From the NCBI RefSeq assembly GCF_018139625.1, contig NZ_JAGSOH010000048.1, positions 1-49,701 of the forward strand: a stretch of 49,701 bases of DNA. Direction: 5' to 3'. The stretch is from Actinospica acidithermotolerans (GTDB lineage: Bacteria > Actinomycetota > Actinomycetes > Streptomycetales > Catenulisporaceae). Below the pieces are notes generated by a model, which worked only from the letters and a program-made list of their open reading frames with translations, was not told the origin of the DNA and searched no databases. Made by a program: the position numbers and the translations under genes. Positions 1 to 49,701 of this stretch are shown in pieces (positions within the stretch are counted from its first letter, which is position 1; each line of letters opens with the position of its first letter).

Positions 1-1
1 G

Positions 2-709
2 ACCGAGACGATTCCGAAGGTTCGGGGTCCTCGGCCGAACCGTGGATCGGGTGCGGCGGGCAGTGGCTCGGCCGTCGGGGCGGTGGGGCTGTCCGGTGGT
101 TCCGGCGGCGGCTCCGGAGCCGGCCCGGGCTCGAACTCCGGGACGCGTCACGCGCCGAAGAAGCCCAAGGCGGCGCTGCTGATCGGCGCGGGAATCGGCG
201 TCGTGGTGGTCATCGCGCTGGTGATCGCGATCTCGTCCGGGTCCTCGGGCAAGTCGAACACGGCGACCTCGGGCAGCATCGGGACGTCGACCGCGTCCGC
301 TTCCGCTGCCGCCTCCGCGTCCGGGGCATCGGGTGCGGGTGCGGGCGGTTCGGCGTCGGCTTCGTCGGGGGCGACCTCCGGTTCCGGCGGTTCGACCTCG
401 ACGGCTACGGCCGGCGCCGGGACGGTGACCTTCCCCTCGACGCTGACCACGGTGCCCGCCTCGGCGAGCCAGGCGGTGCAGCAGATCGAGTCCGTGGTGA
501 ACCAGGCCAAGGGCGAGCTCACCAGCACGCAGCAGGCGCAGCTGAACCAGGTCATCAGCACCCTGAAGCAGGAGATCGGCTCCGGTCAGTCGCTCTCGAC
601 CGGGATGACCCAGTTCTGGGCCCTGCTGCACTCGAACGAGCTGCCGACCTCGCTCAACACGTACCTCACGCAGTACGCCGAGTACCTGTCGGCCAGCCAG
701 GGGAGCTGA
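2..709 (+). CDS. Single-pass membrane protein with Ser/Thr/Ala-rich linker, 5' end outside window
   Basis: The frame is open to the left edge, so the true start may lie upstream; a GTG at 83 would give 208 aa. After a Gly/Ser-rich stretch there is a basic patch (KKPK) and one strong hydrophobic segment (LLIGAGIGVVVVIALVIAI), then a long Ser/Ala/Thr/Gly linker of about 70 residues. A small predicted helical domain follows (QAVQQIESVVNQAKGEL and onward to the C-terminus). This is a cytoplasm-TM-extracellular layout. I recognise no family. It could be the tail of a larger protein such as a receptor kinase, but no kinase motif is visible in the window. Confidence 0.6.
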   Translation, partial: TETIPKVRGPRPNRGSGAAGSGSAVGAVGLSGGSGGGSGAGPGSNSGTRHAPKKPKAALLIGAGIGVVVVIALVIAISSGSSGKSNTATSGSIGTSTASASAAASASGASGAGAGGSASASSGATSGSGGSTSTATAGAGTVTFPSTLTTVPASASQAVQQIESVVNQAKGELTSTQQAQLNQVISTLKQEIGSGQSLSTGMTQFWALLHSNELPTSLNTYLTQYAEYLSASQGS

Positions 710-767
710 CGCGGCATCCCTCACCCGTTCGGCCGATTCGCGCGGAGTTCTCAAGTCCGCCTAAGCC

Positions 768-813
768 GACGGATCCGTCTACTCCGACGATCCGTCTGCT
801 CCGGCGGATCCGT

Positions 814-830
<17 letters not shown>
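768..830. repeat. 17/18-bp tandem repeat at the 3' end of the glycerophosphodiesterase gene
   Basis: Successive units ending in GATCCGTCT sit at 768-780, 781-797 and 798-815, and a further partial unit runs to 830. On the minus strand the unit copies the last codons and TAG stop of the glycerophosphodiesterase gene (stop at 814-816) and repeats them downstream, so the gene's 3' terminus is tandemly multiplied beyond the stop codon. Confidence 0.7.
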
Positions 831-1917
<1,087 letters not shown>

Positions 1918-2046
1918 GGTAGTGACCGGACATTCTCAGCCTGTGCCGCTTTCACCCGCGTTCCGGGACGGTTCCGTCACAAGTCTGTAAGCGCGTTTGT
2001 CAGCGCGCTGAACTGAGTTCGGCTCACCGGGTGAGATCATTCCGCC

Positions 2047-3291
2047 ATGAGCCGATTCGGTGCGGCCCTCGCCGCAGACTCCGACGCCGCCCGGGCCGCC
2101 CGGCGCGCGGCGCACGGGGCGCTCGGCCGGGTCGCGGGCGCGCCCGACCTGGTGGTGGTCACCGCGGCGCTGGCCGATCCGGAGGCCGCGGATGCGGTCG
2201 CCGCGGCCGTGGCCGAGCAGGTGGCGGCCACCGGCAACGACCGCTGCGCCGTGGTCGGCACGATGGCCGAGGCGGTGATGGGGGAGACCAGCCTCGGCGA
2301 GGCGCTGGAGCCCGGTCAGACCTCCGTCGCGGTCTGGGCGGCGCGGCTGCCCGGGGGCAGGGTGAGGCCGTTCCGGCTGCATTCGCACCGAGAAGCACGG
2401 CCGTTTGAAGGAATGTCAGCGGATTTCCCCCCGAATGGCGCAATCGCCATCGGCGGACTGCCGGAGCCGTGGCCCGACGAGCGCGCCGCGCTGCTGTTCG
2501 CCGATCCGTACAGCTTCCCGATCGACGGCTTCCTGGCGCGATGCAACACCTTGCTGCCCGGTCTGCCCTTCGTCGGCGGCCTCGCGCCCGGGCCCGCGGG
2601 CTACGGCTCGGCGCGGCTGCTGCTCGGATCCGAGGCGTACGCGACCGGCGCGGTCGGCGTGCTGCTCGGCGGCGACGTGCACACGGCGATCGCGGTGAGC
2701 CAGGGCTGCCGGGCGATCGGCCCGGCGATGACGGTCACGGCCGCGGAGGGCGACGTGCTGCTCGGCCTGGCCGGGCGCCCCGCCTACGGACGGCTGCTCG
2801 AGATCCTGCGCGAGCTGCCCGAGGAGGTGCGCGAGCAGGCCTCGACCGGCCTGCACCTCGGCATCGCGCTCAACGAGTACGCCGAGTTCCACGACAGCGG
2901 CGACTTCCTGATCCGCGGCGTCGTCGACGTGCTGCCGGAACGCGACGCGATCCGGGTCGGCGACCGCGTCGAGGTCGGCCAGACCGTGCGCTTCCAGGTC
3001 CGCGACGCGGCGAGCGCGGCCGGCCAGCTGCGCGCGGTGCTGCGCGAGACGCGCCGCCGTCCGGGCTGCGCGTCGATCGGCGGCGCGCTGCTGGTCTCCT
3101 GCCACGGCCGGGCCGCCGGGCTCTTCCCGCCGCCCTTCGGCGCCGCCCACGACCTGCGGACGGTCTGCGCCGAACTCGGCACCGGGGCCGTCGCCGGCTT
3201 CTTCGGGACCGGCGAGATCGGCCCGGTCGGCGGCCGCAACCACCTGCACGGCTACACCGCCTCGGTGCTGGCGTTCGCAGAGACCGAATGA
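2047..3291 (+). CDS. FIST-domain (FIST_N / FIST_C) protein
   Basis: The 414-residue product fits the FIST family of predicted small-ligand sensory proteins. The N-terminal part (about 30-220) has the GGLAPG glycine-rich turn and AVGVLLGG strand typical of FIST_N. The C-terminal part (about 230-400) carries the LHLGIALNEY, FLIRGV and GFFGTGEIGPVGG motifs of FIST_C. There is no transmembrane segment or attached kinase, so it is a stand-alone cytoplasmic sensor. The ATG at 2047 follows a 130-bp gap from the divergent GDPD gene. The ligand is unknown; amino acids have been suggested for the family. Confidence 0.85.
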   Translation: MSRFGAALAADSDAARAARRAAHGALGRVAGAPDLVVVTAALADPEAADAVAAAVAEQVAATGNDRCAVVGTMAEAVMGETSLGEALEPGQTSVAVWAARLPGGRVRPFRLHSHREARPFEGMSADFPPNGAIAIGGLPEPWPDERAALLFADPYSFPIDGFLARCNTLLPGLPFVGGLAPGPAGYGSARLLLGSEAYATGAVGVLLGGDVHTAIAVSQGCRAIGPAMTVTAAEGDVLLGLAGRPAYGRLLEILRELPEEVREQASTGLHLGIALNEYAEFHDSGDFLIRGVVDVLPERDAIRVGDRVEVGQTVRFQVRDAASAAGQLRAVLRETRRRPGCASIGGALLVSCHGRAAGLFPPPFGAAHDLRTVCAELGTGAVAGFFGTGEIGPVGGRNHLHGYTASVLAFAETE

Positions 3292-3342
3292 CCCGGACGG
3301 CGGCTCGCCGCGGGCATCCGCTCCTCCGTTAAGCTGCCTGAC

Positions 3343-4299
3343 ATGCAGCAGCGGGCGGTCCTGGCGATCGACATCGGTGGTACGAAGCTGGCCGTGGGCA
3401 TCGTGGACGAGGAGGGCCGCGTCCTGGAGACCCGCCGCGCGCCCAACCCGAATCCGCCGGTCGGCGACGGCGAGGCGGTGCTGCGTGCCCTGCTCGCGCT
3501 GATCGATCAGCTGGAGGCCGACCGCCGCGAGCTGATCGGCGTCGGCGTCGGCTGCGGCGGCCCGATGAAGTGGCCGGCCGGCGAGGTCTCCCCGCTGAAC
3601 ATCCCGACCTGGCGCGACTTCCCGCTGCGCGACCGGCTGGCCGAGGAGTTCGGGCTGCCGGTGCACATCCACAACGACGCGATCTGCCTGGCCGTGGCAG
3701 AGCACTGGCGCGGCGCCGGGACGGGTGTCGACAACGTGCTCGGCATGGTGGTCTCCACCGGCGTCGGCGGCGGGCTGATCCTCGGCGGGCGGCTGATCGA
3801 CGGGGCCACCGGCAACGCCGGGCACATCGGACACGCGATCGTGCACGAGTTCGAGCCGCGGTGCCGCTGCGGCGCGATCGGCTGCCTGGAGGCGATCGCC
3901 TCGGGGCCGAACCTCGCCGACTGGGCCCACGGCCAGGGCTGGCGGCCGGGGCATCCGCTGGATCAGCGCAGCGGCCAGGACCTCGTCGAGGACGCGCGGC
4001 GCGGAGACCCGATCGCGCTCACCGCGATGCGCCGGGCCGGGCGCGCGCTGGGCATCGGCATCGCCACCGCGACGACGCTGTGCGACCTGCAGGTCGTGGC
4101 GATCGGCGGCGGGCTCTCGCAGGCCGGGCCGCTGCTGTTCGACCCGCTCGAGGCCTCGATGCGGGAGCGGGTCGGGCTCGACTACGCCCGCGCGGTGCGT
4201 GTCGTCCCGGCCGGGCTCGGCCAGGAATCAGGGCTCGTCGGCGCCGCCGCGCTGATCCTGCGGCCGGACCGCTATTGGTCCGCCGAGGGCAAGGGCTAA
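3343..4299 (+). CDS. ROK-family sugar kinase (glucokinase-like)
   Basis: This ATP-dependent hexose or aminosugar kinase has the phosphate-binding DIGGTK at residues 10-15, a catalytic ND pair at 111-112 and the ROK zinc motif CRCGAIGCLE (Cys164, Cys166, Cys171, with His154/His158 nearby). Its 318 aa is the usual ROK length. It has no N-terminal helix-turn-helix, so it is an enzyme and not an NagC-type repressor. The gap to the FIST gene is about 50 bp, so the two may be co-transcribed. Substrate (glucose or N-acetylglucosamine) cannot be fixed from sequence alone. Confidence 0.9.
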   Translation: MQQRAVLAIDIGGTKLAVGIVDEEGRVLETRRAPNPNPPVGDGEAVLRALLALIDQLEADRRELIGVGVGCGGPMKWPAGEVSPLNIPTWRDFPLRDRLAEEFGLPVHIHNDAICLAVAEHWRGAGTGVDNVLGMVVSTGVGGGLILGGRLIDGATGNAGHIGHAIVHEFEPRCRCGAIGCLEAIASGPNLADWAHGQGWRPGHPLDQRSGQDLVEDARRGDPIALTAMRRAGRALGIGIATATTLCDLQVVAIGGGLSQAGPLLFDPLEASMRERVGLDYARAVRVVPAGLGQESGLVGAAALILRPDRYWSAEGKG

Positions 4300-4323
4300 A
4301 GGCCCGAACGGATCGGAGAACAC

Positions 4324-4358
4324 GAGGACGGCCCCCGCGATCCGCGGGGGCCGTCCTC
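4324..4358. terminator. Bidirectional hairpin terminator
   Basis: A perfect 16-bp stem (GAGGACGGCCCCCGCG and its complement) with a 3-nt ATC loop lies between the plus-strand ROK kinase and the minus-strand MFS pump. It has no long T tract, as is common in GC-rich actinomycetes. Confidence 0.85.
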
Positions 4359-4418
4359 ATGAGGTGCGCCGGGGCTAAGGCCTGCGAGCCGGCCGGGCGC
4401 CGGCCCGCCGGTCCCTCG

Positions 4419-6086
4419 TCAGTGCACGGCGGGGGACGGGGCGAGTTCCTCGCTCCCGGCGTCCGCGCCGGTGTCCTTCGCCGGGCTCGGGGCGCCCGGC
4501 TTGCGCAGCGCGACCTGCTTGAGGAACAGGCTCAGCACGAACGCGACCACCATGATCCCGGCGGCGGTCTCGAAGACCACCGACATGGCGCCGGTGAAGT
4601 CCCGCAGCACGGTGTCGAACAGGTCCTTGATGCCGTGCTGCGCGGCCGCCGCGCTCTCCTGCAGCAGGGAGGTGCGGCTGAGGCTGGTGCCGCCGCCGCT
4701 GTTGGTCAGCTGGCTGGAGGCGGAGCCCGGCAGGTCGTGCTTGAGGTAGGCGACCAGCCGGTTGCTCAGGATCGCGCCGAAGATCGCGGTGCCGAACGAG
4801 CTGCCCATGTTCCGGAAGAACAGGTTGCTCGAGGTGCCGGTGCCGATGTCCTTGAACGGCAGCGCGTTCTGCACGGCCAGCGTGAGCACCGGCATCGTCA
4901 TGCCGAGGCCGAGGCCCAGGACCAGCATGTACAGGCCGCGGTCGAGCGCCGAGGTGTGCACGCCGAGCCGGGACATCAGGAACATGCCGAGCACGGCGAT
5001 CGCCGAGCCGATGATCGGGAACGGCTTGTACTTGCCGATCTTCGAGATCGCGATACCGGTGGCCATCGCCGCCGGGCCCACGCCGAGCATCATCGGCAGG
5101 ATCGCCAGGCCGGCGCCGGTCGCCGAGTAGCCCACCACGAACTGCAGGTAGACGCTCAGGTAGGTCAGCGAGCCCATCATGGTGATGCCGACGACGAGCG
5201 CCATGCTGTTCGCGATCGTGAAGACCCGGTTGCGGAACAGGTGCATCGGGATGATCGGCTCGCTCGCGATCTTCGCCTCCCAGAAGACGAACAGCACGGT
5301 CAGCGCGATGCCGCCGGCGAACAGCGAGACGACCTGCCAGGAGCCCCAGGCCTCCTCGCCGTTGGCGCCGAGCTGGGTGGCGAGCAGCAGGCCGCAGGCG
5401 GCGAGCGTGATCAGCGCGGCGCCGGCGTAGTCGATCTTGTGCTTGACGTGCGTCTCGGTGACGTGCAGGACGGCCGAGATGACGATCAGCGCGACCGCGC
5501 CGACCGGGATGTTGACATAGAAGATCCAGCGCCAGCCGCTGATGCCGAGGATGTGCGAGTGGTCGGTGAAGAAGCCGCCGATCAGCGGGCCGATGACCAT
5601 CGCGAACATGAAGGTCGCGGTGAAGTAGCCCTGGTACTTGCCCCGCTCGGCCGGGCTGACGACCTGTCCGATGATCGTGAAGACCAGCGCCATCAGGCCG
5701 CCGCCGCCGAGGCCCTGCACGGCGCGGAAGGCGATCAGCTCGGGCATGTTCGCGGACATGCCGCTGAGCACGGATCCGGCCAGGAACAGCACGATGGAGA
5801 AGATGAAGATCTTCTTCGGGCCGAACAGGTCGGCCAGCTTGCCGTAGATCGGCGCGACCGCGGTCGAGGCCAGCAGGTACGAGGTCACGACCCAGGGCAT
5901 CTCGGCCGAGCCGTTCGCCCTGTCCAGGTCGTTGACGATCGTCAGCAGCGCGGTGGACACGATGGTCTGGTCCAGCGCGGCCAGCAGCAGGGCCAGCATC
6001 AGGCCGCTGAAGATGACCATGATCTGGCGGTGGGTCAGTACCTTTTGCTCCGCGTGAGGCACGGTCGGTGATATTGCTTCTGACAT
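4419..6086 (-). CDS. EmrB/QacA-type (DHA2) 14-TM multidrug efflux MFS transporter
   Basis: This 555-aa proton-coupled drug exporter of the DHA2 family has many hydrophobic segments consistent with 14 helices. [10 protein letters not shown] in TM1 is the family motif D1, [11 protein letters not shown] is motif A between TM2 and TM3, and [11 protein letters not shown] is motif B. It starts 6 bp after the stop of the upstream MarR gene, so the pair is an operon with the repressor first. Regulation by substrate-induced release of that MarR protein is the expected arrangement. Confidence 0.93.
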
Positions 6087-6092
6087 GGTGGT

Positions 6093-6608
6093 TCATGCCC
6101 CCTTCGGGTGAGTCTCGGCGATCGCGGCCCGGTGGAGCGCGCGTACCGCTTCGGGGTCCGGCATCTCGATCGGCGTGTTCATGCCCAGGTCGCCGGCGAG
6201 CCGCTCGGCGAGCTGGGACAGGGTCCTGGCGTCCTCGGCGCTCCAGTGGCCCACGGCGACGGCGAGCCGCTCGATCCGGCGCCGCCACATCTCGGCGACG
6301 TGGTCCACGCCCTCGTCGGTCAGCGCGAGCCGGTGCGCCCGCCGGTCGGCCGGGTCGGCGACCTTGACGAGCCGGCCCGCGTCCTCCTGGAAGCGGGCGT
6401 GCCGGCTGACCGTGGACAGGTCGAGGTTGGTGTGCTGCGCGATCTCTGAAGGGCGCGAGGGCCCGCGCCGGAAGAGCACGCCGAGGACCATCGACGCGCC
6501 GTGGTCGATCTCCTCGGAATCCGAGTAGAAGCGCTTGAGCCCATGCACGGTGGCGCCGATCGCGCAGATCAGAGTCACCAGGTCGTCCTCGGACAGCTTC
6601 TCGCCCAT
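6093..6608 (-). CDS. MarR-family transcriptional repressor
   Basis: The 171-aa winged-helix regulator contains the MarR core RPSEIAQHTNLDLSTVSRHA as recognition region, followed by the wing DPADRRAHRLALTDEG, the family hallmark. The ATG at 6608 was chosen because it precedes all conserved sequence and lies 20 bp from two operator-like repeats. It is the promoter-proximal gene of a two-gene operon with the DHA2 efflux pump, which implies autoregulation and control of efflux. Confidence 0.92.
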   Translation of the reverse strand: MGEKLSEDDLVTLICAIGATVHGLKRFYSDSEEIDHGASMVLGVLFRRGPSRPSEIAQHTNLDLSTVSRHARFQEDAGRLVKVADPADRRAHRLALTDEGVDHVAEMWRRRIERLAVAVGHWSAEDARTLSQLAERLAGDLGMNTPIEMPDPEAVRALHRAAIAETHPKGA

Positions 6609-6627
6609 GGGCCCGCCTCCCCTCAGT

Positions 6628-6673
6628 TTGCTTGTATGGTGCAAGCATACGAGCCGTTGCTTGTACTCTGCAA
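6628..6673. promoter_or_regulatory. Paired 17-bp MarR operators
   Basis: Two copies of TTGCTTGTA-NNN-TGCAA occur at 6628-6644 and 6657-6673, their starts 29 bp apart. Each has the inverted arms TTGC and GCAA around a 9-nt spacer. The first is extended by the larger inverted repeat TGCTTG/CAAGCA (6629-6647). They lie just upstream of the marR start and are the natural sites for its autoregulation. Confidence 0.75.
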
Positions 6674-6776
6674 CTAAATGAGGGGTAACGGCCGACATCG
6701 TTATTTCCCTGTTACGCGGCCGGCCGCGCGGCGAACCGGTCCCAACATGTGGACGTGAAGGACGTAGCCTGGTGCC

Positions 6777-7991
6777 GTGTCCAACCCCGTCACCCTCGCC
6801 GAGATCCGCGCGGCGCGAGACCTGCTCGCCGAGATCACCCGGAGCACCCCGCTGGCCTGGTCCCGGCCGCTGTCCGAGAGCTTCGGCGGCCCGGTCTGGT
6901 TCAAGTGCGAGAACCTGCAGCGCGCCGGCTCCTTCAAAGTCCGCGGCGCCTATGTCCGGATCCACAACCTGCCCGAGCACGAGCGGGCCCGCGGCGTGGT
7001 CGCGGCCAGCGCCGGCAACCACGCGCAGGGCGTCGCGCTCGCCGCGACGCTCCATCAGATCCCGTCCACCGTTTTCATGCCCGAGGGCGCGCCGCTGCCC
7101 AAGGTCGCGGCCACCGAGTCCTACGGCGCGCAGGTGCGCTTCGCCGGGACGACCGTGGACCAGGCGCTGATCGCCGCCCGCGAGTACGCCGACGAGACCG
7201 GCGCCGCGTTCATCCACCCGTTCGACCACCCGGATGTGATCGCGGGTCAGGGCACCGTCGCGCTGGAGATCCTGGAGCAGTGCCCGGACGTGAACACGGT
7301 GCTCGTCGGGCTCGGCGGCGGCGGTCTGCTCTCCGGCATGGCGACCGCCTTCCAGGCTCTGCGGCCGCAGACCCGGGTGATCGGGGTGCAGGCCGCGTCC
7401 GCCACCTCGTGGGAGCCCTCGCTCAAGGCCGGCGAGCCGGTGTCGATCGACGGGATGGCCACGATGGCCGACGGGATCGCCGTGGGCCGTCCCGGCGAGC
7501 TGACCTTCGAGGTCGTCCAGGACTGCGGGGTCGAGGTGCGCACCGTCTCCGAGGAGGCGATCTCGCGCGCGCTGCTGCTCCTGCTTGAGCGCAACAAGCT
7601 GGTCGTCGAGCCGGCCGGGGCCGTGGGCGTGGCCGCGCTGCTCGAGCCGCTGGAGAAGTTCGAGCCGCCGATCGTCGCCGTGCTCTCCGGCGGCAACGTC
7701 GACCCGCTGCTGCTGCTCCGGCTGATCCGGCACGGCCTGGCCGCCGCCGGCCGCTTCCTGTCGCTGCGGCTGCGCGTGCAGGACCGGCCCGGCGCGCTGG
7801 CCCGGCTGCTGTCCGAGATCGCCGCCGCGGACGCCAACGTGGTCGACGTCGAGCACGGCCGGATGGCGCCGAACCTGGCGATAGGGGAGGTCGAGGTCGG
7901 GCTCACCGTCGAGACCCGCGGCGCCTCGCACGCCGCGACGGTGCTCAAGCGGCTGCACGACGCGCGGTACCGCATCGAATCCTCGCAATGA
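6777..7991 (+). CDS. ilvA: Threonine ammonia-lyase (threonine dehydratase) with C-terminal ACT-like domain
   Basis: This PLP enzyme deaminates L-threonine to 2-oxobutanoate, the entry to isoleucine. PLP lysine is Lys54 in GSFKVRGA, the phosphate-binding loop is GLGGGG, and ASAGNHAQGVA is the fold-type II substrate loop. Residues about 325-404 form a small ACT-like domain (RVQDRPGALARLLSEIA). At 404 aa with a single ACT-like domain it resembles the short TdcB/IlvA form common in actinobacteria. The start is GTG. It is divergent from the MarR operon. Confidence 0.92.
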   Translation: MSNPVTLAEIRAARDLLAEITRSTPLAWSRPLSESFGGPVWFKCENLQRAGSFKVRGAYVRIHNLPEHERARGVVAASAGNHAQGVALAATLHQIPSTVFMPEGAPLPKVAATESYGAQVRFAGTTVDQALIAAREYADETGAAFIHPFDHPDVIAGQGTVALEILEQCPDVNTVLVGLGGGGLLSGMATAFQALRPQTRVIGVQAASATSWEPSLKAGEPVSIDGMATMADGIAVGRPGELTFEVVQDCGVEVRTVSEEAISRALLLLLERNKLVVEPAGAVGVAALLEPLEKFEPPIVAVLSGGNVDPLLLLRLIRHGLAAAGRFLSLRLRVQDRPGALARLLSEIAAADANVVDVEHGRMAPNLAIGEVEVGLTVETRGASHAATVLKRLHDARYRIESSQ

Positions 7992-8141
7992 CCGCCGGTT
8001 GTGACGATACGTCCCACAGTTTGGGCTAAGTGGACCCTAGCTTGGACCTGAACAAGGCCAGGCGTGATACTGGACCGACGTGAAAAGTGACAGGACCGGG
8101 TACGCGCTGCGAACCCGGCCCGCAGCCAGGAGGATCCGGAC

Positions 8142-8468
8142 GTGACCTACGTCATCGCGCTGCCGTGCGTGGATGTGAAGGACAAGGCCTGCATCGAGGA
8201 GTGCCCGGTCGACTGCATCTACGAGGGCGAGCGCTCGCTCTACATCCACCCGGACGAGTGCGTCGACTGCGGTGCCTGCGAGCCGGTCTGCCCGGTCGAG
8301 GCGATCTTCTACGAGGACGACACGCCGGACCAGTGGAAGGACTTCTACAAGGCGAACGTGGAGTTCTTCGAGGACCTCGGCTCCCCGGGCGGGGCCTCCA
8401 AGCTGGGCCAGATCGCCAAGGACCACCCGATCGTGGCCGCGCTGCCGCCGCAGGGCGGGGAGCACTAG
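8142..8468 (+). CDS. fdxA: Seven-iron ferredoxin FdxA
   Basis: This 108-aa soluble electron carrier has the classic 3Fe-4S plus 4Fe-4S pattern: Cys9, Cys17 and Cys50 for the 3Fe cluster and Cys21, Cys40, Cys43 and Cys46 for the 4Fe cluster, with an extra Cys25. The acidic C-terminal extension is typical of the Azotobacter FdI class. The start is GTG with a strong AGGAGG Shine-Dalgarno 9 bases upstream. It is followed after 4 bp by dapC, a conserved actinobacterial pairing. Confidence 0.95.
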   Translation: MTYVIALPCVDVKDKACIEECPVDCIYEGERSLYIHPDECVDCGACEPVCPVEAIFYEDDTPDQWKDFYKANVEFFEDLGSPGGASKLGQIAKDHPIVAALPPQGGEH

Positions 8469-8472
8469 GCAC

Positions 8473-9585
8473 GTGCCGACGCTCGCCGACCGCCTGCCGC
8501 CCTTTCCCTGGGACCGGCTCGCCCCCTATGCGCAGAAGGCCGACGCCCATCCGGGCGGACGCGTCGACCTGTCCGTCGGGACGCCGGTCGACCCGGTGCC
8601 CGCGGTGGTCCGCGAGGCGCTGATCGAGGCCGCGGACTGGCCGGGCTACCCGGCCACCCGCGGCACCGACGCGCTGCGCGAGGCCGCCCTCGGCTGGATG
8701 CGGCGGGCGATCGGCGTCGGGCTCGAGGGTGACGCGCAGCCGGGCGTGCTGCCGGTGATCGGCTCCAAGGAGCTGGTCGCCGGCCTGCCGGCGCTGCTCG
8801 CGCTCGGCCCCGGCGACCGGGTCGCCTACCCCGTCCCGGCCTACCCGACGTACGAGATCGGCGCGCTGCTGACCGGCTCCGAGCCCGTCCCGACCCCGTT
8901 CGGGCAGCTGCCGGACGCGTCGGGGGCGGCGCCGAGGCTGGTCTGGCTCAACAGTCCGGCCAATCCGCACGGCCGCGTGCTCACCCTCGAGGAGCTGCGC
9001 GCGGCGGTGGCCTGGGCCCGCGGGCACGGCGCCGTCGTCGTCTCCGACGAGTGCTACATCACGCTGGACTGGGACGACTCCGCCAAGCCGGTCTCGATCC
9101 TGCACCCGGACGTGTGCGGCGGGGACCACACCGGGCTGCTCGCACTGCACTCGCTGTCCAAGCGCTCGAACCTGGCCGGCTATCGGGCGGCTTTCCTGGC
9201 CGGGGACCCGGGCCTGCTCAAGGACCTGCTGCTGGTCCGGATGCACGGCGGCATGATCATGCCGGGCCCGGTGCAGGCGGCGATGGCCGCGGCGCTGAAC
9301 GACGACGCGCACGCCGCCGCGCAGAAGGAGCTCTACCGCGCCCGCCGGACGGCGCTGCGCGCGGCGCTGGAGGGCGCGGGCTTCCGGATCGACCACTCCC
9401 AGGCCGGGCTCTACCTGTGGGCGACCCGGGGCGAGCCGTGCTGGGAGACGATCGGCTCGCTCGCCGAGCTGGGCATCCTGGCCGCCCCCGGCGAGATCTA
9501 CGGTCCGGGCGGCGAGCAGCACGTCCGGCTCGCGCTCACGGCCACCGACGAGCGGATCGCCGCCGCCGTGCGGCGGCTTGGCTGA
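8473..9585 (+). CDS. dapC: N-succinyldiaminopimelate aminotransferase
   Basis: This fold-type I aminotransferase transfers an amino group to N-succinyl-2-amino-6-oxopimelate in lysine and peptidoglycan diaminopimelate synthesis. Visible are the aspartate-loop segment SDECY, the PLP lysine in SLSKRSN (Lys230) and NSPANPHGR (substrate loop). The GTG at 8473 was chosen because it begins just after the fdxA stop; an open frame continues upstream into fdxA but has no homology. dapD and dapE lie 3 kb downstream, so the whole succinylase branch apart from dapA/B/F is here. Confidence 0.92.
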   Translation: MPTLADRLPPFPWDRLAPYAQKADAHPGGRVDLSVGTPVDPVPAVVREALIEAADWPGYPATRGTDALREAALGWMRRAIGVGLEGDAQPGVLPVIGSKELVAGLPALLALGPGDRVAYPVPAYPTYEIGALLTGSEPVPTPFGQLPDASGAAPRLVWLNSPANPHGRVLTLEELRAAVAWARGHGAVVVSDECYITLDWDDSAKPVSILHPDVCGGDHTGLLALHSLSKRSNLAGYRAAFLAGDPGLLKDLLLVRMHGGMIMPGPVQAAMAAALNDDAHAAAQKELYRARRTALRAALEGAGFRIDHSQAGLYLWATRGEPCWETIGSLAELGILAAPGEIYGPGGEQHVRLALTATDERIAAAVRRLG

Positions 9586-9616
9586 GCCGCCGTCAGCCGG
9601 CCTCCGCAGGACGGAG

Positions 9617-9660
9617 AAAGGGCCTGGCGGCGCACCGATCGGTGCGCCGCCAGGCCCTTT
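9617..9660. terminator. Terminator of fdxA-dapC
   Basis: A perfect 20-bp stem closes on GATC; because GATC is self-complementary the whole 44 bp is one palindrome. It starts AAAGGGCC and ends GGCCCTTT. It separates dapC from the convergent small secreted-protein gene. Confidence 0.88.
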
Positions 9661-9745
9661 CGTCGGCCGTGCGGCGGATCTTCCCGCACCGCCTTGTTCA
9701 GGTCGCGGCCGACCCAGGTGGCCGTCGACATGCGGTGCGCTGCGA

Positions 9746-10126
9746 TCAGGCCTTGTGCTTGGCGACGTAGGCCTGCGCGGGGAGCTGCTGGGCGGCCTGC
9801 TCGACCGGCGCGGCGGCCTGCGCCGGCGCGTCGGCGGCGCTGCTCTGGCCGCCGACCAGCGGCAGGTTCTGGACGGCGCCGCCGACGACCGGCAGGTTCT
9901 GCACCGGCAGGGTGGAGAGCGGGTTGCCGCCGTTGACCGAGCCCAGCATGCCGTTGACCGGGATGGCGTCGCCGACGGGCAGGCCCTGGGCCAGGGTGCC
10001 GACGGCGGGCAGGGAGCCGACGACCGGCAGGCTGTCGGCCTGCGCGCTGGCGGCCGCGACGACCGGGACCGCGATGGCGGCGGTGACGGCGGCGGCAGAG
10101 GCGATACGGCGTCCGGCGTGACTCAT
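9746..10126 (-). CDS. Small secreted protein with LPVVG repeats
   Basis: The 126-aa protein has a Sec signal peptide (Arg-Arg then an Ala/Val-rich core, likely cut after ASAQA). The mature part carries repeated LPVVG/LPAVG/LPLVGG units and an Ala/Gln-rich tail ending in KHKA. No catalytic motif is seen. It is similar in style to small secreted envelope-associated proteins of streptomycetes, and resembles the next gene in having a signal peptide followed by V-G-[ST]/P repeats. Function unknown. Confidence 0.75.
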   Translation of the reverse strand: MSHAGRRIASAAAVTAAIAVPVVAAASAQADSLPVVGSLPAVGTLAQGLPVGDAIPVNGMLGSVNGGNPLSTLPVQNLPVVGGAVQNLPLVGGQSSAADAPAQAAAPVEQAAQQLPAQAYVAKHKA

Positions 10127-10304
10127 GGTGTTTCCTCTTCGTCAGTGAACTGGGGAACGACGGGGCTGTGCATTTCTCGTTCGTTCACGGGGATTTACGA
10201 GTGGGATTGGCCCGAGGTTGCGGTTCGCCGTGGTAACGATTCGGTAAATAGGCGAGTCTTGGAAAGCGGATGTCCAGCCACCGAACAATAGGCGGATATG
10301 CAAA

Positions 10305-10334
10305 GCGGCCCGTCCCGCGGAGGGGACGGGCCGC
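10305..10334 (-). terminator. Terminator of the 249-aa secreted protein gene
   Basis: A 12-bp perfect stem (GCGGCCCGTCCC with its complement) and 6-nt loop sit just beyond the stop codon at 10352; on the minus strand the stem is followed by TTTG. Confidence 0.8.
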
Positions 10335-10351
10335 CGGGCGCGAGGGCGCCG

Positions 10352-11101
10352 CTACAGGCCGCTGGCCGCGCCGACGGTGCCGAGCACCGGGCTGTCGTTC
10401 CCCAGCATCGCGCTGACCGGGACCGCGCCGGTGACGTCGCCGACGGTGCCGAGGTCCGGGACCTGCGAGTGGCTCAGCGCGGCGGTCATGTCGCCGACCG
10501 TGGGCACGCCCGCCTGCTTGAGCTGCGCGACGACCGGAGCCGCGTGGCCGACGACGCCGCTGGTCAGCTCCATGCCCTTGGCGCCGAAGCCGTTCGTCAG
10601 CGTGCCGACGGCGCCGCCCTGCAGTGTGCTCGGCACGAGCTGCGACGGCTCGCCCGCGAGGCCCGGCACCACCTCGTGCACCACGCCGCCCTCCGGCGTC
10701 AGGCCGCTCACCGGTGTGGAGGCGGCGAGCTGCTCGGCCAGCTGGGTGGCCTTCGCCGAGAGGTCGGCGCTCTCGGCCCCGGCGTCGTCGGCGGACCGCG
10801 CCGAGCGCGTCTGCCCGGGCGTGGAGAGGCCGCCGGCCAGGCCGTTCTGCAGGCCGGCGGCGCCCAGCGAGGAGGCCGCCTCGCCGGTGAGCGACCCGGC
10901 GATCGGCAGCACGCCGGTCGCGGGGCCGGAGACCGAGTTGGCCCCGAGCGGCGAGGTCGCGTGGACCGGCACCGAGATCGGTGAGTCCGCGAACGCGCTT
11001 CCGGCGGCCGCCAGCGGCAGCGCCCCGGCCGTGATCACGGCGGCGCCGGCGGCGAGGTTGCGGGCCGTGCCGCGGGTCGGTTTGCGGTGTTTCCCTGCCA
11101 T
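10352..11101 (-). CDS. Secreted low-complexity Gly/Ala/Val protein
   Basis: The 249-aa product starts MAGKHRKPTRGTARNL, then a hydrophobic signal sequence likely cleaved at SAFA-DS. The mature chain has short recurring units (GxLP-I-GS, VPTVGD, LGTVGD, LGTVGA) and no cysteine in the visible domain. KHRK-type starts are common among exported cell-surface proteins of filamentous actinomycetes. It is unlikely to be an enzyme. The neighbouring 126-aa gene is its probable functional relative. Function unknown. Confidence 0.72.
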   Translation of the reverse strand: MAGKHRKPTRGTARNLAAGAAVITAGALPLAAAGSAFADSPISVPVHATSPLGANSVSGPATGVLPIAGSLTGEAASSLGAAGLQNGLAGGLSTPGQTRSARSADDAGAESADLSAKATQLAEQLAASTPVSGLTPEGGVVHEVVPGLAGEPSQLVPSTLQGGAVGTLTNGFGAKGMELTSGVVGHAAPVVAQLKQAGVPTVGDMTAALSHSQVPDLGTVGDVTGAVPVSAMLGNDSPVLGTVGAASGL

Positions 11102-11225
11102 GGTGCGGCTCCTGTTCGGCTGAGCACAGAACGAGTTGACACCGTCTTATCGGAGCAGGGGTGCTTCAGGTTGCGGTTCAGAAAGGTAAAGAAATGATAA
11201 CTTCGGCCCGCGGGGAAATCGACGT

Positions 11226-11242
11226 CACATATGCCATATGTG
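11226..11242. promoter_or_regulatory. Perfect 17-bp palindrome upstream of the secreted protein gene
   Basis: CACATATG-C-CATATGTG lies 125 bp upstream of the start at 11101 and 30 bp beyond the stop of the next minus-strand gene, in an unusually AT-rich patch. It has the form of an operator. No T tract follows it in the direction of the upstream gene, so it is a poor terminator. Confidence 0.55.
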
Positions 11243-11271
11243 TTTTACGGCAGGTTGGACGTGAATACCGG

Positions 11272-12231
11272 TCAGGAGCCCTGGGTCATCGTGAGCACGA
11301 CGCGGCCGGCCGGCGCGTCCGCGGAGGAGGCGCTCTGCCAGCTGTTCGAGTTGTTCGACGCGGACCAGGTCTTCCCGTCGTAGCCGACCTGCGTGATGCC
11401 CAGGGCCTCCGCCTTGGAGACGGCCCAGTTGGCGTACGCCCAGCCGCGCTCGGTCGCCGCCGTGCCGCTCAGCGAGGTCGGCACCACCAGCGAGAAGGTG
11501 CGCGCGCTGCCCGAGACGTTCGAGATCGACGCCGAGCCCCACTGCTTCTGCGCGTCGGCGACCACGGACTGGCCGAGCGTGGTCAGCCCGGAGGAGCCGG
11601 TGGCCTGTGCGGAGAAGGTCGGCCCGTCCAGCGTGCAGGTCAGCGCGGCGCCGGCGGTCCCGGTGAACACCGAGGTGAGCACCTTCGCCTCGTCCTCGTG
11701 CGTGGCGTACGCGTTTGGGTAGGCGGAGTGCTGCACGTCCTGCGCGGCCACGGTCAGCGCCAGGTTCTCCCAGTTCGAGACCTTCAGCAGCGCGTCGTAG
11801 AACTGCGTGGACGAGTACGTCGTGTCCATGATCTCGGCCGCGGTGCCCCAGCCCTCGGACGGCCGCTGCTGGAACAGGCCCAGCGAGTCCCGGTCGCCGC
11901 CGGTGACGTTGTAGAACTTGGACTCCTGCCGCGCGGTCGCCTCGGCGATCTCGATCCCGTACGACGGCACGCCCAGCTTCACCCCGACGGCCGCGATCGT
12001 CGACGCGTTCTGCATCTGCTCCAGATCGTAGGTGTAGCTCTCGTTGTTCGACGTGGCCACGCACTGCGCCGTGTTGAACAGCGAGATCCCGCCGAGCTTG
12101 TGCAGCAGCCAGATGCCGACCCCGGCCAGCACGCCCGCCACCACGAGCACCACGACCAGCCCGATCAGGCAGCCGCCGCGCTTGTTCCCCGCCGGCGAGC
12201 CCCCGGACGTCATGGTGCTGGTACGGGACAC
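11272..12231 (-). CDS. Membrane-anchored lysozyme/transglycosylase-like protein
   Basis: A short cytoplasmic segment is followed by one strong TM helix (CLIGLVVVLVVAGVLAGVGI) and an extracellular domain. That domain contains ATARQESKF, GDRDSLGLFQQRPSEGWG and QDVQHSAYPNAYA. The Glu in RQES and the GLFQQRP turn resemble SLT/lysozyme-fold muralytic enzymes, and this conserved actinobacterial family is often left unnamed. The GTG at 12231 is preferred because GAGAGGA lies 5 bp upstream; an ATG at 12213 has no ribosome binding site. A role in peptidoglycan turnover is inferred. Confidence 0.72.
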   Translation of the reverse strand: MSRTSTMTSGGSPAGNKRGGCLIGLVVVLVVAGVLAGVGIWLLHKLGGISLFNTAQCVATSNNESYTYDLEQMQNASTIAAVGVKLGVPSYGIEIAEATARQESKFYNVTGGDRDSLGLFQQRPSEGWGTAAEIMDTTYSSTQFYDALLKVSNWENLALTVAAQDVQHSAYPNAYATHEDEAKVLTSVFTGTAGAALTCTLDGPTFSAQATGSSGLTTLGQSVVADAQKQWGSASISNVSGSARTFSLVVPTSLSGTAATERGWAYANWAVSKAEALGITQVGYDGKTWSASNNSNSWQSASSADAPAGRVVLTMTQGS

Positions 12232-12368
12232 GCGGATCCTCTCGCCCGCCGCGCGCGGCGGCCCTGCCGAAACCACCGCCCGGCGGTGGCCGGGCGATCT
12301 CCTCGCCCACACCGTATTGGATTCCGCGTGCCGAACGGTTCGTGGGCCCGTCACAGGTCCGCACTAAG

Positions 12369-13232
<864 letters not shown>

Positions 13233-13247
13233 GAGGGAACGATCCTG

Positions 13248-14342
13248 ATGCCCACTGTGCTCGATCTCTCCCTCGACGCGGCGGCGCTGACCGCCGCGCT
13301 CGTCGACCTGCCCTCGGTCAGCGGCGACGAGCAGGCGCTGGCCGACGCGGTCGAGCAGGCGCTGCGCGAGCTGCCGCTGCTGCGCGTGGACCGGTACGGC
13401 AACAACGTGGTCGCGCGCACGCGGCTCGGCCTGGCCGAGCGGGTCGTGCTGGCCGGGCACCTGGACACCGTGCCGATCGCCGAGAACCTGCCGTCGCGGC
13501 TGGAGGGCGAGCGGCTCTACGGCTGCGGCACGACCGACATGAAGAGCGGCGTCGCGGTCCAGTTGAAGATCGCGTACGAGGTGGGCCGGGCTGACGGCGC
13601 GTCACCCGACCGCGATCTGACGTTCGTGTTCTACGACTGCGAGGAGATCGAGGCCGCGCGCAACGGCCTCGGCCACCTGGTGCGCGAGCACCCGGACTGG
13701 CTCGCGGCGGACTTCGCGGTGCTACTCGAGCCGACCGACGGCCGGATCGAGGGCGGCTGCAAGGGCACGATGCGGGCGCGGATCACCACGCGCGGGGTGC
13801 GCGCGCACAGCGGCCGGGACTGGCTGGGCGTCAACGCGATCCACGCCGCGTCGGCGGTGCTCACCCGGCTGGCCGAGTACAAGGCCCGCGAGGTGGAGGT
13901 CGAGGGCCTGGTCTACCGCGAGTGCCTGAACGCCGTCGGTGTCTCCGGCGGCGTGGCCGGCAACGTCATCCCGGACGAGTGCGTGGTCACGGTCAACTAC
14001 CGCTTCGCCCCGGACCTGACCGAGGAACAGGCCGCAGAGCACATCCGGGCCGTCTTCGCGGACTTCGAGGTCGAGATCACCGACAGCGCGCCGGCCGCCG
14101 CGCCGGGCCTTTCGCTGCCCTCGGCGGCCGAGTTCGCCCGCGTGGTCGGCGGCGCGCCGGAGGCGAAGCAGGGCTGGACGGACGTGGCCCGATTCGCCGG
14201 TTTGGGTGTACCCGCGGTCAATTACGGACCCGGCGACTCCCGGCTCGCCCATACTCGGGGGGAGTTCGTGGAGGTGGCCCGGATCGCGCAGGCGGTCGAG
14301 CGGATGCGCGCCTGGCTCGGCCTCGACGCAGGGTCTCGCTGA
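13248..14342 (+). CDS. dapE: Succinyl-diaminopimelate desuccinylase
   Basis: This M20-family dizinc hydrolase removes succinate to give L,L-diaminopimelate. Zinc ligands are in AGHLDTVP and CGTTDMKSG, and the catalytic pair is in YDCEEIE. A middle dimerisation domain (GVRAHSGRDWLGVNAIHA) and a C-terminal His in LAHTRGEFV complete the family pattern. GAGAGGGAACG upstream is a good ribosome binding site. It is an operon partner of dapD. Confidence 0.93.
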   Translation: MPTVLDLSLDAAALTAALVDLPSVSGDEQALADAVEQALRELPLLRVDRYGNNVVARTRLGLAERVVLAGHLDTVPIAENLPSRLEGERLYGCGTTDMKSGVAVQLKIAYEVGRADGASPDRDLTFVFYDCEEIEAARNGLGHLVREHPDWLAADFAVLLEPTDGRIEGGCKGTMRARITTRGVRAHSGRDWLGVNAIHAASAVLTRLAEYKAREVEVEGLVYRECLNAVGVSGGVAGNVIPDECVVTVNYRFAPDLTEEQAAEHIRAVFADFEVEITDSAPAAAPGLSLPSAAEFARVVGGAPEAKQGWTDVARFAGLGVPAVNYGPGDSRLAHTRGEFVEVARIAQAVERMRAWLGLDAGSR

Positions 14343-14479
14343 GATCACGGGTTAGTGGCAGTCTGAAGATAATCTGAGGTCCGTCGAAACCTCTCCAAGG
14401 GCCCGATCGTCGCAGTGATGGAGAAGAGAGATCGTCCTGCGGAGGCAGGAGCGCCGAGTGGGAGCAGGGTGCAAGGGCT

Positions 14480-15652
14480 ATGGGGCTGACCAGCGGGGGA
14501 TTCTTCGCCCTGGTGATCGTGGGAGTCGTGCTGTTTCCCGCGCTCACCCTGCTGCTGTGGAACAGGCTGCCGGGACCGGGGCCGGTCAGGTTCGGCTCCC
14601 GGCTCGGGCTGATCCTGCTGTCGCAGTCCATGGCGGTGCTGCTGGCCGCGCTGTGGATCAACAACTCCTTCCAGCTCTACTACTCCTGGTCCGACCTGAT
14701 GGGGAACAACGGGGCGACCGGCGCGATCCAGGCGGCCACGCCGCAGGTGGTGAAGACGACGGTCGCGGCCAAGGGCGGGGTGAAGTCCGACGCGCTGCCG
14801 AACTTCAAGCTGTTCACCCAGGTGCACGGCATGCAGTACGGCACGGAGTACCAGGTCGCCATCACCGGCCCGCAGTCCAAGATCACCGGCAGCGTCGACG
14901 TGTGGCTGCCGTCGCAGTACTCGGAGTCCGCGTACAAGAACGAGCGCTTCCCGGTCGTCGAGCTCTTCCCCGGCACCCCGGGCACGCCGCAGACCTGGCT
15001 GACGGCCATGCAGTCGCCGTGGGTGGTCAGCCGGCAGGTCGCCTCCGGCGAGCAGCGGCCCGTCGTGCTCGTCGCGGTGTCCATCAACGTGGACGGCCGG
15101 CACGACCCGGACTGCTCCAACATCCCCGGCGGCCCGCAGGTCGCGACCTGGCTCACGCAGGACGTGCGCAACCTGATCACCACCTCGTTCCGGGTCACCT
15201 CCTCGCGGGACGGCTGGGGCATGATGGGCTACTCCGAGGGCGGCCTGTGCGCCTCGAAGCTGGCCCTGCAGTACCCGAACCTCTACTCGGCGGCGGTCTC
15301 GATAAGCGGCGACGACCACCCGGACGGCGACCTGCTCAAGCCCGGCACCACCGCGTACAACGAGAACTCGCCGCTCTGGCTGCTCAAGCACCGCAAGCCG
15401 GCGAACGTGGCGCTGCTGCTGACCGGCACCGAGCAGGACAGCGACGTCGCCTCCGAGGCGGCGGCGATGGCGAACGCCGTACGCTCCCCAACGGTGGTCG
15501 ACACGCTGATCTCGCCGCGCGGCGGCCACAACATCGGCGTGTGGAAGTCGGTCGAGCCGCAGTCCTTCGTCTGGCTCTCCCAGCACCTGACCGCCTCGAA
15601 CACCACGACGTACAGCGCTTTGCCGGAAATGCTCGACAGCGTCATCGGCTAG
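14480..15652 (+). CDS. Membrane-anchored alpha/beta-hydrolase esterase (esterase D / antigen-85-like)
   Basis: Two N-terminal hydrophobic segments (about 5-25 and 36-55) anchor a large extracellular domain. It is of the putative-esterase type, with a nucleophile elbow GYSEGG (about residue 253), a VWLPSQY strand at the domain start and a C-terminal histidine in PRGGHNIGVW. The topology matches actinobacterial exported esterases related to mycolyltransferases and D-fructose esterases. The acyl substrate is unknown. About 140 bp without other features separates it from dapE. Confidence 0.8.
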   Translation: MGLTSGGFFALVIVGVVLFPALTLLLWNRLPGPGPVRFGSRLGLILLSQSMAVLLAALWINNSFQLYYSWSDLMGNNGATGAIQAATPQVVKTTVAAKGGVKSDALPNFKLFTQVHGMQYGTEYQVAITGPQSKITGSVDVWLPSQYSESAYKNERFPVVELFPGTPGTPQTWLTAMQSPWVVSRQVASGEQRPVVLVAVSINVDGRHDPDCSNIPGGPQVATWLTQDVRNLITTSFRVTSSRDGWGMMGYSEGGLCASKLALQYPNLYSAAVSISGDDHPDGDLLKPGTTAYNENSPLWLLKHRKPANVALLLTGTEQDSDVASEAAAMANAVRSPTVVDTLISPRGGHNIGVWKSVEPQSFVWLSQHLTASNTTTYSALPEMLDSVIG

Positions 15653-15689
15653 AAACGGCAGCCGTGCGGTGACCGGCTAACGTGGCTGT

Positions 15690-16538
15690 GTGACTGAAAG
15701 AGAGACGGAGCGCACGGGCGCTCAGGAGAACAACCGCCCCGGCAACGGGGGCGGCCCCGGCAACGGGGGCGGCCCCGGCAACGGGGAGCACCGCCGGCAC
15801 GTCAAGGAGCGCTTCCGCGGCCCGGTGCTGCTGCGCCGCAAGCAGATCCCGCCGTCCGACGGCACGACGACCGACCAGCGGCTGCTGGAGTCCGAGGGCA
15901 CGACCGACTGGCTGCACGAGGACCCGTGGCGGGTGCTGCGGATCACCTCCGAGTTCGTGGCCGGCTTCGAGACGCTGGCCGAGATCGGGCCGGCCGTGGC
16001 CGTGTTCGGCTCGGCCCGCACGAAGGTCGACACGCCCGAGTACCTGATGGGCGTCGACGTGGGCCGACGGCTCGCCAAGGCGGGCTTCGCGGTGATCACC
16101 GGCGGCGGCCCCGGCGCGATGGAGTCGGGCAACCGCGGCGCGGTCGAGGGCGACGGGCTCTCCGTCGGCCTCGGCATCGAGCTGCCGTTCGAGCAGGGCC
16201 TGAACGACTACGTGGACCTCGGGCTGAACTTCCGCTACTTCTTCGTCCGCAAGACGATGTTCGTGAAGTACGCGCGCGGATTCGTCGTGCTGCCCGGCGG
16301 CTTCGGCACGCTCGACGAGCTCTTCGAGGCGCTCACCCTCGTGCAGACGCAGAAGGTGACGTCCTTCCCGATCGTGCTGGTCGGCACGGCCTACTGGTCC
16401 GGCCTGGTCGACTGGCTGCGGCACTCGGTGGTGGACGGCGGCAAGGCCTCGGTCACCGACCTGGACCTGCTGCACGTCACGGACTCGGCCGAGGAGGCCG
16501 TCGAGATCATCCGCTCGGCGCGTCCGGTCAAGCGCTGA
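15690..16538 (+). CDS. LOG-family nucleotide hydrolase (TIGR00730)
   Basis: This is a Rossmann-like 'lonely guy' family protein, probably hydrolysing nucleoside 5'-monophosphates to base and ribose-5-phosphate. The signature is GGGPGAM (138-144) and PGGFGTLDE (202-210). The first 40 residues are a disordered tail with repeats GPGNGG, encoded by an 18-bp tandem repeat at 15737-15786. The GTG start is 37 bp after the esterase. Its stop overlaps the convergent bioA stop by 11 bp. Confidence 0.88.
15737..15786. repeat. 18-bp tandem repeat encoding Gly-Pro-Gly-Asn-Gly-Gly
   Basis: CCCCGGCAACGGGGGCGG is present twice followed by a partial third unit, within the disordered N-terminus of the LOG gene. 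It is in frame, so copy number changes only alter tail length. Confidence 0.85.
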
Positions 16539-17865
16539 GCGAGGCCTTCGCGGCCGCCGCCATCGCCGCGCAGATCGCGGCGACGTCCCCGTCCTCGGCG
16601 GGGTAGGGCGGCATCGTGTAGATCAGATCGCGGAACGGACGCAGCCAGACGCCGTTGTCCACGGCCGCGTCCGTGGCCGCCGCCATGTCCACCTCGCGCT
16701 CCAGCTGGACGACGCCGATCGCACCGAGCACGCGCACGTCGCGCACGCCCGGCATCGCCCGGACGTCGGCCAGCCCGGCGCGCAGCCCGCCCTCGATCCG
16801 GGCCACGTCCTGCTGCCAGGGCACGCCGCCGCGCAGCCGCGGGTCCGTGAGCACGTCCAGCGACGCGTTGGCGACGGCCGCGGCGAGCGGGTTGCCCATG
16901 AACGTCGGTCCGTGCGCGAGGATCGGCACCTCGCCGTTGCTGATGCCCTCGGCCACCCGCGTCGTGCACAGCGCCGCGGCGAGGGTCAGATAGCCGCCGG
17001 TCAGCGCTTTTCCGACGCACATCACGTCCGGGCTGATCCCGGCGTGCTCGGCGGCGAACAACGCGCCGGAGCGGCCGAAACCGGTGGCGATCTCGTCGAA
17101 CACCAGCAGCACGTCGTGCTCGTCGCACAACTCGCGCAGAGTGCGCAGGTACGCGGGAGAGTGGAAGCGCATGCCGCCCGCGCCCTGAACGATCGGCTCG
17201 ACGATCACGGCGGCGAGCTCGCCCGCGTGACGCGCCATCAGCTCCTCGAGGTGCGCGACGTACGTTTGGTCGGGGTCGGTTTCAAAGCCCGATGGGGGCT
17301 CGTCGGCGAAGACCTGCTCGGGCAGCACGCCGCGCCAGAGGCTGTGCATGCCGCCCTCGGGGTCGCACACGGACATCGGGTGGAAGGTGTCGCCGTGGTA
17401 GCCGCCGCGCCACGTCAGCAGCCGCCGCCTGGCCGGACGGCCCACCGAGCGCTGGTACTGCAGGCACATCTTGATCGCGACCTCGACCGAGACCGAGCCC
17501 GAGTCGGCGAGGAACACGTGCCGCAGCGGCTCGGGGGAGAGCTCGACGAGGCGCTCGGCGAGCCGGATCGCCGGCTCGTGGGTGAGGCCGCCGAACATCA
17601 CGTGCGCCATCCGGTCCAGCTGCGCGTGCGCCGCCTCGTCGAGCACCGGGTGCCGGTACCCGTGGATCGCGGCCCACCACGAGGACATCCCGTCGATCAG
17701 CCGGGTGCGCTCGCCGGACGGCAGCCGCACGTCCAGGCGCACCCCCTCGGCTCCCGTCACCAGCAGCGGCGCCACCCGCCCCGGCATCGGTCCGTAGGGG
17801 TGCCACACATGTGCCCGGTCGAGGTCGAGCAGGTCCCTCGTATTCTCAGATCGCTCCACGGGCAC
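16528..17865 (-). CDS. bioA: Adenosylmethionine-8-amino-7-oxononanoate aminotransferase
   Basis: This fold-type I PLP aminotransferase of biotin synthesis uses S-adenosylmethionine as amino donor. BioA-specific features are HVWHPYGPM near the start, [12 protein letters not shown] (the SSWW substrate motif), DEIATGFGR (Asp257) and the PLP lysine in VGKALTGGY (Lys286). The start is GTG 17865 or, in frame, GTG 17859; neither has a clear ribosome binding site. No other biotin gene is in the window. It overlaps the LOG gene by 11 bp, stop against stop. Confidence 0.92.
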
Positions 17866-17934
17866 ACGGTATCCCGGGCACGGTAAAGTGCCTCGCGCGG
17901 GAGCATGCGGTGAAAGACGAGAGGCGACGGTCTG

Positions 17935-18333
17935 ATGTTCTGGTTCCAGCTCTGCGTGGTCGTCGCGCTGCTGATCGCGGTGGGCTGGGTCGCCGTCGGC
18001 GGCGGCGGCCACATGTCCCCGCCGACCCCGGACCGGCCGGACCCGGCCGTCCCGGACACCGGCCTGCTCGGCCGCGGCGACGTGGACAAGGTGCGCTTCT
18101 CGGTCGGCGCCCGCGGCTACCGGATGGACGAGGTGGACGACGTCCTGGACCGGCTCGCCTACGAGATCGACGTCCGGGAGCGCCGGATCGCCGAGCTCGA
18201 GGGCCGCGAGCCCTCGCAGGAGGCTGAAACGCGGGTCACCGGGCCTGTCGCCGAGCTCCCGGCCGAGCACCCCGTTGAGCACCCCGCCGAGCACCCCGCG
18301 GAGACGGCGCAGGCGCCCGAAGTCGACGGGTGA
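17935..18333 (+). CDS. Membrane-anchored DivIVA-domain protein
   Basis: The 132-aa protein has an N-terminal TM helix ([18 protein letters not shown]) and a Gly/Pro linker. A short DivIVA-type segment follows ([20 protein letters not shown]), then a coiled coil ([15 protein letters not shown]) and an acidic tail with repeated EHP[AV] units. DivIVA segments of this type occur in small actinobacterial proteins linked to polar growth or division. It has only one short coil, so it is not the full polar organiser. Confidence 0.8.
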
Positions 18334-18452
18334 AGGCGCTCACTACTTCCGGTGATTTCCGCGTGACGTCTTGACGCCGCCCGCGCGGCGCGGTTTCCTG
18401 GCAGCACCCCGACCCCAACCTGCGTTGTGCGGACGTGTCCCGGAGGTGCGGT

Positions 18453-19019
18453 GTGGCCCAGCAGATCGCCCAGGAGACCCTCGACCCGACGCCGGTCCGG
18501 CTAAGGCCGCATGACGACCGCTGGTCCGGCTACTTCCAGCAGTACCGGAGCCTGATCGCCGGCGCCCTCGGCGACCGGGCCGTGCTCGTCGAGCACATCG
18601 GGTCCACCGCCGTCCCCGGACTGCTCGGCCGGGCGTGCGTGGACATCCTGCTCGCGGTCGCCGAGCCGGACGCCGAGGAGGACTACCGGGCCGAGGTCGA
18701 GGCGCTCGGCTTCATCCTCCAGCAACGCGAACCCGATCGCCGGATCTTCGCCAGCGCCCGCCGGCACGCGCCGGGGACGCCGCAGTGCCAGGCCCGCCTG
18801 TTCGTCTGCCGCTCCGGCGGCACGTGGGAGTTCGACCAGTTGCTGCTGACGCACTACCTCGGCGCGCACGAGGAGCGGCGCCAGGCGTACGCGGACCTCA
18901 AGCGGCGCCTGGCCAAGGTGCACCGCGACGACCCGGACGGCTACGCGCGCGCCAAGCGCTACTTCCTGCGCGAGACGGTCCGGCTGGCGCACCGCTCGTT
19001 CTTCGCGCCGGATCTCTGA
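18453..19019 (+). CDS. GrpB family (UPF0157) protein
   Basis: This is a nucleotidyltransferase-like GrpB protein of unknown substrate, recognised by VEHIGSTAVPGL, DILLAV and the C-terminal YARAKRYFLRE. GTG 18453 was chosen because GGAGG lies 6 bp upstream; the GTG at 18435 would place the ribosome binding site inside the gene. It lies tail to tail with the enoyl-CoA hydratase, with a shared hairpin between. Confidence 0.85.
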   Translation: MAQQIAQETLDPTPVRLRPHDDRWSGYFQQYRSLIAGALGDRAVLVEHIGSTAVPGLLGRACVDILLAVAEPDAEEDYRAEVEALGFILQQREPDRRIFASARRHAPGTPQCQARLFVCRSGGTWEFDQLLLTHYLGAHEERRQAYADLKRRLAKVHRDDPDGYARAKRYFLRETVRLAHRSFFAPDL

Positions 19020-19026
19020 AGGCCCC

Positions 19027-19071
19027 GGTTCCGAGCCGGCGCCCATTCCTCGGGCGCCCCATCCCGGAACC
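19027..19071. terminator. Two-tier bidirectional hairpin
   Basis: The outer arms GGTTCCG/CGGAACC enclose an inner stem GGCGCCC/GGGCGCC with a 7-nt loop. It lies between the convergent grpB-like and enoyl-CoA hydratase genes. Confidence 0.75.
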
Positions 19072-19105
19072 GTCCGCCTCCTCGGCGTCGGTTGCCTCCC
19101 CGACG

Positions 19106-19927
19106 TCAGCTGTCCGCAGGCTGCCCGGTGAAGTTCGGCTTCCGCTTCTCCAGGAACGCGTTGACCGCCTCCATGTGGTCGGCCGCCGTGAAGCAGCGGA
19201 CCTGCATCTCGTCCTCCTTCTCGAGGGTCTCGGCGAGGCTGTGCGTCGCGCCGTACGCCACCGACTCCTTGATCGCGGCGTACGAGACGGTCGGCCCGGC
19301 CGCCAGCTTCTCGGCGAGCTCGCGGGCCCGCTCGGCCAGCGCGTCGGCGGGCACGACCTCGGTGAACAGGCCGAGCTCCAGGGCGCGCGCGGACGGGATC
19401 GTCTCCGGCTGGAGCAGCAGCTCGACCGCCTTCGACTGGCCCACGACACGCGGAAGCGTCCAAGAAGTTCCGGAGTCCGCGCTCAGCGCCACGCCCGCGA
19501 ACGCGAGATTCACTCCGGCGGAGTCCGCCGCGATGCGGAAATCACACGCGAGCATGAATCCCGCGCCCGCTCCGGCGGCCACCCCGTTGACCGCGGCGAC
19601 GACCGGCTTGGGCATGCCAGTGAGCAGCAGGGTGATCGGATTGTAGTGCTCGCGCACGGTGGTGCTGATGGTCTCGTTGTCGCCCGCCAGCACCTTGGTC
19701 ATGTGCTCGCGCAGGTCCTGCCCCACGCAGAAGGCGCGCCCGGTCCCGGTCAGCACGACGGCCCGCACCTTGGGGTCGCCGCTCGCCTCGCGCAGCGCTG
19801 CCAGCAGCGCGTTCTTGGTCGCCACGTTCAGCGCGTTCATCGCCTCCGGCCGGTTGAAGGCGATCGTGGCGACCGCGCCGTCCACCGTGTAGACGACGGG
19901 TTCCGGCTGTGCACTGTCAGCGGTCAC
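19106..19927 (-). CDS. Enoyl-CoA hydratase/isomerase
   Basis: This 273-aa crotonase-fold protein acts on enoyl-CoA esters. The oxyanion-hole segments are GRAFCVGQDL and AAVNGVAAGAGAGFMLACD. The catalytic region reads SADSGTSWTLPRVVG, where the position of the usual second Glu is occupied by Asp/Ser; the exact reaction is thus uncertain, as in PaaG/PaaB-type enzymes. The GTG at 19927 has GAGAGGAA six bases upstream. It is divergent from DUF3117. Confidence 0.88.
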   Translation of the reverse strand: MTADSAQPEPVVYTVDGAVATIAFNRPEAMNALNVATKNALLAALREASGDPKVRAVVLTGTGRAFCVGQDLREHMTKVLAGDNETISTTVREHYNPITLLLTGMPKPVVAAVNGVAAGAGAGFMLACDFRIAADSAGVNLAFAGVALSADSGTSWTLPRVVGQSKAVELLLQPETIPSARALELGLFTEVVPADALAERARELAEKLAAGPTVSYAAIKESVAYGATHSLAETLEKEDEMQVRCFTAADHMEAVNAFLEKRKPNFTGQPADS

Positions 19928-20183
19928 AGTGGGTTCCTCTCCCTCTTGGTTCACCCAGCAAGTTACTCGCTGGTAGGGCTGAGGGCCAGATGTCCGGACC
20001 GCCCGTGTTCCGCGCCGGGCGGACGCGCTCCTTTTCGCAGTGTCGGTGTGATGCGGGATAATGGGACAGGTCAGGGTGTCCGTGTGCGCTGAGTACGGAG
20101 AGCGCGTCGGTCTGGTAGCCGGGGCGCGCGGTTCCGCGGATGCGGTCGACCGTACGAGGCCCACAGCAGGAAGGGGAATCAGC

Positions 20184-20351
20184 ATGGCGGCGATGAAGCC
20201 GCGAACGGGCGACGGCCCGCTCGAAGTGGTCAAGGAGGGGCGCGGCATCGTGATGCGGGTTCCGCTCGAAGGCGGCGGTCGGCTTGTCGTCGAACTCAAC
20301 GCCGAAGAGGCGGGCGCCCTCGGCGACGCCCTGAAGAACGTCATCGGCTGA
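20184..20351 (+). CDS. DUF3117 protein
   Basis: This 55-aa protein matches the compact, near-universal actinobacterial DUF3117 family: MAAMKPRTGDGPLEVVKEGR, then RVPLEGGGRLVVELN and a short C-terminal helix. The ATG at 20184 follows AGGAAGGGG. The role is unknown. A modest GACCCC/GGGGTC hairpin at 20378-20395 downstream may end its transcript. Confidence 0.92.
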   Translation: MAAMKPRTGDGPLEVVKEGRGIVMRVPLEGGGRLVVELNAEEAGALGDALKNVIG

Positions 20352-20533
20352 CCCGGTCCCGGCCGGCGAAGGCCCCCGACCCCCGCACCGGGGTCAAAGC
20401 CAACAAAAAAGTGGGCCAAGGGGCCGAGCGGGAAGCGGCGATGTCGAGTCCGGACGGCGGGCGCGCGGCGCGCGAGCCCGCCTTTCGGCGTATTCAACCC
20501 CGGTCACCCTGACGCGTCAACCCGTCACCCTCG

Positions 20534-20930
20534 GCGATCGGCCGCCTTCCTGCAATCCGGCCGCGGTTGTCGCCTCTGCAGGGGCGGCAGAGGAACGGGT
20601 GCGATCGGCCGCCTTCCCGTGATCCGGTCATGGCTGTCACGTCTGCCGCGGCAGATGGGGACGGATGCGATCGGCCGTCTTCCTGCAATCCGGCCGCGGT
20701 TGCCGCCTCTGCCGCGGCAGATGGGGACGGATGCGATCGGCCGCCTTCCCGTGATCCGGCCGCGGTTGTCGCCTCTGCCGCGGCAGATGGGGACGGATGC
20801 GATCGGCCGCCTTCCCGTGATCCGGCCGCGGTTGTCGCCTCTGCCGCGGTAGTCGGGAACGGGTGCGACGGAACGCCTTCCCGTGATCCGGTCATGGCTG
20901 GCACCTCTGCTGCGGCGGCCGGGGAACGGA
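20534..20930. repeat. Array of six 66-bp tandem repeats
   Basis: Units begin GCGATCGG or GCGACGG at 20534 (67 bp), 20601, 20667, 20733, 20799 and 20865 (66 bp each). Units 3-5 are nearly identical and the outer ones diverge. Each contains GCCTCTGCCGCGGCAGA, itself partly palindromic. Since 66 is a multiple of 3, open frames run through the array on both strands without stops. No spacer variation, so it is a minisatellite and not a CRISPR. Confidence 0.9.
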
Positions 20931-20956
20931 TGACGTGCGGCGTCCGTCCAAGCGGC

Positions 20957-21208
20957 ATGACCGCATTGCGCGCTGCCCTTCTCGCGGCGGCGTTCCTCCT
21001 CGCGCTGGCCGCTCCGGTGATCTACTTCGTCCACGTTCGCGAGTCGATCCCCGGGATGCACTGCATGGCGTACGGGCCGAACGGCCCGGTCTGCCCGGCC
21101 GCGAGATACGTGCGTCACACCGGGCTCGCGACGGGCGCGGCGCTGCTCGCCCTCCTGCTCGTCGGCGGCGCCGCGTTCCTGCCGCGGCGCCGCCGGAACC
21201 GCGGCTGA
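20957..21208 (+). CDS. Small two-TM membrane protein
   Basis: The predicted 83-aa protein has two hydrophobic helices ([20 protein letters not shown] and [16 protein letters not shown]). A short loop between them holds two cysteines ([13 protein letters not shown]), and the tail is RRRRNRG. The frame is open upstream through the 66-bp repeats, so a longer 213-aa product with 22-residue repeats is formally possible. The ATG at 20957 starts the part with protein-like composition. No family recognised. Confidence 0.55.
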
Positions 21209-21290
21209 CCTGCCGGGGAACACGGCGCATCGGCCACTCGTTGATCCGGTGTCCAGTGCTCGGCCGGCCGTCGGTTCGGCGAGTGGGCCT

Positions 21291-21315
21291 AAGTTGACAG
21301 GCTCTGTGTCAACTT
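21291..21315. promoter_or_regulatory. Inverted repeat upstream of sigE
   Basis: AAGTTGACA and TGTCAACTT are perfect 9-bp arms around a 7-nt spacer, about 85 bp upstream of the sigE start. The left arm contains TTGACA, a consensus -35 hexamer, so a bound regulator could block a housekeeping promoter. Confidence 0.6.
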
Positions 21316-21398
21316 TCAGGCCGTTCTCAGGCGTGGCGAAGGGGCAGCAGGCTATGGTGTCTAGTGCAGCGGTACTCGAAAAACGAGGAGGTCGTGCC

Positions 21399-22139
21399 GT
21401 GGCGCTCGGGGGCGATGCTGACCACACTGGAGCCGACGCGGCGGATGCGGACGGAACGCAGCCGGCGCAGTCCGGCGCGCAGCCGGACGAGTCCGTCCAG
21501 CCGCGGGCCGGCGAGAGCTCCGCGGGCCTCGGGCCGAGCCCCGTCGACTGGACCCCGCCGTCCTGGGAAGAGGTCGTGCGGACCCACTCGGCGCGGGTGT
21601 ACCGGCTGGCCTACCGCCTCACCGGCGACCGGCACGATGCCGAGGACCTCACGCAGGAGGTCTTCGTCCGCGTCTTCCGCTCGCTGAGCACCTACGCCCC
21701 GGGCACCTTCGAGGGCTGGCTGCACCGGATCACCACGAACCTCTTCCTCGACCAGGCCCGGCGCAAGTCGCGGATCCGCTTCGAGGGCCTCGCGGAGGAC
21801 GCCGCCGAGCGGCTGCCCGGCCGCGAGCCGACGCCCGCGCAGGCGTATTTCGACACGCACCTCGACGGCGACATCGAGGCGGCGCTCGCGGCGCTGCCGC
21901 CGGAGTTCCGCGCCGCGGTCGTGCTCTGCGACATAGAGGGCCTCTCCTACGAGGAGATCGCCGCGACCCTCGGGGTCAAGCTCGGCACCGTCCGCTCCCG
22001 GATTCACCGCGGCCGCGCCCAGCTGCGCGCCGCGCTCGCCCACCGCGACCCGCGCAACGCGGAGGCGGACGAGGCGATCGACCCGTTGGAGGAGACCCAG
22101 GGCGGCAGCCGGGGTCGTGGCGGCAAGGGAGCCCGCTGA
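21399..22139 (+). CDS. sigE: ECF sigma factor, SigE-like
   Basis: This 246-aa extracytoplasmic-function sigma factor has a disordered acidic N-terminus of about 45 residues. Region 2 follows ([20 protein letters not shown]), then region 4 with the helix-turn-helix ([20 protein letters not shown]). The order sigE / anti-sigma / tatB / mrp matches the envelope-stress locus known in mycobacteria and streptomycetes, though no htrA lies between. GTG 21399 was chosen for GAGGAGG seven bases upstream. The anti-sigma gene starts 2 bp after its stop. Confidence 0.88.
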
Positions 22140-22141
22140 TC

Positions 22142-22639
22142 ATGGCACTGTTCGGCGACCACCTCGGCCCGCGTCTCGCCGCGCTCGTCGACGGCGAGCT
22201 CTCCCATGACGACCGCGACCGCGCCCTCGCGCACATCGCCGGCTGCGCCCAGTGCCGCAGCCTGGTCGAGTCCGAGCGCGCGCTGAAGAACCAGCTCGGC
22301 GCGATGGCGATGCCCGAGCCCTCGGCCCGCCTGATGGCCGCGCTCTTCCAGATCCCCCAGTCGCACGGCAACCGCCGCGACTCCGACGACCCGCCCTCCG
22401 GCGGGGCCGGCGGAGGCGGCGGCCGCTCCGGCGCGCTCGGCGGTCTGTTCGGCCGCTCCGCGGCCTTCCTGCCGGAGTTCGCGGTCGGGCTGCGCCCGCT
22501 GTCCTCGCCCTCGGGCGAGCCGGAGGGCGAGGACCCGGCCGGCCACGGCTTCGCGCGCGTCGGCCAGTTCCCCTCGCCCGCGCGGGCGGAGTACCCGCAG
22601 CCGGTGCTGAGCCTGCGCCCGGCGTGGTTCGTCAAGTAG
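22142..22639 (+). CDS. Zinc-binding anti-sigma factor (RseA-like)
   Basis: The 165-aa protein starts with a putative zf-HC2 anti-sigma domain. His31, Cys35 and Cys38 in HIAGCAQC form the H-x3-C-x2-C zinc motif that binds the partner sigma factor and may release it on oxidation. No TM helix is seen, so it is cytoplasmic. The remainder is Gly/Pro-rich with a conserved-looking end (RPAWFVK). The start 2 bp after the sigE stop implies translational coupling. The 3' end of the gene is repeated downstream. Confidence 0.87.
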   Translation: MALFGDHLGPRLAALVDGELSHDDRDRALAHIAGCAQCRSLVESERALKNQLGAMAMPEPSARLMAALFQIPQSHGNRRDSDDPPSGGAGGGGGRSGALGGLFGRSAAFLPEFAVGLRPLSSPSGEPEGEDPAGHGFARVGQFPSPARAEYPQPVLSLRPAWFVK

Positions 22640-22839
22640 TCCGCACGCACCGAGTAGTCCGCACAAGCCAAATAGTCCGCGCGCACCAAGTGGTCCGCGC
22701 GAGCGGTTAGCCGCGGCCGGTGCTGAGCATGCGCCCGGCGTGGTTCGTCAAGTAGCCCTCGCGCACCAAGTGGTCCGCGCGGGCGGAGTACCCGCGGCCG
22801 GTGCTGAGCCTGCGCCCGGCGTCGTTCGTCAAGTGGTCC
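22577..22839. repeat. Repeated 3' end of the anti-sigma gene and 18-bp tandem units
   Basis: The last ~60 bases of the gene (coding EYPQPVLSLRPAWFVK) recur after the stop at about 22695-22755 and 22775-22834, the two downstream copies about 80 bp apart. Copy 3 still reads EYPRPVLSLRPASFVK; copy 2 carries a 1-bp indel and a stop. Between copies 1 and 2 four 18-bp units of the type GTAGTCCGCACGCACCGA run from 22636 to 22707. The 413-bp gap before tatB contains nothing else recognisable. Confidence 0.85.
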
Positions 22840-23051
22840 ACACACACGCTCGACCACTGACGCGCCCGGCCGGACGGCCGGGCGCGCCGTTCGTGTAACA
22901 GCTGCGCTCCGAGTTCCCCATCCGGGATGCGATGTTCGGGGAGCCTCTGTCACCGGGCGGGTATCGGGGATTACTGTGGAAGGCGACACAGACCTGCCGC
23001 GCCGACGCCCCGCCCCGCAGAGCCGCGCCTGAGACCCGCCGGAGCCTTGCG

Positions 23052-23456
23052 ATGTTCTTCGACTTGTCCCTGCCCGAGATAGTCGTGCTCCTCGGGCTCG
23101 GCGTGGTTCTGTTCGGTCCTGACAAGCTGCCGCAGGCGGCCGCGAGCGCGGCCCGGTTCCTGCGCCAGGTGCGGGCGTTCAGCGACAACGCGCGCGAGGA
23201 TCTGCGCAAGGAACTCGGTCCGGAGTTCGACGGCCTCAACTTCGAGGACCTCAACCCGAAGACCTTCGTGCGCAAGAACCTGCTCGGCGAGGGCGAGGAG
23301 CTGCGCGACCTGCGCAAGGACATCAACGGCACCCTGAACGAGGCGGCCAGCCTCAACGCGGCCGCCGTCCCCGCCCCGCGGCCGACCGCCGCCGCCAACG
23401 GGAGCGCCGCGCTCCCGGCGGGCGAGCAGCCGCCGTACGACGCCGACGCCACCTGA
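23052..23456 (+). CDS. tatB: TatB-like twin-arginine translocase subunit
   Basis: The protein has 134 aa: a short N-terminal TM helix (PEIVVLLGLGVVLFGPDKLP) with the Gly-Pro hinge, an amphipathic helix (ASAARFLRQVRAFSDNARED) and an acidic, then Ala/Pro-rich tail. This is the TatA/B fold; the length and position behind a sigE / anti-sigma pair support TatB. It would pair with a TatC encoded elsewhere to receive folded substrates. ATG 23052 has GGAG upstream. Confidence 0.9.
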   Translation: MFFDLSLPEIVVLLGLGVVLFGPDKLPQAAASAARFLRQVRAFSDNAREDLRKELGPEFDGLNFEDLNPKTFVRKNLLGEGEELRDLRKDINGTLNEAASLNAAAVPAPRPTAAANGSAALPAGEQPPYDADAT

Positions 23457-23545
23457 TCGCCGCCGGTCCCGCGATCCGCTCCCGCCGAGGGAGCGCCGGG
23501 CCCGCGGCGCGGGGCGTCGCCCGGCAGAAGGATTGCGAGGACCGG

Positions 23546-24217
23546 ATGCTCGGTCAGAATCCGCCTGAGACCGCCGGCTTCTCCCCGGACGGCACCGAGG
23601 GCCTCGACGGCCCCGAGTCCGGCCGGGCCGACGCGCTCTCCGGCTTCATCTCCTCCGGCCTGCCCTGGTACGGCCTGGACGCCGGCTGGCAGGGCGCGCG
23701 CGACCTCGGCTCGGTGAGCACCGGGCCGGACGGGATCGTGGAGTTCGGCACGCTGCGGCACGGCGACCCGCCGGCGACCCGCCCGGACTCGCGGGCCCAG
23801 CGGCGCTCCGTCACCGTGCTGACGATGGCCAGGCTCGGCCGCCGCCCGGTCTACAAGCCCGGCGGCGAGCAGGCCGGCACGGTCGAGGCGATGACCGTCG
23901 GCTCGGCGGCCGCCCTCGCCGGGGTCGGCCTGGTCCAGGACAACTGGCCCTGGGACCTGGAGACGAGCCTGCGCCAGCAGTGGCTGGACCAGCAGGTCGA
24001 GCTGGCCTACCAGGTCTCCGACTCGCTGGCCGGCCCGCCGTGGCAGCCGCTCACCCTCCCCGTCGGCCAGCAGCAGCAGCCGTTCCACTACCGCGAGTCC
24101 CCGTACGGCTGGGTGATGGCCGCGTCCCGGCCGGACTGCTTTCTCGCCGCCTACGGGCGCGGCGTGTCGGCGTACTCGCTGGCCTTCGTGCGGGTCGATC
24201 CGCGGCTCTACGGCTGA
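23546..24217 (+). CDS. Conserved hypothetical between tatB and mrp
   Basis: The 223-aa soluble protein has no signal peptide, TM helix or catalytic motif that I recognise. A Gly/Asp-rich N-terminus is followed by a mixed alpha/beta region ending in YGWVMAASRPDCFLAAYGRG and AFVRVDPRLYG. The composition is ordinary for the genome, and ATG 23546 is preceded by GCGAGGACCGG. Its place in the tatB operon suggests a link with envelope or secretion, but no function can be given. Confidence 0.7.
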   Translation: MLGQNPPETAGFSPDGTEGLDGPESGRADALSGFISSGLPWYGLDAGWQGARDLGSVSTGPDGIVEFGTLRHGDPPATRPDSRAQRRSVTVLTMARLGRRPVYKPGGEQAGTVEAMTVGSAAALAGVGLVQDNWPWDLETSLRQQWLDQQVELAYQVSDSLAGPPWQPLTLPVGQQQQPFHYRESPYGWVMAASRPDCFLAAYGRGVSAYSLAFVRVDPRLYG

Positions 24218-24237
24218 ACCGCGGCTGGAAAAGCGGC

Positions 24238-24267
24238 GGACCCCGGCGGATGACTCCGCCGGGGTCC
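24238..24267. terminator. Bidirectional terminator
   Basis: A perfect 13-bp stem GGACCCCGGCGGA with a TGAC loop lies between the tatB-side genes and the convergent mrp gene. Confidence 0.88.
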
Positions 24268-24310
24268 GATCCCGCTATGACAGGTCGTCAGCTTACCGTG
24301 TCCGGGAAGA

Positions 24311-25456
24311 TCATCTTCCCGCGGGCGAGACGCTGAGCGACATGCCGACCAGACCGCGCGAACGGACCGTCAGCTTCTCCGCCACCGAGCACAGCACCTG
24401 CGAGGCCGCGGCCTCGGGCTCGGCGAGCACGACCGGCACGCCGCCGTCGCCGCCCTCGCGCAGCCGCAGGTCGATCGGGATCTGCCCGAGCAGCGGCACG
24501 GTGGTGCCGGTGACCCGGCTGAGCGCGTCGGCCACGGTCTGCCCGCCGCCGCTGCCGAAGACCTCGACCTTCTCGTCGCAGTGCGGGCAGGGTATCCAGG
24601 ACATGTTCTCCACGACGCCCGCGATCCGCTGCCGGGTCTGCAGCGCGATGGTGCCGGCCCGCTCGGCCACCTCGGCCGCGGCCTGCTGCGGCGTGGTGAC
24701 CACCAGGATCTCCGCGTTCGGCACGAGCTGGGCGACGGAGATCGCCACGTCGCCGGTGCCCGGCGGCAGGTCCAGCAGCAGCACGTCCAGGTCGCCCCAG
24801 TAGACGTCGGCGAGGAACTGCTGCAGCGCGCGGTGCAGCATCGGGCCGCGCCAGACCACCGGCTCGTTGCCCGGGGTGAACATGCCGATCGAGATGACCC
24901 GCACGTCGTGCGCGACCGGCGCCATGATCATGTCCTGCACCTGGGTCGGCCGCTCGGTCACGCCCAGCATCCGCGGCACCGAGTGGCCGTAGATGTCGGC
25001 GTCCACGATGCCGACCTTCAGGCCCTTGGCCGCCATCGCCGCCGCGAGGTTCACCGTCACGGAGCTCTTGCCGACGCCGCCCTTGCCGGAGGCCACCGCG
25101 AACACCCGGGTCAGCGAGCCCGGCTTGGCGAACGGGATCTCCCGCTCGGCCCGCCCGCCGCGCAGCGTCGCCTGCAGCTCCTGCCGCTGCTCCTGGCTCA
25201 TCACGTCCATCTCGACGGCGACGGAGGTGATCCCGTCCAGCGCGCCGACCTCGGCGGTGATGTCGGTGCGCAGCTTGTCCTTGAGCGGGCAGCCGGCCAC
25301 GGTCAGGTAGATGGCCACGTTCGCCGCGCCCGCGGCGTCGACGGCCACCGATTTCACCATGCCGATCTCGGTGATCGGGCGGCGGATCTCAGGATCCTGC
25401 ACGCGCGCGAGCGCGGCGCGGATCTGCTCTTCGGTGACGACGGAGGCGGCTGTCAT
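24311..25456 (-). CDS. mrp: Mrp/NBP35 (ApbC) iron-sulfur carrier P-loop ATPase
   Basis: The 381-aa protein has an N-terminal DUF59/MIP18 domain (about 8-85, with AGCPLKD). A ParA/MinD-like ATPase follows, with the deviant Walker A SGKGGVGKSS at 123-132 and DADIYGHSVPRMLG. The CPHC at Cys290/Cys293 bridges an Fe-S cluster in the dimer. It is thought to carry Fe-S clusters to apoproteins. ATG 25456 or the in-frame ATG 25465 is the start; the open frame further upstream is not homologous. Confidence 0.92.
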   Translation of the reverse strand: MTAASVVTEEQIRAALARVQDPEIRRPITEIGMVKSVAVDAAGAANVAIYLTVAGCPLKDKLRTDITAEVGALDGITSVAVEMDVMSQEQRQELQATLRGGRAEREIPFAKPGSLTRVFAVASGKGGVGKSSVTVNLAAAMAAKGLKVGIVDADIYGHSVPRMLGVTERPTQVQDMIMAPVAHDVRVISIGMFTPGNEPVVWRGPMLHRALQQFLADVYWGDLDVLLLDLPPGTGDVAISVAQLVPNAEILVVTTPQQAAAEVAERAGTIALQTRQRIAGVVENMSWIPCPHCDEKVEVFGSGGGQTVADALSRVTGTTVPLLGQIPIDLRLREGGDGGVPVVLAEPEAAASQVLCSVAEKLTVRSRGLVGMSLSVSPAGR

Positions 25457-25491
25457 ACCGCCCATACTAATCAGTAACCGGACGGGGCCGG

Positions 25492-26037
25492 TCACCGATC
25501 CTCGGCGCGCGCCTGATCCAGCTCCTTGAACAGCGACTGCAGCTCGGAGCGCAGGAAGTCGCGGGTGGCCACGTCGTTGACCGCGAGCCGCAGCGAGGCG
25601 ACCTCGCGCAGCAGGTACTCGGTGTTGGCTATGTTCTGCTCGTCCCGGCTGCGGTCCTGCTCGGCCTGCACCTTGTCCCGGTCCGCCTGCCGGTTCTGCG
25701 CGAGCAGGATCAGCGGCGCGGCGTACGCGGCCTGGGTGGAGAACGCCAGGTTCAGCAGGATGAAGGGGTACGGGTCCCAGCGGATGCCGCGGGTGACGAC
25801 CAGGATGTTCAGCGCGATCCAGACGATCACGATCGCGGTCTGGATCACCAGGTACTGCGCGGTGCCGAAGAAGCGGGCGAGGTCCTCGGAGGCCTGGCCG
25901 AACTTCTCGACGTCGACCTTCATCCTCGGGCGCAGCGAGGGGCGCGGCCGCAGGGCCTTGGGCTGATCCAGCCGCAAGCCCTCTGCGAGCTCGGCACGCC
26001 GGCGCCGGTGCGTGCGCTCGTTCTCCTGCGCGGTCAC
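25492..26037 (-). CDS. DUF1003 membrane protein
   Basis: The 181-aa protein has two TM helices (TAIVIVWIALNILVV and FILLNLAFSTQAAYAAPLILL) and a conserved NRQADRDK motif. A long C-terminal coiled coil follows, the DUF1003 layout. Its GTG start overlaps the stop of the upstream MgtE-N/CBS gene as GTGA (26034-26037), so translation is coupled. The constant pairing in actinobacteria suggests joint work with that cytosolic partner. Function unknown. Confidence 0.88.
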   Translation of the reverse strand: MTAQENERTHRRRRAELAEGLRLDQPKALRPRPSLRPRMKVDVEKFGQASEDLARFFGTAQYLVIQTAIVIVWIALNILVVTRGIRWDPYPFILLNLAFSTQAAYAAPLILLAQNRQADRDKVQAEQDRSRDEQNIANTEYLLREVASLRLAVNDVATRDFLRSELQSLFKELDQARAEDR

Positions 26038-27338
26038 GGCTGAACCTCCTCACTGTCCTCGTGGTGCAGTTCGCGGTGCCGCCAGTCGGCGGGCAGCACG
26101 TGGTCGAGCACGTCGTCGACGGTGATCGCGCCGAGCAGGTGCCCGGCCTGGTCCACCACGGCCGCCGCGACCAGGTTGTACGTCGCCATGAACGAGGTGA
26201 CCTCGTGCAGCGGCTGCTCGGCGCGCAGCGCCTCGATGCCGGTGTCCACCGCCGCGCTCACCAGCGTCGAGGGGGGCTCGCGCAGCAATCGTTGGAAGTG
26301 CACGGTGCCGAGGTAGCGGCCGGTGGGCGTCTCCAGCGGGGCGCGGCACACGTAGACCTGGCTGGCCAGCGCGGGGGAGAGCTCGGGCGTGCGGATCCTG
26401 GCCAGCGCCTCGGCCACCGTCGCGTCCGGCGGCAGGATGATCGGCTCGCTGGTCATCAGGCCGCCGGCCACGTCGTCCGAGTAGCTCAGCAGCCGCCGGA
26501 CCGGGGCCGCCTCGTCCGGCTCCATCAGCTCGAGCAGCCGCTCGGCCTCCTCCGCCGGCAGGTCGCCGAGCAGGTCCGCCGCGTCGTCCGGGTCCATCTC
26601 CTCGAGCACGTCGGCCGCGCGCTCCACCTCGAGCCGCGCCAGGATCTCCAGCTGGTCGCCCTCGGGCAGCTCCTCGAGCACGTCGGCCAGCCGCTCGTCG
26701 TCGAGGGCGGCGATGACCTCGCTGCGGCGCCGCGGGTTGAGCTCGTGCACGGCGCGGGCGACGTCGGCCGGGCGCATCTGGTCGAAGGTGGCCAGCAGCG
26801 CGGCGGCCTCCTGCTGGCCGGGCTCGGGCGCGCCGAACCCGCTCAGCGACTCCCAGTCCACGATGACGCTCTCGCCGCGGCGCCGCAGGCCCTTGCCCGG
26901 GTACTGCACGAAGACCTTGACGACCTCCCAGTCGCCGGGGCCGGTCTGCTCGATGGCGACGTCCTTGACCTGGACCTCGTCCTTGCCCTCGTCGCGGGAG
27001 AGCAGCCGCACCCGGCGGTCGAGCAGCTCCGCCAGCACCAGCGTCTCGTTCGGGCGCTGCTGGAACCGCCGCATGTTGATCAGGCCGGACGAGATGACCT
27101 GGCCGTTCTCAATCGCGGTGACCCGGGTGATGGGCAGGAAGATCCGCCGCTTGCCGGTGACCTCGGCGACCAGGCCGAGCACCCGCGGGCGCTCGTGCGC
27201 CTCCAGCGGAAGCTGCACGATGACGTCGCGGACCCGGCCGACCTGGTCGCCGTCCTGGTCGAAGACCGCCTTGCCGGCCAGATGCGACACGAAGATCCGG
27301 GCGTTCGCCTTGGTAGACCCGATCTTCGCCACCCACAT
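26034..27338 (-). CDS. MgtE N-terminal and CBS domain protein with PRC-barrel-like head
   Basis: The 434-aa soluble protein consists of a PRC-barrel-like N-terminal region (DQDGDQVGRVRDVIV, about 20-160), an MgtE intracellular N domain (RADVLEEMDPDDAADLLGDL-like superhelix, about 180-300) and a CBS pair (VAGGLMTSEPI onward, ending AITVDDVLDHVLP). The transmembrane part of MgtE is missing, so it is not itself a magnesium channel. It is probably a Mg/nucleotide-responsive regulator acting with the coupled DUF1003 membrane protein. Confidence 0.88.
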   Translation of the reverse strand: MWVAKIGSTKANARIFVSHLAGKAVFDQDGDQVGRVRDVIVQLPLEAHERPRVLGLVAEVTGKRRIFLPITRVTAIENGQVISSGLINMRRFQQRPNETLVLAELLDRRVRLLSRDEGKDEVQVKDVAIEQTGPGDWEVVKVFVQYPGKGLRRRGESVIVDWESLSGFGAPEPGQQEAAALLATFDQMRPADVARAVHELNPRRRSEVIAALDDERLADVLEELPEGDQLEILARLEVERAADVLEEMDPDDAADLLGDLPAEEAERLLELMEPDEAAPVRRLLSYSDDVAGGLMTSEPIILPPDATVAEALARIRTPELSPALASQVYVCRAPLETPTGRYLGTVHFQRLLREPPSTLVSAAVDTGIEALRAEQPLHEVTSFMATYNLVAAAVVDQAGHLLGAITVDDVLDHVLPADWRHRELHHEDSEEVQP

Positions 27339-27449
27339 GCCTTTCGCCCGGGAACCGTGCTGGTCCCACGCCTGCTCCTGCGCTCAGGCTATGGGTACCG
27401 CGGCATGTCGGGCAATCCGTGGCCACGGTGGGCCGCCGGGGGTGAACTC

Positions 27450-27989
27450 TCAGCGAACGCGGCGGGTCACGGTCGTGGCCGGGCCGGACTGCACGGCCGC
27501 GGCCCCGCTGCCGCGCGCGTAGCGTCCCGGGCCCTCGAGCAGCGGCCCCTGCGGTGCGATCCGGAAGATCGCGGACCGCTCGGCCCAGCGCTCCGGCTGG
27601 CCCTCGCCGTCGTGCGCGTTCAGCCGCTTGCCGTGCAGCGTGGGGACGACCTCGGCCCACTCGGCGGTGTCCGGCAGCACCCGGCCGACCAGCCCGGACC
27701 AGGTGGCCAGCCGGCCGCCCTTGTCCTTGGAGCGCACGGTGACCCGCACCAGCTGGCCGTCGGACAGGCCCGGCACGTTCTGCTCGCCGCCGCCGGTGAC
27801 CAGGTACACCGCGCCGCGGCCCTCGTGCTCCTGCCAGACGTGCCACACCGCGCGGTCGCGCAGCCCGGGCACGGCGATCCACAGCAGGCTCGACTTCTTA
27901 CAGGCCTCCTCGACGAGCGAGAAGTCGGGCAGGGAGAGCGTGGCTGCGGCACCGTGTGAGAGCGGAGCCGGGGACTGCGGCGGGGTCAT
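27450..27989 (-). CDS. Conserved hypothetical, possible split beta-barrel
   Basis: The 179-aa protein has no TM helix. The middle has alternating strands (LLWIAVPG, AVYLVTGGGEQ, LVRVTVRSKD, ATWSGLVGRVLP), loosely like the PNPOx-type split barrel, but no cofactor motif is certain. It ends in a Val-Thr-Arg-Arg basic tail. ATG 27989 has GGGAAAG upstream; GTG 28007 is an alternative. It lies in the same orientation as the MgtE-N/CBS gene 110 bp away. Confidence 0.6.
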   Translation of the reverse strand: MTPPQSPAPLSHGAAATLSLPDFSLVEEACKKSSLLWIAVPGLRDRAVWHVWQEHEGRGAVYLVTGGGEQNVPGLSDGQLVRVTVRSKDKGGRLATWSGLVGRVLPDTAEWAEVVPTLHGKRLNAHDGEGQPERWAERSAIFRIAPQGPLLEGPGRYARGSGAAAVQSGPATTVTRRVR

Positions 27990-28174
27990 GGTCAAAGACT
28001 TTCCCACAGTGCTCTGCGGCGCCTGTCAGTGGGACGGCTTGTAGAAGTTCGCGGGTCACGTGGTATCCGCCGGATCCGCTTGTACCCTGGTGGCATCCCC
28101 ACCGTCACAGGTCCCCGCTGGAGCTACCCCTGACCACGACCGCGCCCGCCGCCCCGATATCCGCGCCCTCTGCG

Positions 28175-29074
28175 GTGCACCGCCCCGCCAGGGCGGACGT
28201 CCCGACACTCGTCGTCGGGGTCCTCGGCGTCGGCACCTCGGGGCCGCTCATCGCCGCCACCCGCGCGCCCTCGCTCGCGATCGCGTTCTGGCGCAACGCG
28301 ATCGGCGCCGCCGTGCTCGCGCCCTACGCGCTGCTGCGCCACCGCGCGGAGCTGCGCTCGCTCAGCCGCGGGCAGTGGCTGCTCGCGCTGGCCTCGGGCC
28401 TCTGCCTCGGCCTGCACTTCTCCACCTGGACGCCCAGCCTGACGATGACGTCGGTCGCCTCGGCCACGGCGTTCGCGGCGACGCAGCCGATCTTCGCGGC
28501 GCTGATCGCCCGGCTGCGCGGCGAGCACGTGGCCCGGCGCGCGTGGACCGGCATCCTGGTCTCGGTGCTCGGCGTCGTCGCGCTCTCCGGCGTCGACCTG
28601 AGGCTCTCGCTGCACGCGTTCCTCGGCGATCTGCTGGCGCTCGCCGCGGCCGTTCTCGCGGCGATCTATATGACGCTCGGCTCCAAGGTGCGCCAAACGG
28701 TGTCGCTGACGCCGTACGCGACCGTGTGCTACGGCACCGCCTCGTGCACGCTCGCGCTGATCGCCGCCGTCGGCGGCCAGCACCTGCTCGGCTTCGGCTC
28801 GAACGCGTGGCTGAAGATCCTCGCGCTCACGGCCGGCGCGCAGTTGCTCGGCCACACCATGTTCAACCGCGCGCTGAAGACGACGAGCGCGACCGTCGTA
28901 TCCGTCGTCATCCTGCTCGAGGTGCCGATCGCCGCGCTGCTCGCGGCCGTCTGGCTCGGGCAGGTGCCGAGCATCTGGGCGCTGCCGGGCGCGGTGCTGA
29001 TCCTCGCCGGACTCGTCGCGGTAGGCACGGCGAGTGGCGCGCATCACGAAGCGGACCCTGCTACCGGCGGGTAA
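28175..29074 (+). CDS. EamA/DMT-family transporter
   Basis: About ten hydrophobic segments in two homologous EamA halves mark a drug/metabolite-transporter permease, beginning VPTLVVGVLGVGTSGP. SVASATAFAATQPIFAALIA is the first EamA repeat end and SVVILLEVPIAALLAAVWLG the second. The GTG at 28175 is the first ordinary in-frame start, but it has no ribosome binding site. A CTG at 28130 with GGAG six bases before it would give a natural-looking N-terminus (TTTAPAAP). Substrate unknown. Confidence 0.82.
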   Translation: MHRPARADVPTLVVGVLGVGTSGPLIAATRAPSLAIAFWRNAIGAAVLAPYALLRHRAELRSLSRGQWLLALASGLCLGLHFSTWTPSLTMTSVASATAFAATQPIFAALIARLRGEHVARRAWTGILVSVLGVVALSGVDLRLSLHAFLGDLLALAAAVLAAIYMTLGSKVRQTVSLTPYATVCYGTASCTLALIAAVGGQHLLGFGSNAWLKILALTAGAQLLGHTMFNRALKTTSATVVSVVILLEVPIAALLAAVWLGQVPSIWALPGAVLILAGLVAVGTASGAHHEADPATGG

Positions 29075-29120
29075 CCTCACAGAAACGACGGTCCGAACCC
29101 TCCTCGGGAAGGAACCACCC

Positions 29121-30080
29121 ATGCCGCAACAGAACCGCCCGCGCCGCTCCTGCCTCGCCGTGCCGGGCTCGAACCCGCGCTTCCTGGAAAAGGCCCAGTC
29201 GCTGCCCGCCGACCAGGTCTTCCTCGACCTCGAGGACGCCTGCGCGCCGCTGGAGAAGGAGGGCGCCCGGCTCAAGATCGTGGACGCGCTCAACAACGGC
29301 GACTGGGGCGGCAAGACCCGCACCGTGCGGGTGAACGACCTGACGACGCACTGGACCTACCGCGACGTGGTCACCGTGGTCGAGGGCGCCGGCGCCAACC
29401 TGGACTGCATCATGCTGCCGAAGGTGCAGGACGCCGGGCAGGTTGTCTGGCTGGACCTGCTGCTCACCCAGATCGAGAAGACGATGGGCTACGAGGTCGG
29501 CCGGATCGGCATCGAGGCGCAGATCGAGAACGCCAAGGGCCTGGTCAACGTCGACGCCATCGGCGCCGCCTCCCCGCGCATCGAGACCATCATCTTCGGC
29601 CCGGCCGACTTCATGGCCTCGATCAACATGAAGTCCCTCGTCGTCGGCGAGCAGCCGCCGCTCTACGACGTCGGCGACGCGTACCACTACATCCTGATGC
29701 GCATCCTGATGGCCGCGCGGGCGAACGACGTGCAGGCGATCGACGGCCCCTACCTGCAGGTGCGCAACCCCGAGGGCTTCCGCAAGGTGGCCGGCCGCTC
29801 CGCCGCGCTGGGCTTCGACGGCAAGTGGGTGCTGCACCCGGACCAGATCGCCATCGCCAACGAGCTGTTCGCGCCGACGCAGGAGGACTACGACCACGCC
29901 GAGCTGATCCTCGACGCCTACGAGTGGTGCACCTCGGAGGCGGGCGGCAAGAAGGGCTCCGCGATGCTCGGCGACGAGATGATCGACGAGGCCTCCCGGA
30001 AGATGGCACTGGTCATCGCGGGCAAGGGCCGGGCCGCCGGCTACACCCGCACGTCCAAGTTCGAGCCGCCGCAGGCGTAG
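29121..30080 (+). CDS. HpcH/HpaI-family CoA-ester lyase (malyl-/methylmalyl-CoA lyase-like)
   Basis: This 319-aa CitE-like TIM-barrel lyase carries SCLAVPGSNPRFLEKA, DLEDAC (metal-binding Glu/Asp) and IGIEAQIENAKGL. In actinobacteria such lyases cleave methylmalyl-CoA to glyoxylate and propionyl-CoA in the ethylmalonyl-CoA pathway. A MaoC hydratase and an acyl-CoA dehydrogenase nearby fit that. ATG 29121 has GGAAGGA upstream. A hairpin terminator follows the stop. Confidence 0.85.
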   Translation: MPQQNRPRRSCLAVPGSNPRFLEKAQSLPADQVFLDLEDACAPLEKEGARLKIVDALNNGDWGGKTRTVRVNDLTTHWTYRDVVTVVEGAGANLDCIMLPKVQDAGQVVWLDLLLTQIEKTMGYEVGRIGIEAQIENAKGLVNVDAIGAASPRIETIIFGPADFMASINMKSLVVGEQPPLYDVGDAYHYILMRILMAARANDVQAIDGPYLQVRNPEGFRKVAGRSAALGFDGKWVLHPDQIAIANELFAPTQEDYDHAELILDAYEWCTSEAGGKKGSAMLGDEMIDEASRKMALVIAGKGRAAGYTRTSKFEPPQA

Positions 30081-30090
30081 CGGACGTGTG

Positions 30091-30117
30091 ACCGGGTGCC
30101 GCTCGGTGGCACCCGGT
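30091..30117 (+). terminator. Terminator after the CoA-ester lyase
   Basis: A perfect 10-bp stem ACCGGGTGCC with a 7-nt loop is followed at a short distance by TTTT (30123-30126). It isolates the lyase transcript from the antitoxin gene starting at 30131. Confidence 0.8.
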
Positions 30118-30130
30118 GCTACCTTTTGAT

Positions 30131-30400
30131 ATGAGCCTTCAGCCAGAGGTCACCCAACGGGATCTGCGGAACCGGTCGAAAGAGATCATGGATGCGGTGG
30201 CACACGGGCGCGCCTTCACGGTGACCCGGAACGGGCATCAGATCGGGGAGCTGATCCCGATCCGTCGGCACCGCCGCTTCGTCTCACGCGCCGAGTTCGC
30301 AGCGATGTCGCGCAACGCTCCTCCCGTCGATCTGGAGGCGTTCCGCGCTGACCAGGAAGCCGTGCTCGACGAGTACCAAGACGATCCGTATGAGCGTTAG
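30131..30400 (+). CDS. Phd/YefM-type antitoxin
   Basis: The 89-aa protein has an N-terminal Phd/YefM fold (VTQRDLRNRSKEIMDAVAHG, then FTVTRNGHQIGELIPI) and an acidic C-terminal tail that would wrap the toxin. The ATG at 30131 is preferred over the GTG at 30116, which lies inside a terminator hairpin. It overlaps the PIN toxin gene by 11 bp, the standard antitoxin-first order, and probably represses its own operon. Confidence 0.9.
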   Translation: MSLQPEVTQRDLRNRSKEIMDAVAHGRAFTVTRNGHQIGELIPIRRHRRFVSRAEFAAMSRNAPPVDLEAFRADQEAVLDEYQDDPYER

Positions 30401-30845
30401 ACGCCATCCGCAGGGATTACTGGACACGAACATCATCATCCTGCGCGAGTGGATCGATCCGGAGGAACTGCCGGACGAGATGGCGATCAGTTCCGTGACG
30501 CTCGCCGAGTTGTCGGCGGGTCCGCATCTGGTGCGCGCTGCCGCGGAGAGTCCGGGGTACGACGAGGCGGCGGAGCGTGCCCGCCGCATCGAGGTGCTGC
30601 AACGTGTCGAAGCCGAGTTCGATCCCATCCCTTTCGGGGCGGACGCCGCGCGTGCGTATGGTCGCGTGGTCGCCGCCGTGGCCGCGATCGGCCGCAGTCC
30701 TCGCCGCCGGATGGCGGTTCAGCAGATCGCGGCCGTGGCATTGGTCGAGTCGCTGCCGCTGTTCACGACGAACCCGGACGACTTCGCCGGGCTGGGCGAG
30801 TTGATCACCGTCGTGCCCGTGATGCGGCCGCCGGTTTTGCGTTGA
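30390..30845 (+). CDS. vapC: VapC-like PIN-domain toxin, one acidic residue replaced
   Basis: This 151-aa PIN-fold ribonuclease has Asp12 in LLDTNIII and Glu40 in TLAEL, with Asn128/Asp130/Asp131 in TTNPDDF. The third conserved acidic position, normally the Asp of a D-x-x-IAA motif, is Val110 (RRRMAVQQIAA, GTT at 30717-30719). Activity may be lost or altered. Codon 10 is TTA (30417-30419), rare in this genome. With the overlapping Phd-type antitoxin it forms a type II toxin-antitoxin module. Confidence 0.88.
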   Translation: MSVRRHPQGLLDTNIIILREWIDPEELPDEMAISSVTLAELSAGPHLVRAAAESPGYDEAAERARRIEVLQRVEAEFDPIPFGADAARAYGRVVAAVAAIGRSPRRRMAVQQIAAVALVESLPLFTTNPDDFAGLGELITVVPVMRPPVLR

Positions 30846-30974
30846 GCTCGTCGAGGACCGGGCAAAGAATGGCGTCCGCCCCTCTTTCCAGCCCGCGGCC
30901 GACTGTGGATACTGACCGGTAACCATCAGCCCCGCATCCTCTGGGAGCGGGAGCATCGACAAGGGAGTCACCGC

Positions 30975-32168
30975 ATGGCACGCCTCGCCCGGACCGAGGG
31001 ACTGACCGAGATCCAGCAGGAGATCCTCGCCACCGTGCACACCTTCGTGGAACGGGAGATCATCCCGGTGGCCACGGAGCTGGAGCACGCCGACGAGTAC
31101 CCGGCCGAGATCGTCAAGGGGATGGCCGAGCTCGGCCTGTTCGGCCTGATGATCCCGGAGGAGCACGGCGGGCTCGGCGAGTCGCTGCTGACCTACGCGC
31201 TCGTCGTGGAGGAGATCGCCCGCGGCTGGATGTCCGTATCCGGCATCTTGAACACGCACTTCATCGTCGCGTACATGATCAAGCAGCACGGCACCCCGGA
31301 GCAGCAGGCGTACTTCCTGCCGAAGATGGCCGAGGGCGAGGTGCGCGCGGCGTTCTCGATGTCCGAGCCCGCGCTCGGCTCCGACGTCGCCGCGATCACC
31401 ACCAAGGGTGTGCGCGACGGCGAGGACTACCTGATCACCGGTCAGAAGATGTGGCTGACCAACGGCGGCACCTCGAACCTGGTCGCGCTGCTGGCGAAGA
31501 CCGACGAGGGTGCGGACACCCCCTACAAGAACCTGACGACCTTCCTGATCGAGAAGGAGCCGGGCTTCGGCGAGACCCGGCCCGGCCTGACCGTGCCCGG
31601 CAAGATCGCGAAGATGGGGTACAAGGGCGTCGACACCACCGAGCTGGTGCTGGACAACGTGCGCGTAGGAGCCGACCGGGTGCTCGGCGGCGCGCCAGGG
31701 CGCGGCTTCGCGCACATGATGGACGGCGTCGAGGTCGGCCGGGTCAACGTCGCGGCCCGCGCCTGCGGCATCGCGCTGCGCGCCTTCGAGCTCGGCATCG
31801 CCTACGCGCAGCAGCGCGCCACCTTCGGCAAGCCGATCGCGCAGCACCAGGCGATCCAGTTCAAGCTCGCCGAGATGGCCACGAAGGTCGAGGCGGCGCA
31901 CCAGATGATGGTGCGCGCCGCGCGGGTCAAGGACTCGGGGCAGCGCAACGACCTCGAGGCGGGCATGGCCAAGTTCCTCGCGGCCGAGTACTGCAAGGAG
32001 GTCGTCGAGGACTCCTTCCGGATCCACGGCGGCTACGGCTACTCGAAGGAGTACGAGATCGAGCGCCTGTACCGCGAGGCGCCGATGCTGCTGATCGGCG
32101 AGGGCACCGCCGAGATCCAGAAGATGATCATCGGCCGCCGCATCCTCGAGGAGTACAAGCTGCGGTAG
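30975..32168 (+). CDS. Acyl-CoA dehydrogenase
   Basis: This 397-aa FAD enzyme has the family signatures FSMSEPALGSDVAAI (FAD/substrate), RATFGKPIAQHQAIQ and HGGYGYSKEYEIERLYR. The catalytic Glu376 is in GEGTAEIQ. It oxidises an acyl-CoA to the enoyl-CoA with electron-transfer flavoprotein. The neighbouring CoA-ester lyase and MaoC hydratase make a methylsuccinyl-CoA dehydrogenase role plausible, but that enzyme is usually longer in proteobacteria, so a general short-chain enzyme remains possible. Confidence 0.9.
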   Translation: MARLARTEGLTEIQQEILATVHTFVEREIIPVATELEHADEYPAEIVKGMAELGLFGLMIPEEHGGLGESLLTYALVVEEIARGWMSVSGILNTHFIVAYMIKQHGTPEQQAYFLPKMAEGEVRAAFSMSEPALGSDVAAITTKGVRDGEDYLITGQKMWLTNGGTSNLVALLAKTDEGADTPYKNLTTFLIEKEPGFGETRPGLTVPGKIAKMGYKGVDTTELVLDNVRVGADRVLGGAPGRGFAHMMDGVEVGRVNVAARACGIALRAFELGIAYAQQRATFGKPIAQHQAIQFKLAEMATKVEAAHQMMVRAARVKDSGQRNDLEAGMAKFLAAEYCKEVVEDSFRIHGGYGYSKEYEIERLYREAPMLLIGEGTAEIQKMIIGRRILEEYKLR

Positions 32169-32198
32169 CCCCGGCGCCGCGGGGTTAGTCTGCGGTGC

Positions 32199-33152
32199 AT
32201 GAGCGACTCGCCGCGGATCCCCGGCCGCCTGGTCCGACTGGCCGGCTCGGCCACGCACGTCGTCGTCGAGCCCGGGCCGGCCGGCGTGCCGCCGGTCGTG
32301 CTCAGCTCCGGCCTCGGCGGCGCCTGGTACGACTGGGACCGCGTCGTGCCGCTGATCGCCGGGCTCGCCCCCGTGCTGCGCTTCGACCGGCCGGGGCTCG
32401 GCTGGTCCGAGCCCGCCGCGCTGCCGCCCACGCTGGCCGGCGAGGCGGACCGGATCAGGGCCCTGCTGACGACGCCCGGCGTGCTGGCGCCGGACGCGCC
32501 GCCGGCCGGCCCCGCCGTGGTCGTCGGCCACTCGCTCGCGGGCTTCCACGTCGAGGCGTTCGCGCGGCTCTTCCCGGAGCTGACGGCCGGCGTCGTGCTC
32601 GTCGACGCATCCGCCGAGCCGGAGGCGGCCGGCCCCGAGCCCGAAACGGCCGCACAACGGCGTCTGGCGCAGTGGCGGACGGTCGGTGAACTCGCGGGGC
32701 GCACCGGCCTCGCCGGGCTCGCCATGCCGCGTCTGCGGGCCCTGGCGATCCGGCTCTCCCGCAACGGCGGATCAGACCTCGCCGATCCCGCCGACGTCGC
32801 GGCCACCGCGGCCTCCGGCAGGCTGCTGACGAGCGCGCTGCTGGAGAACGCGACGTACGACGCGCTCGCCGCGCAGTTGCTGGAACTGCGCTGCGAGAAG
32901 CCCTTCCCGCAGGAGCCGCCGCTGCGGGTGATCGCGGCCTTCGGCAGCACTCCGGCGGTGCGCGCGCTCCCGTTCGCGGCCGGCAGGGTCAGCCAGCGCA
33001 ACGAGAGCTGGCTCGCCCGGCAGCGCCAGCTGGCGGAGCTCTCTGAGCGGGGCAGGCTCATCGAGCTCGCGGACAGCGCGCACTACGTCCCGTTCGACCG
33101 GCCGGACGCGGTCGCGGAAACCGTTCGCGAGCTCTTGGCGTCGCTCGACTAG
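32199..33152 (+). CDS. Alpha/beta-hydrolase
   Basis: The 317-aa serine hydrolase has an oxyanion strand VVLSSGLGG, the nucleophile Ser112 in GHSLAG and the catalytic His in DSAHYVPFDRP. An insertion between residues 140 and 240 forms the lid. It starts 30 bp after the dehydrogenase and is probably co-transcribed. It could act as a thioesterase or an ester hydrolase; the substrate is not evident. Confidence 0.85.
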   Translation: MSDSPRIPGRLVRLAGSATHVVVEPGPAGVPPVVLSSGLGGAWYDWDRVVPLIAGLAPVLRFDRPGLGWSEPAALPPTLAGEADRIRALLTTPGVLAPDAPPAGPAVVVGHSLAGFHVEAFARLFPELTAGVVLVDASAEPEAAGPEPETAAQRRLAQWRTVGELAGRTGLAGLAMPRLRALAIRLSRNGGSDLADPADVAATAASGRLLTSALLENATYDALAAQLLELRCEKPFPQEPPLRVIAAFGSTPAVRALPFAAGRVSQRNESWLARQRQLAELSERGRLIELADSAHYVPFDRPDAVAETVRELLASLD

Positions 33153-33301
33153 ACTCGACGCGCGGACCGGTCCCGCGGACCACCTGACGCAGCCCGGCCC
33201 GATGCGGCAGGATTGGGGTCGGCGAACCACCGGTCGCCGCACGGCACAGGTGTCCCCGAATGCGAGCGACGCTAGGAACCAGGGAGGGCCAGAACACTCC
33301 G

Positions 33302-34138
33302 ATGGCAACGTATTACGTGATCGCCCGCATGGACGGCACCCGGCAGATCGGCCCGGACCGGCAGGTGGTGGACCTCGCCGCCGCGCTGGAGCGCGGCATC
33401 ACCCAGTTCATCGTCGAGACCGCGCCCGGCTCGGACGAGCAGCCCGCGCCGGACGCCGAGCGCGAGCCCTACGGCCTGCTGCTGCATCCGGAGCCCGCGC
33501 AGACCGGCCTCGGCATCGCCGACGACATGACCCTCACCCTCGGCGTGGACGGCGCCTTCCGGCTCTTCCAGCTCCAGGCCGTGCCCGCGCCCGAGCACTA
33601 CGTGCCGGTCTCCTCGGTCGGCGCCCAGGCGATCGTCACCCGCGAGTTCCTGGCCACCGCCGAGGTGCCCGCGTGGTGGGCCTACGGCCCCAGCGGCCGC
33701 CGGGTGCTCGGCCTGCTGTACGCCCTCGCCGGGCTCAAGCGCGAGCAGCTGGACAAGATCGGGCGCCGGATCGACGCGGCCGGCCTCGGCTTCGCGAAGG
33801 ACAAGTTCGACGCGCTGGCCGCCGCCGACAGCGCGATCGGCGACTCCGGCCGCTCCGGCGCCGCCCGGCTGGCCCGCGGGTACGCGCGCGCCGCCACCTA
33901 CGGCACCTGGGAGAAGGACTCGGCCCTGAGCCACGCGGCCTCCGCCGCCGGCGACGTGGCCTACGTGCTGACCGTCGCCGACCTGCTCGAGGAGGAGGTG
34001 CTCGACCGCCTCGCGCACTGGCTCGCGCCGGAGATCGCCGACATCGGCTTCGGCGGCGAGGACGAGGAGTACCCGAAGCCCGGCCAGCCCGAGTTCGAGC
34101 CGGAGTCCGAGCCGGAACCCGAGGCGCAGGAGGCCTGA
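33302..34138 (+). CDS. Uncharacterised protein with acidic Glu/Pro tail
   Basis: The 278-aa soluble protein begins MATYYVIARMDGTRQIG and has no signal, TM helix or known motif. A helical middle (ALAGLKREQLDKIGRRIDAA) is followed by a long helical region and an acidic tail of repeated ESEPEPEAQ type. GGGAGGG lies 15 bp upstream of the ATG, slightly far. It sits between the alpha/beta-hydrolase and the MaoC gene. I do not recognise it. Confidence 0.6.
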   Translation: MATYYVIARMDGTRQIGPDRQVVDLAAALERGITQFIVETAPGSDEQPAPDAEREPYGLLLHPEPAQTGLGIADDMTLTLGVDGAFRLFQLQAVPAPEHYVPVSSVGAQAIVTREFLATAEVPAWWAYGPSGRRVLGLLYALAGLKREQLDKIGRRIDAAGLGFAKDKFDALAAADSAIGDSGRSGAARLARGYARAATYGTWEKDSALSHAASAAGDVAYVLTVADLLEEEVLDRLAHWLAPEIADIGFGGEDEEYPKPGQPEFEPESEPEPEAQEA

Positions 34139-34333
34139 GCGATTCCGGTGCCCCGCGCCGCGCGTCGCCCGTCCGCCGAAAGCCGTGCGGCGGCGCGCAG
34201 TGCGGCCGAGCGCTGTGCGGCGGGCGCTCTGCGGCGGGCTCGCGCGGCGTGTGAGTGACGGCACCTACCCAGCGGTAACTTCTTGCGGCAGGATGAGCGG
34301 AACACACCTCCGACCCTTCAGGAGCTGACCCGC

Positions 34334-34801
34334 ATGCAGTTCGGCCGCTACTTCGAAGAGTTCGAAATCGGTGCCGTCTACAAGCACTGGCCCGGCAAGA
34401 CGGTCACCGAATACGACGACCACCTCTTCTGCCTGATCACCATGAACCACCACCCGCTGCACCTCGACGCGCACTACGCCGAGACCAGCACCGAGTTCAA
34501 GAAGAACGTCGTGGTGGGCAACTACATCTACTCGCTGCTGCTCGGCATGTCGGTGCCGGACGTCTCCGGGAAGGCCATCGCCAACCTCGAGGTCGAATCC
34601 CTCCGGCACGTCGCCCCGACCTTCCACGGCGACACGATCTACGGCGAGACCACCGTGCTCGACAAGACCGAGTCCAGATCGAAGCCGGACCGCGGCGTGG
34701 TCTACGTCGAGACGCGCGGCCTGAATCAGGACGGCACCGTGGTGTGCGTCTTCCGACGCAAGGTGATGGTCCCGAAGAAGCCGGCCGAGACCGCCGGATA
34801 A
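34334..34801 (+). CDS. MaoC-family dehydratase (mesaconyl-CoA hydratase-like)
   Basis: This 155-aa single hot-dog-fold hydratase starts MQFGRYFEEFEIG. Its active-site segment MNHHPLHLDAHYA carries the Asp/His pair and is followed by VVVGNYIYSLLLGMSV. In actinobacterial ethylmalonyl-CoA gene sets a MaoC protein of this length next to a CoA-ester lyase interconverts mesaconyl-CoA and methylmalyl-CoA. The ATG has AGGAG 10 bp upstream. Confidence 0.88.
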   Translation: MQFGRYFEEFEIGAVYKHWPGKTVTEYDDHLFCLITMNHHPLHLDAHYAETSTEFKKNVVVGNYIYSLLLGMSVPDVSGKAIANLEVESLRHVAPTFHGDTIYGETTVLDKTESRSKPDRGVVYVETRGLNQDGTVVCVFRRKVMVPKKPAETAG

Positions 34802-34893
34802 CCCGCCGAAACGGATGTTCGGGCAGCCCGGAGCGCCACTGACGGGTGACGGGAGCTTGACGGAAGGCACCCGGACGGGAGACCGTTCGTACC

Positions 34894-35637
34894 ATGAAGG
34901 GCGAGCCCAGTTGCCCGCGGTGCGGGAACCGCGTCCATGCTCCCGGAGACGCCACGGCGCATCTGCCGGTCGTCCCCGACTCGCTGGCGGGAATGGTGCC
35001 GGACACGGTTCCCGAGGACCTCGCCACGCTGCCCGCGGCGGCGCTCCCGTTCGGCGGCGGCGCGGTGGACCTGTGGCACTGCGAGGTGCACGGCGCCGTC
35101 CACCCGGTGCAGCCGGTGCTCGCGCCGGAGCACGAGGGGCTGGCCGCCGTCATCGCGCACTCCCAGGTGCCGCTGTGGCTGCCCTGGCCGCTGCCCGGCC
35201 AGTGGCGCTTCTCCGGCCTGGCCTACGTCGGCGACCGGCTCGACGGCGCGCGGGCCACGGTCGTCGCGATCAGCGGGCCCTCGCCCTTCGGCGGCGAGGG
35301 CGACCTGCTGCTGATCGCCGAGGAGATGGGCATCGGCATCGGCGCCCGCTTCGCCGGGCTGCCCGGACCCGACCCGGGACCGATCTTCGAGGACACCGCG
35401 GCCCACGCCAAGGTCTTCGCGGCCGGCCGGCCCACCCCCATGTGGGCCGTGCCCGGCACCGGCGACCGCGCGGTGTTCGTCGGCGAGGCGCGCGGGATGT
35501 GGCTGTGGCTGGTGCTCTGGCCCGCCATCGACGGCGCGATGCTCTACGACGACGTCGTGCTCACCGACCTGCGGGACGCGCTCGCCGAGATACCGCACCT
35601 GCCGCTCGGCACCCTTTCGCCGCGGTTCTTCGGCTGA
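34894..35637 (+). CDS. DUF6758 protein with N-terminal zinc ribbon
   Basis: The 247-aa protein starts with a CPRCGNRVHAPGD knuckle and a second CEVHG element, a likely zinc site. It continues with PLWLPWPLPGQWRFSGLAYVGD and GMGIGIGARFAG-like segments that I recognise from the actinobacterial DUF6758 family, which usually precedes a PHP phosphoesterase gene as here. No catalytic residues are apparent. Confidence 0.82.
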   Translation: MKGEPSCPRCGNRVHAPGDATAHLPVVPDSLAGMVPDTVPEDLATLPAAALPFGGGAVDLWHCEVHGAVHPVQPVLAPEHEGLAAVIAHSQVPLWLPWPLPGQWRFSGLAYVGDRLDGARATVVAISGPSPFGGEGDLLLIAEEMGIGIGARFAGLPGPDPGPIFEDTAAHAKVFAAGRPTPMWAVPGTGDRAVFVGEARGMWLWLVLWPAIDGAMLYDDVVLTDLRDALAEIPHLPLGTLSPRFFG

Positions 35638-35698
35638 TCTCCGCCCGGTCGCCAGGCACCGACGTGAGAGGTCGTCGGACTCCCGGTAACCTGGGCCA

Positions 35699-36535
35699 AT
35701 GCGGATCGACCTGCACACGCACAGCAGCTGTTCTGACGGTACGGACACGCCGTCGGAACTGCTCGCCAACGCCGCGCGCGCCGGGCTCGGCGTGATCGCG
35801 CTGACCGACCACGACACAACGGCCGGCTGGGACGCGGCGGCCTCGGCGGGGGAGCGCTACGGCGTGCGCGTGGTGCCCGGCGCCGAGATCTCCTGCCGCT
35901 TCGGCGGCAAGGGCGGCATCCAGGTCCACCTGCTGGCCTACGGCTTCGACCGCGGCGCCCCGGAGTTCGCCGCCGAGCGCGCGCTGCTGCGCGACGACCG
36001 GGAGCACCGCGCCGAGCTGATCACCGAGCGCTGCCGGGAGCTCGGCGCGCCGATCACCTGGGAGCAGGTGCAGCGGATCGCCCGCGGCGCCGCGATCGGC
36101 CGGCCGCACGTGGCGAGCGCGCTGGTCGAGGCCGGCGTGGTGCCGAGCGTGGACGCGGCCTTCTCCAGCCTCTGGCTCGCCGACGGCGGCCGCGCCTACG
36201 TGGAGAAGTACGCCCTCGACCCGGTGCACGCGATCCGGCTGGTGCGCGACGCGGGCGGCACGACCGTCTTCGCGCACCCGGCGGCCGCCAAGCGCGGCCG
36301 GATAGTGACCGAGGCGCAGATCGCGATGCTCGCCGACGCCGGCCTGCACGGCCTGGAGGCGGACCACCCGGACCACGACGAGCCGACCCGCGAGCGCATG
36401 CGGGCCCTGGCCCGCGACCTGAACATCGTGGCCACCGGATCCAGCGACTACCACGGCTCGCGCAAGACCGTCGTGCTCGGCCAGTGCACGACGGACCCGG
36501 AGGCTTTCGCCGCGCTCTTGCCCGAGTACGCCTAG
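35699..36535 (+). CDS. PHP-domain phosphoesterase (TrpH/YciV-like)
   Basis: The 278-aa metal-dependent phosphoesterase carries the PHP motifs RIDLHTHSSCSDG, ALTDHDTTAGW, VVPGAEISC, VFAHPAA and TGSSDYHG, which supply the trinuclear metal site. The length fits RNase AM / nucleoside bisphosphate phosphatase proteins acting on 5' RNA ends or pAp. The last 40 bp of the coding region are repeated exactly 94 bp downstream. Confidence 0.88.
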   Translation: MRIDLHTHSSCSDGTDTPSELLANAARAGLGVIALTDHDTTAGWDAAASAGERYGVRVVPGAEISCRFGGKGGIQVHLLAYGFDRGAPEFAAERALLRDDREHRAELITERCRELGAPITWEQVQRIARGAAIGRPHVASALVEAGVVPSVDAAFSSLWLADGGRAYVEKYALDPVHAIRLVRDAGGTTVFAHPAAAKRGRIVTEAQIAMLADAGLHGLEADHPDHDEPTRERMRALARDLNIVATGSSDYHGSRKTVVLGQCTTDPEAFAALLPEYA

Positions 36536-36627
36536 GGGCCGCGGGAGACCGTCGGGCTCGGCGTGCTCGGACCGTGTCTGCGGCACCGACCCGGAGGCTT
36601 TCGCCGCGCTCTTGCCCGAGTACGCCT
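36494..36627. repeat. Exact 40-bp direct repeat copying the PHP gene 3' end
   Basis: The segments 36494-36533 and 36588-36627 are identical (start GACCCGGAGGC, end GAGTACGCCT). The first encodes the gene's final residues before TAG; the second still reads into a TGA. Similar but diverged sequence (AGACCGTCG, GCTCGG) precedes both, so the duplication was probably longer, about 80-90 bp. Confidence 0.92.
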
Positions 36628-36676
36628 GAGCACTCGTACACTGGGCGGACCTCCGCCCATTCGAGTAAAGGCCCTC

Positions 36677-37291
36677 ATGTTCAACGCGACGCTGTTCGGC
36701 ACCAGCTTCATCACGCTGCTGGTCATCATGGACCCGCCCGGGACCGTGCCGATCTTCCTGGCGCTGACCTCGGGCCGCTCGAAGCGGGACCGGCGCTCGC
36801 TGGCGCTGCAGGCCTCGGCCGTCTCCCTCGGCGTGATCACCTGCTTCGCGGCCTTCGGCCAGCAGATCCTGCGGTACCTGGGCATCAACGTCGAGGCGCT
36901 GGAGGCGTCCGGCGGACTGCTGCTCCTGCTGGTCGCGCTGCAGCTGCTCACCGGCAACGCGGACGAGCCCTCGGAGACCACCGACGTCAACGTCGCGCTC
37001 GTCCCGCTGGGCACGCCGCTGCTGGCCGGCCCAGGCGCGATCGTCGCCGTGATCGTGTTCGTGCAGCAGATCCACCGGGCCGGGGACCTGATCGCGGTGG
37101 CCGCCGCGATCGTCGCCACCCACATCGTGATCTGGCTGACGATGCGTTACTCGGTCTACGTGATCCGGGTGATCAAGGACTCCGGGGTCACGCTCGTCAC
37201 CCGGATCGCCGGTCTGCTGCTCGCCGCGATCGCCGTGCAGATGGTCGCGGACGCGATCCACTCCTACCTGATCGCCTGGCACATCGTCTGA
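36677..37291 (+). CDS. MarC-family integral membrane protein
   Basis: The 204-aa, six-helix protein of the MarC/UPF0056 family is marked by LLVIMDPPGTVPIFLALT near the start and NVALVPLGTPLLAGPGAI in the middle. It was once thought to be a drug-resistance protein, but the transport role is unproven. ATG 36677 has AAAGG upstream; the upstream open frame encodes the duplicated PHP tail region and is not part of the gene. Confidence 0.9.
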   Translation: MFNATLFGTSFITLLVIMDPPGTVPIFLALTSGRSKRDRRSLALQASAVSLGVITCFAAFGQQILRYLGINVEALEASGGLLLLLVALQLLTGNADEPSETTDVNVALVPLGTPLLAGPGAIVAVIVFVQQIHRAGDLIAVAAAIVATHIVIWLTMRYSVYVIRVIKDSGVTLVTRIAGLLLAAIAVQMVADAIHSYLIAWHIV

Positions 37292-37339
37292 CGCCCGCCG
37301 GGCAAATCCGCCTGACAGCGGACCCGCCGGCTGGCTACC

Positions 37340-37930
37340 ATGCGGCGCATGGACCAGCTCGCCGAGGCGGACGCCGTCAAGGACTCCAAGTTCCTCGCCG
37401 GCGTCCTGCGCCACGATCCCGGCAAGATCGGCGTCACCCTCGACGCCGCCGGATGGGTCGACGTCGACGTGCTGCTCGCCGCGCTCAAGCGCCGCGGCCG
37501 CCGGATCGACCGCGCCCGGCTCGACTTCGTGGTCGAGCACAACAACAAGAAGCGCTTCGAGTACGACGAGTCCGGGGCGCGGATCCGCGCGAGCCAGGGC
37601 CACAGCGTGCCGGTCGATCTCGGCTACGAGCCGCAGGATCCGCCGGAGACGCTCTTCCACGGCACCGCGACGCGTTCGCTGGACTCGATCTTCGCCGAGG
37701 GACTGCTGCCCGGCGGCCGCCACCACGTGCACCTGTCGGTGGATGTGGAGACCGCGGTGAAGGTCGGATCGCGGCACGGCAAGCCCGTCGTGCTCGTCGT
37801 CGCGGCGGCCCGGATGCGCGCCGACGGCCGCGCGTTCTTCCGCAGCACCAACGGAGTCTGGCTCACCGAGCACGTGGCTCCGGAATACCTCTCGTTCGCG
37901 CAGCCGGATTCTGTCGGCCCCCCGGCTTAG
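37340..37930 (+). CDS. kptA: RNA 2'-phosphotransferase KptA/Tpt1
   Basis: This 196-aa NAD-dependent enzyme removes an internal RNA 2'-phosphate, releasing ADP-ribose 1'',2''-cyclic phosphate. The family pattern is visible: SKFLAGVLRHDPGKIGVTLD, GWVDVDVLL, NKKRFE, LFHGTATRSLDSI and HLSVDVETAVKVG. Bacteria lack the fungal-type tRNA splicing that creates its usual substrate, so its role is open. The VOC gene starts 9 bp after its stop, and the two are probably co-transcribed. Confidence 0.92.
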   Translation: MRRMDQLAEADAVKDSKFLAGVLRHDPGKIGVTLDAAGWVDVDVLLAALKRRGRRIDRARLDFVVEHNNKKRFEYDESGARIRASQGHSVPVDLGYEPQDPPETLFHGTATRSLDSIFAEGLLPGGRHHVHLSVDVETAVKVGSRHGKPVVLVVAAARMRADGRAFFRSTNGVWLTEHVAPEYLSFAQPDSVGPPA

Positions 37931-37939
37931 TCTGAGGGC

Positions 37940-38413
37940 ATGTCAGATCGCCACGCAACCCCGCCCGCCGTCCCCGCCCGCATCAGCCTGGTCACCCTGG
38001 GCTGCGCGAATCTGCAGACCCTCACCGAGTTCTACGCGCGGCTCGGCTGGCCGCAGGTGCTGCCCGCCGACGAGGGCGTGAGCTTCTTCCGGCTGGCCGG
38101 GGCGCTGCTCTCGCTCTACCCGGAGGCGGACCTCGCGGCCGACGCGATGGTCCCGATCGACCGCGGCACCGGGCAGTTCCGCACCCGCTCCACCCTCGCG
38201 ATCAACGTCGCCACGCCGGAGGAGGTCGATGCGGCGCTGGCGCACGCGGTCGAGTCCGGCGGCAGCATGGTGAAGCCGCCCCAGAAGGTCTTCTGGGGCG
38301 GCTACTCCGGCTATTTCGCGGATCCGGAGGGCAACCTCTGGGAGGTCGCCCACAACCCGTTCTGGCCGCTCGACGAGCGCGGCCTGCCGGTCATCCCGGA
38401 TCGCGCCGAGTAG
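37940..38413 (+). CDS. VOC-family (glyoxalase/dioxygenase-fold) protein
   Basis: The 157-aa protein has a paired beta-alpha-beta-beta-beta VOC fold: RISLVTLGCANLQTLTEFYARLGW, then WGGYSGYFADPEGNLWEVAHNPF with the typical metal-ligand Glu. The substrate is not predictable. GAGGGC precedes the ATG. Its stop lies 3 bp from the stop of the large convergent secreted-protein gene, without a visible terminator. Confidence 0.88.
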   Translation: MSDRHATPPAVPARISLVTLGCANLQTLTEFYARLGWPQVLPADEGVSFFRLAGALLSLYPEADLAADAMVPIDRGTGQFRTRSTLAINVATPEEVDAALAHAVESGGSMVKPPQKVFWGGYSGYFADPEGNLWEVAHNPFWPLDERGLPVIPDRAE

Positions 38414-38416
38414 AGA

Positions 38417-41197
38417 TCAGGAGCTCTGGAAGAACCCGGACACGTCGACGATCAGCTGGAGGCTGCCGGCGCTCTGGTTGTAGTAGTCGATGTCGCCGTC
38501 GCTGCCCGGCGCGCTGATGGACAGGTTCGGCACCGTCGCCCCCTTGACGAAGTTGAGCGTCGAGGTGGTCGGGATCACCGGGTACCCGTTCGATCCCTTG
38601 TTGTCCGGGAACACGATCAGGTCTCCGTTGACCGCCGTCGGCGCGGTCACCGTCGCGTTGGTCACCACACCGGTGATCAGGGGCTCCACGTTGCCCCAGA
38701 AGTCGGTGCCGAGCGGCAGGTAGTAGTAGTAACCGGAGGGCAGCGCGCCGCCCGTGATCTGCCGGGTGTCGAGGTAGCGGAACGGGGTCACCGGCTCGTA
38801 CGACGAGACGGACTCGGACATGTTCGCGGTGAAGTAGCCGTTCACGTCCACGATCATCCGCAGCGAGCCGCCGCCGGTCAGCACCACGTCGATGTAGCCG
38901 TCGGCGCCGACCGGAACGATCGCCGCGTTGGCGATGACCTGGTTGGCGGTGAAGTTGACGTTGGACACGCCCGGCACCGTGCCGTTGTCCGGGTACGCCC
39001 GGATGTATCCGGCGCCGGTCGGCGAGGCGACGGTCAGGTTCACCGCCACCGCCTTGACGTCCGCCGGCACCCCGCCGACGCCCGCGACCTTCAGCTTGAC
39101 CGGGTCGGACTCGGTGAGCGGCGCGTGGTGACCGCCGGTCGTGGTGCGCGTGTCGAGCAGCCGGACCGGAGCGGGCATCGAGGCGAAGCCGTCGGCCTGC
39201 GCCGGGGCGAAGTAGCCGGCCTCGTCGGCGACCAGGTCCACGGACCCGGTGCCGCCGTTGTAGAGCTTGATGTCGCCGTTGGTGCCGATCGGCACGATCG
39301 CCATGTTCGCGACGGTCTGCCCGACCCCGAAGTTCACGTTCGACGAGATCGGCACGGATGCGCCGGCCTCGTAGGCGGTGATGAAGCCGTGCCCCTTGGC
39401 GTCGGTGACCGTGATGTTCAGCGCGACGGCGGTCGCCGTGGACGGAACCGAGCCGACGCCGCCGATCGCGAGCGTCAGCGTCTTGCCGCTGCCGAGCGAG
39501 GCGATGACGCCGTTGGTGCCGGTGCCCTTGCGCGTGTCGAGCACCCGGACCGGTCCGACCGGCGTGTAGTCGGAGCCCGCGGTCTCCGCGCTGACGGTCG
39601 CCGACGAGGTGTCGCCGAAGGCGTCCGTGACGGTGACCGTGACGTTGTAGATGCCGGGGCTCGTGTACGTGTACATCTGGTTGCCGGTGGTCGACGCCGC
39701 GGTGGTCGCCGAGCCGTCACCCCAGTTGTACGTGTACGTCGCGTACGCGTCCCGCTGGACCGACGCGTCCGGGTCGGCGTACATGACGCGCGCGCTGTCC
39801 TGGTACACCGTCAGCGCGGCTGTCAACGAGGGCGCCACGTACTTCAGCGCGCCGCGGTCGGCGTACGAGCTGCGGCCGTTGAAGTCAGTGGTCAGATAAC
39901 CCGGCGCCGAGGTGTTCGCGGTTCCGACCGACAGCGAGGTGCTGGTCGGAGCGGCGTCGACGACCGGCGTGCCGCTCATGTTGCCGGGGGAGAGGAACAT
40001 CTCCGCGTCCCGCGTCGGGTCGACCGCGTCGTGAGCGCCCTGCGACACGGCGGTCTGGAACGCCGCGAGAGTCGCGTAGGTCGTACCGCTCCAGGAGTAC
40101 GCCGCGGTGCTTTCCGCGTCGAAGATGAAGTCGTTGTAGTCGGTCGTCGTCCCGGCGACCGAGGTCGAGTCGACCGTGACGTCCGGAGAGTACGTGGTGC
40201 ACGCCGACGCCGACGGGGCCTCGATCACGTTGTTCTCGATCGAGACGGACGTAGAGGTCGCGGTGACGTTCACGGCGCTGGGGCAGCTGCGCTGGATGGT
40301 GTCGCCGACGATGTCCAGGCCCTTGGCCGCGTCGGCCGCGATGCCGGTGCCGTTCAAGGTGTAGATGACGTCGGAGGCGAGCGTCACGTTCTGGTTGCCC
40401 GTCTCGACGTCGATCGCGTCGCCGGTGGTGGTGCTGGCGAGCGTCGAGCGGGTGACCGCGACGTTCGTCGAGTTCATGATGTTCAGCGTGTTGAGCTGGT
40501 TCTCGTCGACCAGGCTGTCCTGGTCGAGCGTGACGTTGCTGGAGCTGTACACCGTCGCCGTCGTCGCGGCGTTCGTCCGCAGCGCCAGGTTGCGGATGGT
40601 GATGCCGGTCGAGTTCGAGATGTCGAGCCCGTAGTAGCCCTGGCTCCGCGAGTCGCCGACGCCGCTGCCCTCGCCGACGATCGTCAGGTTGGACTTGCCG
40701 CTGATCGAGATGGACTCGTTGTACTCGTAATCGTCAGCGTAGTTGTTGTAGACCTCGATCGTGTCGCCCGACACGGCCGCGTTCACGGCCGACTGCAGCA
40801 GGCAGTACGGGTCGTCCGCCGTGCCGAGGCCGAGCTCCGAGGTGCACGGCGTGAGGTCCGGCTCGACGTAGATGATCGGGGTGGTGCCGGCGGTGGCCTT
40901 GGCGGTGCTGGAGGCCAGCACGGCGCGCTTGCCGACCGTGGTGTGCCCGGCCGCCTTGGCGGTCGAGCTGAACGACTTGTAACCCGACGCGGCGGAGCTG
41001 CCGGCGGCCTTGGCCACCGTGCGGCCGGAGCCGGCGGCCGACGACGCGTGCTGCGCCGTGGCGGCCTGCGCGGGTGCCCCGAGGAAGATGCCCGCGCAGG
41101 CCAGCGATACGCCGGCCGCCGCGAGGCGACGGAAATGAGACAACGATCCCCCAACCGGAAACCTGTGGACTTCAACTTCAGTCCGCAGGGTACTCAC
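38417..41197 (-). CDS. Large secreted beta-helix / PKD / triple-repeat surface protein
   Basis: The 926-aa protein has a signal peptide near residues 20-46 (cut near PAQA-ATA). A parallel beta-helix region follows (about 100-440, Asn/Thr/Ser-rich rungs such as ISNSTGITIRNLALRT), then a PKD-type domain (YTYNWGDGSATT, YTYTSPGIYNVTVTVTDAFG). Three tandem modules of about 120 residues follow. Each begins RVLDTR/RLLDTR/RYLDTR, carries [SN]xxNFxxxxxxxN and ends with D[VE]xG[YF]F. Such modules are common in secreted proteins of filamentous actinomycetes. A carbohydrate-binding or adhesive role is likely; no catalytic site is certain. Confidence 0.82.
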   Translation of the reverse strand: MSTLRTEVEVHRFPVGGSLSHFRRLAAAGVSLACAGIFLGAPAQAATAQHASSAAGSGRTVAKAAGSSAASGYKSFSSTAKAAGHTTVGKRAVLASSTAKATAGTTPIIYVEPDLTPCTSELGLGTADDPYCLLQSAVNAAVSGDTIEVYNNYADDYEYNESISISGKSNLTIVGEGSGVGDSRSQGYYGLDISNSTGITIRNLALRTNAATTATVYSSSNVTLDQDSLVDENQLNTLNIMNSTNVAVTRSTLASTTTGDAIDVETGNQNVTLASDVIYTLNGTGIAADAAKGLDIVGDTIQRSCPSAVNVTATSTSVSIENNVIEAPSASACTTYSPDVTVDSTSVAGTTTDYNDFIFDAESTAAYSWSGTTYATLAAFQTAVSQGAHDAVDPTRDAEMFLSPGNMSGTPVVDAAPTSTSLSVGTANTSAPGYLTTDFNGRSSYADRGALKYVAPSLTAALTVYQDSARVMYADPDASVQRDAYATYTYNWGDGSATTAASTTGNQMYTYTSPGIYNVTVTVTDAFGDTSSATVSAETAGSDYTPVGPVRVLDTRKGTGTNGVIASLGSGKTLTLAIGGVGSVPSTATAVALNITVTDAKGHGFITAYEAGASVPISSNVNFGVGQTVANMAIVPIGTNGDIKLYNGGTGSVDLVADEAGYFAPAQADGFASMPAPVRLLDTRTTTGGHHAPLTESDPVKLKVAGVGGVPADVKAVAVNLTVASPTGAGYIRAYPDNGTVPGVSNVNFTANQVIANAAIVPVGADGYIDVVLTGGGSLRMIVDVNGYFTANMSESVSSYEPVTPFRYLDTRQITGGALPSGYYYYLPLGTDFWGNVEPLITGVVTNATVTAPTAVNGDLIVFPDNKGSNGYPVIPTTSTLNFVKGATVPNLSISAPGSDGDIDYYNQSAGSLQLIVDVSGFFQSS

Positions 41198-41214
41198 ATC
41201 GCGTACTCCGTGAA

Positions 41215-41228
41215 CCTCATTAATGAGG
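41215..41228. promoter_or_regulatory. 14-bp palindrome upstream of the large secreted protein gene
   Basis: CCTCATTAATGAGG is a perfect palindrome 18 bp upstream of the ATG at 41197, in a short AT-rich region with TGTAAC nearby on the minus strand. It is placed like an operator over the promoter or leader. Confidence 0.5.
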
Positions 41229-41258
41229 ATTGTTACATTCCCCGGACGTGACAGCCTG

Positions 41259-41858
41259 TTACCCCCGGCCCTGGACCTCCCGCGCGGCCTCCTCGATGCG
41301 CGCGACGTATCCCCGCCACCAGTCCGCGTCGTGCTCCGGGAGGTTGGAGCTGCGCGCGGTCAGGCCCGCGGAGTCGTCGATCCGCTCGCGCAGGATGTCG
41401 GCATGCCCGGCGTGCCGGTTCACCTCGGCGATCACGTGGATCAGCATCTGCTGCAGGGTCGGGTGCCTGCGCTCCTCGGGCCACCACGGCACCGTGCCGC
41501 GCGCCTCGAGGTCCAGCGCGGCGATCGTGGCGTCGGCGTGCTCCCAGGCGCGCCGGTGCAGCTCCAGGATCATCTCCGTCGACTCCCCGGCCGGCACCCA
41601 CAGGTCGGCGTTGTTCTCCGCGTCCTCGTCGGTCCACGGCAGCGGCTCGGGGAACGGCCGATCGAATACGAACCCGAAGTAGCCCGCGCCCACGCACGCC
41701 ACGTGCTTGACCAGACCGAGCAGGTTCGTCCCCGTCGGCGTCAGCGGCCGCCGCATGTCGTACTGCGAGAGGCCCTCGAGCTTCCAGAGCAGCGCCTCAC
41801 GGGCGTTGACCAGGTAGCGCTGGGCGGTGGCCTTCGCAAGATCTTCGCTATCGCTCAT
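41259..41858 (-). CDS. DinB/DUF664 family protein
   Basis: The 199-aa four-helix-bundle protein of the DUF664 group is related to mycothiol-dependent enzymes. The C-terminal signature VIAEVNRHAGHADILRERIDD has the His residues that bind a metal, with an earlier His in LVKHVACVG. Thiol transfer or detoxification with mycothiol is the likely role. ATG 41858 was chosen because conserved sequence begins there (SDSEDLAKATAQRYL). Confidence 0.88.
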   Translation of the reverse strand: MSDSEDLAKATAQRYLVNAREALLWKLEGLSQYDMRRPLTPTGTNLLGLVKHVACVGAGYFGFVFDRPFPEPLPWTDEDAENNADLWVPAGESTEMILELHRRAWEHADATIAALDLEARGTVPWWPEERRHPTLQQMLIHVIAEVNRHAGHADILRERIDDSAGLTARSSNLPEHDADWWRGYVARIEEAAREVQGRG

Positions 41859-41995
41859 GTCCCCGAGTCTGCCATCCGGGACCGACAGGCCACGGTCTTC
41901 GCCGCAGCTTGTCCACGCCCTGGACCGGGCGGAGCAGATCATCCAGCACCATTTCGCGGACGTGCCCGGGGTGAAAGCGGCCCGCGCCACTGGTA

Positions 41996-42438
41996 TTGAC
42001 CATTACCGCGCTCGCTCTCGCGATTCTCGCACCTTTCGCCGGAGTGATCGTCGACCGTCTCGGCCGTAAACGCCTGTTGATCGTTTCGACGCTCTGCTCA
42101 GTGTTTTTCGGCACCGCGCCGCTTCGCAGCGCCGTCCGCCGCGCCGTCCGCCGCGCCCGCGGCCCTCGAGCGCCGTCCTTTCCCGTGGCGCGTCCTCGCC
42201 TCTCGGGTACGCCGGTCGCGGCGGCGGCACGGGCCTGTGGACGGCCGCGTTCTTCGGCGGCGAGTTCGCCTGCCCGCCGGTCCTGATCGGGCTGGAGGCG
42301 TTGGCCGGGAACCCGGCGTCGCCGGTGGGCGTCTTGGGTGTCGCGGCCTTCGTTCTCGCCGCCGGGCTCATGATCGCCGCGCGTCAGGGCGCTAATGCGA
42401 CACGCCCGGATGCGCGGATTATTTCCCGATCTTCCTAA
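41996..42438 (+). pseudogene. Decayed MFS transporter remnant
   Basis: The first segment (41996-42120) encodes LALAILAPFAGVIVDRLGRK, an MFS TM2 with motif A (D-R-x-G-R-K). A second segment in another frame (about 42205-42438) encodes GLWTAAFFGGEFACPPVLIG and VLGVAAFVLAAGLMIAAR, typical of the last two MFS helices, ending in TAA. The eight helices between are gone and replaced by a GCCGTCCGCCGC-rich stretch. The reading frame shifts between the parts. No intact gene can be drawn in the 647-bp gap 41859-42504. Confidence 0.65.
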
Positions 42439-42504
42439 CACTGAAGTAGGGTGCGGGGCCACACGCAGTCCAACTCCGCCCTATCGGCTACAAAGGATCC
42501 TTGA

Positions 42505-43803
42505 GTGCGCATCGGTTTCTTCAGCGACCGCTACTTACCATTCACTGATGGAATCGCGTGCTCCATGGAGGACGCGCGGCGCGAACTCGAGGATCTCGGG
42601 CACGAGGTTCACATCTTCGCGCCCAAGCCGGACCGGCGGTACTGCGAGCAGGCGCCGCGGGTCACCCGCTTCCCGGCCGTCAAGGGCCTCTTCTTCGACG
42701 ACTACCGGTGCAGCGTCTTCTACCCGCCGCGCACCCGCCGCGAGGTCGACAAGCTGGAGCTGGACCTCGTCCACTTCCACACCCCCGGCCAGATCGGCCT
42801 GTTCGGCGCGTACTACGCGCGCCGGCACGATCTGCCGCTGGTCACGACGTACCACACCGATCTCTACGCGTACGTCACCCACTACCCCGGGGTGCTCCCG
42901 GGCGTGGTCGCCCTCTCGATCCTGGCGCCGTACGTCACCGGCGGCGGCGCCGGCGAGCGGCGGATCTCGCGGTCCTGCGTGCGGCCGGAGCGCAGCATCG
43001 ACCGGTGGAACCAGAAGGTCGTCGAGCGCGGCATGACCTTGATCCACAACAGCTGCGACCTGGTCATCACGCCGTCGGCCAAGATGACCGCGCAGCTCGG
43101 CGGCTGGAACACCACGAGCCGGATCGCCACGCTGCCCAGCGGCGTCGACGAGATCCCGGCGACCGCGGCCGAGATCGAGGCCGCGCGGCGCGAGTACGGC
43201 ATCGCGGACGACGAGCAGGTCGTGCTCTACGTCGGCCGGATCGGCAGCGAGAAGAACCTCGGTGTCCTGATCGACGCGTTCACGCACGTCGCGCGCGGCA
43301 ACGCCAAGGCCCGCCTGATGCTGATCGGCCCCGGTGACGAGGAGAACAGATTCCGCGACCAGGCCGCGGCCACCGCGTGCGCCGGCCGGATCACCTTCAC
43401 CGGCCGCAAGCCGCGCGCCGAGCTCGGCGCGTACTACGGCCTCGCGGAGGTCTTCGCCTTCCCCTCGACCGCCGACACGCAAGCGCTCGTCGTCAACGAG
43501 GCCGCCTGGGCCGGGACGCCGATCGTGATGGTGGACCGGAACATCAGCCAGATCGTCGAGGACGGCGTCAGCGGCCTCTACGCCGCGAACGCGGCGGAGG
43601 ACTTCGCCGCCAAGATCAGCGCGCTTCTCGACGACCCGCGGCGCGCCAAGGCGCTCGGCGCGGTCGCCCGCGAGCGCGCCTCCAAGCTCACCGCGCGCGT
43701 CCAGGCCGGCAAACTCGCCCGGCTGTACGAGGAGACCCTCGCCAACGCCGCCCCCGGCGCCGCACCCGAGCCTCCCGAGATGCCGGCGCTGCTCGCCGCG
43801 TAG
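42505..43803 (+). CDS. GT4-family glycosyltransferase
   Basis: The 432-aa GT-B retaining glycosyltransferase starts MRIGFFSDRYLPFTDGIACS, with HFHTPGQIGL, YVGRIGSEKNL and LMLIGPGDEE. The nucleotide-sugar loop reads DTQALVVNEAAWAGTPIV, in which the first Glu of the usual E-x7-E motif is Asp. Closest in style are diacylglycerol- or phosphatidylinositol-linked glucosyl/mannosyltransferases. The GTG start has AAAGGA upstream. Codon 11 is TTA (42535-42537), which may make translation depend on the rare leucyl tRNA. Confidence 0.88.
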   Translation: MRIGFFSDRYLPFTDGIACSMEDARRELEDLGHEVHIFAPKPDRRYCEQAPRVTRFPAVKGLFFDDYRCSVFYPPRTRREVDKLELDLVHFHTPGQIGLFGAYYARRHDLPLVTTYHTDLYAYVTHYPGVLPGVVALSILAPYVTGGGAGERRISRSCVRPERSIDRWNQKVVERGMTLIHNSCDLVITPSAKMTAQLGGWNTTSRIATLPSGVDEIPATAAEIEAARREYGIADDEQVVLYVGRIGSEKNLGVLIDAFTHVARGNAKARLMLIGPGDEENRFRDQAAATACAGRITFTGRKPRAELGAYYGLAEVFAFPSTADTQALVVNEAAWAGTPIVMVDRNISQIVEDGVSGLYAANAAEDFAAKISALLDDPRRAKALGAVARERASKLTARVQAGKLARLYEETLANAAPGAAPEPPEMPALLAA

Positions 43804-43881
43804 TCGTCCGAGAGCGCTGGGAAGCGCTTCGGAAGCGCAACGGTGCTTTTCCGGGAACGGCCGCGCTGGTCGCATGAACCC

Positions 43882-44613
43882 ATGACGACACCTGTGCACG
43901 GTTCCTCTTCGCTAGAACCGCCGCAAGGCCGAGCCGGGGCGGTGGGGATCCCGGCTCGGCCACCCGGACGCAAGGCCGTGGGCATCTTCCTGGCGCCCGC
44001 GACCGGACGGGCGGCGGCGTTGGCCATCGCCGGGATCCCGCTGGCCGTATTCCTCGTCGCCGGCTTCGCGGCCGACGCCGCGGCCAATTCGGGCGGCGAC
44101 GGCGGACAGTCCCAGTCGCCGTACGGGCTCTCGCCGACCGTCGGGCAGTCGTATCCGGAATCTTCCGCGTCGTACCCGACCGACAGCACGGACTCGGGCC
44201 TCGTGGAGTCGACGGACTCGGCCTCCGACCACGGGTCCGCCACGGACTTCGCATCCGCGGTCTCCACAGACACCGGCAGTTCGACGGCGACGGGCACCGC
44301 GACCGCGTCGCCCTCGGCTACCGCGACCGGCCCGGCCGCCGTGGTCCTCGCCGCATACGCCGACATCAACAACCACGACTACGAAGGCGCCTACGCCCTC
44401 GGCCTGGACCTGAACGGCGAGTCGTACCAGGACTTCGCCAACGGCTACAGCACAACCCAGTCCGACACCATCACGATCACCGGCGTCAGCGGCGACGTCG
44501 TGGGCGTCTCACTGCTCGCGATCTCCACCGACGGCACCCAGAGCACGTACTCAGGCACATACACCGTGACCGGCGGAAAAATCACCGGCGCCGATCTCCA
44601 GCAGGTGAGCTGA
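43882..44613 (+). CDS. Membrane-anchored protein with NTF2-like C-terminal domain
   Basis: The 243-aa protein has a short cytoplasmic N-terminus, one TM helix (ALAIAGIPLAVFLVAGFAA) and a Ser/Thr/Asp-rich linker of about 90 residues. A C-terminal domain of about 90 residues follows (VVLAAYADINNHDYEGAYAL, then SGTYTVTGGKITGADLQQV), which resembles the NTF2/SnoaL-like fold seen in exported actinobacterial proteins. ATG 43882 is the likely start. Only 1 bp separates its stop from the next ATG, so it is the first gene of a three-gene operon with the 540-aa protein and the TIR-like protein. Confidence 0.75.
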   Translation: MTTPVHGSSSLEPPQGRAGAVGIPARPPGRKAVGIFLAPATGRAAALAIAGIPLAVFLVAGFAADAAANSGGDGGQSQSPYGLSPTVGQSYPESSASYPTDSTDSGLVESTDSASDHGSATDFASAVSTDTGSSTATGTATASPSATATGPAAVVLAAYADINNHDYEGAYALGLDLNGESYQDFANGYSTTQSDTITITGVSGDVVGVSLLAISTDGTQSTYSGTYTVTGGKITGADLQQVS

Positions 44614-44614
44614 G

Positions 44615-46237
44615 ATGACCGATACGCGCATCCCCGGATACGAATCCGACTCCTCGCTGCCGAACCCGGCGGGGATGGCACGCGTCCCGCGCCCCTACGC
44701 CCACAGCAACGCGACGCGGCTGCTGAGCGCGGGCGCGTACCTGGAGAAAGACTTCCGCACGGGGGTGATACGGGAGCTGGTCAGGGACTTCTACCGGGTC
44801 GTCGCCCCCTCGTACGGCTATGACGCGGTGACCGTCCTCGCGCACGCGCTGGCCGCGCGCAGCCTGCGCCGCAAGCAGCTCGCCGGGGTCTTCCTCGGCG
44901 AGCTGCTCACACTGATTCTGGCGAGCAAGGGCCTGCTGCCCGGCGTCAGCGCCGTGCTGATCGCGCTCTGGCTGCCGTGGGCGTTCTCGTTCCTGCGCCG
45001 AGTCGCCACGATGCAGGCGCTGATCACGTGGCTGAGCCCGCGGCCGTCGCCGAGCACCTCAGGGGCGGCCGACTACGAGTACGACTTCCCGGCCGACCGC
45101 GCGCTGACCCCCGAGCTCGTCGAGAAGATCGCGCTGCAGCAGGCGGGCGGACAGCAGGAGATCATGTTCGCGCGCGAGCGCTTCCGGCCCTTCGTCGGCG
45201 CCGGCTGGGACAAGGACGACTGGACCGCCGCCGCGCTGCTGCTGCCGATGAAGACCGACCCTACGCTGCGCGCCTATCTCAGGGACGAGGAGGACGAGGA
45301 AGAGGAGATCGAGCAGCCGCCGGTGATCCCGTTCACCGTGGAGGAGATCTCCGAATACGTCGCGCAGCGGCTCGAATCGGAGCTGCGCGACGACGCGCCC
45401 TACGGCGAGCAGATCGAGAACCTGGTCGTCGAGCGGCGCCGGTACAGCCGCGCGGGCTCGCTGCCGGCGAAGAAGCGGCTGTTCTGGCGCTGGCGGGGCG
45501 TGCTCCTGCTGCCGCCGTCCACGGTCGGCGAGATCGGGTCCTTCCGGCCCTTCGAGGACCGCGAGCAGTACGACGCCGCGCGCGAGTACCTGTGCATCCG
45601 GGTCGGCGCCTGGGACCAGGAGGTCGTGAACTCGATCTTCGTCGGCTTCGACGTGCGCGGGAACACGCTCTACAGCGAGTTCTACCCGCACGTGATGCCG
45701 CCGGTGCAGGCGAGCTTCCACCTCGTCGACCGGCTCCCGCAGCGGCTCGGCGTCAAACTGCTGCTGCGCATCGCGATCGACATCCCGCTGAGCCTGCCGC
45801 GCCAGATCTACAACACCTTCTGGGCCGCGCTGCGCGCGGCCTGGGCCCAGATCCGGCGCCTGGGCCGGGCGGCGATCGGCTTCGTCGGCGTGATCGACGG
45901 CAGCGACCTGCGCCTCGGCCGGTACGCGGTCGATCTGGTGGACACCGGCGCGAAGGTGAGCCTGCGCGAGCTGGCGGCCTCGCCGGACTACCACCACTTC
46001 TTCCAGAAGGCCGACCACACGAAGTACGTGCAGATCGTGCAGCGCCGCCTGCTCGAAGTGATGCGCGACTTCCTGATCGAGCACAACATCGACGTGTTCG
46101 ACCACGACCAGCGCGGCACCACGATCCTGGACAAGTCGACGCGCAACTACGGCGACGCGATCATCCACGGCAACGGCGTCATCAACCAGGGCGGCCGCGG
46201 CAACCGGCAGTCCTTCGGCCGCGGGCGGGGGGCGTGA
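44615..46237 (+). CDS. Uncharacterised 540-aa membrane protein ending in a motif shared with the TIR-like protein
   Basis: No known family is recognised. A TM hairpin lies at about 88-128 (GVFLGELLTLILAS and VSAVLIALWLPWAFSFL). An acidic run DEEDEEEEIEQ (about 224-234) and a large soluble region with a second hydrophobic, possibly membrane-associated segment (VKLLLRIAIDIPLSLPR) follow. The final residues 513-534 match residues 7-28 of the next protein without gaps: G[DN]AxIxGxG[VI]INQGG, three variable residues, then RQ[ST]F. Overlap-like spacing on both sides (1 bp and 6 bp) shows an operon. A sensor or scaffold that recruits the TIR-like partner is inferred. Confidence 0.8.
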   Translation: MTDTRIPGYESDSSLPNPAGMARVPRPYAHSNATRLLSAGAYLEKDFRTGVIRELVRDFYRVVAPSYGYDAVTVLAHALAARSLRRKQLAGVFLGELLTLILASKGLLPGVSAVLIALWLPWAFSFLRRVATMQALITWLSPRPSPSTSGAADYEYDFPADRALTPELVEKIALQQAGGQQEIMFARERFRPFVGAGWDKDDWTAAALLLPMKTDPTLRAYLRDEEDEEEEIEQPPVIPFTVEEISEYVAQRLESELRDDAPYGEQIENLVVERRRYSRAGSLPAKKRLFWRWRGVLLLPPSTVGEIGSFRPFEDREQYDAAREYLCIRVGAWDQEVVNSIFVGFDVRGNTLYSEFYPHVMPPVQASFHLVDRLPQRLGVKLLLRIAIDIPLSLPRQIYNTFWAALRAAWAQIRRLGRAAIGFVGVIDGSDLRLGRYAVDLVDTGAKVSLRELAASPDYHHFFQKADHTKYVQIVQRRLLEVMRDFLIEHNIDVFDHDQRGTTILDKSTRNYGDAIIHGNGVINQGGRGNRQSFGRGRGA

Positions 46238-46243
46238 CCGACG

Positions 46244-46972
46244 ATGGCCAAGAACACCTTCGGCAACGCCTCCATCGGCGGCGACGGCATCATCAACCAG
46301 GGCGGCGCGAACGTGCGCCAGACCTTCAACCAGGCCGAGAGCCCCGAGACGGCCGCCGCTGAGCATGCGAGGCGGCTTTCGCTGCTGGAGGAGGCGAGGC
46401 GCGAGCAGGCGGACGTGGACCGCAGCATCTTCGTGGTCTACGGCCGGGACACCGCCGTCAACAACGCCGTCTTCCAGCTGCTGCGCAATCTCGACCTCAA
46501 GCCGCTGGAGTGGGAGAAACTGGTGCGCGGCAGCCGGGACGGGCGCATGACGCCGATCCTGGGCGACGTCGTCATCAACGCTCCACGGCTGGCCGCCGCG
46601 GCCGTCGTGATCCTCACACCCGAGGACGCGGTCATGCTGCACCCGGAACTGCGTAAGCCGCGCGAAGACGCCTTCGAACTGCATCCGACGCTGCAGCCGC
46701 GGCCGAACGTGCTGGTGGAGCTCGGGATCGTGCTCGGGGTCTATCCCGAGCGCACGCTGATCCTCGAGTTCGGCGAGCTGCGGCCGATCGCCGACCTGGG
46801 CGGGTTCAACTCGGTCCGCTTCCAGCAGTCGACGAATCTCGTCGACGCTCTGCGGAAGGTCGCGGGGCGGCTGCAGCAGGCCGGGCTGCCGGTCGACGAC
46901 GCGGGCTCGGCCTGGCTCGATCCGAAGCCGTTCCAGAACCTCAAGGCCTATCGCCGCAAGCCGGTCGTCTGA
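46244..46972 (+). CDS. TIR-like nucleotide-binding effector with N-terminal INQGG motif
   Basis: The 242-aa protein has the shared Gly/Asn/Gln motif at residues 7-28, a helical linker (36-58) and a TIR-like domain of the PF10137 (CAP12-like) type at about 61-200. That domain shows SIFVVYGRD, AVVILTPEDAV, RPNVLVELG with the putative catalytic Glu159, then LILEFGELRPIADLGGF. Domains of this type cleave NAD+ or make ADP-ribose derivatives in phage-defence systems. It is the last gene of the three-gene operon. The following minus-strand gene encodes a ThsA-type macro-domain protein, the expected reader of a TIR product. Confidence 0.85.
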   Translation: MAKNTFGNASIGGDGIINQGGANVRQTFNQAESPETAAAEHARRLSLLEEARREQADVDRSIFVVYGRDTAVNNAVFQLLRNLDLKPLEWEKLVRGSRDGRMTPILGDVVINAPRLAAAAVVILTPEDAVMLHPELRKPREDAFELHPTLQPRPNVLVELGIVLGVYPERTLILEFGELRPIADLGGFNSVRFQQSTNLVDALRKVAGRLQQAGLPVDDAGSAWLDPKPFQNLKAYRRKPVV

Positions 46973-46984
46973 CCGGGCGGCGGG

Positions 46985-47041
46985 GCAGTCCCTCGGGGCT
47001 GCGGGCGACCTCAGCGGTCGGCCGCCGCCCCGAGGGACTGC
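46985..47041. terminator. Long-loop inverted repeat between TIR-like and macro-domain genes
   Basis: Perfect 15-bp arms GCAGTCCCTCGGGGC (46985-46999) and complement (47027-47041) flank 27 nt. The right arm lies inside the 3' coding end of the macro-domain gene. It probably works as a shared terminator for the two convergent genes. Confidence 0.65.
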
Positions 47042-47901
47042 AGGAAGTCGGCGATGCTCGGCAGGTCGATCCGGTTCAGGTCCTCGGGCCGGATCAGCAC
47101 CCGCAGCTCCCGGCAGACCCGCCGCTCCCGCGAGCGCACCACGAAGGACAGCAGGATCAGCCGGAGGATGTCCTGCGCCTCCAGATAGTCGAGCCGGGCC
47201 AGCCCCGCCCCCAGCAGCGGGATGGCGAGCGCGTCCTGGTGCCCGCGCCGGTCGACGGCGTCCCACAGCCGGTTCAGCCCGAGCCAGAGGTCCTCGACGC
47301 TCGACCGCGCCACGCCGTCGCCGCCCACCGCGCTGTACGCCACCGCGAACACCCGCCGCGGTCCGTCGTCGAGGACCGCGACCGTGCCGATCGGATAGCG
47401 CACCGTACCGCCCGCACGCCTACGGTTGCGGCGAGCGGAACCCGCCGGCCGCGACCCGCGCAGCGCCGACGTCACCGCGGCACTCAGCTTCGCCGCGTCG
47501 CCCCCGTAGACGCGAGCGAGAAGCTGCCCCTGCACGGACGCCGGGCTGATCGGCCCGTGCGGCCATACGTCCGTGGAGAAGGTGTCGGAGAAGCCGACCG
47601 CCAGATGCTCCGGCCGGTCGAAGAGGTCGCCCGGCTCCACCACCACCGTCATCCCCGGGTACCTGAACTCGCGCCGCACGTGCGTACGCGGCCGCGCCCG
47701 TATCGCGGCGTATGCGAGGCACGGTCCGATAGCGGCCAGCGTCCACCGCCCCGGATCGGCGAAGGCCGCCGGCACCGCCGGCCCCACGAACTGGACCGCC
47801 GCCGAGACCGCGCCGAACGCGCCGAGCAGAGTCCCGCAGAAGAGCCGCAGCGCGCGGCGGCCCTGCCCCGGTTGCCGCAGAACACTGAGAAGCGGTGACA
47901 T
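47011..47901 (-). CDS. Two-TM protein with ThsA-type macro domain (type II Thoeris ThsA-like)
   Basis: The 296-aa protein has two N-terminal hydrophobic helices (about 17-44 and 51-68). A macro-like domain runs from about 80 to the C-terminus: EPGDLFDRPEHLAVGFSDTF, SVQGQLLARVYGGD, RYPIGTVAVL, AVAYSAVGGDGVARSS, IPLLGAGLARL and LIRPEDLNRID. Two TM helices plus a macro domain is the architecture of type II Thoeris ThsA, a membrane effector triggered by an ADP-ribose-type signal made by a TIR protein. It is convergent with the TIR-like gene and divergent from the SARP-macro gene. Confidence 0.83.
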   Translation of the reverse strand: MSPLLSVLRQPGQGRRALRLFCGTLLGAFGAVSAAVQFVGPAVPAAFADPGRWTLAAIGPCLAYAAIRARPRTHVRREFRYPGMTVVVEPGDLFDRPEHLAVGFSDTFSTDVWPHGPISPASVQGQLLARVYGGDAAKLSAAVTSALRGSRPAGSARRNRRRAGGTVRYPIGTVAVLDDGPRRVFAVAYSAVGGDGVARSSVEDLWLGLNRLWDAVDRRGHQDALAIPLLGAGLARLDYLEAQDILRLILLSFVVRSRERRVCRELRVLIRPEDLNRIDLPSIADFLQSLGAAADR

Positions 47902-47938
47902 CTAGGTCTCATCTCGTCTTTCGGCCTGCCGGCCGACG

Positions 47939-47952
47939 GGTAATCAGTTACC
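47939..47952. promoter_or_regulatory. GGTAA-N4-TTACC inverted repeat in the divergent promoter region
   Basis: Five-base arms around TCAG lie roughly midway in the 113-bp region between the macro-domain gene (start 47901) and the SARP-macro gene (start 48015). It is a candidate binding site of the SARP-macro regulator for both promoters. Confidence 0.45.
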
Positions 47953-47968
47953 GTGCCCTTGGTGGATC

Positions 47969-47992
47969 GCCGCGGAAGGAGAGGTCCGCGGC
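47969..47992 (+). promoter_or_regulatory. Leader hairpin upstream of the SARP-macro gene
   Basis: GCCGCGGA and TCCGCGGC are perfect 8-bp arms around the loop AGGAGAGG. The loop looks like a Shine-Dalgarno sequence but is 30 bases from the ATG; the used one is GGAGAGGG at 48001-48008. Operator or RNA leader element are both possible. Confidence 0.5.
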
Positions 47993-48014
47993 ACGTGGTG
48001 GGAGAGGGTTCGAC

Positions 48015-49352
48015 ATGACGCGCATCCGCGTGAGCGTGTTGGGGCCCGTGCAGGTCGAGGTGGACGGGAGCGTCGCGAAGCTCTCGCCCCGGGCACTGCG
48101 CGTCTTGATGCGGCTGGTGGCCGCGGGAGGACGCCCGGTGGGAGTGAAGCAGCTGCGCTGGGATCTGTGGCGCGAAGTGGATCGGCCGCACGAGTCGCGA
48201 AACGGGCGCAACCAGGTGCAGAAGGGCATCTCCGAGCTGCGCGGGATCTTCGATCCGGCCCGCTCCGGAGCCGCCGACGACGTATTGCGGACCGAGGAGC
48301 TCTACAGCGGACCGGAACGGGAGAGCGCCTACCGGCTGGTGCTCGGCCCCGACAGCCTGGACGCGGCGGAGTTCGGCGCCCTCGTCGCCGACGCCATGCA
48401 CGGCGCCGTAGCCGCGTCCGCCGACCGGCTGACCCGGGCGGTAGCGCTGTGGCGCGGCAGGCCGCTCGCCCAAGCCGGCGACGAGGCGTACGCCGAGAAC
48501 CTGGTGCGGATATGGCGCGAGCAATACGCGACCGCCCTGCGCGAACTCGTCCGCATCCACGGCGAGTTCGGCCGCTATGACCTCGCATTGCCCTTCGCTC
48601 GAAGGCTGGCAGAGGAGTTCCCCGACGACGCCGAGGCCGCCGCGGCCCTGACCGGGGTTCACGAACGCCTGCGCGCCCGGCACGGCGACGAACTGCTCCG
48701 CCGCGCCTTCCCGGAGCTGCGGACCGAGGTGGCGCTGGTCCGGGGCGACCTGTTCGCCCAGAAGGACGCGAGCCTGGTCATCGGCTTCACAGACACCTTC
48801 GACGTGGAGACCAAGGAAAGCAGGGTCATCAGCCGGGAAAGCGTGCAAGGCCAGCTCGTAGACCGCCTGTACGGCGGCGACACGACCGCACTGGACCGCG
48901 AGCTGCGCCGCGGCCTACGAGCGGTCCCCGCGCTGGGCATGGAGTCCCGAAGCGCCAAGCCGCGCGGCAAACTCCTGCGATACCCCGTAGGCACGGTCAT
49001 CCCCGTACCCCTGGACGGCCGCCTGATATATGCCGCCGCGTACTCCAGGCTAGACAACGATCTGGTGGCGAGATCGAGCCGCGACGACCTGGCGGCCACC
49101 CTGGACCGGGTCTGGGAGAGCGCCGCGCGATACGGCCGCATGCTCCCGATCGCAGTCCCCCTGCTCGGCTCAGGCCTGGCCCGCATCACCGAGCTCCGCC
49201 AGGAGCAGCTGCTGGGCATGATCGTCGAGTCCTTCCTGCGCGGCTGCCGCCGACACGACACGGTCGCCCCGCAGCTCCGCATCGTCCTGCGCCCCGAGGA
49301 CCTCGAGCGCGTGGACCCCGTCCGCGTCGCGAAGGAGGTCTTCGCCCTCTAG
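48015..49352 (+). CDS. SARP-type transcriptional regulator fused to a ThsA-type macro domain
   Basis: The 445-aa protein starts with an OmpR-like winged-helix DNA-binding domain (about 3-95: RVSVLGPVQVEVDG, SPRALRVLMRLVAAGG). A bacterial transcriptional activation (BTAD) helical domain follows (about 110-230: VALWRGRPLAQAGDEAYAEN, YDLALPFARRLAEEFP). The macro domain (about 236-445) is homologous to that of the divergent gene: RGDLF, SVQGQLVDRLYGGD, RYPVGTVI, AAYSRLDNDLVARSS, VPLLGSGLARI and LRPEDLERVD. SARPs normally end in an NB-ARC/TPR part; here it is replaced by a predicted ADP-ribose-type ligand sensor. ATG 48015 has GGAGAGGG six bases upstream. Confidence 0.85.
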   Translation: MTRIRVSVLGPVQVEVDGSVAKLSPRALRVLMRLVAAGGRPVGVKQLRWDLWREVDRPHESRNGRNQVQKGISELRGIFDPARSGAADDVLRTEELYSGPERESAYRLVLGPDSLDAAEFGALVADAMHGAVAASADRLTRAVALWRGRPLAQAGDEAYAENLVRIWREQYATALRELVRIHGEFGRYDLALPFARRLAEEFPDDAEAAAALTGVHERLRARHGDELLRRAFPELRTEVALVRGDLFAQKDASLVIGFTDTFDVETKESRVISRESVQGQLVDRLYGGDTTALDRELRRGLRAVPALGMESRSAKPRGKLLRYPVGTVIPVPLDGRLIYAAAYSRLDNDLVARSSRDDLAATLDRVWESAARYGRMLPIAVPLLGSGLARITELRQEQLLGMIVESFLRGCRRHDTVAPQLRIVLRPEDLERVDPVRVAKEVFAL

Positions 49353-49455
49353 CGCACCACCCGCCCCGCTTCCGCCGCTAGCGCCGCCGCGCTTCCGGCC
49401 CGCTTCCGATGCGGGGGAGCGGTCGGTACGGCCCGCGAGGCTGCGCGCCCGAAGA

Positions 49456-49497
49456 CCATCAGGGTCGCACCGGGCCGACCCGGTGCAACCCTGATGG
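49456..49497. terminator. Terminator between the SARP-macro gene and glnA
   Basis: A 19-bp stem with one mismatch (left arm begins CCATCAGGGT, right arm ends CCCTGATGG) closes on a CCGA loop. It is placed to stop both convergent genes. Confidence 0.82.
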
Positions 49498-49520
49498 GAA
49501 CCTGCAGATCAGAACACTGA

Positions 49521-49701
49521 TCAGATGTCGTAGTAAAGCTCGAACTCGTGCGGGTGGGGGCGCAGGCGGATCGGGTCGATCTCGGCGGACTGCTTGTAGG
49601 CGATCCAGGTCTCGATCAGGTCCGGGGTGAAGACGCCGCCCGCGGTGAGGTACTCGTGGTCCTCCTCGAGGGCGGTGAGGACGGCGGGGAGGGAGCCGGG
49701 G
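49521..49701 (-). CDS. glnA: Glutamine synthetase type I, C-terminal end (5' part outside window)
   Basis: The minus-strand reading up to the right edge gives the C-terminus of Gln[21 protein letters not shown] is followed by [20 protein letters not shown] and stop, the conserved end of prokaryotic GSI, which makes glutamine from glutamate and ammonia with ATP. About 60 codons are present. The adenylylation site and active site lie outside the window. Confidence 0.95.

Follow-up and report, generated by a model that had tools for sequence, protein, structure and literature searches.

The DNA analysed here, referred to as the window, is a 49,701-nucleotide stretch of the Actinospica acidithermotolerans genome (contig NZ_JAGSOH010000048.1, positions 1 to 49,701). 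It contains a transcription regulator fused to a macro domain (SARP-macro), which lies together with a TIR gene, a second macro protein (2TM-macro) and candidate operators. The relevant features of this module are:

43819..43875, + strand: candidate left operator/promoter, facing p256-p540-TIR
43882..44613, + strand: p256, encoded by the first gene of the operon, small and with a hydrophobic segment at its N-terminus
44615..46237, + strand: p540, predicted membrane protein without Pfam family, candidate sensor or transducer
46145..46234, + strand: amyloid-signalling-like motif at the p540 C-terminus, inside the last 30 residues, low confidence in a poor model
46244..46972, + strand: CAP12/PycTIR-type TIR protein, predicted signal-making NADase (PF10137, E=7.4e-21)
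46277..46327, + strand: amyloid-signalling-like motif GGDGIINQGGANVRQTF at the TIR N-terminus, partner-matched to the p540 C-terminus
47011..47901, - strand: 2TM-macro (ThsA-like), predicted membrane effector, divergent from SARP-macro (PF20016, E=1.3e-54)
47902..48014, + strand: intergenic region, probable SARP-macro promoter
48015..49352, + strand: SARP-macro regulator, ATG start, 445 amino acids (Pfam, PADLOC, AlphaFold2 model with Foldseek)
48732..49292, + strand: macro domain of SARP-macro, predicted nucleotide sensor (PF20016 match and pocket residues)
49351..49408, - strand: candidate right operator/promoter, facing left, in the sense direction of 2TM-macro and antisense to SARP-macro

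SARP-macro joins a SARP and a ThsA-type macro domain in one protein. Both parts had been named in an initial annotation of this DNA and both were confirmed. Pfam places BTAD (PF03704) at residues 115-211 (E=8.6e-8, 33.1 bits against a cut-off of 22.1) and ThsA_Macro (PF20016) at residues 240-426 (E=1.2e-48, 165.8 bits against a cut-off of 25), and the PADLOC ThsA model PDLC00415 matches with E=1.3e-56. The Trans_reg_C profile reaches 14.4 bits and thus stays under its cut-off of 26.2, which leaves the winged helix below the Pfam threshold by sequence; it was placed at about residues 1-112 from the structure model. This AlphaFold2 model, based on a 24-sequence alignment, has a mean pLDDT of 85 and a pTM of 0.56; each half is well modelled, but not their placement relative to one another, as the low pTM shows. 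The best eight Foldseek matches in the PDB are all ThsA macro domains (target TM 0.79-0.85, lowest E 2.2e-12), and the ThsA structures matched are 8v6q and 8v6r from E. coli, 8r66, which is titled as a complex with a signalling molecule, and 8v6s (PcThsA). The lack of a macro fold in the C-terminal region had been named as one result that would contradict the annotation, and the model instead matches the ThsA macro folds. The next matches belong to the SARP half, namely EmbR (2ff4 and 2fez, target TM 0.48-0.49) and AfsR (8hvr and 8k60, 0.65-0.66). The N-terminal half therefore shows the winged helix followed by BTAD that characterizes SARPs, with BTAD above cut-off and an EmbR/AfsR-like fold, and the C-terminal half has both the profile and the fold of ThsA_Macro. 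The conserved blocks that the annotation listed as common to SARP-macro and the divergent 2TM-macro are present, and both proteins share 37% identity across 256 residues (E=1e-36). Recent copying of the macro part from the neighbouring 2TM-macro was considered and rejected, as SARP-macro and paired 2TM-macro form separate clades in a FastTree analysis: 27 SARP-macro tips are found in one clade (support 0.76), which also contains L064 and L066, and nine paired 2TM-macro tips in another (support 0.979).

To describe the spread of the fusion we used several sets of genomes. ThsA_Macro was detected in 31 of 245 genomes from the same order as the window, and among the 30 order-survey loci with fetched flanks 23 encode a full-length SARP-macro with 44-55% identity to the window protein. 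A draw from the class was positive in 9 of 394 genomes, including the window's own genome and others already counted, and a draw from the phylum in 3 of 296, one of them under the family cut-off and again overlapping with the earlier sets. Scanning named genome contigs with the SARP-macro sequence alone gave 108 pattern stretches, none of which was confirmed; the scan with a SARP-macro alignment succeeded and yielded 123 relatives, of which 80 were kept. Both halves are matched in 79 of these 80 loci, and the remaining one (L148) has the macro part alone. The 79 full-length relatives, whose genomes overlap with those of the 30-locus set, are spread over 13 named actinomycete genera (Streptomyces, Kitasatospora, Actinacidiphila, Actinospica, Catenulispora, Parafrankia, Actinomadura, Acrocarpospora, Herbidospora, Nonomuraea, Micromonospora, Actinoplanes and Virgisporangium). 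The 23 full-length proteins in 30 loci together with the 79 of 80 matched across both halves demonstrate that the fusion is not a chance event. Matches to plasmid and phage sequences (14 plasmid records and one phage record) did not reach 80% query coverage, and each of the 15 best places listed matches only one of the two parts, SARP or macro, so that the fusion was not found among them. The annotation had also stated that no described regulator is known to join a SARP and a macro domain; in agreement with this, we found no SARP-macro regulator described in open-licence PMC papers, as judged by titles and the beginnings of abstracts.

The module content was determined for the 79 loci by profile searches with models built from the 30-locus set. 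The common gene order is p256, p540 (membrane), TIR, 2TM-macro (in reverse orientation) and SARP-macro, and the complete set of these five genes is present in 49 of the 79 loci. Reduced versions comprise p256, p540 and TIR without 2TM-macro (3/79), p540, TIR and 2TM-macro (2/79; L102 and L137), p540 and TIR (2/79, both Actinoplanes; L139 and L143) and TIR with 2TM-macro on a short contig (1/79; L115). The alternative form of the module combines CATRA-TIR, often with CHAT, with SARP-macro: CATRA and TIR accompany SARP-macro in 13 loci, nine of which also have CHAT. Pfam detects CATRA-N, CATRA-C and a CAP12/PycTIR TIR domain on one chain in L059, L060 and L108 and confirms CHAT in L059, L060 and L061, so that L059 and L060 have the combination of CATRA with caspase/CHAT that characterizes CATRA systems. 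Neither CATRA nor CHAT was matched by Pfam in the six window proteins scanned. Altogether, the fetched flanks of 70 of the 79 relatives contain a TIR gene of the CAP12/PycTIR type. In four of the nine loci without TIR (L072, L078, L099 and L089) the contig stops close to the gene. CHAT is a neighbour in L127 and L141, with an additional CATRA-associated small protein in L127, and L134 has 2TM-macro and CHAT. The profile searches of the flanks revealed no recognised partner of SARP-macro in L126 and L144, and these partnerless loci count against the explanation that we favour below. Within the 30-locus set TIR accompanies SARP-macro in 22 of 23 loci, and the single miss (L041) lies at a contig end; in L061 the distance to TIR is about 5 kb. 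Two of the five loci with a 2TM-macro and no SARP-macro were checked (L044 and L052), and both have a TIR_2 protein as neighbour. A TIR_2 neighbour of this kind is expected for ordinary Thoeris.

Matches to p540 of at least 185 bits occur in 20 of the 245 genomes, all of them among the 24 with SARP-macro (42-48% identity, own genome excluded), and weaker matches of at most 105 bits in 125 further genomes. The structure model of p540 is poor (pLDDT 54). For 2TM-macro the PADLOC ThsA match is strong (E=1.9e-73); residues 18-36 pass a simple hydropathy threshold and the second expected hydrophobic segment does not. The annotation had suggested control of transcription by a TIR-derived nucleotide and with it a link between immune signalling and SARP-controlled genes such as those of secondary metabolism. 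The first part of this reading is strengthened by the fusion itself, several conserved pocket positions and the TIR gene in 70 of 79 loci, and the part concerning secondary metabolism is not sustained, as discussed below. Because a TIR gene is located near so many relatives, a TIR-derived nucleotide is the natural candidate for the ligand of SARP-macro.

The C-terminal 40 or so residues of p540 and the N-terminal 45 or so of TIR have short motifs rich in Gly, Asn and Gln in common, which vary between clades and agree inside each locus. We quantified this pairing in 19 loci, i.e. 20 minus L057, in which the TIR start is out of frame. The mean motif score is 99 for cognate pairs, 47 for non-cognate pairs and 35 for a residue-shuffled control, and none of 20,000 shuffled pairings reached the cognate mean. 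Only eleven of the 19 p540 proteins rank their own TIR first, and close relatives are interchangeable, which counts against the explanation that we favour. With eight representatives (60% clusters) the own TIR is first in all eight cases, and the true pairing alone among 40,320 permutations attains its mean. Neighbouring gene products that end and begin with a common motif, as in bacterial amyloid signalling sequences (BASS), are thus present, the own partner being ranked first in 8/8 representatives and in 11/19 loci overall. According to excerpts of PMC9815663 (see also PMC12261475), BASS were originally found via a motif repeated in adjacent genes. The TIR protein itself belongs to the CAP12/PycTIR type by its profile match and by NVxxExG, which is present in all 71 TIR domains compared. 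We take the Glu of this motif to be the catalytic residue, which makes Glu159 within NVLVELG the candidate in the window protein. PADLOC assigns the window TIR to PDC-S35 and Effector models and not to ThsB, with 2TM-macro present, and sequence matches to the PDB are weak throughout (best E=0.042).

A candidate SARP-style operator, consisting of CGGAAGC repeats followed by TNNNNT, is conserved at both ends of the module, faces inward and is new. At the left end, a repeat pair (43819-43836, one mismatch) is followed in a 22-bp step by a third repeat (43852-43858, two mismatches) and by the -10-like TCGCAT (43870-43875), which stops six bases short of ATG 43882. As this conserved element ends at 43875, we favour ATG 43882 over GTG 43843 as start of p256, and the transcript would be leaderless from this ATG. 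The right operator has a repeat pair (49391-49408) and a third repeat (49368-49374) without mismatch, and its -10-like TGCGCT (49351-49356) overlaps the SARP-macro stop codon; the coding region of 2TM-macro starts about 1.4 kb further left, past the entire SARP-macro gene. The left operator of the window is the weaker of the two copies, a further observation that does not favour our explanation. Among named loci of the p540 type whose flanks are long enough, all 50 comparable ones have the left box and 51 of 53 the right box. L105, which has no 2TM-macro either, and L146 lack the right box. The absence of 2TM-macro thus goes with loss of the right box in L105, but L087 and L058 keep the box without 2TM-macro, a point against our explanation. 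An inward TNNNNT starts 11 bp beyond the third repeat in 38/38 scorable left and 54/55 right boxes, compared to a chance expectation of 1-2, and at the same offset in 8/8 cluster representatives on either side. One clade of 19 loci accounts for all of the 15 left boxes, out of 53, in which no third repeat could be scored, and these boxes likewise count against our explanation. Known SARP sites consist of direct repeats that are spaced by 11 or 22 bp and lie close to the -10 element (excerpts of PMC10936776 and PMC10972967). The heptamer direct repeats that precede -10-like elements here are conserved with the SARP-macro family and are candidate SARP sites. The spacing from the last repeat to the -10-like element is 11 bp and not 8 bp, which is another point on the opposing side. 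Outward-facing promoters were also considered and rejected, because no repeated -10-like signal points outward: from the box edge outward, no offset has more than two TNNNNT.

Of the 121 sites collected from 80 loci, 54 are directed towards p256 or p540, 53 from the right end towards 2TM-macro, two towards CATRA and one towards CHAT; for the other 11, no gene was recognised within 2.5 kb. In the 19 loci that have neither p540 nor a reverse 2TM-macro, which are mostly of the CATRA/CHAT form, the pair is located directly upstream of SARP-macro and faces away from it, towards the neighbouring gene, in seven, is found elsewhere in four (L108, L114, L117 and L144) and is absent at the threshold used in eight; the last two groups speak against our explanation. 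Several CATRA-type loci show GCTTCCG heptamers at 11-bp steps upstream of SARP-macro. The annotation had proposed the intergenic region 47902-48014 as DNA target of the regulator. A k-mer comparison revealed an extended -10 directed at SARP-macro and a patch further upstream, both of them conserved, and judged by eye GTTACCGTG (47947-47955) may tentatively be the counterpart of the extended -10 of the relatives; the region thus has a promoter-like element facing SARP-macro, yet no repeat pair with at most one mismatch, and the candidate operators lie at the module ends.

The arrangement of the operators would also fit a SARP-macro that acts as ligand-released repressor or silencer, with both ends held off and perhaps bridged until the nucleotide lifts the protein from the DNA. 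The inverted orientation with one operator at either end, the repeats in L138, L139 and L143, whose end lies no more than about 30 bp from the SARP-macro match, and the ligand-induced oligomerisation of ThsA macro domains (excerpts of PMC11204291) are in line with this. Nevertheless, we consider it unlikely, since SARPs are described as activators (excerpts of PMC10936776) and the repeats are positioned upstream of the -10-like element at a constant distance, close to the activator positions of SARPs.

The genome-wide distribution of the repeats bears on the earlier idea that immune signalling acts through SARP-macro on secondary metabolism or on other genes far from the module. SARPs commonly activate biosynthetic gene clusters (excerpts of PMC10972967), but the exact pair GCTTCCGNNNNGCTTCCG has a single copy in the 7.9-Mb genome of the window, the one at 49391-49408 in the module (reversed control 0). 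If one mismatch is allowed, the genome has 11 pairs and the reversed control 13, a background level, yet the module ends account for two of the genomic pairs. The three-repeat operator likewise has one mismatch-free copy in 7.9 Mb, at the right end of the module, and elsewhere two places with three mismatches (control 0). At least one exact pair occurs in 107 of the 245 genomes, so the pair alone is not rare; it is present at the SARP-macro locus in 20 of the 24 SARP-macro genomes, with G003, G013, G021 and G158 as exceptions. As the operators are located at the ends of the own module and the genome has no further exact pair or three-repeat copy, control of secondary metabolism or other distant genes by SARP-macro appears improbable.

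The ligand pocket was compared using the numbering of EcThsA (excerpts of PMC11204291). In the window SARP-macro the equivalents of D83, S175, S217 and G218 are kept, and N114 is changed to Gln, T220 to Ala, H259 to Arg and K262 to Asp. Across the family, the equivalents of D83, D100, G218 and R221 are conserved in 78 of 78 domains and S175 in 75 of 78; position 114 is Gln in all 78, position 220 Ala or Ser, position 259 mostly Arg (63/78) and position 262 mostly Asp or Glu. The differences at several ligand contacts of EcThsA also weigh against the favoured explanation. At most of these positions the paired 2TM-macro proteins show the same residues (Gln114, Arg259 and G218 each in 19/19), and of the five unpaired 2TM-macro proteins one has Arg259 and one G218. 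As Gln114 is also present in all five unpaired 2TM-macro and in six of seven other macro proteins, this change belongs to a wider group and does not mark the module. The two macro proteins of one module may share a ligand, which is possibly not the one of EcThsA. Residues 217-221 show no one-to-one joint variation, and we therefore do not propose a pocket covariation between the two macro proteins of a locus. At the D100 equivalent the window 2TM-macro has Ser, an observation that again does not speak for our explanation. According to excerpts of PMC11204291, the D100 Ala mutant of EcThsA is insoluble and D100 is needed for stability, and ThsA macro domains bind ADPR and IAD, with His-ADPR mentioned as a further ligand.

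Other macro families hydrolyse ADP-ribose bonds (excerpts of PMC11204291), and the macro half could accordingly clear the signal, either enzymatically or as a sponge, with the SARP half merely coupling this removal to DNA. The nearest relatives are ThsA macro domains, which are nucleotide sensors in Thoeris, and several pocket positions are invariant, both of which make such a role highly doubtful. We give hardly any credence to the idea that the repeats are non-regulatory terminal inverted repeats of a mobile element: they are inverted with one set per end and the sequence outside is not conserved by eye, but the -10-like element has a constant inward offset on either end, seven of the 19 loci of other type have repeats directly upstream of SARP-macro, and Pfam found no transposase family in the six window proteins scanned.

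The reading we prefer, with a probability of roughly 0.6 for the full chain proposed here, is a self-contained TIR signalling module that has its own transcription factor acting as activator. The membrane pair p256/p540 would sense an insult, and p540 would pass the signal on to TIR by templated contact of the amyloid-like motifs, as suggested by their partner-matched sequences. TIR would then convert NAD+ to an ADP-ribose nucleotide, as expected from its family and the conserved Glu. Based on family and pocket, this nucleotide is predicted to bind the 2TM-macro effector, as in type II Thoeris, and SARP-macro. The liganded activator would bind the conserved direct-repeat operators at the module ends; that the ligand acts by activating SARP-macro is our assumption. 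The left promoter would lead to more p256-p540-TIR in a positive feedback loop, and the right promoter to an antisense transcript over SARP-macro running into 2TM-macro, which would arm the effector and limit the regulator. SARP-macro thus probably raises the genes of its own module once the alarm molecule is made. The SARP domain of AfsR is a monomer in solution and a dimer on DNA (excerpts of PMC10936776), and in view of the oligomerisation of ThsA macro domains mentioned above, ligand-driven macro contacts could favour paired binding to the repeats. By analogy, macro oligomerisation is a plausible switch for SARP-macro. We propose only tentatively that all of this forms a relay within one locus, from a membrane sensor via prion-like templating to TIR and a messenger read by both effector and SARP-macro, and finally to two inward promoters.

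Several known systems resemble parts of the module. With type II (TM-macro) Thoeris it has in common the ThsA_Macro family, a 2TM-macro, an adjacent TIR gene and several conserved ADPR-pocket positions, whereas its TIR is of the CAP12/PycTIR type with an amyloid-like motif and a second macro protein of the SARP type, p256/p540 and own operators are added. The winged helix plus BTAD fold is shared with the SARP regulators (AfsR, EmbR, RedD and ActII-ORF4), and heptamer repeats near a -10-like element accompany the SARP-macro family. SARPs are classified as small, medium, large and SARP-LAL (excerpts of PMC10972967), and EmbR carries FHA (excerpts of PMC10936776); SARP-macro differs by a macro sensor instead of nothing further, NB-ARC, NB-ARC-TPR, LAL or the FHA of EmbR, and by its setting in a TIR module. 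As to CATRA/CHAT conflict systems, SARP-macro adjoins CATRA-TIR in L059 and L060 and occurs with CATRA and TIR in the 13 named loci, whereas the module proteins of the window have no CATRA or CHAT match. BASS of the PP/RHIM-like type also have matching Gly/Asn/Gln-rich motifs at the C- and N-termini of adjacent gene products, but the partners here are a membrane protein and TIR and not an NLR and a Bell effector, and the likeness is one of motif pairing. CARF, WYL or Nudix-HTH regulators also join a sensor of immune nucleotides or ADP-ribose to a DNA-binding domain, and Nudix- and WYL-HTH regulators occur in ADP-ribose conflict systems (excerpts of PMC9503650); SARP-macro has a ThsA-type macro domain in the sensor position and a SARP for DNA binding.

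TIR nucleotide signals switch killing effectors. If the tentative relay is real, SARP-macro would be the first described transcription factor that is switched by a TIR-made nucleotide, as far as the open-licence PMC literature shows, and the module would be a prokaryotic counterpart to TIR signalling with a transcriptional outcome. The ThsA-type macro domain would add a type of sensor beyond the SARP classes reviewed in PMC10972967 (as far as its excerpts go). The module would also bring together ThsA macro sensors and TIR enzymes with amyloid-like signalling in one conserved actinomycete system, and its candidate operators together with the fused sensor make transcriptional reprogramming by a TIR messenger in bacteria directly testable.

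At three loci of relatives, the regulator SARP-macro (winged helix, BTAD and ThsA-type macro domain) lies close to a fusion protein that is absent from the common module of p256, p540, TIR, 2TM-macro and SARP-macro:

L059, 7099-8856: CATRA-N/CATRA-C/CAP12-TIR fusion protein
L060, 9987-11774: CATRA-N/CATRA-C/CAP12-TIR fusion protein
L108, 10427-12202: CATRA-N/CATRA-C/CAP12-TIR fusion protein

A CHAT protein is also found in the neighbourhood of SARP-macro in L059, L060 and L061. The CATRA-TIR loci are a second module type that shares its regulator, SARP-macro, with the common one.

A further CHAT protein, divergent from SARP-macro (L141, 8172-8870), begins with the Gly/Asn/Asp-rich stretch GDNINGDKVGG, which resembles the motifs of the predicted membrane protein p540 and of TIR. 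Outside the SARP-macro module, a wider family of p540-like proteins occurs in 145 of the 245 genomes of the order, often with two to four per genome and mostly with open frames of 550-870 aa; neither of the two p540 proteins scanned belongs to a Pfam family.

In the intergenic region at window 47902-48014 we identified a putative extended -10 element, TGnTAnnCT, which faces SARP-macro and is preceded by a GAACC.../CTCCA patch; the element recurs in many of 55 named loci at the corresponding position. The Streptomyces capoamus locus L057/L105 contains neither 2TM-macro nor the right operator, the inward-facing repeat box at the SARP-macro end, and the reading frame of its TIR gene is seemingly split, reflecting either a module in decay or a sequencing error. 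The SARP-macro match is spread over two frames in L126 (9004-10364) and L132 (8998-10361). One open reading frame of the window is probably not a real gene:

Window 20567-21208: open reading frame that begins with peptide repeats of the GDGCDRPPS type

In L054 (982-2751), a single chain combines an N-terminal EAD1 domain with ThsA_Macro, which is a further effector-associated use of the macro sensor.
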